NCBI RefSeq assembly: GCF_000219625.1
Contig: NC_018201.1
Location: forward strand, 80,179-144,178
DNA length: 64,000 nt
Reading direction: 5' to 3'
DNA from: Zymoseptoria tritici IPO323
Lineage: Eukaryota; Ascomycota; Dothideomycetes; Mycosphaerellales; Mycosphaerellaceae
The notes under the pieces: generated by a model
What the model saw: only the letters and a program-made list of their open reading frames with translations
What the model was told of the DNA's origin: nothing
Database searches by the model: none
Position numbers and translations under genes: made by a program
Shown here: in pieces, positions 1 through 64,000 of the stretch
Layout: every line of letters begins with the position of its first letter
Numbering within the stretch: the stretch's first letter is position 1

Positions 1-262
1 AAACGATAGGATTAAATTGCTTGTACTAAGTAATCTATCTACCGAGGGGATTCGAGGCCCTTATATCCCCCCTCTATATATATAGATAGAATCGAGTGCA
101 TAATCCCCTACGTAATAGCCCTATTTCGTCCCTTTGTTTCGAGCTATATCTAGTTAGTCCCTATGTATTAGCTATATATATCTATATATATATAACCGAA
201 ATAGGTAGTATATATCGTATATAGATAGTATATCCGATCGTCCGGTATCCCTTATTCTAACA
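1..262 (-). repeat. Copia-1 LTR (3' LTR of the minus-strand element), truncated by window edge
   Basis: This stretch matches 4754-5837 once the nested insertion is removed. Its inner end reads TTCTAACA, giving TGTTAGAA on the element's own strand, the canonical TG start of an LTR. Confidence 0.85.
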
Positions 263-284
263 CTCCCCCTACTTCTTATATCCC

Positions 285-3200
285 TCGGGGATTAAGAAGT
301 CCTTTCGTATCCTAGTAGGCGTACGTTCTCGGCGTACTTTACCTTAGGTAAAGGCTTCGTAAGGTAGTCGGCTAGCATCTCCTTCGTAGGGTAGTACGAT
401 ATCGATATCGTTTCGTCTTCGAATAGCTCCCTTACGTAGTATAGTACTACGTCTAGGTACTTTGTTCTCGAGTAGAATTCCGGGTTCTTTACTAAGGCAA
501 TCGAGGCCTAATTGTCCCCGTAAAGACTTATAGTACCCGTAGGATAGCGTACTTGTTCGAGGAATCGTTTAATCTAAACAGCCTCTTTTACGGCGTATCC
601 TAGCGAGACGTACTCGGCTTCTATCGTAGACGTAGATACGCTACGTTGTAGCTTCGAGGACTAACTTATCGGTCCGCTAGCTAGCGTAAAGACGTATCCC
701 ATCGTCGACTTACGAGTAGTAGACTCTGCGGCGTAATCCGAGTCCGCGTATCCTTTCGGTTCGAGGTTCCCTTTCGGATCGAAGCGTATAGCGTAATCCC
801 TCGTTGTTCCTAAGTACTTTAGGAGGTATAGGGCTACCGATAAGTGTCTCTTAGTCGGGTTCGTACAGTGCTAGCTTAGTCGTTGCGTTACGAACGCTAT
901 ATCTACTCTCGTTGCTCGTACGATCTAATTTAGCTTCCCGACTATCCTACGGTACTCTCTATCGTCCGTAGGTATATCCGAGGCTTCTCGGGGCGTAAGA
1001 CAAGTATATCCCGCGGCGGGAGTATACGTAGATCGTCCGGTATCCTCTATATCGAACTCGCGAAGAGTCTCTTCGATATAGTGCTTTTAGTCGATTATAA
1101 TCGATCCGTCGTCGTTGTATTCGATCCGGATACCGAGTAGGTACTTAGCTATACCTAGATCCTTCATTTTAAATCGATCCGTAAGCTTACACTTAAGGGA
1201 AACGATCTTATCTTCGTTGTCCGCGAGTATAAGAAGATCGTCGACGTAGAGAGCTACGATTAGCGAGCCGTCTTTAGATATAAAGACAGACTAGTCCGCG
1301 GGCGTAGCGAGGAGTCCTACGCTTTCGAAGAAGGTAGTTATAACTCTATTCTAGTTACGGCCGCTTTGCTTTAGCCCGTAGAGTCCGCGTTTTAAGAGTA
1401 TAACGCTACCTTCGTCGATATCTAGACCGTCGAAAGGTTCTAGATATATTTCCTCGTCGAGGGGGCCCTTAAGGTATGCCGTAACAACGTCTATTTAGTG
1501 CACTACTAGTCCTCGTATAGCCGTAATAGCTAAGAGGATTAGTAGGCTTTCGAGACGGACAATAGGCGTAAAGGTTTCGAAGTAATCGATGCCGTATTGT
1601 TAGCTAAATCCCCTAGTAACAAGCCTTGCTTTATACTTGTCGATCTGTCCGTTAGGAAGTAGTTTTATCTTAAAAACCTACTTCGAGGAAACGAGGTTTA
1701 TCCGGGTACCTCGTAGAGTAGATAGCTCGTTTCCCGGTAAGATCTCGAGTGTTCCTATCGATAAAAGGGATTGTATCTCGTCGTCGATAGCCTGTTTCTA
1801 TTCCCGGCTTTGCTTACTACTTATAGCCTCGTTATAAGTAGTAGGCGTAGGAATTTCCGTCGTAGGGGAGTAGTCGACCTTTCGTACTTCCGGCCGGTAT
1901 CTACTAGGTACTCTTCGCTCCCGAGTAGGTCTACCGTTCGTAGGAGGTTCCGTATTATTCGTAGTAAGCCTCCGGGGGCGTACTACTATAGTATTGTCGA
2001 TGTCCTCGTTAGGATTATTGTTATCTTCGTTCGTACCGTCGTTTATAGGCTCGGTAGCCTCTCTTCCTTCCTTGTCTCCCTCGTCGGGGTCGAAGTCGTA
2101 CTCCTCGGTAGTACTAGGCGTAGTCTCGATAGGTATAGCTTCTATACCTATTATACTCGCCGGATAGAAGACGTCTCCTCCGCGGGTATCTTCGTCGAAT
2201 CGTATAGACGTAGCGAGCTTTATACCCTTTGTTCGGGGGTTAAAGATCCGGTACTACTTCGTAGACGGGCTATACCCGATAAAGATACCGGAGTATACCG
2301 AGTCTTCTAGCTTGTCTACCCGCCGCTCGTTCGGTATAAGCATATAGGTTATATACCCGAATACTCGAAGGTGTTTACCGCTAGGCTTTATACCGGTAAA
2401 GAGCTCTTCGGGAGTCTTATCTTGTCCTTTCCTCGGGATCCGGTTCCTTAAGTAATAGGCTGTACTTATAGCCTCGCCCTAAAGGAACTTAGGTAACCTC
2501 GAGTTACCTAGTAGGGACTTAGCTAAAGTAACGAGCGTACGGTTCTGTCGTTCGGCTACGCCGTTTTGCTCCGGCGTATACGGAACCGTAGGCTCTATAT
2601 CGACGTCCTCGAAGAGCTTCCCGAGCTTTATAAGCTCTTTAGCGTTATCCCGGCGAATAGCTCTTAAGGTAGAGCCGCATTCCTGTTCTACTCGGGTCCG
2701 CTAACGCCGTATACGGTCGTATACCTCGTCCCTTATCTTCGTAAGTTTAATCTAGCACTTCCGAGTATAGTCGTCCGTAATCGTAAGTTTAAATCGATTC
2801 CCGGCAAGCGTCTTATACTTATAAGGACCCTAAAAGTCGATATATACTCGGGCGAGAGGAGTAGTAGCTCGTTCGGGTCGTTCCTTACTTTATATACGAG
2901 TAGCTTTTGTTCGCTCGTAAGTATCGCAAAGGCTAGTAAGAGCGGGTAGCGTAGGTAGTCCCGAGAGCCCTAAGGGAGCTATAGTAAGCTTATCGTTTCC
3001 CGGGTGCCCTAGACGTCTATACTAAAGTATAGAATCTTTCGAAGACTCTTTCGGTTCGGTAGAGGTAAAGCAGGCAGGTATAGACTCCTTAAGAACGTAA
3101 GAACGTCCTTATCTATAGCTAGTCGCTAGGATGCGTTTATCCCGTCGTATCTTAGCTTTCTCTTTACCGAAAAGAGTCGTTATATCGTTATTAGCGAGCT

Positions 3201-4263
3201 GTCGAATCGAGAGGAGGTTATAGCCGATATCCGGGACGTATAATACGTCCGATAGCTATACTCTCTTTCCCGGGAGCTTAAATTCGATCGTTCCTTTCCC
3301 GGATATAGAGAGTTCTTTCCTGTCGGCTACGGTAATAGTACCGCTTTCTGTAGTATACGAGGTATACTTCGACTTATCGAAAGTAATGTGTTACGAGCAG
3401 CCGGAATCTAGGACCTAATCCGGCGATTTATAACTACTACTCTTCGTAGTAGTTATAGTCTAGGCTTCTGTAACGATCTGGGCTTCGTTCTCGGGCTCGG
3501 CGTCCTTTTCCTTAGCCTTACGAGTTCGGCACTCGCTTATAAAGTGTCCTTTCTTCTTATAATAGAAGCACTTCTTATCTCTCTTCGAATTCGATCCGAA
3601 ATCCTTTGTTTCGTTGTTCCCGTTTAACTCCTTCGGTCCGGGGTTAGCCGCGGCGGCTCGGGCGAGTACCTCTTCGGTTTCTTCGAGCCCATACTCGGTT
3701 TCCTTAAGGCGTTAGACTATATCGTCGTACGATAGCTTCGAAAGTCCGGTAGCCTTAAGAGCGAAAGTCGTAGACTTATACTCTTCTCCTAGGCACTTTA
3801 GGAGGATCGTCTTCTTCGCCGAGTCTTTCGGCGCTTCGTCCTTACTAAGGACAGCAATCTAATTCTGTATCGAGGTTAATTTCGAGGCCGTTATATCGAT
3901 AGAAGTAGTAAACTTTATCCCGTAAAACGTCGATAGTAGAGCTTATATACGCTCTTCTCCGGTTGTCTCGTATATATTCCGGAGCTTCTCGAAGTAGGCC
4001 TTAGCTTTAGTAAGTCCTAGAAGGTGTACGCGATAGCTCGGGCCCGCTGCGGACTTAATAAGGGCCCTCGCCTTTACGTCGTTCTTCTTCGAATCCTATT
4101 GTTCGGTCCCGCCTTCTATAGTACCCGTACCGCCTTTAATAGTCTCGAGTAGGTCTTTAGACTCGAGGACGTCCTATATAAGGTCGCTCCAGTCCGGCTA
4201 GTTGTCCTTATTTAACTCGGGAAGGTACATAGAGGCCTTCGGATCCTTAACGAAGTCGGACAT
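285..4263 (-). pseudogene. Copia-1 gag-pol polyprotein remnant
   Basis: The minus frame starts at ATG 4263 (MSDFVKDPKASMYLPELNKD) and runs through a UBN2-type gag. A zinc knuckle lies near 3530-3570, whose second Cys has become Tyr (CFYYKKKGHFISEC). A protease DSG lies near 3390-3410, integrase with an NGVAERQNRTL-like segment near 2560, reverse transcriptase with an intact YVDD box at 1237-1248, and RNase H with YADSDYA, IEAEYV and YGDNQASIAL between about 850 and 450. Many Trp and Gln codons are now TAG or TAA, so the gene is dead, but the unbroken domain order shows a full-length copia polyprotein. Frame changes by small indels were not mapped. Confidence 0.82.
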
Positions 4264-4753
4264 GTTCGGTAATAGATATCTCGATAAATATCGATCGTAT
4301 CGTTATAATTTTGATACCGTTAAAACCGCGCGGTAATGTTCTATAATCGTATAGAATATCGTTGTTCTACGTTGTCGACTCGTTGTGTTGTTTATTCACG
4401 AAGTCGCCTTGTATTTAATTCTTTCTCGAGTCTAGATTTCTTCCGGCGGGAGGTAACGTTGAAATTTGAGTTTGCGGAAAGTTGCCCAAGTCGGTATAGT
4501 CGGCTTTCAAATCCGGGGAAGCAAAGTCTCGTTTCGGACTTAGTGGATTTTTGAACCGGCGTTCGTAGGGGCGTGATGCTGAATACTACGGCCGTGCTGA
4601 AATATACACTTCGTAGTTTTTCGAGTCGGTCGTTCGTCTCGTTTCTCGCAGAATTAGTCTCGAATTTCTCGGTGTTAGGTGTTAGGCGTTGGCGGGCGTT
4701 CTCAGATGTGCAGTTGGGTGTAATTCAAAGCGCGCTACTTCCGGGCTTATAAC

Positions 4754-5837
4754 TATTAGATTTATAAACGATAGGATTAAATTACTTATACTAAGTAATC
4801 TATCTACCGAGGGGATTCGAGGCCCTTATATCCCCCTTCTATATATATAGATAGAGTTGTTTGTTTGTTTGTTTGTTTGTTTGTTTGTTTGTTTGTTTGT
4901 TCCATTTACGTCCTTTCGGAGTCCAAGACTATGTAGGACGGCTTTGCTATAAAGGCAAAGCAGTAGATCTAGTTACAATTAGATTTTTCGGTATTCTTTG
5001 ACCTTAGGGGAGACCCCGTGCCTAAGGCAATGCTAAAGGACTTTAAACAAATGCGAGACAAAGGAAATCAAACGAGTGTTGTAGCCTAAGGCTGCAGAAT
5101 TTTCGCGCTAAGCTTTTGTAGAATTTTCAGCGGATCCTTCCGCTTCGCATACACGCTGCGAATTCGAAAGAGATGTAGCGCAAGGCGATATAGCGCAAAG
5201 GCGCAAAAAGCAGCTATCCAACTCGCTGCCTTCTCTTGTCCTTAATATACCTTTGTGGAACTATATGCCGCCTTCTAGCGTATATAGCTACGTAGGTTAA
5301 TCGTAGAGTTGTAGATTCCACCGAGTTCTAGCTCTTTAAAGTACATATATGCTTCCTTCGAGGGCGACGAAGTCTCTAGAGAAGGGACATGCGATTTCGA
5401 TTCGGATTTCGAGGAGGTGCGCGTATAGGGCAGAGCAGACTGCTTCTTTCTTCTTCTCGTTCGTAGCGTAGAGGGCTATTCGTTCGAATCGTGCTGTTGT
5501 TCTGTTGTAGCTCGTGTTTCGAGGCGGATTTCGAGAAGGATTTCGGGCGGATTCGAGAGGTTTTCGAGGAGGTTTCTTCCAGACTGTCTTAGTTTCCCTT
5601 CCAAGGAAGGTACTTACGACGGCCACCGCGTGAAGGTGCAGTCTGTTCGGCCGTCTATAGATAGAGTTAAGTGCGTAATCCCCTACGTAATAGCCCTATT
5701 TCGTCCCTTTGTTTCGAGCTATATCTAGTTAGTCCCTATATATTAGCTATATATATCTATATATATATAGCCGAAATAGGTAGTATATATCGTATATAGC
5801 TAGTATATCCGATCGTCCGGTATCCCTCGTTCTAATA
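4754..5837 (-). repeat. Copia-1 LTR (5' LTR of the minus-strand element) split by a nested retroposon
   Basis: The LTR is about 272 bp after removing the insertion and one target duplication. It ends at 5837 with TTCTAATA, where the first LTR has TTCTAACA, a C to T change. Confidence 0.82.
4859..5655 (-). mobile_element. SINE-like non-autonomous retroposon, copy A
   Basis: About 797 bp. On the minus strand it starts GACGGCCGAACAGACTGC and ends in a (CAAA)n tail, seen on the plus strand as about ten GTTT units at 4859-4900. It is flanked by a 13-bp direct repeat TATAGATAGAGTT (4846-4858 and 5656-5668), a length typical of LINE-mediated insertion. A near-identical element lies at 32042-32813 with a different 14-bp target duplication, so both ends are defined by two independent insertions. 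No pol III A and B boxes were confidently found, so a short LINE-derived element is as likely as a tRNA-type SINE. A 96-codon open stretch at 5336-5626 is probably not a gene. Confidence 0.8.
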
Positions 5838-8122
5838 GGTATAAATAGTAAACGGCATCTAGGAAGGATTAAGAGCTTTATTAGTATTATATACTTATGT
5901 TCTATACGGAGCGCCTCGTTTAGTTCTAGATACTTAAGAACGAAGTTATAGATAAGTAGTACTATTAGATTTATCTTAACCTCGAAGTCTATTCCGGAAG
6001 ATTTAATATCCTCCTATAGTCTCTCGATAAGCGTAATAGATCTTAAGCTCCGGAACGATAGGGTGTCGGCCGGTATAATCCCCGGCCGTACTATAGCTAG
6101 TAGTCTCTAGCCGTCGAAAATAACGCTAGTTATCGGGTTATAAAACTAATTTATACCCGATTTCGTAGCTATAAGATTTAAAAGCGCTTTACCTAGGTAC
6201 CTATTAGTAACTATAAATAGGAAGGCCTAGCTTATCGCCTCGGAGATTAGAGGCGTAACGCTATACCCTAGGTTAGTAAATATATCGTAGACCTCCTTTA
6301 GAACGACCGTAATATAGTCGTCGAGATCCTAGAATACTAGGAGAAAGATTATATAATTACTTAAAGTATAGTCTATAAAGGGTCGGAACGAGTAGTCTAG
6401 CCTATAGCGACTACTTACGCCTAATCTTAACGCGAAGAGCTTTACGTTAAGCTTACTAAAGTCGATGTTCGTCTATACCTTCGCCTATAGTAGTCGCTTA
6501 GCGAACGAGCTTCGAAAGGCGCTCGAGTAGTAAACCTCCGGGTCTATAGGTATAGCGAAGTCTATACGGGACCCTTCGTAGCCTACGTAGGTTAGTAGCT
6601 AATAATATATTTATTTAGATAGAATATTACTTAGAATAGAACAAAGTCCGGCGGCTTCTAGCTTCTCGTATACTAGTACCTACGCGTACTACCTAGTAGT
6701 AATAGATAGAGATATAGTTTTTAGTTTTAGCTATAAGGAACGTACGAACGCTATACGCTCTACTAGTAGAGTTATAATAAGGTTTTCCGGATACTATTAT
6801 AGTTATAAGAGTAACTAGGGCTATAGTTTCTATTTAAGATTATATAGAGACGAGTAAATACGACTAACGCCCGTACGGATCCCTATACTTAGCTAGTAGT
6901 ACTAGTAGGGAGTACGCTTATAGTAACTTAACGTCTTTATATTAATATATCGAATACGTTATACTACCGCTAAAGTAATATTTCTCGTTCGTCTAGCTAC
7001 TCTACCTATAGACGCTAGTAAAGATCTTCCTTTTAAGTCTCGGTATCTAGTAATCTCGATAAGGCCTATTACTAGTATTTTACTAATAAAGCGTTATAGT
7101 ACTACGCGTACTTTAATATACCGTCTTTTCCGTCTAAGGCTATCTAGGGAGGACTAGTAGCCGTTTAACCTATTATAGAATCTTTACTTAAGAATTTGTC
7201 TACTAGATACTTTAATCTAAGTAGCTCGGAGATAGTATATAGTAGAAAGCGATCCGGAAGAACTAGTAATACTATATTATTCTTACTTATAGGACTATAA
7301 TTAAATAGGAAATATAGCTAGGTCTCGTCGTAATTAATATTATCTAAGTAGTCGGTAGTAAGAACTCTAAGACTAACAACCTTCCTCTTACGGCTATAAT
7401 CGTTAGTACGAGCTCTTTCTTATTAGTCCGCTAGAGCTACTATATATACCTATCGAGCCTATATAAATACTAAGGTAGAGTTATATAGGTTAAGCGTAGC
7501 CGAAGTAGGGGTATAGAGGTACGAAAATACTATAGTTTATTATCGAGCTAGATACGAAAGTAGAGATAGATAGGTAGGTCGTTAAGATTTTAACCTAGTA
7601 TACCTATAGGATAGGGGATAAGCGCTAAGAACTTTTAATTAGTAGTATTTATTATAAGAATTAATCGAGCGTACCTTTCGCGAGTATTATATCCTTAGTT
7701 AACTATTTATTTATACTAATACTAGTTACTATATTAGTAGAAAGGATAGGACTACCTAGTTTTAATCGATATAATCTCTACGAGGCTAGTATTATAGTAA
7801 GACTACTAAAGTTATAATAACGGTTAAGTATACTAAAAGTACGAAGTTATCTACGGATAGAGGTAGGCTTTATTAGGATAAAGAGGCCGGCGATAGATTA
7901 CGGATCGTCCTAATCTAGACGTACCCTAGGCGTTAACTCTCCTATATCTTTATCTTTAACTTTATCTCTAGAATCTACTTTAGTACTAAGGTCTCTAGAG
8001 TCGTAGTCGCTCTAGTTTAGTATATTATTCTATAAATTTCCTCCTAAGAGCCGCTGTCCTAATAATAAGCCGGGTCGCATTTCGAAAGATTACTAGGGGA
8101 GCGTTAGTTAGTAGAAAGAAAC
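5838..8122. other. AT-rich RIP-degraded block, unclassified
   Basis: The base composition matches the RIP-mutated elements (TpA-rich, stops in every frame, no open frame over about 50 codons). I could not recognise a domain on either strand and saw no matching terminal repeats. It is probably an old transposable element or host DNA mutated by spreading RIP. Confidence 0.5.
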
Positions 8123-8486
8123 CTAAATGTCTCGGGGGAGTATAGTCGGAAAGAATACTCGGCTTACGGGCGAACTTTAACTTTATAGCGCGAACTTCGA
8201 CTTCCTACGCCTTTATAATAGAGCCTACGGCGCCTAAAATAGTTTTGCTAGCCTTTCAAACGAGCCTATACCTTACGCGCTCGGGTATCGTACGCCCGTT
8301 ACTATCCTCGTAAGCTCGGGCTTCTTAGTACTTACTTCCCTCGTTACGTCTACTCGTTACCTCGCGAAGTCCGTAACTTCGGCTCGCTTATCCGGAATTC
8401 GCTCTTATTAGTAATCAAGGCGGGGCATTCTGCTAACAAAAGATATCCGAGTGTTCTTTCCGACTATACTCCCCCGAGACATTTAG
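8123..8486. mobile_element. Small TIR element (MITE), probably Mutator-like
   Basis: A 364-bp unit has terminal inverted repeats of about 40 bp. The left end starts CTAAATGTCTCGGGGG and the right end closes CCCCCGAGACATTTAG, with one mismatch seen along the arm. It is flanked by the perfect 9-bp direct repeat GAAAGAAAC (8114-8122 and 8487-8495). A 9-bp duplication with long TIRs fits Mutator-like elements. There is no coding capacity. Confidence 0.8.
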
Positions 8487-8669
8487 GAAAGAAACCAACG
8501 TGCACGGCGTAGAAATTCGCCGGAGACTCACGTCACCTAGTGAGACAGCACATTGCCAGTTCACCGCATTTCGTCACGGTGTTACACCGCGTCGCGAGGC
8601 AAGCACCGTGCATATGTACAACCCCACCACAGCCCCATGAATCCGAATGTCTTAGATACTAAAATTAGA

Positions 8670-8996
8670 CCGTTGGGGAGCCTTCGACCCTTTAGCTTTG
8701 GATGCGGAAGAAGTTCTTCGCTCCGCGACGCAGCACATCAACGGTACGCTACTCTCGACGTATGCTGCGATGTGGCCAAATACCTGACTAACCTTCGACA
8801 AGTACCAGATACATCGCAATGTGTACTCAATACTATGCCGCGTGGGCCACATGCAAGATCGAGGTAGACCTCCGGCTCGTCGAGTGTGCGAACAAGGACA
8901 AGAAGGACAAGGAAGGCAAAGCTCTTTGCAAGGGCGTAGAGAGGATCTAGGAGAAGTGGTTCTCAGGCATTTGTCGAGACTGCCAGTAGATGTCAA
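8670..8996 (+). pseudogene. Degenerate coding remnant with a Cys-containing tail, unknown
   Basis: One plus frame from about 8670 to 8780 reads with protein-like composition (GAFDPLALDAEEVL, then SATQHINGTLLSTYAAMWPN). A second frame from about 8820 reads CTQYYAAWATCKIEVDLRL followed by Lys-rich and Cys-containing residues, broken by TAG codons near 8950 and 8990. The two parts are in different frames, so an intron or frameshift lies between. I recognise no family. It converges on the kinase-like gene that ends at 9068. Confidence 0.25.
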
Positions 8997-9067
8997 GATT
9001 CAATCATCGCTGGTGAAGAGATATTAGATTGCTTTGTTCTACTCCAACCGTCCTTGTTAGCTTTCTT

Positions 9068-9416
9068 CTACGGCATTATCCTGTCCAAAATGCATCCTAA
9101 GTTGTCCGCCGCTTTGTCAAATGTCCCATGCCTGTGAACTCCCTCTAGAACGTGCTGCGGTAGCGTCTTACTAAACCTACCCGAGAAGGCAAAGTCGATC
9201 AGTACGATCCGTCCGTCTCTATTAATTATAACGTTGCCAGGACTCCAATCGCTATAGCAGTACCCCAGCCGATGCAAGCTCGACACTACGTCTCGCACCT
9301 CATCGCTGCGACGTCCAATATCTTCGACCTTAATCTTGGATAACGCTTCCTGTCGGAACCTATAGATGCCGTCCTCGTCCTTAAGTGGCGTGGGATCGAA
9401 TTTCGCTAGTCCCGAG
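9068..9416 (-). pseudogene. Kinase-like protein, 3' portion (split by Copia-2)
   Basis: This is the C-terminal part of a protein-kinase/APH-fold gene. It contains YCYSDWSPGNVII, a catalytic-loop equivalent with Asp and Asn in place, then VLIDFAFSG, a metal-binding D-F segment, and ends with a normal stop at 9068. The matching 5' portion is 15804-16032. Removing the Copia element and one copy of CCGAG joins the halves in frame (GFS then GLAKFD) without any stop, giving about 207 residues. That is shorter than a full Ser/Thr kinase and closer to small lineage-specific fungal kinase-like proteins. The gene was therefore open when hit and is now disrupted. Confidence 0.72.
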
Positions 9417-9597
9417 TGTTGTGGATCATCAGACTGACCATCAGTGAAGTGCACGTGAGTGCACGTGACTAGTGCCAAGGCACTCCCACACACAGATAGC
9501 TGAAGTGAGAATCTTACACTTGAGATTCTCTCTGTATGACAATATATACCTGCTAATTAGAGGTCTTCTTCTACTTAGCTTAAGTCTAATCACAACA
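9417..9597 (+). repeat. Copia-2 5' LTR
   Basis: 181 bp, TG...CA ends. It contains a duplicated GTGCACGT stretch that the copy at 58191 lacks, so that LTR is 10 bp shorter. Confidence 0.9.
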
Positions 9598-9614
9598 GGT
9601 TATAAGCCCGGCGT
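9598..9614 (+). other. Copia-2 primer-binding site (initiator tRNA-Met anticodon half)
   Basis: GGTTATAAGCCCGGC directly follows the LTR. The 58-kb copy reads GGTTATGAGCCCGGC, the exact complement of the GCCGGGCTCATAACC stretch of initiator tRNA-Met around its CAU anticodon. Drosophila copia and several fungal copia elements use such internal half-tRNA priming. The copy here differs by one G to A change. Confidence 0.7.
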
Positions 9615-9734
9615 AACTACTGCACACTTAAGGAAGAATTGTCTGTTCCAAGCGCAGCTACTAGAACCTTACTGTACACTGTTTAGACAGTTAACTAGCG
9701 AGCCGAGAAAGAGCCAGTTACAACAACAGCCGTA

Positions 9735-12700
9735 ATGCAGGCTAATAAGTTCAAGACTGCGAAGGAGAATAAAGTCCTAAGAAAGGGAAGCAACTTCTCA
9801 GACTGGTTAAGGATGCTTAAAGCAGCCCTTATAGACAAGGAGGTGTTAGGCTATGTCTTTTATAACATTCCCTAGTGCCCTGCCTAACTAAAGCTAGGAA
9901 TTGAAGTTAGATATCCCTCTCTACTAACTAAGGAGAGTACTGCTTTATCCTCCTAGGCTCTAACTCCTTCCTAAAAAGAAGGAGGGGACACTCTAGTAAC
10001 AGAACCTATTCTAACTAGTGGACTAAGACTAACTCCTCTCCAAGTCTGGCATAAGCATAACCTAATTGCATACGGGATTGTTAGCAAAAGGATTAACTAA
10101 TCTCTAAGGCCTAACTTTAGGGATATAGAGAAGACAGCTAAGGAACTGTATAATACTATTGCAGCTACCTACAGGCCTGTTGTAACTATAAACATTTATA
10201 ACAGCCTAAGGATTCTTAGAATTAGCAACATTAAGATCTAAGGAACAAACACTTAGAAGTACTATAAGGACTTCTAGAAGTGGTATTACAAGTACATCTC
10301 TGCAACAGAACAATACTCCAGGTCTAAGAGCATTCTAGTCTTAAAGCTTACCTTTAGTAATAAGCAGATTAGGCTGTTCTTTATCTAGGGCCTCTACTAT
10401 CTAGAATACCTAAGAAGCTAGAGACAATCCTATCACATTAAGAACACAACTCTTAAAGAGCTAATTACCTTATTAATTAAGGAACCTCCTCTACAGACAT
10501 AGAGGACAGTAGGAGGATTTAGGGGTGCTGCAGTAGATAATAATTAGTATACTAAGTGTACCTATTATATCCATACAAATGCAGATTGCTTTAAGAAGCA
10601 CCCTAACAAGGCCCTAAAGTCCTAGGTACACAGAGGAAAAGGAGGATCTAACAAGGACAAGAAGAAGTCCTAAGATAAGAGCAAGAGACATAATAAGAAG
10701 GGAGGAAAGGGTGCTGCAGCAATTAAGCCTATCTCCTCTTCTAATGCAGGCTTAGGCTCTAATTTAGACAGCTTATTTGCAGGAGCAGCAATTGCTGCCG
10801 CTAGAATACAAAGGAGTAACACTATTGTCTGGGATTCTGGTATATTATACTACTTCTTTAATAACAAGTCCTAGTTCTTAGACCTTAAACCCCTAGAAAC
10901 CCTAATTAGGTTCTCTTAAGCTATTAGACAAAGCATAGTTACACACTTAGGAAGTGTGAGGATTATAATAAAGTACAAGGGGAACAAGTCAAACATTACC
11001 TTGTAAGATGTGTTGTACTCTCCTAACTCTAATTACAACCTTATCTTAGCAGAGACTCTCTAGCTAAAGTGCAAGGTCCACCTAGACAGGCTATCTTCAT
11101 GCATTCTAAGGAATAATAAGAAGATAGGCAAGGTTCAGTCTACTTATAATGTTCTAATCCTCTAGAATGCAACTATCTCTCTCCCTAAGGGGAGTACTAA
11201 AGTTGCTTCTACAACTAACAGGAACATGTCCTATCTAGCCTTTGCTATGCCTAAGGCTAACATAACAAGATAGCACTAGAGACTGGGCTATATAGGGAAC
11301 AAGATTCTTAGTGCAATAAAGGCTTAAGTCTAAGGACTTAAGCAGATTAACACATCTACACTTAAGCACTATAAGCTATGCAAGCTTGCAAGGTTACAGA
11401 GAGTAGTGTTAAGAACTCTAAGACTAGCACCTTAATCCTTATTAGATAAGGTCTATATTAACATTATAGGACTAATCTTTCTACTAGACATCTTTGGATG
11501 TAAGTACATCCTTATAATCACTAATGCAAAGTCAAGAAGGAGATAGGCTATCTTCTGCAAGCTCAAATCACAAGCTGCACAAATTATTAAGAAATAGACT
11601 ACTAAGACATTTAACTAGTACAAAAAGATAGTCAAGATCTAGTTCTTAGATAGAGGAGGAGAGTTTAACAATAATAATCTAATCACATTTGCAGAGAATA
11701 AGGGACTAAGATGGGATTTCTTAGCTCCCTATACTCCTAAGCAGAATAGAATTGCAGAATCATCTAACAAGGTTATCCTTAATAAGGCAAGAGCAATAAT
11801 AATTAACTCTAGCCTACCTCTCCCTCTCTAGAGTTTTGCAGTTGTATATGCAATCTTCCTTACTAACAGGCTAGTATGCCTGTTAACTAACAAGATTCCT
11901 CTTTAGGAATTTGATTAAGATCTTAATGCTAGAACTCTATATATTAATCTAACAAAGGTCAGGAGATTTAGATACAGAGCATATCTGCATAATTAGGGGA
12001 GACCTAATTTATAGAAGTTCTATCCTAGAGCAGAGAAATACTAGAATCTAGGATTCTAGGAGAACACTTTAACTAACTATATAGTTTAGAAGTTTGAACT
12101 ATCTACCCTTGCTAGGTTTTAGCACAAGATTGTAACCTCTCCTTATGTAACACACAATAAGGACGAGGTATACAGCACAATACCTGCTGCCCTAGACTTC
12201 TAGGGGGAGAGTTTCCTACAACTAATGCAACCTATTGCTACAGAACAGGAAGTCTATACTATCTATACTAAGGATTAAGATTAGGGCTAGGATGCCTAAG
12301 GGCAAGATGCCTAACCTCTTACTACTTCTTATCTTTAAGAAGTAGAGAACATATTTAATACTATGCAGAGAGAGAGAAACCAAGCCTCCCTTTTAACATC
12401 TTAGGGGGAGCAAACATCAGGTTAGGACATACAGTCCTAGGATAACTAACACAAGCAGTCTAAGCCTGATTAGCTAGAGGCTACTAAGCATAAAGAAGCC
12501 TCCTAGCTAGCTTAGGGGGAGCATGTTTCTAAGGAAACAGGAAGTCCTAAGGGATTCTAAGGAAGTCCTAAGGGATTCTAGGAGCAGGCTAATGCCTTAT
12601 TAACACAGCTACAACATTAAGCATTAGCAGAGGATTGCCCTAAAAGGGAAGACCTCTAAGATTATGCTATAACTCCCTTCTTAGATATTTATGTTACAGG

Positions 12701-14390
12701 AAAGAGGAAAGTAGGGAGAAGCCCTAAGAGACCTAAGAAATTAGGCAATAAAGCAAGTCCTAAAAGCTCAGGCACATTTAGACTCTTAAGAAGTAGAAGA
12801 TCAGTTGTAAGAAAAGACTACAGCAAGATCCAGAAGATAGGACTTAAAGCAACAAATCCTAATCTGTCTAATCCTAAGACAGTTAAGGAAGCTCTCTCTA
12901 GATCTAACTATAAGGAATAGGAGAAAGCTATTATTAAGGAAGCTAAGTTACTTAAGTCTACAGGATGCCTTAAATAGAAACTTATTAGCACCCTCCCTAA
13001 GGGGAGAGTCCCTCTTATAGGGAAATAGGTCTTTAAGATTAAGGTGCTCCTAGATGGAACTGTAGAGAAGTACAAGGCCAGATAGACAGCTAGGGGATTT
13101 ACACAAAGGAAGGGACTTAACTATATTAATACCTTTGCTCCTACCCTAAGAGCTGCAATAGGGAGAATACTTCTGTCCCTCTTAGTTAACTTTAGCTAGA
13201 AGAGGAGACAAGTTAATGTTAAGACTGCATTCCTAAATCTAAACCTAGATAAGTAGATCTTTATTAAGCTACTAGAGGGAGCTTATCTCTTTAAGAAAGA
13301 TGCCTACAAGTACATTATATATGTTAAGAAAGGACTATATAGGCTTAAGCAGGCAGCTGCTCTTTAGCACTACGATGCTGTAGACACTCTCTAAAAGCTT
13401 AGTCTAACAAGAACTGTTAGTAACGCTTGCCTCTTTCAAGGGAAAGGCATCCTTGTTCTCCTTTATGTAGATAACTTCTAGATCTTTAGACAGTCAGACC
13501 ATAAGATTAACAAGCTAATTAAGGGATTAGAGCAGAAGTACATAATTAAGGTTGTTGATACCAATGTCTTTCTTAGACTTTACCTAAAGGAAGGGAAAGA
13601 TGGCTCTATGTCTATCTCTTAGGAACACTATTCTAGAGACAAACTTTAAGGACATAGTCTTAGCAATGCAAAGAGTGTCAAGTACCCTCTTAACACCCTC
13701 CTTAAACCCCTCTAGGATAAGGGAACAAAGGAGGACTATAATCTCTTTAACAAGATTATTAGGGAACTGCAACATCTGTTAAACCATACCAGACTAGACA
13801 TTAGTTTTGCTGTTAACTACTGTGCAAGGTTCCTTTAGAACCTAGGACCTTTGCATATTTAGGCAGCTAAACATATCTAGAGATATGTTGCAGGTATAAT
13901 TAACAAGTGCCTTGTGTACAGGAAAACTAAGGAGCAAATTCAGATTAAAGCATTCTTAGACTCTAACTTTGCTAGTGATCCTAGTATATCCAGGTCTACC
14001 TTAGGAATGCTCTTTAAAATTGCAGGAGGCCCAGTTGTCTAGAGATCTTAACTACAGAAAGAAGTAGTGCTGTCTAGCACTAAGGCAGAGTACCTCTCTC
14101 TTACTAAGGCAACAAGAGAAGTGAATTAGGTAAGGAATCTTATTAATAAGCTCTAGCCCTTTACCTAGGCCAAAAGCATTTCTACTATCCTTATTAAAGT
14201 AGACAATTAATTAGCTATTAGCCTTATGGAAAACCATGCCAACTCCAAAAGATTAAGACATGTCTCTCTTAGGAACTATTACTATAGAGAACAACATAAC
14301 AAGGGGAGTATTAAGGTGGAGTTTGTAAGGACAGACATGCAGCTTGCAGACTGTCTAACAAAACCAAAATCCCCAAATACCATCCTCTAA
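9735..14390 (+). pseudogene. Copia-2 gag-pol remnant
   Basis: On the plus strand a gag begins at ATG 9735 (MQANKFKTAKENKVL). A mutated zinc knuckle is near 10555-10605 (CTYYIHTNADCFKKHP). A protease DSG motif is at about 10840. Integrase shows RLGYIGNK near 11283 and a GEFNNNN segment containing the catalytic-type Glu near 11660. RT has LYVDNF at 13461-13480, where the second Asp of YVDD has become Asn. RNase H shows SSTKAEYLSLTKATREV near 14070-14120. Most Trp and Gln positions read TAG/TAA (for example ARxTARGFTQ with a stop at x), the expected result of RIP. Confidence 0.82.
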
Positions 14391-14473
14391 TGTATAGATC
14401 CATAAATCCAGCAAAAAGAGCATCTCGTGCGAGCATAAGAGGAACACATCCTAACATGGTCGCACGAAATGAG

Positions 14474-14546
14474 AGGCTGATACAGGAATTGAACCTGTGA
14501 CCTTCTGATTTGTGGTTAGAAATCATACTACTAGACTAACCAGCCC
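14474..14546 (-). other. tRNA-like sequence inside Copia-2
   Basis: The minus strand gives a 73-nt tRNA-like unit: a 7-bp acceptor (GGGCTGG with TCAGCCT, G-U pairs allowed), an A-box-like TTAGTCTAGTAGTAT, and a T arm with B-box GGTTCAATTCC between pairing CACAGG and CCTGTA. The anticodon arm pairs imperfectly here and better in the second copy at 63228-63300, but the loop is not canonical in both, so no anticodon is assigned. Differences between copies are transitions. It may be a captured tRNA gene or tRNA pseudogene. Confidence 0.6.
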
Positions 14547-15622
14547 TTAATAAGAAGAGGGAAATTGCTCTTAAATTTATGCCTTAGTACCTGCATTCCC
14601 ACCTAAGAAGGATTCCCTCCCTGGAATTACACTATTTTATTTGTTACAAAACTAAGAAGCACAACACTTAGAACACTTATTTTATTCTTATCTGTACAAA
14701 GGAAAGGAGGCAACTACACACCTCTACAAAAGCATCTAAGAAACTATAAGAAAAACACCTAGCTAAAGGAAAACTTTTCTATAAAAACCTAAAAGCATTA
14801 GAGCATGTCCTAGAACCTGCAGCCTGCCCCCCCTAGAACTACTACTAAAAGACTAAGCTAATTCCCCTAGAATCTTAACTTAAAGCCTAGGAGAATGTTA
14901 GTTTCTATTAGGGAAGAAGGGATTTTAAGGAGAACATACACAGGATGCTGTGCTACTAACTACTGCTTTATCTCTGCCTTGTTAGAGCTTAACATTTGGC
15001 TAAGAGGAGTCTAGTTATAGCACAACACAAATCCCTAAGGATTAGGAATTGTTAGACTAGGGTAGTTTTCTACTAGGAAGGCCTACTCCCTTAGGTTGTA
15101 CAGCTCCTCTATTACTATGTTAATAAGGTCTGTAGTAAGGAGATCCTTATTAAGCTTAGCTATAAACCTATTAAAGCAAGCTACAAAAGAGAAGGGACCC
15201 TAAGCCCTAACATTCACTCTGTTATAGTGTCTATTTATCTCTCCTCTAACGAGTTAATGCATAGTCTAATATGCCACAGAACTATCTTTGTAGATCTATA
15301 GGAGATCTCTACTGCTAACAGCTCTTGCTTTATCGATAACTTGCTAGAAGGTTTTCCTAGGGACAGAGAAAGCTGCTCTTCTTCCAGACGCTATAGCTAG
15401 TAATGTAGATTGTGTTGTTAATAGCTGTAAGGGATAGATAATAGATTAGCTAATGAATTGGCCAAATAGATAAGAGGTGTGGATTGTAAAGTAGAGGAAT
15501 AAAAAAGATGGAAGAAGATGCTTTTTAACAAGCTGAAGCCGAGTATTAGCCACGTGGTAGGTGAATACCTGCCATATCTAGGTGACAGACAGCTCGTGAT
15601 AATGCAGCTACTGATAGGGGAG

Positions 15623-15803
15623 TGTTGTGGATCATCAGACTGACTATTAGTGAAGTGCACGTAAGTGCACGTGACTAGTGCCAAGGCACTCCCACACACA
15701 GATAGCTGAAGTAAGAATCTCACACTTGAGATTCTCTCTGTATGACAATATATACCTGCCAATTAGAGGTCTTCTTCCACTCAGCTTGAGTCCAATCACA
15801 ACA
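15623..15803 (+). repeat. Copia-2 3' LTR
   Basis: 181 bp and nearly identical to 9417-9597, differing by scattered transitions. It is followed immediately by target duplication CCGAG at 15804-15808. Confidence 0.9.
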
Positions 15804-16032
15804 CCGAGAAGCCAAGTATCCTTTCCATAAACGCAAACTCATGCTGAATTTGCTGTCGAGTCCCGGTATCCGGATGAGCGATCTTTACGACCGGTAATTC
15901 GACTTCATTCAACACCCTAATAACCGCGGCGGAGCCATAATCCAGTAACGTAGAGTGAGACCAAGTCGCAGAAACCTCACTGCTAAGCTCGACACGGCGC
16001 AAGGGAAGGCTGCTAAAGTCCGGATAACTCAT
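15804..16032 (-). pseudogene. Kinase-like protein, 5' portion (split by Copia-2)
   Basis: The frame opens at ATG 16032 (MSYPDFSSLPLRRVELSSEV) and covers an N-lobe-like region with LPVVKIAHPDTGTR, where the Lys is a candidate ATP-binding residue, and a following Glu-rich helix (HEFAFMERILGF). It stops at the Copia-2 insertion and continues at 9416. The ATG lies only 21 bp after the stop codon of the transposase-like reading frame ending at 16054, so the kinase promoter was either replaced or lies within transposon sequence. Confidence 0.7.
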
Positions 16033-16053
16033 CGATCCTGTCCAAGATCCTTC

Positions 16054-19000
16054 CTATAGCATGTTTTCGTGATCGATGTAGCATTTGTATAAGCCTCCGG
16101 TGGCGAGAGGAGCCATGTCGGCGGGGACCTGAAGGTGGTTAGCATGAGCTGTAAGACATTGAAGGTCGCTTATCCGGACTGTCAGACCAAGAGCGTCAGA
16201 ACATACCTTCTTCGCCGCGTGCTTGGAGCTCGCTGACACACGGATCTGGTTGGTGGTCGACATCACTCCTAGCTTCTCATGGCCAAAGTCCTCCTCTGTA
16301 GGATCCACCGCCTCCTTCTTCTCGGAGCGAGGGAGCAGGCTGTCTAGCAGGGTTGGGCACGCAGCGTTGACATCCTGGACCAGCTGTGTAGCGACCGGCT
16401 CCTCGTCCTTAAAGGCGTTCTGAAGGGTGAAGCGGGTAGTGATCGCGAAGTCCATGCGCTGGAGAAGATCGCCTGTGGCAGTAAAGAAGAAGTTAGCTCT
16501 GTTCAAACTCGTGAAGGTTTTTAAGGTGCTAAGGAGATTGGTGCTAGACCGGGAGAGGGAGAGAGAGGGAGAGAGAGAGAAAGTGCTAAGATCCATGGAA
16601 GAGAGGACGAGAAATTGAGAGAGAGAGATCGCTGCGATAAATGAACGGCGCGAGACTACCTCGATCTGCGCCTTTCATTCATGCGAAGCGGACTGAAAAG
16701 AAAACGAAGCAAGTGCTGGGACGATGTGCGACTGAAGTAGATGTGAAGGAGGTGGAGGTAGATGCGGTGTGGATGGGGACGAATACGTACGCTCTGGATT
16801 CTTCTTGTTGGTGTAGAGGATCATTTCCTTGGACAGTCTGCATTCGATGTGTTAGCTGGATCCGCAGAGTGGACTGGTTCTGGACTCTTGCCTGTGGTAC
16901 TCCTCGCCAATTAAGACGTTGGTGTTGCTAGGCAGGGCGAACTCGTCTATCCGGTCTGGATAATAGAGGCCGGTGTGCATGTTGGGCCGCTCCATGTCGT
17001 GTCGAAACTGCACCGCACGAATCTTCTGTGGCTCCTCACCACTGGCCGTCTGCTGGGCGTCCTCGTCGATGTCCATCGCCTCCGTGCTCGCGCTCGTGGT
17101 GGTGCTCGGCGTAGGCACACCACTGGTCTTCGCCCGCTTCTTGCCTTTGCCTTGAGACTTCGCCACGCCAGTGGGAGTTCCAGCGCGAACTGGAGTGCCA
17201 GCGCGACTCACTGCACGACTCGCGGGGCTGTTGTCCGACGCCGTGGCCGCGACCTCCAGGATGCGCTGGTACATCTGCCTCCCAGTGATCACCGTGCTCG
17301 AAAGGTTGCGGCGTTCTTCAGCCGAAAGATGCTTAGACATGAGCATCGTGTTAGACTCTGCAATGCGAGCAAAGGCAACCATGACGACGAATGAGGCCGG
17401 CAGCGGACGCACGTTCGTAGCAGTCTCGAGGAAGGTCACCAGCTCGGGCACAGCAAGTCCGACCGCACCGCGGAAGTATGGACGGGGGTGGCTGTCCTTC
17501 AACCAGGTACGGAGCAGAATGGGGCCGATAATCGACCAACGACCCGGACAGCGTTAGCTTGCGTAGCAGGAGGAGGGAGCGATGTCGACATACCATGCTC
17601 CGACAGCGAAAACGACTTCAGATGGTGAATTGGTGACTGGACCCGCGGACAATCTGGCGGAAACTGGAACACCTTCAACAGCTCGCCATACTGGCGCTTC
17701 GCTTGCTCGGTGAGGATGGCGTCGAGCAGAACGCTGTGCATCAGCTTGGTAACGCCATTGAGCTCCGAATGAGTCGGATCAGCTGGGCACTTGTTCACTA
17801 CATCCGATGCCGGTGCGATGCGTTCGAGTGGCATGTAGTCTGTCCTCATGCTCTTGCCCATGTCGTCTGCGATAGCCTTGCGGCGATCCTTCACCGTCTG
17901 AGCCTCCATGTGGCGGCGGATGCGCATAGCCTCGTGGTGGTAGCGTCCGCGGTTGACCATGTCGAGATTCAGCGCCTTCCACTCATCGCGTGAGTGCTCG
18001 CACATTCGACAGCCATACTTAGCATTCTGCTTTAGCTGGCCGGAGTTTTCCTGTTGTTGAGGCATATTGCCGATGAAGAAGAGCGTCATGGCGCACACCA
18101 TCTCGCCGTTGACCTCCATGCCGGCATCGAGGCTGGACATTGAGGGACCGATTGCGTCGATCACGCCGGCTGCGTTGCTGCCATGCGGAGCGAGGGTGAG
18201 AGGGATGGTGTTTGCGCGGCGGTTGCGTTCCTTGTTGGTAAAGGCCGCGAACAGCAAGTACCAGCCTGTCAGACTGCGGTATCGATCGCGAAAGATGCCG
18301 AACCCATCGATGAAGATCATCAGCGGCATCGAGCGAACCCTCAAACCATTGGCGTTCAGACCGCCGTTTGCTGGCCACGCCACGAACTTGTCTTCGAGCT
18401 GTTGACGGCCGAAATGCATGATTTCGAGCTCTCCACGAATCGGGTTGGTCTTGTAGACGGGACGGACATCTCCGTTGCGCCCAATAATGTGACGAACGAA
18501 GAAGTCGGATGATCCAGGTGGTAGAGGCTGAGGATCATGCGCGCTGTCGAAGGTGTAGTGCATGTAGACTGCAACGTCCGCAGCCGCAACATCAGCGACA
18601 AGCACGATGTGTTGCTCATCCTCGAGGACGAAGAGTTCATTGCCCTCTGCTGCAGGTTGCAGTCCTGCTGGGACATTCGTTCCTCCGACCAGTCGCTGAA
18701 TCTTAACGACCACATTACCACGCTCGCCAGTGTGCTCGCGAACGGTACGCTGATCATGCGCAACAGCCAAGACCCGATCAAGATGCATCAGATCGTCTGC
18801 TGTACGACACGCGCATTGGTAGTCGTTGCAGCGGAAGCGCACGACATCGGATGGGAAGATGGAGCCACCAATGTATCCACGATGCTCATTGCATCGACTG
18901 TCCACCAACTTCTGGCCCGCAGCCTCAGCAGCAGCCTTGTCGATTGCCCTCTGTTGTGTAGCCGCAGCCGCTGCTTCAGCCTGCTTCTGGGCCTTCTCTT

Positions 19001-20282
19001 GTGCCTTGCTCAGCTTCTTCCGTTCAACTGCACTGGCGCGAGTAGAACGTGGCGTAGCTGCAGAAGCTGGTGCGGAAGAGGAAGCTGGTGCGGAAGGAGT
19101 TGCGAGAGGTGCAGATGTTGTCGCGGTCTGTGGACGCTTGGGCGGGCCGGCGACATAAAAGGCGAACTCTCCAGACGTAACGCGGATGCACGCGTGCCAT
19201 ACATTGCCCTGCCAGATCTGCTCTGGCTCATCCACCAGCTCTCCAAGGCCGGTGAACATCTTGTCGGCGAGGTTGTCGGTCGAGAAGAAAGCCTTGCAGA
19301 AGCCTGGCATGTCGAGGAAGTACATGCGCTCGGCATCCTTGCCCAGACGCTTCTCAGTTGCGGACAGCGAAGGCTGCACTAGCGGGTTCAGACCAACCAG
19401 CTTCTCACGGATGTCCATCATCGGCAGCATGCCTTTAGTGTGGTTCTTCAAGGTGTCGAGCACTCCGGGCAAAGTCGTGATTCCACCAAGCTGAAGGACG
19501 TCGCGCAGCTGGACATACTCGGCTCTTGAAACTCCTGCGGACTAACACCAGAGACCGATTGCGAACTCGAACTTCGTCAAAGGCTCTCCAGCGTATCGCT
19601 TGTGGGCAAGAACCTGAGATGTGTCTTGGCCGAATCCCTCGATGCGAGCAGTTGGGAGGGATGGCGGAGCCATGGAGAATGGCGTTGCGGTTGTCGACTG
19701 AGCAGCCGACTCGGGTTGTCCACCGACATCTGCGCTGCCACCCACACCTGCGCTCTCACCATCACCAGCACCTGCGCTTCCACCAAGTCCAAGACCTTCG
19801 CCTTGCTGTTCCTCGTCTTCCTCGTCTTCCTCGTCTCCATCAATCGGCACATCGGTATCAGAGTCTTCATCACCAGAAAGAGGGTTCTGGTAGTCGGCAA
19901 TGCTAATCAGATCGGTGAGCGCCTGGACGCCGGGCGCTTCATCCTCTTCATCATCACGACCTGCGCCTGAGTTCAGCGCGAGGAGGCGTTCGATGAGCTC
20001 TGCTGGTTTAGGCTGCTTGCTGGTTAGTACTTGTGAAGTTCGGTAAGAGTCTGCATATACACATACCACGCCAGCTGGCTGACCACCTCCCACTGCATCG
20101 TCATCGTCGTCGTCGAAGTCATCGCCGCCAAATCCACCGCCAAAGTCCTCGCCGGAGGAGTCGTCGTCGTCTTACTCCTCACGCCCACGCTTGTTGCTCG
20201 AGCCCGACAATGCTGCGAAGCTGTGTGATTTCGGCGTAAAGCCAGGAGTGGTCTTCTTGGTGAGTGTTTTGCGTCGTGGCAT
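16054..20282 (-). pseudogene. Tnp2-like (CMC/CACTA-type) transposase gene
   Basis: The gene starts at ATG 20282 (MPRRKTLTKKTTPGFTPKSH) with a basic then acidic Asp-rich N-terminus. An intron lies at about 20070-20017 (GTATGT donor, TACTAAC branch, CAG acceptor). A long frame follows with MPLMIFIDGFGIF (Asp, about 18330), FFIGNMPQQQ (about 18070) and CRMCEHSRDEW, matching the IDG and GDxP...CRxC layout of Tnp2-like transposases. A second intron near 17590-17545 has donor GTATGT but GG instead of AG as acceptor. The frame continues with GRWSIIGPILLRTWLKD and NTNVLIGEEYHR, then a probable exon with LSKEMILYTNKKNPER near 16830, and likely the 180-codon frame ending at 16054. Two in-frame stops, TAA 20172-20174 and TAG 19540-19542, are each explained by one C to T change, so the gene looks recently inactivated. 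Family is from motif memory; exon joins after 16900 are uncertain. Confidence 0.66.
16553..16628. repeat. GA-rich microsatellite
   Basis: Two runs of GAGAG units lie within the 3' part of the transposase-like gene. Confidence 0.7.
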
Positions 20283-20764
20283 GTTGGTGGTATGCGCAAG
20301 GGTGTTTTTGGGAGAGAATGTATCTGAGAAAGGTGATTGATGGTAAAGAAGGCGATGAAGGTGGTGAAGGTGTTTGGTGAAGGTGTTTGGTGAAGGCGTT
20401 TGGTGAAGATCGCTCGGCTAATTTTCATGCAGGCAGGCGCGACGTGTTTGCACGCCTAGTCCCAATCGGGCAATCCTCGGACGCAGACAATAGTCGTTCC
20501 TTCAGGACTCAGGTTTCGTATTGAATTATGTCTACCGACTGACGTGCTAACAGACCACAGCCATATTGCCTACAGACTGACGTGCCAACGGACGACACCG
20601 ACTGTGGTCGCCGCAAGCCTGCTGAACGAAGAAGCACAAAGAACTCGTAGCATCGACCACATGACCGACCGAAGACAACACAGGAGCAGCAACGATTGAC
20701 TGGTCGATTGACATGGAAGATTTGATTGTGATGCTATAGAATCACGACGAAATACCGACTCGAC
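20283..20764. other. No gene recognised; upstream region of the transposase-like gene
   Basis: The first 120 bp contain repeated GGTGAAGGTGTTTG units (about 20355-20405). The rest shows no convincing frame or inverted termini on either strand. Confidence 0.4.
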
Positions 20765-20784
20765 ATGAGTTATGCTAAACCTTC

Positions 20785-21395
20785 CAGCCTCTCCAGCCTC
20801 TCCAGCCTCCCCAGCCTCCTCCGAGTTCTCCAAACCCTCCAATCACAGCCTGCGATACGATCACCCTCCTGCGAGATGGTCAGCTCTCCAACATCTGCTC
20901 CCTGCGAGCGACATGGTCAGCTCTCCTACATCAGCTTCCTTCGATGTGGTCAGCTCTTCAGACGATCAGCTCTCTGCGAGACGGTTGGCTCTCCTACATC
21001 AGCTTATCGCGAGATGGTCGGCTCTTCAGACAGACGATCAGCTTGCTGCGACGTGGCTAGCTCTCCTACAACAGCTCCTTGTGAGATGGTTGGCTCTACA
21101 GACGATCAGCTTCCTGCGACATGGCTCGCTCCTCAAGCGGTCAGCTTCCTGCGAGATGGTCGGCTCTCCAGACGATTAACTTCCGAGGTGGTTAGCTCTT
21201 CAGACGGTCTCGTGCCTACCAGCCTGCGAGACAGACAGCTTCCTGCGAGACAACCGTTCTCTTGAGACGATCAGCTTCTTGGACCATTAGCGTGCGACAG
21301 CCTGCAAGACGGTTAGCGTGCGAGACGTTCAGCCTGCAACCTGCAACATGGTTAGCAGTCGGTGCGGTCAGCATTCGAGACGGTTAGCTGGGATG
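20785..21395. repeat. Degenerate satellite-like array
   Basis: It starts with four to five 9-bp CCAGCCTCT-type units (20787-20820). Then come many imperfect units built from GCGAGATGGT, CAGCTCTYC, AGACGATCAGCTTCCT and similar blocks, recurring every 30 to 60 bp up to about 21390. Frames open through it (166 and 135 codons) are products of the repetition. Confidence 0.7.
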
Positions 21396-21484
21396 TGCCC
21401 GCATGCTGTATCCTGATATGTGTTGTCGTGATGTTACGTGACATGTACATGGCTTGAAACGTAGACGCTTGACGAAGTCCAAAG

Positions 21485-21673
21485 GTGGTGCTCGGTCAGG
21501 AGCACCACGCTGGCAGTTGATCACGATGTTGACAACGCAACGCTCGGTCAGGAGCAATGCACCGTCGGCTATGAGTCCACAATGCTGCTTGTCGCAGTGC
21601 TCGGTCAGGGGCACTGCGATCAAGCGCTGTGGCTGGCACTGGACCTCAACGTGGTGCTCGACCGAACACCACG
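21485..21673. repeat. Four regularly spaced 24-bp hairpins with a shared loop and different stems
   Basis: Hairpins lie at 21485-21508 (GTGGTGCTC/GAGCACCAC), 21537-21560 (imperfect, GCAACGCTC/GAGCAATGC), 21594-21617 (GCAGTGC/GCACTGC) and 21650-21673 (CGTGGTG/CACCACG). Starts are 52, 57 and 56 bp apart. The centre is CTCGGTCAGG in three and CTCGACCGAA in the fourth, while the stems differ but keep pairing. Confidence 0.75.
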
Positions 21674-21865
21674 AGGGCTGAGATAGAATTGATTGCATTG
21701 CTGTGATATGGATCTATGGGTCTTGATTGTCGTCAGTCTTTGATGGAGTCGTGCATGCAGCATGCCATCAAACAGCATGGTAGTCACACCGGTGTCACCG
21801 GCGAGAATGAAGTGACAGTGCCCCGCCTGCTGCCCGCAGCCAGTCAGGACGTCTTTAAGTGGTAT

Positions 21866-21888
21866 CGGCGGCGGCGGCGGCGGCGGCA
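21866..21888. repeat. CGG trinucleotide repeat
   Basis: About seven CGG units immediately precede the long inverted repeat. Confidence 0.85.
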
Positions 21889-21892
21889 GACG

Positions 21893-22001
21893 CTCGTTGT
21901 ACTGTTCCGCAATGCTCCAGTGGCTGCGTGCTTTCATCACGGCGACGGATGTCTTGCACTGGAGCATTGGCCACTGGAGCATTGCGGAACAATACAACGA
22001 G
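21893..22001. repeat. 32-bp inverted repeat with 45-bp spacer
   Basis: Arms 21893-21924 and 21970-22001 are complementary with one mismatch (left arm starts CTCGTTGTACTG, right arm ends AATACAACGAG). The spacer end repeats part of the right arm (CACTGGAGCATTG). A transcript would fold into a long hairpin. Confidence 0.85.
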
Positions 22002-22770
22002 GCACGTCGCTCGAATCCCCTCTGGGCGAGGGCAGCGCTTCCTCAAGCAGAGTAAGGGCCGACGCCGCCGTGACGGAAGCACCTGTCTTGTGGCCAGGTG
22101 GCGAGCGTTTGTTATTCAAATCCCTCTTCCACGCACAATACTTCTTCCGTCTGGCTGATGGCGACTGTCTTCCTGCGCCACATCCAGGTCTTGGTTCGTC
22201 GGTGCGGACGAGTCGGTTGAGCATTGATCGACAGGCTCTTGAGAGGGCTGCGTTGCGCGGTGCTACCGCCATGATCCTGAGTCTGCTGAATCGCTTGGCT
22301 CTGCTGAATCGCTCGGCTGGAGTCTTGATCTCGCACTCGCTGGTCACTGCGATGGTGCTGATGCGAATTGCTGGTCGGGCGATGTTCGAGAAGGCGCGGA
22401 TCGATGGAAGCTGCTGTGCTTCTTCTGCCAGCTCTGACTAGGCCAGAGTGCTCGTCTGCGAGTATTGGTCGAGACTCCAGTAGTGATTGAAGTTGGGAGG
22501 AGGAGGAGGCGGCGGCCGTCCGAATCGACCGAATGTGTTCTGTAGGAGAGCTGTAAGCGAGTGTTCTGTCAGCCGTGAGTTACTACTCGCACAGCACGCT
22601 GAGAAGGAGGAGGAGAGCTGGAGGTATTATCGTGCATCATCATCGTCATCTCGTCATTAGCATCATATGGGCGTTAGTGCTACCAGCAATATCTCTGCTG
22701 TTCTGTTCATCTGGTCCGAGCAATGCTCCAGGACTCTATCGTCTCGTGTCGACTCCCGTCCGAGCAGCGC

Positions 22771-24647
22771 TCAAGGACTATGTAGGGTATATGAAAAAAA
22801 AAACCAATCATCTGACTCCTCTTCTTCTTCGGAGGAATACTCCATCTCTACGTTCATGCGGCTAAGGACCGAAAGGTCCCTGCCCTGCTTCTCCTTCTTG
22901 CGGCCGAGCGAGCAAGACGTCTTCTCCACGAAGTGCTTGTCTCTGCGGATCTAGGTATATCTGTTAGCGACTAGTATGTTGAGGACTGTGGTGTAGGATG
23001 TGGTGTAAGATGTAGTGTAAGATGTGGTGTGAGATGTGCTGCGAGATGCAGCATGCCGAGGACGATAGCGAGGAGGATGCTGAGGAGGACTGGGTTGAAG
23101 ATGTGATCGCTGAGGATATCGAGCAGGATCTATCCTCGCATTTGTGCAGCCTGGGTATCCTGGTGTATCTTCTGGTAGAAACTGACTTACTCTCTTGAAC
23201 GCCGGGTGGTTGGGAATTGCAGCAAAAGCTGCGGTCAACCGATCCCGAGCAGTGCCGTCCTTCTTCGTTGCCTTATCTCTAAGGACTTTGACGAATGCCA
23301 TTACCTCGATGGCCAGCTGTGCGAAGGTGGCTTTTATGCAGGTTAGCTTATATATAGTTATGCTGTGCTCCATTCGAAGACATACTTTTGGCGAACTTGA
23401 CGCCATTCTTGTGGCTCTTGTCGAGGTCCACGTACTTCTCCATATAATAATGGACACGACAGAAGTTCTCTGGAGAAAATACAGATTCAAACTTGATCTG
23501 CAGGCCGGCCTCCGGTAGGGTGAGAATGCTAGCATTAGCTTCGATTATCTCCTCTACGAATGCCTACATTTATGTTAGCACTTTCCTTGCACCTCGATTT
23601 CCGAGAGTACCGAGAAGCAGCGTAGGGGAGTAGGGCGGAGAAGCAGGGCGGAGAAGCAGGGCGGAGAAGCGGAGCGGAGGGCAGCAGAGCGTAGCGGAAC
23701 GCAGCAGAGCGGACCGGCAGCAGTAAATGCAGGCAGTGGAACGGACAACTGATAGCAACTGCTGGCAGCGGATGAGATTCGATTGCAGCGGGAATAGGAA
23801 ACCCGTTCATTCAATTCAAGCCTGACTGATTTTAACCAAGGCACCGATTTTCTCCAAGGCCGAGGAACCAGATCTGATTTTGACCAAGGCAACGATTTGT
23901 GCAGGAAGCCATTTTGACCAAGGCAGATTCTCCGATCGAGGCAGAGAGCTGCGGTAAACAGCAACGGGTGCAGTGGAGTGTAGCGAAGGGTATGCTGAGG
24001 GCTGTGACGAAGGATGTGACGAGGGATGTAGTACAAGATGTGGTGCAAGATGTGGATGATGCTTTTTGAGCGACTGATGGATGTCGAGGAGGAGGCGGAG
24101 GATTCTGCGGAGCTGTATCTTGATCTGAATGTTGCTGTGCGATCTAATGCAGGATTCTTTTGAAGAAACAGAGCCAAGGTGTATGCAAGGGTATCTTCGG
24201 ACAGAAAAGAATATACGTACTTGCATTCTGGTCAGAGTGCCGTGCTTGAAGTTCTTGACCTGATCTTGGAACTTCTTCATGGCCTCATTATATTCGACTA
24301 TATCTCCAGTGATTTGAGGGCCCTACGTCTATATGTCAGTACTCTATCGGTATGCTGCGAGACTTACGGAAAGTTAGACTGTGCTTTAACAACCTGGAAC
24401 ATACCCAGAGCGACTTGATGGCGGCATCGTACAGATCTTCTGTACTCCTGCCGAACAGGAAACAAGCCAAGCGGGCTTCTCTCGACAACTTACGAGTGCG
24501 AACATCGCCTGCACTCTCCTCCTCGTCTACTTAAGGCTTACTCGCACGTTTGCGTTTCTTGGAGACACCGAGATTCTTATGGTGCTCATCGCGCTGAGAT
24601 TTCGAGGAGCCAAGGAGCGCAGGATCGATGTTCTCGTCGCCGGACAT
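22771..24647 (-). pseudogene. Multi-exon gene of unknown function with one premature stop
   Basis: It starts at ATG 24647 (MSGDENIDPALLGSSKSQRD). An in-frame TAA follows SKKRKRASKP near 24533, one C to T away from CAA. Exon 1 ends IKSLW before GTATGT (about 24390). Exon 2 reads GPQITGDIVEYNEAMKKFQD and ends at donor 24220. After a gap of 657 bp, which may hide another exon, an exon starts at 23563 (AFVEEIIEANASILTLPEAG) and ends KNGVKFAK at a GTATGT donor. The next exon contains LAIEVMAFVKVLRDKATKKD and ends at a GTAAGT donor near 23193. A last exon near 22950 reads IRRDKHFVEKTSCSLGRKKE and ends with an acidic YSSEEEEESDDW tail and TGA at 22771. Consistent phases and branch sites support a real gene. 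I recognise no family. Confidence 0.6.
23618..23725. repeat. Purine-rich GCGGAGAAGCAGG minisatellite in an intron
   Basis: Short units rich in GCGGAG repeat with variations inside the long intron-like gap of the gene at 22771-24647. Confidence 0.65.
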
Positions 24648-24657
24648 GTCGGAGACG

Positions 24658-24850
24658 AAGCGGAGGAGGGAAGCGGAGCGGAGGACAGGAGCGAAGCGGA
24701 GCAGAGGAGCGGAGCAGAGGAGCGAAGAGTCGAGAGGGCGGCGAGGAGAGGGCGGAGCGCAGCGGATTGTAGACAGACGCAGCAGAGCGGGAAAAGGACG
24801 GCGGAGCGGAGCAGCAGTCGGACAGCAGCAGGCGGACAGAAGCAGGCGAT
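24658..24850. repeat. Purine-rich GCGGAGCAGAGGA minisatellite upstream of the same gene
   Basis: The units resemble those in the gene's long intron at 23618-23725 and lie just upstream of its ATG. The open frames across it are low-complexity. Confidence 0.6.
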
Positions 24851-26900
24851 AGGATGGGATGGCAGTACGTTCAGATCAGACGAACGGGAATTAATGGAAA
24901 TTGACAAAGGAAATGAAGTGGATTCGCCACACCGCACGGATACCGTCCAGCTACTATTGCAATACCGCTGGGACACCGTGTTGCTACCGCATCGCAGTCG
25001 ATGCGTTGTTGAAAATGCAACAGTTTATATACTGATTTTCTGCGGCTTCATTTTTTATGCGCTAACGTTAGCTTGCGCTCAATGAGGCAACTGCACATTC
25101 ACGGTTCAATGCATGGAGACGTCAGTTTTGACAAACGCAGCTGAGAACGTTAAAACTCCGTAAGAATCTCGACCGCCGCAGTTTAACCGCTTACCAGACT
25201 GGAATCAAGGGGATGTGGAACAACGACGAGAAGTTGTCATTGGCGCTTGGCACGCGGGCCGCCTGTGCATTATGTCCATGCTACTGTTCTGTGCCGCCGT
25301 ACCCGCGCTAGCGTCCAAGCGCTGTCCGTCTCCTACAACATATATTGATGCGTCGATCGTTTCGCCCTTCGAGAAAACACTAGACCTGCCGTGGCTCTCG
25401 CACTCTGCATAGAACTACCATTGAGCGTCACAACCCCAGCGTTACAAAGCCATCTGTCCGGATCTCGTCGGGTTACTAGGCACTGTGATGATCGGATCCT
25501 CCTGAGTGCCACAATACGAGCTCAGAGGGGTCCTCAAAACCACGCTGTTGATCATGCGGCCATCTGAGTCCCAGGCATGACCTGACCCGTGGGTAGCGAG
25601 CCCTACCCGCGGTCCGTTTCGAAAGCAATGTCTCCCCGATGAGTTTCACATGCACGTAGCTCTTTGAGAAACATTGGGACCGCTTTCGCGTACGGCACAT
25701 TCGGCATGCAAGGTAGTCGAAACAGATTTTGATACGCGAGTTGACCAACCAACTTGTCAACGATGTAGGGCAGACCACCGGGCCAGTGGAAAGCCCCCCT
25801 TCCACCCTCCGGGTCAAAGTGACGCCCTTCGCCTCTGGAAGTCTCGTAAGAAGACGATCTTGATTGTATATGATTGCATCCACCAGAGAGAGGCTAATCC
25901 CGTTGCAACAATATATACCTTGTGGATCTCATTGCACGCTAGATATGTCTCATCCGCAGGCAGGATAGCCTATAGGAGGTAAGCACATGAATGCGCGTTC
26001 TGGCGAGCGAGATGATGCATCTCCGCGCAGAGTGAAGAGGACAGTCGAACACATAACTGGCATGCGGCCATGGGTATGTAGTGAATCAAACTCGCCTTAG
26101 TGGAGGCAAGTGATGTTGAATTGGTTTGTGAGTTGCACTGGATTTGCAGAATCCGCGAATTCCGCGAGACAGAACTTTTCTAGGGCCAATTAGGCATGCG
26201 TTCGGGCCCTCGGATCGAAATAGAAACATTCCTAGCCGCCTCTCAAATGAAGTTGAGCGCTGCTTTTGTGATCAGATAGTAAGTTCGCAGCGGGAGGGTT
26301 CTGCAGTATGTCGGCTGTAAATCGAAGGCAGTTCAATTCCTGCACTGCTTTGCAACAAACTTCAGGGACCACGCGAACATACCATCTCGCACCGAACTCG
26401 TGATTAAGACGACCTAATCTGTGGTAAGTGACGAGGTGTAGGTCATGTAGGCGATCATGAATGTGGTGCCATTGTTTCCTTCTAATACACCGGGCTCCTA
26501 GGAAATAAACGCAGGACCCCGTAGAGAGAATATCCATACACAGGATGTCGATGTGAGTCCGACGCGCGAACGCGCTAAGGTCTTCTGTATAAGATGTAAT
26601 CATAAGACATGAGGAGGTCGCTGGAGTACCAGAAGAGCCAAGGCTGAGGAATTCTCGTATTGACCATTCTGCTCGTGGAATACGGTGTCATAATGTCACA
26701 AGCTTCACATCTTTGTGGTCACACATCGAGGAACCTGGCTAATGCCGAAAGGAAACGATCCAGAGACTTGCATTCGAGTGATGTAGATGGAGTTAAAGTA
26801 CAATTTGAAAGCGACTGAGGGAGCGTCGTGATCGAGGTCTTCGATGATGGAAAGCCGCTCAAGTTCGCCCCTGCAGGCTAATTCAAGATGAGCCTTTCCG
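24851..26900. other. Sparse region, no gene recognised
   Basis: Both strands show only short frames without recognisable motifs or exon-like joins. The base composition is balanced and unlike the RIP blocks. A pair of overlapping frames near 25480-25980 are shadows of each other and neither looks protein-like. Confidence 0.35.
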
Positions 26901-26907
26901 TTCCGTT

Positions 26908-27600
26908 TTAGGCCGAGAATGGACCTTGAGATAAATCTTCGAAAGTTTGGCTCGTGTGACCTGCCTGAGCCTCTTGTGGCACACGGCTCGGGCTCGCGGG
27001 TTCCAGCACCCAGTGCCACGTGAAGGTACCATCCGGGAGTGGGGTCAATATGTACTCATACCCGTAGCGGAATAGTAGCCAACCAGGACATCCGGGTATA
27101 TCCAAGACTCGAGCTGCTTCTCGTAGAAACCTCTTGAACTCATAGTGGGTGCAGTTCCAATTGCGTAGGTGTTCAAGCATTTCCTGTTGCACGCGAGACG
27201 AGGGTTCGAAGTACAAGTGTGAATCCGCCAGCGTTGGTCCTTTGCGCTCCATCTGACGAATGACTTGGCGAATAGTCGCACTGAATGTGGCTCTGAACTC
27301 AGCTAGGTCCTGATCTCCAGACGGGAAAGATCGTCGTATTGCTGTCACGAGAGTGTCGAAGAAGTTCGATGTCACAGAATCCCTGTCGATGGTGGGAGCC
27401 AGATTGGAGGACGTCCACACGTAGCCGTTCTCCGGTCCAAATCCGAGGCAGCAAGAGTCACCAATCATAGTGTACTGGAGTGACACAAGATCTTGGTCGG
27501 AAATGCGGATGAAGACTGTAGGCTCCCTTTGGATTTGGATGCCCTTGAGTGCGTTGAAGACCGGATCCGTCTCGGGGAGGTCGATTGGAGCCACGGTCAT
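26908..27600 (-). CDS. Hypothetical protein, intact frame
   Basis: The minus frame is open from 27669; the best start is ATG 27600 (MTVAPIDLPETDPVFNALKG), giving about 230 residues. The composition is protein-like, with Trp, Phe and Tyr spread along it (RNWNCTHYEFKRFLREAARV, WLLFRYGYEYILTPLPDGTF). No premature stop or intron signal is needed. I recognise no domain, signal peptide or membrane segment. It is the only frame above 200 codons in 25-28 kb and carries no RIP-type stop, so it may be an expressed gene or a recent remnant. Confidence 0.45.
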   Translation of the reverse strand: MTVAPIDLPETDPVFNALKGIQIQREPTVFIRISDQDLVSLQYTMIGDSCCLGFGPENGYVWTSSNLAPTIDRDSVTSNFFDTLVTAIRRSFPSGDQDLAEFRATFSATIRQVIRQMERKGPTLADSHLYFEPSSRVQQEMLEHLRNWNCTHYEFKRFLREAARVLDIPGCPGWLLFRYGYEYILTPLPDGTFTWHWVLEPASPSRVPQEAQAGHTSQTFEDLSQGPFSA

Positions 27601-27669
27601 TAGGAAAGAGTAGGCCAAGGCGTCGAAACGAATGCAAAAAAGCATTTCGCTGGAAAGGAGTAAGAACAA

Positions 27670-28188
27670 GATCTAGCAACTCCAGCGAGATTGAAGGTCT
27701 GCTGAAGGGAGGGTTTGCGAGACATTTAAGGGAAGAAGCGATGTGCCCCTCACTGGACGTCCTCCAACCACCACACGCGCAGGCGTCTCACAAATCGCAC
27801 TTCTTGCTTCGTGGTGCATGTCACGATGCATTGGGATGCAAGCAAGTCGTAGTTCTGGTGAGTGTCCCGAAACGACCCGCTGATGTGCGACATGAGGTCC
27901 CAGCCACCTCGAAGCCGCAGTCCAGATTCGTCCAGTATGCGACGAAGGATTGAGGCAGGTCCCGCCTCCCGCCCGCCCGACCCGTCCCACCCGAGCGCTT
28001 ACACTAGCGTTGCAGGGACTAATACAGGGCATCCGATTCTTCAACGACACCGAGGAGTGAGACAGGTTCGCTTCCTTGTCCTTTGCATAGTTGCGTCTCA
28101 CAGACGCATACGGGCTCCGATTGCGCTGGCTATGCGGGTCAATCTTAGCTTTTATGCGAAGAAACGAGGACCGAACGCCGAAGGTTAG
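27670..28188. other. No gene recognised; border to RIP block
   Basis: Overlapping frames on both strands (27585-27953 +, 27673-28101 -, 27862-28188 +) compete and none has recognisable motifs. Composition changes sharply to AT-rich, stop-dense DNA near 28190. Confidence 0.35.
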
Positions 28189-28861
28189 TTCCGCGAACGA
28201 GCGTTCCTAACCCCTACTAATATAATAGCATAGCTTCCTCGGGTTCCTAAAGCGATCTTGTCGCGACTAGTCTACCTCTATTTAGCGTAGCTTTCGGCGA
28301 TTAAAGCGCCTAGACATATATAGTTGTCTCTAGACTACTTATCGAATAAAGTACTTAACTACCTTATAATTTTATAGCTCGGGAAATCTCTATACCGAAG
28401 GTAGATTATGTAGTTCTATATATAGATCTATGTTTTATCCTATAGTATGTCCGTAAAACGATTTATCTCCCTAGAATACTAGAGGATTTAGCGAGAGATC
28501 TCGGCGCTATACTATAATTATATTCTTTAGGTTAAAATTATTAGTATTATAGGTACGCTCGCGAGTCCTTTATACGTCTATAACCGTCTACTAATCTAAA
28601 GCTACTCTAGAATATACTTCGAATACGGCTACTCTTCTCCGAATATAATAAGCCTTATATAAAGTATGTCCTTAAAACAATAAGACGCTTATAGCCTAGC
28701 TAATCGTACTCTAGTAGGCCTTTAATAAGTCGGCATCGCTATGTCTCCGAGGTAATATTTTAAATTTACTAGAAGATAGTAGCGCCGTACTACTACCGGA
28801 ATAAGAGGTAAGGATTTAAACGACCCTAAGAGTATACGACTATACGGGAATTTAGAGGATC
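28189..28861. other. RIP-degraded AT-rich DNA, left of the gypsy insertion
   Basis: Stops fill all frames and TpA is enriched. It was probably continuous with 31704-32041 and 32814-33629 before the gypsy element and the SINE-like element inserted. No family recognised. Confidence 0.5.
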
Positions 28862-29042
28862 TAATACGGGTAAGTCGATAGAACGTATAATCGGTATTAG
28901 ATTATTAATACACTCTAAAGAAAGAAGAAGAAAGGTCGAGAGAAGCTCGACCGAATAAAAGGGAAGGGTAGCTACTCGTAAAGCTACTAACTAAGTATAC
29001 TTAGATGTACCTAGAGCAGTACTCCGACTGCACCCCGTAATA
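28862..29042 (-). repeat. Gypsy 3' LTR (minus-strand element)
   Basis: 181 bp. It matches 31523-31703 apart from scattered transitions and starts TAATACGGG. Confidence 0.85.
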
Positions 29043-29789
29043 TATCCCCCTCTTAAAACCGTATATCGCCTCGATATACTAAAACTAATGCCTTAAGCGG
29101 TAACTAAGTAGTATCCTAAATTAAAACGCCTTAAGCGGCGAGCTCTAAATTAATCTCGTTCTAATTAAACAAACTTTTCTCGTTCTATAATAGCGAGGCG
29201 TATAAGGCGTACAAGATGCGTACTACTAACGGTAAGGGTTTTAATAGAGCTAGCCGGATAATGTCGTAAGAGGTTATATAGTAATACCGATACGAGGACA
29301 CCGATACGGTTAAAGACCGCTAGGTCCTACGCTAGGTTATACGGAGATATACTAAGCTCGTTAATTAAGTCTCCTATCCTTAGCGGGCTATAGACTAACC
29401 GCGTAACTAAGTCCCTCTATATTCTCTAAGCCCGGCGTAATCTATCCCTATAGCGGCGTATAGTTCTTAGGTTTGTCCGTACTAGGGTTAAGCTAGTAGA
29501 AGTCTATAATTAACTCTTAATAATGTTCTAAGTCTTCGGGTTTAAAAACTTCCGTTAAATCTCCTCCCTTCTATTATAGGGTATAGTATATATTCTTCTA
29601 CCGGCCCTTACGCCGCGATAATACTACCTCTTTAACTTCCTATTCTTATTCCCTATCGATAAGGTCGGGTAGTAGTATAACGTTATCGCGGTACTATATA
29701 CCGTAGGGATCGTTAGCGACCGGTCGGAGAAGGTTAGTATAAAAGACATCGTAGATCTACGTTTAAAGGGCACTAAGATCGAGCTAGTA

Positions 29790-30960
29790 GACATTAGTAA
29801 ATAACACCTTTTTTACCTTAAATAGGCCGGCCTTCTTATCGGCTAATTTCTTCGTTACGCGCTTAGTACGAATATTACGCGTATCGAGCTAGACTAGGTT
29901 ACCTTTTCGGTAGGTACGGGCAACTTAGTAAGCATCGTTCTTCTCGCGGCGAGCTTATGTCGCAATTAGGATAGTTTTATAATAGTCGTAGATAAATTAA
30001 AGTTCTTTAGTAAAGCAATCTACGCTTACTTAATTAATTCTCTATACGGCTATAGGTAGCGGCTTAGCGTCTACGTAACGAACTTATAACTTAGGATTAC
30101 GACTAAGTGTCGCGAAGAAGGGAGATATACCGGTAGCTACCTTTACGTTATTAAGTACGAATTTAGCCGTCTAGAGCTATCGAGCCTAGTCGTTCTACGT
30201 ATAGTTAATATAGGCGCGGAGGTATTGTTCTATAAGCTAATTCGAGTTCTCGCTCTAGCTATCGGTCTAAGGGTGCTATACCGTACTAAAGTACTATTTA
30301 GTGCCGAGAAGCTTACTTAGGCGCCTATAGAAGGGATCGAGAAATTAGGTGCCCCGGTCTAAGACTACGTAACGGAAGATGCCCTACTAGCTAACTATAT
30401 AGCGAAGGACCGCTTTAGCCGTAGTTTCTAGAGTTATGTCGGCTACCGGGATAAGGTAGCGTCGCTTAGTAAGCTAGTCCGTAACTACGAGGATGTTATT
30501 ATAGACCGGTCTATTACTTTCTAAGGCGCTATCCGGCAATTAGACTATATAGTCTGAGGCGATAGAGTCGTACGCTACTAACGGCACCGGTAGTTAACGG
30601 AGCTATCCTTAATAGGCTTCCCTTAAAGCCTTAGTGCGCTTATAGGTCTAGTAGTTACGCGTAAAACGTTCGTAATCCTCGTAGAGCCCTAGCTAGTAGT
30701 AGTCTCGTATAACGAGGTTATACGTACGATCTCGGCTAGGGTATCCTACTAGTAGGGCATCGTAATAGTAACGGAAGACTTTAGTACGAAGCTCCTTATC
30801 CTTTAGTACGTAGACTCTATTTTTAACTATAATTATCCGTCCTTATTTACGGTAATTACCTAGGGAAATACGCGCGTTAAGCGTAGGTAGTAGTCGTAAG
30901 AGGCCGTCGTCGAGAGCGGCGGAGATAGCTTATACGAGGTCGTCCTTCGCGTATACGTTC
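29790..30960 (-). pseudogene. Gypsy integrase remnant
   Basis: Reading the minus strand through RIP stops gives three integrase parts in order. The zinc-binding H2C2 region at about 30620-30810 has both His and both Cys changed to Tyr (FRYYYDALLVGYPSRDRTYN, then NYxTYKRTK). A core-domain stretch at about 30150-30310 has the HPxTDSxSENSNxLIEQYL pattern. The C-terminal part near 29800-29915 reads LDTRNIRTKRVTKKLADKKA. The match to chromovirus-like gypsy integrases is clear. The gene is dead. Confidence 0.72.
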
Positions 30961-31522
30961 TAGATTATTTCGTCGACGGAAAGATCCTTATCTTCGAGGA
31001 AGCGCCGTACGATACGTACTCGGGGCGCGAGGGAGCTAATTACCCTACATCGTATTCTAGGACATAGTGTTCTAAGATAACGCCGTAGCGTACGAGGCTT
31101 AAGTCTCGATTTAAGACTATAACTAGGCGGGACGTTATACCGCGGGCTACTAGGACTAGTTACGTATATTAGTAGTAGATATTAGATCGAGGAAGGCTCT
31201 AGACCTAGATCGTTTCTAGGGTCTAGCGCGGTTTTTAGACTTAGACTTAGGCTACTTTTAGGCCTAGAGTAACTCGTTCTTAGTCGATTCGTTAATCGGG
31301 AGTTCTTAGATAGTCGACGAGTTAAATTCGTACTCGGACTAGGTTAGTGTCTTGTTTACGTAGGCGCGTACTTCGTCGTCGCCGGTTATAAAGAAGAAGA
31401 GAGAGGTCGTACCTACGCTAAATAGGCGCGTATACTTACTTTCTCGTATTTACGGGTAGAATTAAGCTACGGCGACTAGGCTAGTTAGCGGGTCGGGGTA
31501 GGTTTAAAGCGAGAGTATATAA

Positions 31523-31703
31523 TAATACGGGTAAGTCGATAGAACGTATAATCGGTATTAGATTATTAATATACTCTAAAGAAAGAAGAAGAAAGGTCGA
31601 GAGAAGCTCGACTAAATAAAAGGGAAGGGTAGCTACTCGTAAAGCTACTAACTAAGCATGCTTAGATATACCTAGAGTAGTACTCCGACTATACCCCGTA
31701 ATA
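31523..31703 (-). repeat. Gypsy 5' LTR (minus-strand element)
   Basis: 181 bp, matching the left LTR and followed directly by target duplication GGATC. Confidence 0.85.
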
Positions 31704-31708
31704 GGATC

Positions 31709-32027
31709 GAGGAACATTTATATAGCTATAGAATTCGAGACTATAATAGATTATGTTTACGCGAAGAGCTATAGTACTAGTATCTTATCCTAGGTATAGA
31801 CTATTTTCCCCGGTATAAATAACTACCTATATAGATACCCGCCTCTTTCTCTTTACTTCGGGGGCGATCCGTAAAGCTTAATTAGCGTACTAAAGGATAC
31901 GGAAGGATAATCTATATAATAAGAAGCTTAGGTAGCGAATGCTCGTTATTATACTAGAATAAAACCGTCGATTATCGTAGACTTAATAGAATTACGAGCG
32001 AGCTCGACTTCTATAGTACGAATATAA
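31709..32027. other. RIP-degraded AT-rich DNA between gypsy and SINE-like insertions
   Basis: No gene or repeat was recognised. It continues the block at 28189-28861. Confidence 0.45.
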
Positions 32028-32041
32028 TCGCTAGAAGCCTT

Positions 32042-32813
32042 GTTTGTTTGTTTGTTTGTTTGTTTGTTTGTTTGTTCCATTTACGTCCTTTCGGAGTCCA
32101 CGACTATGTAGGACGGCCTTGCAAGCAAGGCAGTAGATCTATTTACAATTAAATTCTTTCGGTATTCTTTGACCTTAGGGGAAACCCCGTGCCTAAGGCA
32201 GGACCTGCAAGCAGAATCTGCCGAAGGACTTTAAAACAGCGCAAGACAAAGGAAATTAAACGAGTGTCGTTGTCTGCAGCCGGGGCTGCAGAATTTTCGC
32301 GCCAAGCTTTTTGCAGAATTTTCAGCGGATCCTTCCGCTTCGCACATACGCTACAAATTCGAAACGCAGTGCAAAAGCAGTGCAAAATGCCGTGCAAAAG
32401 CACTGCAAAAGCAGCTGTCTAACTCGCTGCCCCCTCTTATCCTTAATACGCCTTTGTGGAACTACATACCGCTTCCAAACGTATACAGCTACGCAGGCTG
32501 ATCGTAGAGTTGTAGATTCCACCGACTGTTCTAGCTCTTTAAAGTGCACGAGGTGCGATTTCGGTTCGGATTTCGAGGAGGTGCGCGTATAGGATAGAGT
32601 GGACTGCCTCTTCTCGTTCGTAACGTAGAGGGCTGTTCGTTCGAATCGTGCCGTTGTTCTGTTATAGCTTGTATTTCGAGGCGGATTTCAAGAAGGATTT
32701 CGGGCGGATTTCGAGAGGTTTTCGAGGAGGTTTCTTCCAGACTGTCTTGGTTTCCCTTCCGAGGAAGGTACTTACGACGGCCACCGCGTGAAGGTGCAGT
32801 CTGTTCGGCCGTC
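32042..32813 (-). mobile_element. SINE-like non-autonomous retroposon, copy B
   Basis: About 772 bp and collinear with 4859-5655. On the minus strand it starts GACGGCCGAACAGACTGC and ends with a (CAAA)n tail (plus strand GTTT units, 32042-32074). It is flanked by the 14-bp direct repeat TCGCTAGAAGCCTT (32028-32041, 32814-32827). It keeps more CpA/TpG than its surroundings, so it inserted after the host block was RIP-mutated or escaped later cycles. Confidence 0.8.
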
Positions 32814-32827
32814 TCGCTAGAAGCCTT

Positions 32828-33629
32828 CGTAATATATACTAGACGCTCTATACCCGATGTTCTATCCGAGAGTATCTATCCTCTAACGAGGGCGTATTAG
32901 ACGTCGATAGTCTTATATAACTCTAATACGCTATTCTTACGATTATCGGAGGAGAATAATTTAGCTAAGCTATTATCGGTTAAGAGGTCCGAGTTCTTAT
33001 ATCCCTCTTATTTAAGTAGAGATAGGGTCGCTACTAGGTAGGTACCTAGTCTAATCTCTCGCTACCCTTCGATAGGTAAGACGTAGGTATATAAGTCGGC
33101 TAGGCCCTTACTAATATAGAAACTATAAGTAGACTTACTACGATTATAATGTCGTCTTCTTTTCTTAAATATACTATATCTTCTACTATCGTTAGCTTAA
33201 TAGTAATAAGTTTAAGCTATTACTACTTATACCGTTATAACTCCGTTACGTCGTTAGGAGTCTATAACTCGTAGAAGTTTACCGATAGTCCTAGGGCTAG
33301 CGTTATAGCAAACTAGCCGTTACTTCGAGGCTCGTCTAGTTATAATCGGCGCTACGGTATTTTATAAGATCTAACTTATAAGCTAAGCTAGTAATAACCT
33401 TTAAGTAACGTCGTATACTCTAATGCGGAAGCTAACCTCCGTATAGCCGGTTTCTAATTCACCCTCGTATACTCTACGATTAGCTTCCTATTGTTGTTCT
33501 AGGAGTCTAGTATTACCCGAACTAGCATTTAGCCGAGAACTTTAAGACTGTTTGCTATCTCCGTTGTAGCCCCTTAGACTCTAGATAAATTCTCGGCAAG
33601 CTTCTCGTCGCTACGCGACTACAATGGCC
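32828..33629. other. RIP-degraded AT-rich DNA, right end of the block
   Basis: Stop-dense DNA with no recognised domain. Composition returns to normal at about 33620, exactly where the motif array of the multigene element starts. Confidence 0.5.
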
Positions 33630-33705
33630 TTATCGCTCTGGTGTAACTTCTTTATCGTTCTGGTGTAGCTTCCTTTTGTTCTGTCGCTTCCTTTTTCGTT
33701 CTGAC
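33630..33705. repeat. Motif array L: four copies of TTATCGTTCTGG-type repeats
   Basis: Copies at 33630-33641 (TTATCGCTCTGG), 33652-33663 (TTATCGTTCTGG) and two shorter ones at 33675-33684 (TTTTGTTCTG) and 33695-33705 (TTTCGTTCTGA) are spaced about 20-23 bp. They lie about 300 bp upstream of the DUF6589-like gene. Confidence 0.75.
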
Positions 33706-34000
33706 TAAGCTGACCCGCTTCGCTAGTTTTGAGCCAATGGGAGCGCCGGATTCCATTTGGGGCCCAAGGGTCTGCCAGCTTATGGTGGTATACCGATATT
33801 TTGGTCGTGCAAGTGACTCTGTTGAAAAACGGAACGATTTGGGTGGGCGTTTGGGTTCCCCGCGTTCCGATTTTCAACAGAGGCAAGAGGTCGTGAAGCT
33901 GGTTTGGCTGCATACAACGATTCTTCAACAACACCCCAGCATAGATCTGAACACACGAGCTTGTTCAGCGCGCTTCGGTGATTGCAACCGTGTAATTTGA

Positions 34001-37000
34001 ATGGTTGCGCAACGTGAACCCGTCTCAAACGAGAGGCAAAAAGAACGCTGGTTTGGCAAACGCCAGTTTCCAGAACAAAAAGTCAACCACACACCAGAAC
34101 AATAACTCCACCACCACCAAAATACCCCTGACAGCCCCGACAACCCCCAAGATAGTCCCGGTACTGTCACAGATACCCTCCAAGCGATTGCGCAACATCG
34201 TGTTGTCCACCCGAACACCTCCACCGCTGCCATGGATCCTAACACTCCCTCCGGCGTGTCCCTGTTGAGCGAGATGGTGACATCTGAACTCGAGCGCATG
34301 GATATCGGTGATCTGAACGATACACAGCGCAGCGCAGTGGAGAAACTGCTCCGCGAGATCGAGGATGAAGACAATCAAGATGCCGAGCTGAGTGGTGAGG
34401 AGCCCGAAACCAACGAAGAGGATCCGGATGCCGATCCAGAGGATGAGGATGTTGATAACGATGAAGAAGAGCTGTTGCCTGGACAGGAGCGCACAGCTAA
34501 AGAGAAGCGGATCTTCCAGCTTAAGTTCAAGAATGTGATGAAGGCCGTTCGCGATGCTAGATTTGGTGGATTTGAAGCCCTTCTTCGCCACTGGACTCGC
34601 GCAGACAAGCTGCAGTATCGGTCAGCAACATACCGCCGTCGAGTCCGTAGAATCCAGTCAGTCCTGTGGCGTGAGAAGCTTGTTAGCACGAAGCAGATCC
34701 GGTCAGAGCTGAAGAAGCTTGTTAGCATGCCATTCTTCGACAAGTACAAGCCCGAGAACAGCATGAAGCAGGTCGAGCTGAATGAGATCAACGAGATCAT
34801 TCGCAAGACGGCGCCGACTTGGTATGCGATGATCAACGACGAGCTTCTGCCTAATGATCGCGCCAACTGGGCCGAAGTCAAGCAGCGATTCAAGAACAAG
34901 TACGACTTGATTGCAAAGCGCAGTGTGATAATGACGACCACTGTCGTCCACTCGATTGCCAAGCAGCGTGCGAACTGGATGCCAAAGGCGCTCGGTTTGT
35001 TGTTGGTCACAGGTGGTGTTAAGAGCCGTCTGATTTCAGTTCTTAATCGCGCCGGCCTCGTGTCTGGTTTCAAGACCCTCCAAGCTCTTCAAGAATCGAA
35101 TGCCGATGAGCATATACGTGCGGTAGTGGAAATGGCGAAGGATCCCCAGGTGCTGATCGCGTACGACAACTTCTGCCGCCAGGAGCAGAAGAATGAGCAG
35201 GTCGTTGGGCAGAAGAACGAGCAGAAGAATATGACCACGTCCCTAATCGCGAAGTGCCAGTACATCCACAAGAACATCAACAAGGGCATGGTCAATTGGA
35301 AGACGCCACTCTTGGCCAAGAGCATCATTCGCAACCTCGGCAGCAAGGACACCGTCGGTGACATCCTCGCTCGCGGCAAGCAGAGCGCCAAACACCTTGC
35401 AGCGCAGGACACCCAAGCGGATGCTTAAGGTCGTCCTGTGGCCGGACCTGTGTACGGTCCAGAGCCACCTCCTTAGGCTCAGGCTCAGACTTAGACTCAG
35501 ACTCAGACTCGCGATCCGTTCGCCGCGACTGTGGAAGACGCTCCGGAAGATGAAGGAGAAGGTGGCCCAGATCCTGCGATGTTGGCGATGACTCCGGACC
35601 ATGCAACCGCGCTGTATCACATTAACCAGAGTATGGCCGCTGCGATTGGCAACGAGATCATTAACCAACTGTTTGGGTCCGGTGGCAGTCGTCCGCAATG
35701 GCCAGTGCTTGACGAGCTGATCCATGCGCTTACCCAAGTGCTGTCGCTGCCGGTGTCGATGAATGATGAGGCCTCCCTTAAGGGGACGTATGCGGTGCAT
35801 GAGGACGTCTGGCTGAGGTTTCTGAAGTTCTGCAGAGAAGACTTCAAGGCTGAGAAGAGTGGTCGGTTGTGGCTCATCCATGGTGACCAGATGACGATCG
35901 AACGCGCTCGCTCGGTGATGAAGGAGATGGTCGAGAGCGAGCTCTCGTTCGACAAGAAGGATTGGATGCTTCCGATCCCTGCCTGGTTCCACATCAAGAT
36001 GAATAACCTGTGGACTGTTGCAATGCGCACGCACTATGATCTAAACAAGGACGGCGATGTCCTTGATCACGGCCTCAAAGCCGACAACAAGTACTTCGGC
36101 ATTAAGAAGATCACCAACAAGAACCCCAAGTTCTTTAACACGCAGAGTCTTGTTGTTCGTGGGTTCAAGGCTTGCGTTCTCGGCATGTTCGTGCAGGAAC
36201 TGAAGGATCGCCAGGATTGCACGTTCGTTCGGCGCGGTGATGAATCTGATCTGGATGCGATCCGTCGCTCGGTGTCTGATATGGGCAAGACCAAGTATCT
36301 GGAAGTCTTGGAGTCCATCTACCAGAAGGCGTTCACTGCGAAGGCGTGGAAAGGAACTGATGCTACGGCCGAGGATCCGACCTTCATTAAGGATCCGGTA
36401 TTTACGACACAGGCCCGCATGATGCAAGAAGTGGAGCTCTTTATGACCATTGGCAAGGCGACTCGGATGGAGGACATTGGCCACATGCGCCGCCTCGTGG
36501 ATCGATTGATTATCCAGTTCCTTAGTGCAGGCCAGAGCAACTACGGTCGTGAGATGATCTACCTGCGGTGGTTGTTGAGCGAGGCTGTCGATGAAGAACT
36601 CCAGACCGGTATCCTGGCTTCCAGTGTCCTGAACCAGTCTGGTCATCGCAGCAAGGCAGTGGCCACGGACGAGCTCGTCGAAATCTACAATATGGAGTAC
36701 TCCATGGACATCAAGCAGCACGCCAACTCCACGCACACTCTCGACAAGACCTTTCGTCGCATCGCCCTCATGCGCGAGTGCACCCGTGTGCTGAAGCTGA
36801 TCTTCGGTGGACTCGGAGCGACGTACACTAACTATCACACTGCGAAGAACACATCCGACGACATCATCGGATATGGCATGCAGCTCCAGGAGAAGGGCCT
36901 CTCGTCCATCAAGGCTCGCACTGGTGCCCTGTCAGAGGACATCCGGCAAGCTGGTGTGGAACTTCTGTTGTCGAAGGTCGGTAACTTCAACACTGAGAAC

Positions 37001-37222
37001 CGGCGTTTCGCGCGTGGTATCACCACGGTCTCGCCAAACTTCGACGATGGTGAGCCTGAGGATTTCGGTCAACACAGTGAAGCTGCTGCTGAGGATGGCG
37101 ATGAAGCATTCATTGCGGCTGGTGGAGGCGGCGAGGACGAGATCGAGGAGGAGATCGGGGAAGATGACTGGGAGGATGTTGCAGACGATGGGGCTGTCGG
37201 TGGAATGAGCAGCGCCTTGTGA
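34001..37222 (+). pseudogene. DUF6589-like protein gene, single reading frame with four premature stops
   Basis: One frame runs from ATG 34001 to TGA 37222, about 1073 codons without an intron. It is interrupted only by TAA 34103, TAA 35426, TAG 35474 and TAG 35492, all explained by CAA/CAG to TAA/TAG. The N-terminal part from 34232 is very acidic, followed by a Lys/Arg-rich segment and helices (FKNVMKAVRDARFGGFEALL). A Gln-Thr linker with repeated CAGACT codons separates the two halves. The second half has RLWLIHGDQMTIERARSVMK at about residues 623-642, then a GFKACVLGMFVQELKDRQDC region, and ends acidic. The HGDQ segment in an all-helical fungal protein is what I associate with DUF6589, a family of unknown function often found in repetitive DNA. 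A role as recombinase or transposase is conjecture. Confidence 0.66.
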
Positions 37223-37268
37223 GTGCGAATGAGCTGTTGATGCGAAGGGGTGGTGAAACGATGACTGT

Positions 37269-37486
37269 CCAGAGCAATAAGTCGGTTGTGCCAGAACAAC
37301 TCGAAGTAGTCAGAACGAAAAGTCCCTGTTATCAATGTGCCTTTGCCTCTGATCTCAGCCGTTGTCGCCTTGTGGTCACTCGTAGCTCAGAGCAATAACT
37401 TCGCTTATGCCAGAACGATAATATCGCTCGTGTCAGAACGATAACCTCATGCTAAAGCAATAACATCGCTCGTGCCAGAACAATAA
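37269..37486. repeat. Motif array M1: about eight CCAGAACRATAA-type repeats
   Basis: Clear copies: 37269-37280 (CCAGAGCAATAA), 37387-37398 (TCAGAGCAATAA), 37410-37421 (CCAGAACGATAA), 37433-37444 (TCAGAACGATAA) and 37475-37486 (CCAGAACAATAA), with shorter ones near 37291, 37310 and 37453. The last five recur every 20-23 bp. The array lies between the DUF6589-like gene and the next genes, inverted relative to array L. Confidence 0.8.
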
Positions 37487-37786
37487 CCTCAGGCTGAAAT
37501 GCGGTCGGAGGGTGAAGTGAAGCTCGGTTCGGTCAGGGAGTGAAGGGTTGTCGCCAATGTGAGGTTTCTCACCAATAGGAAGGAAAGTGAGTCGTCCGGT
37601 GACAAAACGTCGTCGATCGCCGCTCTGTTTGTCGTCTGCTTCTTCTTCTTCTTTCTCCTCACGTACAACAGCAGCAGCCGCAACATCACTGCCGCCGGAT
37701 CTCTCTTCCCTTTTTGTTGTCCGTCCATGCCTATCGAAGGCATCACCATCATCGCCATCATCACAATCCGCCGCGCCGCCGCCACC

Positions 37787-38171
37787 ATGTCTCGTCTCGC
37801 TGCCCATTGGGCACGCCAGCTCTTTCCGTTCGTTGCGAGCTCGACCAAGAGCCGCTCCACCACCAGCATCACGAAGTAAGTCCAGCAGTCCAGCAGTCCA
37901 GCGGTCCAGCAGTCCAGCGGTCCAGCAGTGAAGCGGTCGTCCGGTGACTTTTAAGCTAACTTCAATGTAGGCGTGACAAAACCCGCCACCTATCCGACGA
38001 TCGTGGTCGCGACACAGTCCCTCCGTCCATCCCGGCCTTCTCCTTTGCTCCGCCGGTCACCACCTCTTCCGACAACAACATCATCCTCGACGACGACGAC
38101 GATGACAATGCTGGCTTCGCTGGCTTCACCGGTGGCGGCTCGCCTTCTTCCTCTCCCTCGCCCGCCCATCT
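37787..38171 (+). CDS. Small hypothetical gene, two exons seen
   Basis: ATG 37787 is in a strong GCCACCATG context. Exon 1 encodes MSRLAAHWARQLFPFVASST and ends at 37875. The 95-bp intron (GTAAGT donor, GCTAAC branch, GTAG acceptor at 37970) contains a small GTCCAGCAGTCCAGCGG repeat. Exon 2 (37971-38171) gives KRDKTRHLSDDRGRDTV, then a Pro/Ser and Asp-rich stretch, ending at another GTAAGT. The third exon is not resolved; it could join the Cys-rich gene that starts at 38382, making this its 5' part. No family recognised. Confidence 0.42.
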
Positions 38172-38381
38172 GTAAGTCCACGTTTTCTGCTTTGTCGAAG
38201 AGATTGTCGACAATCGCACGTGAAGCCGACAATACCACGAAATCACCTCCTCCTGCTGCCTATATCACTCCGCACCCACCTCATTCTTCTCGTCCTTCTT
38301 CTTCGCTTCTTCGTCACGCACCAGCACGCCACCTCTGTCGCCATCACCAACACCAACATCAACACCAATACCAACATCAAG

Positions 38382-39088
38382 ATGTCGCGCTCTTCTCCTC
38401 CCTTCGTAGAAGTCGACCTGGACGCTTTGCTGGACGATGTCGCTGAATATGCCGACCGAGAACCTGCGCGCGCTGCTGCCCCTGCCTGGCGCCCTCTCTT
38501 GCCCTCTCCTTCGCCCGCACATCAACCACACCTCCGCCGCCACCACCAAGAGCCGCTAGTCGCCTTTCTGCCCTGCGCCGTCCTGCTCTTCGCCGCCGCA
38601 GCTCACCACCACCACCATCCTCCGACCCGTTCGAACTTGTCGTGCCCTCAGATGAGGAAGAAGAAGACGACGATGACACCCTGCTTGCTCCTGCTCCAGC
38701 TCCAGCTCCAGCTCCAGCTCCGACACCTCCTCAACAGCAACAACAACAGCAAGACCGCGGTCGCGGTCGACCTTCTGGCTCTGGCTCTGCGGAGCTATAC
38801 CAGCCACAAGAGACTGGCAAGTGGTGGACGAAGCAGGTGGATCGGATCGGCTGGGACAACATGAAGCCAGCTGAGCCGAGGAAGATCTCGGCTGTCGCCA
38901 GAATTGAAGAGCAGCCGCAGTATAGCACTGCTCGGATTCCGGCCTGCAAGAAGTGTGTTCTAAGAGAGCAACGCGGTGGCATTAGCCCGTGCAAAGTGTA
39001 CACACACGAGGCTGCCGGTCTGTTCGAGAAGGGCAAGGCGTCGGTCAAGTGCTCCCGTTGTCGCGTCGGTGGAGAGGTGTGCGAGTAG
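38382..39088 (+). CDS. Cys-rich, probably zinc-binding protein (copy 1)
   Basis: ATG 38382 (MSRSSPPFVEVDLDALLDDV) opens a frame that must shift once, by indel or unrecognised intron, between about 38480 and 38560. It then reads PFELVVPSDEEEEDDDD, an Ala-Pro repeat, Gln run and DRGRGRPSGSG basic patch. The C-terminal domain has Cys at CKKC, SPCK, CSRC and VC before TAG 39088, with spacing C-x2-C-x10-C-x18-C-x2-C-x6-C. The pattern resembles short zinc-binding domains of fungal transposon proteins, and the GRGRP patch resembles an AT-hook. A diverged homologue at 54196-54645 keeps the same end. It lies convergent to the helicase gene. DNA binding is inferred. Confidence 0.58.
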
Positions 39089-39201
39089 ATAGCCTTGAAA
39101 CGAGCTGGTTTAGTAGTGTCTTCAATCTTCAATCTTCAATCTTGAAATCTCAGGTCGAGTGTGTCCATTTTCCGGCTTCTGCAATCTTTCTAGCTCCTGT
39201 G

Positions 39202-39405
39202 TTTTTTGTCCTAACACGATTGTATTTTTTGTCCTAACGCAATGGATGGCTGGATTCGTGGATTCGAGGTTCGGAGATTCGCAGACTGTAGAGTCGATCG
39301 AGTTCGAGATTCGTAGGCTGTAGAGTCGATCGAGTTCGGGGTGGCTGCAGATAGCAGGCATTATTTGTCCTAACGCAATTCGCGATTCGTGTTAGGACAA
39401 TAAAT
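39202..39405. repeat. TTGTCCTAAC repeats, three direct and one inverted
   Basis: TTTTTGTCCTAAC is at 39203-39215 and 39226-39238, ATTTGTCCTAAC at 39364-39375, and the inverted GTTAGGACAATAAA at 39392-39405. TTAGGACAATAA differs from CCAGAACAATAA only by transitions, so these are probably variants of the same motif. Between them a 30-bp stretch with CTGTAGAGTCGATCGAGTTC occurs twice (about 39284-39306 and 39318-39338). Confidence 0.65.
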
Positions 39406-39420
39406 GTAAGGGATCGGTCG

Positions 39421-39458
39421 GCGTTGGCGTTGGCGTTGGCGTTGGCGTTGGCGTTAGG
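39421..39458. repeat. TTGGCG hexanucleotide repeat
   Basis: About six units between the Cys-rich gene and array M2. Confidence 0.85.
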
Positions 39459-39719
39459 GAGGATGCATTCGAAGAAGAGAAGATGAAGTGTGTCGAGGAC
39501 AACAGCAGGAGGATTTGGGGCGTGATACAAAGTGGTTTGAACGCTTTGCGGAGGCAGCCCCGCTTATGTCGTACGACACTTTGCGACAGCATCCGTTCTA
39601 ACAACAGACAAACGATCCTCATGCGACGGCGAAAACGATCATTATGCGACACTAACTGCGACAGCGACCGAGCCTAGCCGCGACCAAACCTGCCGCAATG
39701 AGGTTGAGTTTTAAGGCCC

Positions 39720-39794
39720 TCAGAACAATACGTCGACTACTGCCAGAACAATAAGTCTGCCGTCAGAACAATATGTTAGCGCGCCAGAGCAGAA
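39720..39794. repeat. Motif array M2: CCAGAACAATAA-type repeats
   Basis: Copies lie at 39720-39730 (TCAGAACAATA), 39743-39754 (CCAGAACAATAA), 39763-39774 (TCAGAACAATAT) and 39783-39794 (CCAGAGCAGAAA), 20-23 bp apart. They lie between the convergent Cys-rich and helicase genes. Confidence 0.78.
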
Positions 39795-40375
39795 AGTCTA
39801 AGAGCAAGAGAGGTGGTTATCAGGAAGCGAGGCTGAACAAGAACTTCTCATCGAATCTACGGAAGCTCTACGATATACACGGTGTTCTTAACATGAAGAG
39901 ACCAGAGTTCCCACCGGTTGCTGTCGACTTAAGCTATACCGGATATTCCGATTACACCTCCTTAGTCTCCGCCTGCTTCAACCTCTCGGGCTGCTATCGC
40001 GATTCACACCCCGTAGATTCTTCGCCGTGAAGGAGCGCTTGCGACCCCGGCTGCTCCTAAGCGACACCGTCTCTAGCATAGCCTGCAATTGCTCGCCGGT
40101 AGGAGGAACCTCCGTAGTCGTGTCTCTGCCTAGTGAGAGGATGCGTGCGCGCGTAGCTGGACCGCCCACCTCTGCGGTTTGCTGTTCTTCAATGACACTC
40201 TTCTGTCCGGTTGCGCCGGTGACAGCTGGTGTGGATCGACGACGAGTGGTAGGTGAAGTAGTCGATGGACCAGCGATTGGAGCACTCGCCGGACCAGCTG
40301 CGACACCTGCCAGATTCTGCGTCTGCAGAGGTGCTAGATTGCGGGCTAATCGACGAGCTGGAGTCTGCTGGCCTG

Positions 40376-40540
40376 CTAGAGTCGGACCTGCTGGAGTCTG
40401 CTGGCTTGCTGGAGTCTGCTGGCTTGCTGGAGTCTGCTGGCTTGCTGGAGTCTGCTGGCTTGCTGGAGTCTGCTGGCTTGCTGGAGTCTGCTGGCTTGCT
40501 GGAGTCTGCTGGCCTGCTGGAGTCGGACCTGTTTAAGTCT
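40376..40540. repeat. 18-bp coding minisatellite (PASQQT repeat)
   Basis: About eight units of an 18-bp repeat (GGAGTCTGCTGGCTTGCT) encode PASQQT on the minus strand in the C-terminal tail of the helicase gene. The unit is in frame, so the copy number can change without breaking the protein. Confidence 0.8.
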
Positions 40541-43329
40541 GCTGGCCTGCTGGAGTCGGACCTGCTTAAGCCTAACCTGCTTGAGTTTGGGCTGCTTGGG
40601 CCTGCTTCGTTGCTCGAACGTTGGCTTGGACACGCAATGAATTGAGATCCGCTGAGTTCCGGATATTCCCCTGGGTGGCCTTGCGACGCGCATCCATGGC
40701 TGCACGGCCGGTGCCTTGGACTGTCTGTACTTGAGAGACAGCAGCGCGGAGTGCCGCTTTCCTCGCCTTCTCAGCCTCCTCGGCCTCCTTCTCCGCTGCT
40801 TCCTTGGCCTTATAGATGGTTTCCCACTTATGATGAACGTCGATCTGGTTAAGGTAGATCATCAACTCCTGGATATCCTGCTGCTCCGACCAGTTATTAA
40901 GAAGTGGCGCAGTTTCAAAGACTTCTTCGTCCGTCACACCAGGCCAATCCTTAGTAATGTTAGCGAAGATGTTGCACAGCTGGTACTGCAGGTCCTTGGA
41001 CATGTAGAAGTCGGTGGGGATCGTGAAGTGGAGCAGCTCGGCATTAAAGTTCTCGTCGTCGCTGAACATACTACTGGCAGTCGCCGACTTCTGCGCAGCC
41101 CACTGCTCGATGAATGCTAAGGCAACACCGCGACGCGAATCGACTGTTAGCTTTGATGGCTTCTTGGGACCGGGTGGTGGGCGCAAGTCGAGATTGTGTT
41201 CCTTCTCGAGCTCGGGATTGCACATGTTACAACACTTGTCGTTAGGGATTGGATCTTGTGGATACTGGCATCGCTCCTCACCAAGGTACTTGTTCTGGAC
41301 CTTGCGACAGCATAGGCCCTTGCCATTGTGCAAGAGGTGTGAGTTCCGGATCTCACGGAAGATAGTTGGTGTGTTCTTACGCTTCTTAATCTCGTCCTTG
41401 GTGAAGAAGCTCTTGCCGTCAGATGCCTTCTTCTTCTTCTTCTTGGCTGGCGCATCCTCGTACTCGCTGTCGCCACGGTCGCTCTCGTCACCACCAACGC
41501 CTTCGCCTGGATTCGCAGCGTCACCCTCGCCAGGGATCTCATTAGCGAGCAAGGACTCGCGCAGACGGGAGCTAAGTCGGACTGGACGCTCTCGACGGCT
41601 TCGTGGAGACAACACGGTTGGCAATGGGCCCGCTGGCACTGGCTCTAGCTCTTCCTCAGGAGGCGGCGGGATAAGCGATGTACCTCCGGAGTCAGGATGC
41701 ACATGCTTCTCCTCGTTATCGAGCCAATGCTCCTGGAAAGTCATGCCAATGCCATAGATCTTGTCACCATTCTCGTCCACCTGATCTTGAAGGCGATGCG
41801 ACCGACCAAGACGCTGTGTCTGATCCTCGGGATCCTTGGTAATGGGAATCTTGTTCTGGGTCACATACTTGATATCTAGAACGTTGGTGCCGGTACTGAT
41901 TTTGGTCGTGCCAGCCATAATGCGGATCTGGGACTCCCGGCCAAGCTTCTTGAACTCATTGTATCGCTTGTCCTGGTCATGCGGAGCGACATGGGCAGTG
42001 TAGAAGGACACGATCTTGTCGACATCATGGCCACCACTGCTATCGTTCGTGTATCGATGCTCGAGTGGCTGGCTCTGCGTTTTCTCAACGAGCCATCCAC
42101 GCACAATGTTGCAGAAGTTGGTAACCGCGGTGCGGCCATCGATGAATACCAGCGCCTTGTCCATCGAGCCAGGGCTGGCATGGCCATTGTCGTCGACTGC
42201 CTTCCGCACGAGGAAGGACAGATAGTCGTAGTCAACTGCGTTCGAAGGGATGTTCTTGACGATGTACGTGGTGTCTGGCCGATCGATGCTCCCACGGATG
42301 ACCTGCGTATGGAACGCTCCATCGCCGACTGGACGCATACCCACCGAGTCGCTGCTTAACAAGAACGCCTCAGTCTCAACCGAGATGGTCGCCGACACGC
42401 ACAGCATCGGCGCATCTAGCCTCAAGCCGCTGCGCAGCTCACCAATCTGGGCATACTCCTCGCGAAACTTAATCCACTTCATTACAAGATAAGACTCGTC
42501 AATTACGAGAAGTCCGATCTTGTTGCGCACACGCTTGACCAACGCGCGAAAGGTTGGCTCTGCAGCAGTCTCTGGGCCGACAATCCAGTGTGTTCGATCG
42601 CCAGCTTCCAGTTCTTCCAGCTACTTGGGATTGGCAGCCTTGCTCTCCTTGGTAATGTTAATAGGACGCACGAGTCCACCGCTGGATGAGGCTTCTGCAA
42701 TGCGACGAAGATCCTCGGCGTGTTCATCGCCAATGCGGTTGAGGGGTGTGATCTGAAGGGTGATGAGGCCGGCTGCGGATGTCTGTTAGCTGCGTGTGGA
42801 TGAAGCAAGGGAATGTGAAACTTACTTATGATTGTGACCGCCTGGAAGGTGATACTCTTGCCCTCGCCAGTACGCACGATGTTGAGAACATCCATCTGGC
42901 CAAACACGATCGCATTGACCATATCGATCTGGATCTCCTTCGGCTGGTAGCCCTTCCCTAGGTGAAGAAGATCGAAGATCTTAACCAAGCTGGCGATGAC
43001 AATCTCTCTCTAAACATCCATCTGGCCTGGACACTGGCCGACCATATACACGAGCTGCGGAAGTTCCTCGATTGACATAGTGGGGATGAGTGCACATTGG
43101 GCCTTGAAGTGCTGTGCGTAGTCTCGTGGATGATCTGGAAGCGGCACCGGCGCACATTGGAACTCTGGATGATCGCGAGTCACTGCACCACGGGCTGGCG
43201 CTTCGGCAGCAGTTTGCTCGGATGCTGGAGCTGGCCGCTTTGAGGATGTTGGAGCTGGCCGCTTCGAGGACGATGGTGCTGGCCGCTTGGTTAAAGAGGC
43301 ATATTGGCGAACCGTCCTGTCGCATTAAT

Positions 43330-44110
43330 TGCACACCGTCTGCTCAGCTTGTGAGGCATCCTTGTCAGGGTAGAAATCGATGCGCTCGAGATCGCGTGCA
43401 CATCACTTGCACCACTTCATCTCTATGTTAAACTCATCATCCAAAACGCCCTCGCAGTACTGGCACTTCCTACTCGGGCACCGGATGTTCTTGTTCCTCG
43501 ACACCTTGCAATTAGGGCAGTCGAAGTATGGCTCTGGCCGCTTTGAGAACGATGGTACTGGCCGCTTTAAGGATGATGGAGCTGGCTGCTTGGTTGACGA
43601 TGCTGGAGCCGGTCGTGGCACATAGTGTTCGTTGCATGCATCCTGCTCTCGACGCTTTAGGCTAGTGTCCTTCCCCGGGAAGAAGTCCTCGCGTGCGGTG
43701 TCATGTCCACCGCCTTGCTTGCACCACTTCATCTGGATATTAAGATCTGCATCGAGAATCTTCTGTTCACAGTACATGCACTCTCCGGTGTCCTCCTCAC
43801 CCTCCTACTTCGTGTCTCTCGAGAAGCCACATGTAATGCAGTCGAAGTAACGCGGATCGATCCCTCCAGCAAGCGGTGTGCAGCTGTAGCAGAAGTCTTT
43901 GCGCTCTGTACCGACTTGTGCATGGTTGAAGTTGACTCGCGTCGTCTCGTGTCCGCTGCTATGAATACACCACTTCAACTCCGAGCGCAAGTCGTTGTTA
44001 ACCGTGTCGGCATCACACCACACACAGAAGGATGCGCCTGGTGCAGTATCGCGAGCTCGAGCCCTGCGCATGGAACAGCCAGTGCACTCGAAGAACAACG
44101 GAAGAGAAGC
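43330..44110 (-). other. Three tandem Cys-rich units at the helicase N-terminus
   Basis: Each unit follows the pattern F-x-C-x2-C, about 15 residues, C-x2-C, about 12 residues, KWC, a short gap and then an F-P or similar ending. Examples are FECTGCSMRR then FCVWCDAD then LKWCIHSSGH; FDCITCGFSR then CMYCEQK then MKWCKQGGGH; and FDCPNCKVSR then CQYCEGV then MKWCK. Paired CxxC plus His suggests two zinc ions per unit. The third unit is cut by TGA 43403. Confidence 0.65.
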
Positions 44111-44375
44111 ATCCTCAGACGGATCGCCACCCATCGGCGTGTCCTCCTGCTACTGAGGCGAGTCGATATCCATCCTCTGCATCGCTTCCAGCTCCTCAGC
44201 AGTCGGCTCCATCGACTCGCTTCCGCCATAGTGTCTTCCTCGATATCCGCCTCGATTCACACGCCCTGCTTGCTCTTGTGCCGCCCTCGCAGCCTGCTCG
44301 GTCGCGCGCTGCTCAGCCTCTCGTGCACGCTGGTCGGCGAAGAAATTGGTCACAAGGCCACCACGACTTCACGTG

Positions 44376-44387
44376 CCAGAGCAATTA
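44376..44387. repeat. Motif copy R: CCAGAGCAATTA
   Basis: A single copy of the element motif just upstream of the helicase gene start, taken as the minimal right border. Confidence 0.55.
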
Positions 44388-44399
44388 GTATAAGGGCGG

Positions 44400-45420
44400 G
44401 AGCTCTCTTGAAAGCGCCTGTGTGGAGGTAGACTGTTTGCTGCAATCGACTATCGGACCCCGGGTAGAAGATAGTGTACCATATCTCCAGATTGATCACA
44501 ACGTCACTTTGCGATTTTCAAAGCACAAGCCGCCGGTTCTAAGGCTGTAGAAGACGTATCGTTTTCTACGCCGTCTATATACAGCAACTGCAAACCGTTC
44601 CTACTACGTAAAAGCAAGAAAACTATCGTTGCTATCGTCGTCGGGTCTACGTATTTTATAGTATTATCGAGGTATAATCTATACTGCGTTTCGAAAGCCT
44701 AGTATATAAAGTACGTAGTCTATACTAAGATATCTCCGATCGATTCTAGCGACGACGACAGCGATATCGATAGTAAGAAACATCTCTTATAATCCTAAAC
44801 AAGATGTCTACCTTACTCGGAATATAGGACGCCGCTCTCGATCGAAGTAGATATATAGGCCTTAGCAAACAGTATACAGATCTGTCTTTCGACAAAAACA
44901 CCAAAATCGCAGAAATCGAGAAATCGACGTTGTGATCAATTTGGAGGTATGGGGCGCCATCAGAAGAGCAGACGACGTCGCTCGAAACTTTAAAGTTTTG
45001 ACGGCTGCGGAGCCGTCTCCTGAGGTCCGCTTCCCGGTGCTCCTTCGGCGCGTCCCGCTCTGACGATGGCATCCTGTATGTAGTTAGTCTCAGAAGCACA
45101 GACCCTCTTGGCGAGCACTAACCTCTAGCGCCATCTCCGCTCCACGGGACTGTTACTTTCAAGTTGCTCAGTCTGTCTGACAATAATGTCCGCAGAGTGC
45201 CTGGCTCGCTTGTAATGCATGATTGATCCGACCTACACCTCTGAACGTCAAGCGCGCCGCCAATTCTCCGCGGCTCGTGACCACACGAGCACGCCATGAC
45301 AACTGCTTCCATTCCGCACCGGAAAGCGCGCGCAGTGCCATGGTGCAGAACGTGCTCCGGGCTTGCTTTGAGCCGTCATATCCTGGGGCTGATGATGAGC
45401 TCTAAATTCGTACCGCCGAG
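44400..45420. other. No gene recognised; partly RIP-like (44540-44760)
   Basis: The part at 44540-44760 is AT-rich and stop-dense, like the RIP blocks. The rest has only short frames. No repeat matching the neighbouring element was found. Confidence 0.35.
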
Positions 45421-46345
45421 ATGTGGATGGTGGCCTTTCTGAAGTTATTGGGACCACAGCGACCGACTGGGCTTACCTCACTGCCCCTGGAGCTCCGCAT
45501 ACGTGTCGGCCGTCTCGTACAGGGCCACCCAACCGCTCGCGCCATCACTCTCGAGTATAATATTGCCGAAGCTCCATTCATACTCGACCACAACGACATT
45601 CGGCCAATTCGGAGCAAAACTCTACAGCTTCGAATGGACACTACGCTTGCATCGCCGATACGTAGATGGACGACAATACGTTGTTTATATCGATGAGCAA
45701 GCACAGACTGGCAAGCACGACTCGGACCTCATCACCCTTGCATCGAATCGAGAGTGGACGCACCTAGTCCTTGCATTGGACGTTACCGGATGCAGGTCGA
45801 TATCGTTACATCCGCTCGACAAGAATTCTCACTCGGCTGGTATTTGGTATCGTGTCATCCCACGGGAACGATTCGCAACGCAGAAAAGCTTCGTCTGTTC
45901 ATATCGGGGAAGAACGTTGCGGGACATGATCGATGCGGGCAATCCACGCGTCCCGCTTTTCGACACCGTGCCGCCTTTCCTGCGTCTAAGATGGTTCGCT
46001 GAGTCCACAATCACAAGCTGCGTCGAAGGTGTTCCTCAAAGAATGGTGCGGAGGCAAGCTGGTCAGCAAATCGCTGCAATAACAGCTGTGCTCTTTGACG
46101 GAGCAACTGTGGATCTATTCTTTCATCGATACAGCATTGCCGAGACGGAAGCGGTTTACAGATCTCTGGATCATTCCGGCTCGACTGTCATTGTGCGCCA
46201 CGCCGTACTACGGCCTTGTGAGCGTTCGATCAATGTTGGAGTCCGCGTTCGTCGAGTCGAGCTTGGTCGCTCGTCGGCATGCCTCCTGGTATGGTCAGAA
46301 TTCTCGCCCTCTCCTGTGTTTGCTAATTGGGGGTGTAGCTTTTGA
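45421..46345 (+). pseudogene. Unknown gene with F-box-like start, probably frameshifted
   Basis: A frame opening at 45421 reads MWMVAFLKLLGPQ and then LTSLPLELRIRVGRLVQG, which resembles the start of many fungal F-box-like proteins. The frame ends near 45690. A second plus frame (45503-46345, 280 codons) carries protein-like sequence after the overlap (FEWTLRLHRRYVDGRQYVV, then VRRQAGQQIAAITAVLFDG). One frameshift near 45600 would join them. No stop of the RIP type is seen, and the second frame could be chance. Confidence 0.28.
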
Positions 46346-46951
46346 CATCGGAACACAGAATCTTCGACATGGGCCCGTATCTTCCCGAGCATATGCGCGC
46401 ACGTCATGATTTCTACAGTTTGTTGAACCAGTCTGGGCCAGTGGAGGCCGTCCACATCAACAGACGTCTTGACTACTCAACTACCGCAACAATCGCGGTG
46501 CAGAGCGACCGTGTACAGGTCTACGAGCAAACGTTGAGCGCGGGAGACTGGCTATCCGATTATAGGTCTTCCGAGGAAGAACCTGCATGTCGTCTTCGGC
46601 ATCACTACATATCCGTGTTCAAAGATGCCCTCGTTCTGGAAGGCCTTGTGGATTGTGCAGACGTTCCGGCGAATGGCAGTACCCATTTAGCCTGAGCTGG
46701 CTCTCGAAACTCAAGGAGAGACGACCGTTGAGGCCACTGTCTAGTGCTCCTGCGCCCACGACGATGCACATCGACTATTACAACAGTAAACCGCCACACG
46801 AAAAGTCAACGCCGAAATCCGAACGCCTGCCCGCCTTTCTCGAATGACCCATCCTGTCGCGCGTGACTCCGAGACCTTTATCTGTGGGCGTGAAAGACGA
46901 ATGGTGATCAAGATCGAACTGATAAGAATGATTAGATGTAGGCAGTCGAAC

Positions 46952-47689
46952 TCATTCCGCATGGCTACTGACCTTTCGAGCATAAGACTTGGATGTGTCC
47001 ACGCCGTCACGGTCTTCCATCTCAGTACGATCACGTCCCTCCGCACGATCGAGGAGAGCGCCATTGCCAGTGGCGGCCTCTCCGGAGAACCCCAAATCTT
47101 GATCGATCATACGATACCAAACAAGTTGGCGGACCGCGGTCCGTCGAAACGCGATCTTGTCGTGGTCCCTGGACGTAGCCGCGCATTTTGATGTTCCACG
47201 CAGGCGACATATCATCTCTTGCCATCGGGGCCCCCCGTTCCAAAGCTCTTTGTATCCGACAAAGCAGTCATCACCCATGAAAAACTCGATGCCATGCCAC
47301 CAGTCGCCATCAGCGCTGGTTCTGAATCGGACCATGCCTTGTATATTGACTGATTACGAATCTTCCGTGTGGTGAGCTGAGTAGGCTGATCCTCGATCCC
47401 AGGGATAATCCGGTGCAGAGCCAGTATCTGAGAGGATGTAGTGCAGCGAGTTCACTTCGAGCGTGAGCACGGGGAGACGACGTGGCCATTCGTCCAGTTC
47501 CTGCGTAGTGCACTTGTGTCGGTTGCACAGAAGTCGAAGTAGTTTGCTCGCGCTTCTGCCCGGCGCTCCTGCTTCGATGTGTACTTCCGTCGAGAGGTGG
47601 TCGACATGGTCAAAAGTGTGGTCGTTCGAGGGCTTCGGAAATGACTGAGGGCCTTTCACAGTGCTTGGACGACAACGGGTGCTGTTCAC
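46952..47689 (-). pseudogene. Unknown protein remnant with one in-frame TAA
   Basis: Two open stretches in one minus frame are separated only by TAA near 47354-47356 (one C to T from CAA). The first contains SASKLLRLLCNRHKC and RRLPVLTLEVNSLHYILSDT. The second begins MVRFRTSADGDWWHGIEFFM and continues GDDCFVGYKELWNGGPRW, with RRTAVRQLVWYRMIDQDLGF later. The amino-acid mix (many Trp, Tyr and Phe) looks like real protein. Its 5' end is unclear because an in-frame TAG lies upstream near 47745. I recognise no family. Confidence 0.38.
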
Positions 47690-47949
47690 CGCGTGAAGAC
47701 AAAGTACAATGTGATCCTTGGCATGGGCGAGATGCTAGCCCACACTGCGTTATGAGGGGAAGCGCTGGCAGTGAGTGGTCTCCGATGTCCGTGGCATCTT
47801 GAGTTACCACTCACAAGCGATGCGTCTCCACATCCGCTTCCTTGCATAATTCTGCACGATGGCGTTAGTCGTTTTTGGCTACACATTTGGCCTTTGTTGA
47901 GGGCATTATACGTCCGCAACAAGGTCTTTCTCTTGCGGTCCGCCCAACC

Positions 47950-49450
47950 CAAGAGTCAGCTCGAGGTAGCATCTCTGAGCAGTTATCCGTGGTGATTCCC
48001 CAGAGAGCGCATCCCGAGCACAGAGCCTGAGCGCTGATCATCTCGGCACTCCACCCCCCTTCACCGGTCGACGCAGCTTGTCCTCAGTAGATGACGAGGC
48101 TGAGCGTATCCTGACCAAGTCATGGGCATTGCTGGGGGCAGACTCAAGGCCACGAGGGTAGCGACTCCGCCAGTCTATTCGAAGACTCCTCCCCTCGTCA
48201 ATGTTCAGCCTCAACTGAGCCTCTCCGAGGCGCTGCCGAAATGAGTCTTTCGTTCTGCCCATATATGCCCTCGTTGCAGGGCAGACGTATTTCGCGAGAC
48301 ATATCTTCGAGCCGCAGCTCAATTCCTTCTTTCATCCCACTTCGACTTCGAGAAACGCACCACGAGCACAGGAGTCTTCAGAAGTCACTCGACCTCCTAC
48401 AAAAATGTAAGCAGCTGTGCTTCGCGTCTCACGGATGCGGCTAACACATCTAGGTTGTTGATGTGGATTTATGCCGTGAACACGTTAGTGGACAGACGAC
48501 CTGCTCTTCAGCCCCTCCCGGTCATGGCAGAATGCGACGAAGCGCTCAATTCGAACGAAGACCGTGTCAAACGTCATTGGTTGGAGCTTGCTCTGGATCT
48601 GACTGCCGCCTTTTTCGGGGTTCTCACCTTGATTTGCTTCTGTTGGTCGCGGCTGGCAAAGTAGCCGATTCAGAGTGCCGCAAGTATGCCTGACCCCTTT
48701 CTTGATCGAGGACAATTTCACTGACGTCCCAGTAGCATCTCTCTTACCTTGGCTCCCATCAACGCCTCGGTCGTTCCATCAACGTCTCGGTTGTACCATA
48801 CGCCTGACTCGATCGCGCAACCTAAGAACTGCGAAAAGAGAGTATACGACAGTCAGATCCGAAGGACACTCGCGAAGAGACGGAACAATGATACACTATC
48901 TCCTATGCACAGTTCGCTATCTGGAGTCTGAAATACACAGTCTCGTCCACTATTCACCGCCTACTTAGTCCATGCTCTATGGACGCACTATGGTCTGAAC
49001 CAAATTTGGCCGCAACCGTGAGGCAGTGCGAGGATGGCATTTATGATCGGAGTCCGCAGTCTGTCGAACATTGTGATACTTCACTACAAACATACCGCCG
49101 ATATGTTCGCTCGCCCACACAACTTGCCTGCGTGGAGCATTCCATGGGTTTAAACACTCTTTACGTATGAAGACTTGAAGCTCAAACGTCTGCGAGCACT
49201 GCCAAATGTTGCCCTTCGAATGTCGAACAGTTGTTAAGAATAGTCGGATAAGGTATGAGAAGATATGGTTTGCACAGGTATGGTTGCAATGTTCACACGT
49301 CTCGTCGATCCTCGCGGTCTGCCTACATTTCCCCGGGCCTTTATGCGTGTACCAGTCGACATCGGGGGTAGTGATTCCTTGACCACTTCGTGCAAATGCA
49401 GTATCAACTATGATCAATTAACATCCTCCCGTCGCCTTAATAAAACTTGA
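47950..49450. other. No confident gene; one possible small two-exon frame
   Basis: A possible intron at about 48404-48453 (GTAAGC donor, GCTAAC branch, TAG acceptor) could join an upstream frame to 48454-48664, which ends with a hydrophobic stretch (WLELALDLTAAFFGVLTLIC) that could span a membrane. No clear start exists upstream because of an in-frame TGA near 48213. The other frames in this region lack any motif. Confidence 0.25.
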
Positions 49451-49458
49451 CAGTAATC

Positions 49459-51107
49459 TTAAGTCGTTCGAGTGTTCCTTGGCCGCAAGTTGTATCTCGG
49501 TGGTGGCACTGTAGTAGCCTCTGCCTCCGGAGGAACGCTACTGAAGCTGGGTACAGCAGTGTCCGGTAAGCTGCACGGCGGTGGAGGGTATAGTCGCGAG
49601 AAGTCTGGATGAAAGTCATCCGCCCACTCTACAGCATGCGCTCCTCCGGCAGAGAGGCCGCCAAGTGCATCAGGCCGCAAAGTCTCGCCGCTCGAACGTT
49701 GGTCATCGGTGAGTTCATATGGGTAGTCCACATGCCAGTCGTCGTCAAGGCATTGCGCAGCACTCGGTCGCCGGCTGGAATCATAGGAGAGTATCCGCAG
49801 TAGAAGAGCCGAGCAGTTCTCCGAGAGCCCTTCAAAGGTAGGACTCCACCCGCGAAGTGTAGCAAACATCGCGAGCCACTTGCCGTCGCTAGGGATCGGA
49901 GGCAGTTTCAAGGTCAAGATACGAGAGGCAAGTACACCGGTCGACCATACGTCTGCTCGCTGCGCGTCGTACTCATATCCATCTCCGCCGTGCAGATAGA
50001 TACGAGCCACTTCCGGGGCTATGTAAACCAAGGTTCCGGGCAAAGTAGTCTGCATTCGACCTTTACGCGACTCTCCGAAGTCGCTGATCACGCAGTCGGA
50101 CGGATGAAGTAAGCGGAGCAAGACGTTCGCGGCTGTAAGATCACCGTGACTAACATCGTTTTCGTGGAGCCACTTGAGACCTCGCCAGACTTAGACCATA
50201 ATGGTACGGCCGGTCTCCTCGTCTAGCGCATGTGGAAGAACGGTGTGCATGTACTCCTCGAGGTTCCTACATGCCGCAAACTCTATAACAAGAAGCCGCG
50301 CACCTTGCTATGCGAAGAAGTCGACGGTTTTTATGACGTTTAGGTGTCCATTATTGTGTTGAATTAAATGCAGCGTAGACATCCGCAGCTCTCTTTCGAG
50401 GGTCTCCTCGGCGGGCGGGATCTGCCCAGAGGACAGGGACTTATTAACGATCATCTTCACGGCCAGTAGTTTCTGATCGGAAGTCCGCATAATCTTTCGC
50501 ACGGTCGAGTTTCTGGTTGGTGTGACGTTTGGGTGTCTCCTGTGTCAACGAGAGGATCTTGAGTCGTATGAAATCCTCTGGCTGGTTCGCCATGCGACGC
50601 AAATCATCCCACAAGGTTGCGGTCAATCTTTCAGGATTGAATTCTACCCTAAGCGACATCGATCCGGCGACGATTGTGTATCGCGTCTTCTGAGCAATCG
50701 ATTCCTTCATCAGACGGACTAGCTTTCGATTGTTCACTACAGTCCCTTGGTCCCTGTCTCTAAGTAGTGTTGGTCACGACCATATAGGTCGGCGGCCAAT
50801 CCTGTGTGAAATCGAACGATAATCGAAAGTGAATTCCGCTGATGCCAATGGCTCTGGCGCCGATGAACACATCGCACTGACTCGGGTCGCTCCCAAAATG
50901 GAAGCCTCGCGCGGTCTTCATGTGGTGCGACTGCAGTACGAGGACATGTTCGGCGAGTGAAGGCGTGCTCTCACGCTCTGGCTGTCTGCCCTCAGGCGTA
51001 GAGGCTTAAGTCGAGCGATATTGCTGATCATGTGGGTGCTCGAGGATCGAAGCGTCGGTGAGGGTTACATTGACGATGCCATTCGATGGCTGCGATGTGC
51101 TTGCCAT
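49459..51107 (-). pseudogene. FHA-domain serine/threonine protein kinase pseudogene
   Basis: ATG 51107 opens MASTSQPSNGIVNVTLTDAS, broken by TAA at 51006-51008. An FHA-like domain follows: FHFGSDPSQCDVFIGARAIG, ISGIHFRLSFDF, then after a frame change near 50760 LLRDRDQGTVVNNRKLVRL, matching the iSxxH and NGTxVN landmarks. Another frame change near 50520 leads into a kinase domain: LAVKMIVNKSL (ATP-binding Lys), TAG at 50308, TAA near 50185, HGDLTAANVLL (catalytic loop, Asp present), ISDFGESRKG (DFG), GTLVYIAPEVA and RADVWSTGVLA. No glycine-rich loop is visible, perhaps deleted. FHA plus kinase recalls the Rad53/Chk2/Dun1 type, but this looks like a lineage-specific relative. It is divergent to the helicase fragment at 51.35 kb. 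Confidence 0.75.
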
Positions 51108-51352
51108 GGCAAGGCCAACGAGACGAGTAAGGACAGTTTATTGATTGTGACGTGAGGGCCACCCGATGTCTCATACAACCTGATGACTCGGCAACTGGAA
51201 TCGGCGGAAGAGATGATCCGATCCGGTGAACTGGCCTGAACCTCGGCTGTCCAACTCGCCAAGCAAGCCAAGGTACCAACGTTGCTGCACCTGCGACCTG
51301 CCATCGACGCCTCATCACACGTACCTTACTTTGTCAGACTCCCGATCGCTTA

Positions 51353-53099
51353 GAAGTTGTGGAAGCTCCCCATCACCAAGGATATCGACCATGTGAATCA
51401 GAAGGCCGGTCGGGCCGTTCGTGCCCAAGGTCTGACTGGATACTTCGTCTGGTTTTATTCGTACTATGTCGACGATGCACAGAAGAACGTCCCAGAAGGA
51501 TCCAAGCATGATTCGATGGTTCACCGCGATGGAGGAGCAGCTACTCCGTATCAGCCAGAGCCGGCGCGCGCGCATGAACACGCACCTTTCCTGCCGAGTG
51601 GACCGCGCAACACGACCATGGCAGAGGCAGGTGAAGGTCTCCTCGGTGATCCAGATCAAGATGGCGATACTGACGATGCTGCTGCTGTCGCTGCCGCTGC
51701 CGCTCGCCTTGGGATTTCATCCGATGACAACTACCACAAGAAGGACTGGACCAAGCAGGAGATCGAGTGGCGTGAAAAGGAGACGAACATCATCCGCCTC
51801 GCCCTTAACAGCCAGTACCTTGCGACACTACGCTGCTGTCGTGTCGTGTGCAACCATCTGTATGAAGAGCATCTCAAGATGTACGACTCTGTCGCAGTCG
51901 ATCCGATCAAATGCTGCAGCATGTGCAACCCAGCGCTGCTCCAGCTTATTCTCTGGGAAAAGGAGCCACCAGCCGTGCCAAAATCGAGGACAGCACCAAG
52001 AGCAGGCTCGAAGCAAGCATTCTTCTTGCCCAAGCTGAAGGACATTCTCGGCCAATTCTGTCGCAAGGCATTCGACTTCGAGGCAATCCAGCAGGGATAC
52101 GACTTCGACAATCTGTTGGCGGATCTGCCATACAATCTCCTCATCGAAGACCAGTACGTTTGGGAGCTGGCCGAGTGCATTCGGTTTGAGGGTCTGGAGC
52201 GGCCAGATAGTGAGCCAGAGTTAACGGCGGATGATATCAAGGATCTCGCACCGCTGTTTTCTGCATGGCATGCTGACGGCGGACCTGTGCGTCGCTCTGA
52301 GATTCCCCTCGGGCTATTGGCACAGGAGATAGTCAAGGTGGCCCCAGATGTGTACATTGAGCGTCGCGCAGATCTCGACAAGAAGTAACGCAACCGTGAA
52401 GCGGTTAAGGAAGCAGCGAGGAAGAAGGCCAATCTAGATGCAGCCCCGAGGCCGTCGCTTCCAGAGACTACCGTCGCCCAGTGCAAGACTGGTCACACAC
52501 AGCGCTCTGACAAGTCGGCCCAAGCAGCTACACTGCTGCAGCAAGCTCTGGCCAACTCGAATTCCATGGCTGACGATGCAGAAGATGAGGATCGAGGGCG
52601 TGCCGCTAAGCGTGGTCGTGGTGGCAGGGGCAGAGGCAGAGGTAGACCACACAAGCGCGGTCGCGGAGGACGCGGTGGAACTGCTGGTGGAACTGCTGGT
52701 GGAGAGACTGGTGGAGACGAGGCTGGTAGAGAGACTGGTGGCGCAGGTGGAAGCACTGTGGACAAGCGCCCTGCAAGTGAAGCAGCATTGACTCCTCTCG
52801 GTCGCGAGTCTCAAGTGCCACGAGTTGGCAGTCCTGGAAGCAGCACAATGGTCGCGCCAGGCAACATCGCCGGTCCATCCAGTCGTCCTGCTGCGGCTAC
52901 CACTCCTGCTCGTGCTGCTCAATAGCAAATGCACGACGCCAACCAGACCGTCTGTCGCAGCAGCGGCCGTGAACGCACACCATCACGCAGAGTCCAGGAG
53001 GCTAGGAGCGCAGAGGCAGAGTTCGGTGAGATGGACGACTTCCTCGGCCTTGATGAGGTGGACGAGAGTCCGGTGCGTCCTCGCCGTCGCCGCAATTGA
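51353..53099 (+). pseudogene. RecQ-like helicase, C-terminal half (copy 2)
   Basis: The frame begins abruptly after a TAG at 51351 with KLWKLPITKDIDHVNQKAGR, aligned to the motif VI region of the helicase at 40-44 kb (NKIPITKDPEDQTQRLGR). RALNSQ-type sequence and CRVVCNHLYEEHL then DPIKCCSMCNPALL match that copy's CCRKVQNKYLGEER and DKCCNMCNPELE. TAA at 52386 and TAG at 52923, both one C to T from CAA/CAG, interrupt it. A GRGRGRP basic patch and repeated GGTAGG-type residues follow, and the protein ends with an acidic then Arg-rich tail (VDESPVRPRRRRN) at TGA 53097-53099. All upstream helicase motifs are missing, so this is a 5'-truncated copy. Confidence 0.72.
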
Positions 53100-53703
53100 C
53101 GTGGGTGTTGAGAATGGAGGGAGTGTGGAATGTTGTCGTCGTCTTGATCGGTCGCGATGCCTCTCGTGTATTGTCGCAGTCGCAGTTCGTTGGACCGGTG
53201 AGATTCGAGATTGGACGAAGAGTTCCAGTGTGTGTGTCGCATGCCATAGACTGTAGCCAATGCTCTCGTCCTCATCTCGTCCTCATCTCGTCCTTATCTC
53301 GTCCTCAGATCCATCTCCCCGTGCTCTCGAGTCCTCAATGACATCCTCATTTGTTCTCCCTTGTATGTTGCAATCCACCAACATGGGCGTCCAGTCCAGC
53401 AAGTCCCGCGATCTTTTGTTCGTCATTGTGTATGCCATTGTGTGTGGGGATGCGACCACGATGTCGTGCTCTTGGAAGGAAGCGTGTCGAATTCGACGAG
53501 TATTGCCCTGCGTAAACAAACCTTTGGTGGGCGTATATGCTGTCACGGCTGCCTCGAATCCCAGAGACCTTCTTCCTTCCATCGACCTCACTTCCATTGC
53601 TACAACCACATCGCCCGCTTGCAAAGAACTCACGCTACGATGCCGACTCTACAAATCCAACTGGACACATCTGGCGATACAGCGCGGCAGTCTCAGGCCC
53701 CAG

Positions 53704-53770
53704 GACTTTCTGTTATCACACTGGACTTTTTGTTATCACATTGGACTTCTTGTTACTACACTGGACTTCC
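53704..53770. repeat. 20-bp tandem repeat GACTTTYTGTTATCACACTG
   Basis: Three units of 20 bp plus a partial one. The core TTATCACACTGG has the same TTATC and CTGG ends as the TTATCGTTCTGG motif of the 33.6-44.4 kb element, and it lies at the equivalent place, between the convergent helicase and Cys-rich genes. Confidence 0.7.
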
Positions 53771-53955
53771 TGCGGCGACATGCGTTGAATGCGTTGGTTA
53801 TCGCCATGCGAGGCACGATGGAATGATGAATGAGGACAAGAGCTATGCATTCATGAAAACGCATGGAGTTTCACGATGAAATGTGGGCGAGCAACTCGAT
53901 ACGGCTGTGGAGAGCAGGGTGGAGAGACATCGTGGACAATTGCTACAACCGCTTT

Positions 53956-54015
53956 GGAAGGACTGCTGCACAATGGAAAGACTGCTGCACAATGGAAGGA
54001 CTGCTGCACATTGGA
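53956..54015. repeat. 19-bp tandem repeat
   Basis: Three units of TGGAARGACTGCTGCACAA with single-base differences. Confidence 0.8.
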
Positions 54016-54195
54016 AGGAGTGGACTGCGAAGGAGTGGATGGATCGCATGCCTCACCATCAAGCTCGACCGGACTGCCGCAGAGGACCTCGATTTCGCCA
54101 CACTTCTGCGAAGAAATTTCCGAGCACGAACAGTCGTGGAAGAAGAACAGGATGCACACGATTCACCGCCAACGAACAAGACTTTCTGCTGCTAT

Positions 54196-54645
54196 CTACT
54201 CGCATACGTGGCCGCCAAAGCGGCAGCGAGCACACTTGCCAACACCAAGCCCTTTATTAAAACGAGCACGTCCAGCCGCCGTGTACACTCTACATGGGGT
54301 GTATCCCCTAACGCGGTCCCGCCCAACACAACGAGCATACCTCTCCGACCGATCTTCTCCAAACGCAGTCTCTTCAATCCGCGCGGCATGCGAGCGCCGG
54401 CGCGAGTTCTAGTCCGACAGGACCTGGCCGACCGCATTGGAGTGGCTGCTGTAGTACGCACCATTGATCGTTGGCACGTACTCCTCAGCAGCTCCACTTC
54501 CAACCGGCCGACCAGTCCGTCCTCCTCCTCCTCTTCCTCTTCCTCCTCTTCCTCCTGTTGCTGTTTTTGCTTCTGAATTGATGGTGTGAAAGGTTTTCAC
54601 ACCCTCTGCCAAGCCCGTGAGGAACCGTAACCATGGTTTATCCAA
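54196..54645 (-). pseudogene. Cys-rich, probably zinc-binding protein (copy 2)
   Basis: The minus frame from about 54645 reads KPWLRFLTGLAEGVKTFH, a GRGGRGRGGGGRTGRPVGSG basic patch, then EEYVPTINGAYYSS, an in-frame TAG after GQVLSD (near 54409), and HAARIEETAFGEDRSERYAR. It ends TPCRVYTAAGRARFNKGLG, GKCARCRFGGHVCE and TAG 54196. This aligns with the 38382-39088 protein (SGSAELYQPQ, VARIEEQPQY, SPCKVYTHEA, KCSRCRVGGEVCE). The first Cys of the CKKC pair is Tyr here, a TGY to TAY change. The 5' end is not defined. It is convergent with the helicase fragment ending at 53099. Confidence 0.68.
54582..54602. other. Short perfect hairpin
   Basis: GGTGTGAAA and TTTCACACC are separated by three bases, within the 5' part of the copy-2 Cys-rich gene. 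It may be chance or a protein-binding palindrome. Confidence 0.5.
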
Positions 54646-54664
54646 GGATCCATGGCTCGTAACA

Positions 54665-54726
54665 GGTCGTGCACTTTTGGGTCGTCAACTTTTGGGTCGT
54701 CAACTTTTTGGTCGTCAACTTTTGAC
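54665..54726. repeat. 15-bp tandem repeat GGTCGTCAACTTTTG
   Basis: Four units with small variations just upstream of the copy-2 Cys-rich gene, comparable in place to array M1 upstream of copy 1 but with an unrelated sequence. Confidence 0.8.
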
Positions 54727-54729
54727 GGG

Positions 54730-57700
54730 AGACATTGTTGGGCAAGAGGATGTCATGAAGTCCTCCTTGACCCGCTTCTCCGCCGTATTGAATGGCTTCG
54801 AGTACCGACTCGCGCCCTGCGGCATATTGTCAAGACCCAGCACTCTTTCATGGCGTTCCGGATCGTTCTGCTCGTGCGAGATTCAATCGCGCGGAGTTGT
54901 TCTTTGCGGATTCGTGGTTCTGGCCTCCGCCGTCGGTAGCAGGTCTCCCTCGGATGCTCGTGATGGCGCGCGGGTATGACGGATGAAGCGTTATTTCGCC
55001 GAACCCAACTCCTGCAGTCTCGGCGATTGGCGGAAGATGCAGATCCACGAGGTGCCGAAGCGCGAGGTCGGAGCCATCTTGTATGGGGCGTGTCTGACTC
55101 CAGTCGACTTGGGTCTCGCCGTGCATTGATACTGACGTTGCGCCCGAGAGGGGTGACCGGCATGTCCAATGTATTCTCTTCAACAATGCTGTCCTCATTT
55201 TGCGGCGCAGCCCACTGTTTGCTTGCCATCCTGTTTTGCTTGACGTTCCACTCTGCGTGCCTTTCTGCTTTGCTCAATCTCGAATATGAATGGCGGACTG
55301 GGCGGGCCGTTCATGTCGCGCATGATGGGTTCGTGATGTGATTCGAGTGGCGCTTGGGATGAGTCCGTGGTGGCACAACGATGCTCATGGTATCCCTCGA
55401 TTCGGCGAGGCGTTGCTGCTTCGCGTCGCCACGGTCGTGCTCAGTGGCCTTGCGCTCCTCGGCGAGGCGTTGCTGCTTCGCGTCGCCACGGTCGTGCTCA
55501 GTGGCCTTGCGCTCCTCGGCGAGGGAGCCATCGGCTGCCTGATGTGTCTGTTAGTGTGTGCCATCCGGAGTACCTTGAGGCTTCGGACTGCGCGCACCTG
55601 GATGGCGCGCTCGAGACAGCAGAAAGAAACGCAGCAGCAGCGGATGGTGCGGATGCAGTGGCTGCCGACGAGATGGTCTGGTTGGCGACGTCTTGGAAGG
55701 TTGGTGAGTAGACCACAGAAGGACGTGCCCGACGAGGAGGATTGATGATCTGGACCAATTTGAAGCATTTGATTGAGGCCCTTTAAAGTGTCCCCTCGAT
55801 GTTTGTACACCGCAGAGCTTCGTCATTTTGAAATTCTCAGGCAGAATCCAGGCATCAACATCACCTCCATGCAGACATGGATGTCAAGACAACCTAACTG
55901 TTTGTGACAAGGATGGCGGGGACGAACTCGCCCTCTGCCAACTTGCCGCAAAGGCGGGATTGATGCGTCATATTGAAGCGAACAAGGAGACGTCGGTCGG
56001 TGGTTGTGACAAAGGGGATGCTCTGGCGGGAGAGTTGAACGGTTGTGGTGGGCTCTTGACGGATGCTTGAATGGAGATCGTGATGAAGTCCAGTTATGCT
56101 GTTGGATTCGTCGGTGACATGCTACCGTACTACAGAGCGGTAGATCCGCAGGATGGACTTGATGAAGCCTGCGGCTATGGTATTTGCGAGCGCGTGCTCG
56201 ATCAGACCGGTCATCGAACCAAGTCTCATTGACGTGCTCCTCTCTCATGATCTGACTTTTGCTCGAGAAGTGCGAGCTTGGAGCTGGCCGTGCTCATAGC
56301 CGCATCCGCGAGGTAGACCTACTACACGGCGAGTTCTTCTCCGCCATGGTGGAGAATTAGGTGTCGGGTGTGATTTTTCATACAATGCATGAATCCTGAG
56401 CCTGACGAGAACCATCGGATGTAATCGCAGATTAGATCGTTGCAAGTATGGATCAAGCTCTGTCGGACAGGCAGAAGAGGTGCAAACAGTAAATTGAGGT
56501 ACAGCGTGAGAGCACCACCGGGAGGAACAGGAATGGAACGAATCATGTCTGCCTTCTCGAGGCCGACTCTTTGGGTTCTTGTTGTACCAAACTGTGGAGG
56601 GTGCCTTCTAGCTGGCCCCAGACCTCAATGGTGCTGGTCCAGGCCTGGTATGCCCACGTGTAAGCCAGCTGGCAAAGCAGACACCATTGGCAGCCGGGAC
56701 ATACTGGATTACGGCAAACGAGCTCACTGGACAACGCAGCGGCAGACGAAATGCTCGGGGACATCGCAAAGATCACCGCCCGCTGGAAATTGATATTCTC
56801 AATTTATCTGGTTTGGAGGTACGGATGAGTTCGCTGGTTGTGATTCTCGATGTCACTGGTGGCTTGGATTGCGCATCCTTTCCCGTTCGTTTACCTCCCT
56901 CTTGAAGTTGACTGGTGTACTGTTATATGCCTGTCGCCTTACATCATATAGCTTCGAGACCCAGCACTCGTTTTCGAAATTCCAGAGTGGTCGACAAAAG
57001 GCTTGCTGACTTCCAGTTCGAGTCTTCAGGCGAAGTCTTTCTTCACAAGCTCGCGGATCTGGCGGTTGAGTCGTTGTTTTATTTCATTGAATCGAGCGAG
57101 CAGACTCCCTTTCAATGGCTTGGTCCTTGACTCCTTGTCCGCATGACCGTGATCTTGCTCAGACTCATGAGGACACTCATCGCTCTTGCGATTCCAGCCT
57201 TTGCTCATCTCCACCTCGGAACTTCAAGGATCCCGTGTAGCTCTTCTGCTCTCAATTCTGTCTGCATTGGTACAAATTGCGAGTCGTGGTCGTTGGAACC
57301 TTGCTGTGGGAGTCTACGATCAGTCGAGCAACCGGATGAGCGTCACCTGCGGGACAGAGCTGTCGGCCGCCCGGACAAAAGGCTCCACGTAAAGACCAAG
57401 TCGGGTGCTCATTCATCCAGGATGTGTTCGGGTGACCATCGTTGATCGCGGAAGAAAGCTGCCGGCCATTGGCACCCAGACTTACGAGTGCTGTCGTCGA
57501 GAGCAAGCGGGGCGCCTTTGCTCGCAGTCAATCCTTGTCTTTTGTCGATTGCGAAATCGGCAGGTGGCGAATGAGCGGCATCGTAGTCTTCGCCTGGGCC
57601 GCAGTCGGACAACTTCAAGCTCATTCAATGGGATCCCCCACAAAATGGCATCGGTCTGCGCCAACAACGGCTTGCCGCACAGTGCAAGATCTCACCCGGC

Positions 57701-58190
57701 CGAAACTTATGCCGCCATATACTTTCCTCGTCCCCGGCCAGCATGTCGCTCCTTGTGCGTCCGTGGTCGAGCCGTGCGGCACGTCTCCTCACTCATTCCT
57801 GTCCGGCATGCTCTGTTCTTCCCTCCTCTTACGCCCAAAGGCGCTTCTCATTCAACCTCGTCCTCAGCAATGTAGTCTGGCGCAGCGTTCACTTTTGCCT
57901 TCGCCCGATGCTGGGTGTGTTCGGGCGTGATATCCGGCCACGGCCTTGGGGTTATGCGCACACACACTGGTGATGACACCCGTGCGTCAGGTTGCGGACT
58001 CGGTTGGAATGGCACTGCAATGCCAATGATCTCGCGGCTGCGTTGCTTGTATAGGGTGCTGTACATGTGCGACGACCGTCATGGTGAGTGAGGAGGAGGT
58101 TGTGATATATTGACTTGGACGAAATCTGAGTAAGCTTCTGACCCACCGAATTCGACACACCAAAATCTGAGTCAGCTTTTGACCTAGAAC
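54730..58190. other. No confident gene
   Basis: Many frames of 60-174 codons overlap on both strands, none with motifs I trust. A plus-strand stretch near 56185-56215 reads VLDQTGHRTK, which resembles VLNQSGHRSK of the DUF6589-like protein and could be a small fragment of a second copy, but the flanking residues do not align. Just before the Copia LTR two near-repeats of AAATCTGAGTMAGCTT lie at about 58117 and 58164. Confidence 0.35.
55403..55528. repeat. 57-bp tandem repeat, two full units and a partial third
   Basis: Units start at 55403, 55460 and 55517 with CGGCGAGG. The first two appear identical over 57 bp (19 codons), so the array is recent and lacks RIP-type differences. Confidence 0.9.
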
Positions 58191-58361
58191 TGTTGTGGAT
58201 CATCAGACTGACCATCAGTGAAGTGCACGTGACTAGTGCCAAGGCATTCCCACACACAGATAGCTAAAGTGAGAATCTCACACTTAAGATTCTCTCTGCA
58301 TAACAATATATACCTGCTAATTAGAGGTCCTCTTCTACTTAGCTTAAGTCTAATCACAACA
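58191..58361 (+). repeat. Copia-2 second copy, 5' LTR
   Basis: 171 bp, starting TGTTGTGG and ending ATCACAACA. Confidence 0.9.
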
Positions 58362-58498
58362 GGTTATGAGCCCGGCGTAACTACTGCACACTTAAGGAAG
58401 AATTGTCTGTTCCAAGCGCAGCTACTAGAACCTTACTATACACTGTTTAGACAGTTGACTAGCGAGCCGAGAAAGAGCTAGTTACAACAACAGCCGCA

Positions 58499-61400
58499 AT
58501 GCAGGCTAATAAGTTCAAGACTGCGAAGGAGAATAAAGTCCTAAGAAAGGGAAGCAACTTCTTAGACTAGTTAAGGATGCTTAAAGCAGCCCTTATAGAC
58601 AAGGAGGTGTTAGGCTATGTCTTTTATAACATTCCCTAGTGCCCTGCCTAACTAAAGCTAGGAATTGAAGTTAGATATCCCTCTCTACTAACTGAGGATA
58701 GTACTACTTTATCCTCCCAGGCTCTAACTCCTTCCTAAAAAGAAGGAGGGGACACTCTAGTAACAGAACCTATTCTAACTAGTAGACTAAGACTAACTCC
58801 TCTCTAAGTCTAGCATAAGCATGACCTAATTGCATACGGGATTGTCAGCAAAAGGATTAACTAATCTCTAAGGCCTAACTTTAGGGATACAGAGAAGACA
58901 GCTAAGGAACTGTATAATACTGTTGCAGCTACCTATAGGCCTGTTATAACTATAAACATTTATAACAGCCTAAGGATTCTTGGAATTAGCAACATTAAGA
59001 TCTAAGGAACAAACACTCAGAAGTACTATAAGGACTTCTAGAAGTAGCATTACAAGTACATCTCTGCAACAGAACAATACTCTAGGTCTAAGAGCATTCT
59101 AGTCTTAAAGCTTACCTTCAGTAATAAGCAGATTAGGCTGTTCTTCATCTAGGGCCTCTACTATCTAGAATACCTAAGAAGCTAGAGACAATCCTATTAC
59201 ATTAAGAACACAACTCTTAAAGAGCTGATTACCTTATTAATTAAGGAACCTCCTCTACAGACATAGAGGACAGCAGGAGGATTTAGGGGTGCTGCAGTAG
59301 ATAATAATTAGTGTACTAAGTGTACCTATTATATCTATACAAATGCAGATTGCTTTAAGAAGCACCCTAACAAGGCCCTAAAGTCCTAGGTACATAGAGG
59401 AAAAGGAGGATCTAACAAGGACAAGAAGAAGTCCTAAGACAAGAGCAAGAGACATAATAAGAAGGGAGGAAAGGGTACTACAGCAATTAAGCCTATCTCC
59501 TCTTCTAATGCAGGCTTAGGCTCTAATTTAGACAGCTTATTTGCAGGAGCAGCAATTGCTGCCGCTAGAATACAAAGGAGTGACACTATTGTCTAGGACT
59601 CTAGTACATTATACTACTTCTTTAACAACAAGTCCTAGTTCTTAGACCTTAAACCCCTAGAAACCCTAATTAGGTTCTCTTAAGCTATTAGACAAAGCAC
59701 AGTCACATACTTAGGAAGTATAAGGATTATAATAAAGTACAAGGGGAATAAGTTAAACATTACCTTGCAAGATGTGTTGTACTCTCCTAACTCTGATTAC
59801 AACCTTATCTTAGCAGAGACTCTCTAGCTAAAGTACAAGGTCTACCTAGACAGGCTATCTTTATGCATTCTAAGGAATAACAAGAAGATAGGCAAGGTTC
59901 AGTCTACTTATAATATTCTAATCCTCTAGAATGCAACTGTCTCTCTCCCTAAGGGGAGTACTAAAGTTGCTTCTACAACTAACAGGAACATGTCCTGTCT
60001 AGCCTTTGCTATGCCTAAGGCTAACATAACAAGATAGCACTAGAGACTAGGCTATGTAGGGAACAAGATTCTTAGTACAACAAAGGCTTAAGTCTAAGGA
60101 CTTAAGCAGATTAACATATCTACACTTAAGCACTATAAGCTATGCAAGCTTGCAAGGTCACAGAGAGTAGTATTAAGAACTCTAAGACTAACACCTTAAT
60201 CCTTATTAGATAAGGTCTACATTAACATTATAGGACTAATCTTTCTACTAGACATCTTTAGATGCAAGTACATCCTTATAATTACTAATGCAAAGTTAAG
60301 AAGGAGATAGGCTATCTTCTGCAAGCTTAAATCACAAGCTGCACAAATTATTAAGAAATAGACTACTAAGACATTTAACTAGTACAAAAAGATAGTCAAG
60401 ATCTAGTTCTTAGATAGAGGAGGAGAGTTTAACAATAATAATCTAATTACATTTGCAGAGAATAAGGGACTAAGATAGGATTTCTTAGCTCCCTATACTC
60501 CTAAGCAGAATAGAATTGCAGAATCATCTAACAAGGTTATCCTTAACAAGGCAAGAGCAATAATAATTAACTCTAGCCTACCTCTTCCTCTCTAGAGTTT
60601 TGCAGTTGCACATGCAATCTTCCTTACTAACAGGCTAGTATGCCTATTAACTAACAAGATTCCTCTTTAGGAATTTGATTAAGATCTTAATGCTAGAACT
60701 CTACATATTAATCTAATAAAGGTTAGGAGATTTGGATGCAGAGCATATCTGCATAATTAGGGGAGACCTGATTTATAGAAGTTCTATCCTAGAGCAGAGA
60801 AATACTAGAATCTAGGATTCCAGGAGAACACTTTAACTAACTATATAGTTTAGAAGTTTGAACCATCTACCCTTGCTAGGTTTTAGCACAAGATTGTAAC
60901 CTCTCCTTATGTAACACACAATAAGGATAAGGTATATAGCACAATACCTGCTGCCCTAGACTTCTAGGGGGAGAGTTTCCTGCAACTAATGCAACCTATT
61001 GCTACAGAACAGGAAGTCTATGCTATCTACACTAAGGATTAAGATTAGGGCCAGGATGCCTAAGGGCAAGATGCCCAACCTCTTACTACTTCTTATCTTT
61101 AAGAAGTAGAGAACATGTTTAATACTATACAGAGAGAGAGAAACTAAGCCTCCCTTTTAACATCTTAGGGGGAGCAAACATTAGGTTAGGACATACAGTC
61201 CTAGGATAACTAACACAAGCAGTCTAAGCCTAATTAGCTAGAGGCTACTAAGCATAAAGAAGCCTCCTAGCTAGCTTAGGGGGAGCATGTTTCTAAGGAA
61301 ACAGGAAGTCCTAAGGGATTCTAAGGAAGTCCTAAGGGATTCTAGGAGCAGGCTAATGCCTTATTAACACAGCTACAACATTAAGCATTAGCAGAGGATT

Positions 61401-63155
61401 GCCCTAAAAGGGAAGACCTCTAAGATTATACTATAACTCCCTTCCCAGATATTTATGTTATAGGAAAGAGGAAAGCAGGGAGAAGCCCTAAGAGACCTAA
61501 GAAATTAGGCAATAAAGCAAGTCCTAAAAGCTTAGGCACATTCAGACTCTTAAGAAGTAGAAGATTAGTTGTAAGAAAAGACTACAGCAAGATCCAGAAG
61601 ATGGGACTTAAAGCAACAAATCCTAATCTGTCTAATCCTAAGACAGTTAAGGAAGCTCTCTCTAGATCTAACTACAAGGAATAGGAGAAAGCTATTATTA
61701 AGGAAGCTAAGTTACTTAAGTCCACAGGATGCCTTAAATGGAAACTTATTAGCACCCTCCCTAAGGGGAGAGTCCCTCTTACAGGGAAATGGGTCTTTAA
61801 GATTAAGGTGCTCCTAGATAGAACTGTAGAGAAGTACAAGGCCAGATAGACAGCTAGGGGATTTACACAAAGGAAGGGACTTAACTATGTTAATACCTTT
61901 ACTCCTACCCTAAGAGCTGCAATAGGGAGAATACTTCTGTCCCTCTTAGTTAACTTTAGCTAGAAGAGGAGACAAGTTAATATTAAGACTGCATTCCTAA
62001 ATCCAAACCTAGATAAGCAGATCTTTATTAAGCTACTAGAGGGAGCTTATCTCTTTAAGAAAGATGCCTACAAGTACATTATATATGTTAAGAAAGGACT
62101 ATATAGGCTTAAGCAGGCAGCTGCTCTCTAGCACTACGATGCTATGGACACTCTCTAAAAGCTTGGTCTAACAAGAACTATTAGTAATGCTTGCCTCTTT
62201 CAAGGGAAAGGCATCCTTGTTCTCCTTTATGTAGATAACTTCTAGATCTTTAGACAGTTAGACCATAAGATTAACAAGCTAATTAAGGGATTGGAGCAGA
62301 AGTACACAATTAAGGTTGTTAATACCAATGTCTTTCTTAGACTTTACCTAAAGGAAGGGAAAGATAGCTCTATGTCTGTCTCTTAGGAACACTATTCTAG
62401 AGACAAACTTTAAGGACATAGTCTTAGCAATGCAAAGAGTGTTAAGTACCCCCTTAACACCCTCCTTAAACCCCTCTAGGATAAGGGAACAAAGGAGGAC
62501 TATAATCTCTTTAACAAGATCATTAGGGAACTGCAACATCTGTTAAACTATACCAGACTAGACATTAGTTTTGCTGTTAACTACTATGCAAGGTTCCTTT
62601 AGAACCTAGGACCTTTGTATGTTTAGGCAGCTAAACACATCTGGAGATATGTTGTAGGCACAATTAACAAGTGCCTTGTATATAGGAAAACTAAGGAGCA
62701 AATTCAGATTAAAGCATTCTTAGACTCTAACTTTGCTAGTAATCCTAGCACATCCAGGTCTACCTTAGGAATGCTCTTTAAAATTGCAGGAGGCCTAGTT
62801 GTCTAGAGATCTTAACTGCAGAAAGAAGTAGTGCTGTCTAGTACTAAGGCAGAGTACCTCTCTCTTACTAAGGCAACAAGAGAAGTAAATTAGGTAAGGA
62901 ATCTTATTAATAAGCTCTAGCCCTTTACCTAGGCCAAAAGCATCTCTACTATCCTTATTAAAGTGGACAATTAATCAGCTATTAGCCTTATAGAAAACTA
63001 TGCTAACTCCAAAAGATCAAGACATGTCTCTCTTAGGAACTATTACTGTAGAGAGCAATATAACAAGGGGAGTATTAAGGTGGAGTTTGTGAGGACAGAC
63101 ATGCAGCTTGCAGACTGTCTAACAAAACCAAAATCCCTAAACACTATCCTCTGAT
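58499..63155 (+). pseudogene. Copia-2 second copy, gag-pol remnant
   Basis: Same order as the first copy: gag from ATG 58499, mutated knuckle near 59320-59370, protease DSS near 59590 (DSG in the first copy), integrase, RT with LYVDNF near 62227-62245, and RNase H with SSTKAEYLSLTKATREV near 62840-62890. The Asn in place of the second YVDD Asp is shared by both copies, so it either predates their insertion or is a RIP hotspot. The gene is dead. Confidence 0.8.
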
Positions 63156-63227
63156 GTATGGATCCATAAATCCAGCAAAAAGATACTTATGTGTCCATAG
63201 TAGGCAGCTAACATGGACATATAAGAG

Positions 63228-63300
63228 AGGCTAATACAGGAATTGAACCTGTAATCTTCTGATTTGTAGTCAGAAATTATACTACTAGACCAACTAGCCC
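63228..63300 (-). other. tRNA-like sequence in the second Copia-2 copy
   Basis: It is the homologue of 14474-14546. The anticodon stem pairs perfectly here (TCTGA with TCAGA) around a 7-base loop CTACAAA, while the D and acceptor arms carry transitions. Sequence just 3' of it on the plus-strand left side differs completely between the copies (14415-14470 against 63183-63225), so that junction is variable. Confidence 0.6.
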
Positions 63301-64000
63301 TTAATAAGAAGAGGGAAATTGCTCTCAAATTTATGCCTTAATACCTGCATTCCTACCTAAGAAGGATTCCCTCCCTGGAATTACACTATTTTATTTGTCA
63401 CAAAACTAAGAAGCACAACACTTAGAACACTTATTTTATTCTTATCTGTACAAAGGAAAGGAGGCAACTACACACCTCTACAAAAGCATCTAAGAAACTA
63501 TAAGAAAAACACCTAGCTAAAGGAAAACTTTTCTATAAAAACCTAAAAGCATTAGAGTATGTCCTAGAACCTGCAGCCTGCCCCCCTAGACTACTACTAA
63601 AAGACTAAGCTAATTCCCCTAGAATCTTAACTTAAAGCCTAGGAGAATGTTAGTTTCTATTAGGGAAGAAGGGATTTTAAGGAGAACATACATAGGATGC
63701 TATGCTACTAACTACTGCTTTATCTCTGCCTTGTTAAAGCCTAATATTTGGCTAAGAGGAGTCTAGTTATAGCACAACACAAATCCCTAAGGATTAGGAG
63801 TTGTTAGACCAGGGTAGTTTTCTACTAGGAAGGCCCACTCCCTTAGGTTGTACAGCTCCTCTATTACTATATTAATAAGGTCTGTAGTAAGGAGATCCTT
63901 ATTAAGCTTAGCTATGAACCTATTAAAGCAAGCTACAAAAGAGAAGGGACCCTAAGCCCTAACATTTACTCTGTTGTAGTGTCGATTTATCTCTCCTCTA

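Follow-up and report, generated by a model that had tools for sequence, protein, structure and literature searches.

AcademH is reportedly a lineage of the Academ superfamily, an assignment credited to Kojima in 2020. AcademH elements bear terminal inverted repeats. P and hAT elements, which also enter the comparison here, make target duplications of 8 bp. According to an excerpt of PMC10045372, the target duplications are 9 or 10 bp in AcademH and 3 or 4 bp in AcademX. In the part of PMC6416283 at hand, 1,568 of 1,938 fungal Academ copies have recognisable protein domains, such as PF00270 and recQ_fam, and the available section of PMC10799480 places low-copy AcademH elements in Basidiomycota, Ascomycota and Mucoromycota. 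Helicases are also carried by KolobokH, a Kolobok group that has been reported from fungi alone and whose helicase is of the RecQ type; Kolobok elements have TTAA 4-bp duplications and 5'-RR termini (both from an excerpt of PMC9587614). For Zymoseptoria tritici itself, the accessible part of PMC4522978 assigns three helicase-carrying repeat families, totalling 390,961 bp, to the Helitrons; two of these families have a 5' TA and, close to the 3' end, a hairpin. It also gives the lack of target duplications and of inverted ends as a Helitron feature.

The window, by which we mean the whole 64-kb stretch analysed, corresponds to G000:C18:80179-144178 in a genome of 39.7 Mb and 21 contigs. The finished Z. 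tritici genome has 21 chromosomes and 39.7 Mb, with chromosomes 14-21 dispensable (PMC4522978, in excerpt), and contig C18 is presumably dispensable chromosome 18. The window contains an element that is very probably a class II (cut-and-paste) DNA transposon of the AcademH kind, with a DUF6589 protein as its DDE transposase and a helicase and a Cys-rich protein as helpers (Table 1). The case for this is built on gene content, ends, target duplication, motif clustering, co-occurrence of the genes and sister copies.

Table 1. Features of the element, in window coordinates.
Feature	Position	Strand	Basis or remark
Whole element	33556..44430	.	10,875 bp; each end +/- ~2 bases
Left target site duplication, GACTGTTTGC	33546..33555	+	scan for duplication with inverted ends
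Right target site duplication, GACTGTTTGC	44431..44440	+	scan for duplication with inverted ends
Left inverted end, TATCTCC	33556..33562	+	6/7 against right end
Right inverted end, TACCTCC	44424..44430	- (as read)	same scan
Left subterminal motif copies	33630..33703	-	motif search
DUF6589 gene, N-terminal part	34232..35428	+	aligned to P0002 and relatives
YDNF, first candidate catalytic Asp	codon 35165		in ORF 34232-35428
DUF6589 domain	35531..37222	+	PF20231, E 1.2e-62
HGDQ, Asp	codon 35885		in DUF6589 domain
NYGREM, Glu	codon 36551		in DUF6589 domain
Motif cluster, DUF6589/Cys-rich gene spacer	37270..37487	+	motif search
Small Cys-rich gene	38383..39088	+	two frames here; includes ORF 38642-39088
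Motif cluster, Cys-rich gene/helicase spacer	39721..39798	+	motif search
RecQ-like helicase gene core	40572..42988	-	Pfam, annotated relative, PDB matches of relative
Helicase motif GRSHR	41793-41807	-	
Helicase motif VIDES	42492-42506	-	
Probable intron of helicase gene	near 42783-42826	-	
Helicase motif TGEGKS	42854-42871	-	
Cys-rich repeats, probable helicase N-terminus	43403..44134	-	translation; broken by in-frame stops
Right-end motif copy, two mismatches	44377..44388	+	motif search

The original prediction, made from the letters of the window, was of a single multigene transposon, and this is borne out by two ends, a 10-bp duplication and sister copies with conserved ends. Its limits were 33630-44387; ends placed at the outermost motif copies were given up after a duplication scan, which set them slightly farther out, at the positions in Table 1. 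The duplication is perfect and borders the element on both sides, and it is the only exact 9- or 10-bp duplication with TA-starting inverted ends among the flanks scanned. When the flanks were base-shuffled in 300 trials, some pair of duplication and inverted ends arose in 4% and a TA-ended pair in 0.7%. The duplication lies within a 12-bp direct repeat, AGACTGTTTGCT, at 33545-33556 and 44430-44441, so that the exact cut is picked by the inverted ends. The element starts with TATCT, as do the sister elements C2, C5 and C3b. The same scan returned candidate ends at 31174 and 44846, which were set aside as being without TA at both ends. A query of both flanks found no empty site in this genome, with no locus running across the junction: the left part matched itself alone, and the right part otherwise hit a separate small repeat. 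That repeat (44470-44961, by the right end) has 41-nt inverted arms (80%) and relatives at at least seven other loci. Just right of the element, 45085-45132 aligns over 51 columns (94%) with the terminus of the tandem AcademH-like family described below. Inside the left part of the element there is a further short repeat (33802-33893) with 23-nt inverted arms, and copies of 57-92 bases, 82-97% alike, are present in at least six other places.

The names given to the DUF6589-like protein and the RecQ-like helicase both hold, the first through the match to PF20231. The two ORFs 34232-35428 and 35531-37222 share one frame with three stops between them (35426, 35474 and 35492). Because the relative P0002 is a single chain holding both the YDNF stretch of the first ORF and the GDQ stretch of the second, they are to be read as one DUF6589 gene. 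As an alternative to in-frame stops, the gap between them may be an intron. The candidate catalytic residues D, D and E are invariant. An RNase H-like fold around HGDQ had been anticipated, and it receives modest support from a predicted model, our one source for the transposase fold. The model resembles the transposases of the P element, of hAT (Hermes) and of RAG/Transib, with modest scores and very low identity (7-12%). A sequence search of solved structures with DUF6589 gave no match, and a search of the literature collection for DUF6589 or PF20231 returned nothing on the family. From the model and the invariant D, D and E we consider the protein likely to be a transposase, and the Pfam family DUF6589 would thereby gain a likely function.

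We also considered whether the element belongs to a separate superfamily of DDE transposons whose resemblance to AcademH is limited to the helicase and the length of the duplication. The scanned DUF6589 proteins have no Pfam match to any other transposase family and the predicted model is P-element/hAT/RAG-like, as this would have it; the gene content and duplication length nevertheless fit what has been published on AcademH and Academ, so far as the excerpted sources go, and we regard a separate superfamily as unlikely. We give equally little credence to a more elaborate version, in which DUF6589 is a P-element/hAT/RAG-like DDE lineage of its own that, independently of Academ, came by its RecQ helicase and by duplications of 9-10 bp, and the Cys-rich partner passed into or from the host as an intact, free-standing contig 11 gene. 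The 9-10-bp length found here also differs from that of the P and hAT duplications.

The helicase ORF at 40572-42542 matches Helicase_C (E 1.6e-5). The annotated protein P0014, 98% identical to the window helicase with 73% of the query covered, has both DEAD and Helicase_C domains in Pfam. Its PDB matches, with a best E of 1.7e-9, include RecQ5, WRN and bacterial RecQ, in keeping with the RecQ-like name; the window ORF itself gave no match to solved structures by sequence. Among the matches listed, isolates ST99CH_1A5 (98%) and ST99CH_3D1 (84%) have annotated proteins close to the helicase, and a protein of Z. tritici ST99CH_1E4 has 100% identity to the window DUF6589 ORF over 97% of its length. 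Since the Cys-rich ORFs at 43.4-44.1 kb lie directly upstream on the helicase strand, they are probably the N-terminal part of the helicase. Thus, of the three large genes and a small one first proposed, DUF6589, the helicase and a small Cys-rich gene (about 38.4-39.1 kb) stand, but a separate large Cys-rich gene probably does not.

The start of the small Cys-rich gene was set by eye against a paralogue in L032. Besides itself, this gene has four matches in the genome: at convergent loci on C7 and C3, between both genes in each case, at 54199-54516 in the window, and free-standing on C11. The last (L032:4068-4739, minus strand, contig 11) is an intact 223-aa homologue, 66% identical, and may belong to the host as a relative of the transposon gene. 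The closest of the DUF6589 matches listed on that contig is some 275 kb away from it.

As had been noted, a short motif is repeated through the element. With the pattern [CT]AGA[AG]C[AG]A[TA]AA, all 12 matches in the 64 kb lie inside it; 1000 base shuffles of the element averaged 0.06 matches and never gave more than 2. The left-end copies are inverted as described, three of them (33630, 33652 and 33693) being on the minus strand and the other nine on the plus strand. A looser search allowing two mismatches found 25 in the window, of which 10 are outside or on the minus strand of genes, with 8.8 expected. The strict copies fit a role as candidate transposase binding sites.

A profile search of the genome at E 0.001 or better found 41 DUF6589 matches, and two pieces from the protein search only bring the set to 43; these are matched pieces, some from one copy, and the match lists are lower bounds. 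Forty of the 43 have a match to the window helicase no more than 20 kb away (39 helicase matches). The others are C3:1594739, at 27 kb, C18:474716, with none near, and C19:177694, with none on its contig. Counted by matched pieces, 32 of the 40 are tandem, with the helicase upstream on the same strand, and eight are convergent, with the helicase downstream on the opposite strand as in the window. The expectation that the genes co-occur elsewhere holds in this genome for DUF6589 and the helicase, and the small Cys-rich gene joins them in some loci only.

DNA searches show the tandem family to have a sharp edge common to many copies. All 16 helicase-side ends read, including that of the query copy, have TAGTCTCAG at the edge, five of these ends coming out one base early as printed, and the three copies read at both ends, out of a family with a second tandem subfamily and 13 further copies, all have inverted TAGTCTCAG ends (9 bp) and perfect 9-bp duplications (GCCCTTCAC, ACAGGACGG and AAGATGCCA). 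The C8 tandem copy is 13,631 bp long. Seven other convergent-type loci were scanned in the same way. TATCTYATG ends were found at C2 (duplication 10/10, 18,171 bp), C5 (9/10, 11,124 bp) and C3b (8/10, 12,929 bp); C3a, C7 and C1 gave no TA-ended candidate, and the AT-rich C18b gave several chance-like hits. The scan also produced one weaker extra candidate each at C2 and C5 and one false candidate at the positive control C8. C2, C5 and C3b are collinear end to end save for inserts, and have in common a 23-bp inverted repeat, TATCTYATGTRGATCAGAACCGC, and a repeated motif, CTTTCGGGGC, in 6 to 8 copies each. No ends were found in L033, a relic on C19 with an internal deletion. Full copies with conserved ends and target duplications, the proposed check, thus exist among the sister copies in this genome.

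These sister copies bear on whether the window locus might be a set of neighbouring insertions that only resembles one element. Its internal motif clusters could be the ends of smaller units, and the Cys-rich gene has a free-standing relative, but the sister elements enclose DUF6589 and the helicase in one pair of ends and the order DUF6589-Cys-helicase is repeated on C7 and C3, making separate insertions highly improbable. Another candidate is KolobokH. It would account for a fungal element with this type of helicase (PMC9587614, in excerpt), but the duplications are 9-10 bp and not TTAA, and the ends start with TA, so that we see very little chance of it.

The remaining reading is that the element is a Helitron, the name once given to helicase-carrying repeats in this species, two families of which have TA 5' ends (PMC4522978, in part). 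It has next to no prospect of being right: the element has inverted ends and is flanked by target duplications, its helicase is RecQ-like, and the 12 genome matches to Helitron_like_N (Rep), compared by eye, include none near the listed DUF6589 matches. The tandem family, read by eye, begins with TA, and near its opposite end there is an inverted repeat. It may be the published Z. tritici 'Helitron' repeats, and the helicase-carrying repeats earlier called Helitrons in this fungus may in part be AcademH-like elements.

Returning to the AcademH assignment, the likeness lies in a RecQ/DEAD-type helicase gene, in 9- or 10-bp duplications (here 10 bp in the window element and C2, and 9 bp in all three tandem copies) and in low copy number in Ascomycota (PMC10799480, excerpt). 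The terminal inverted repeats are 23 bp in the convergent sisters, 9 bp in the tandem family and 6/7 in the window element. Compared with AcademH, known here through citing papers, the window subfamily may differ in its extra small Cys-rich gene and convergent order. Since the 9-10-bp duplications and RecQ-type helicase are as published, the element is most probably AcademH and would work like one. The description of the element as undescribed is not supported by the comparison with published AcademH, with its helicase and 9-10-bp duplications, and with the fungal Academ copies bearing RecQ-type domains, as excerpted.

In such a mechanism, the DUF6589 protein would bind the subterminal CAGARCAATAA motifs and the TATCTCC ends, excise the element and reinsert it with a 10-bp stagger, leaving the duplication. 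The opposite strand encodes the RecQ-like helicase, which would unwind the ends or help to process and repair them, and the small Cys-rich protein would be an optional accessory of this subfamily. We infer the motif binding, these helper roles and the Academ membership.

The window copy is probably inactive or non-autonomous now, because stops interrupt both main genes. Its TpA/ApT ratio of 0.55 indicates no RIP; the nine related loci examined have ratios of 1.56-2.03, indicating RIP, some in part. Short repeats aside, its DNA relatives among the genome matches listed are pieces 66-76% alike, together with one of 59 bases at 82%. The absence of RIP would fit a single copy never duplicated. The window element accordingly provides a RIP-free copy with defined ends in a well-studied fungus.

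Elsewhere in the window, an ORF at 51357-52388 on the plus strand matches the helicase C-terminal part (28% identical), and at 54199-54516, on the opposite strand (minus), there is a piece of the Cys-rich gene with one stop. Together they represent what is left of another such element; the DUF6589 matches listed include none at 51357-54516. Finally, 4864-5657 and 32047-32814 are two copies of a repeat that is also found inside sister element C3b.
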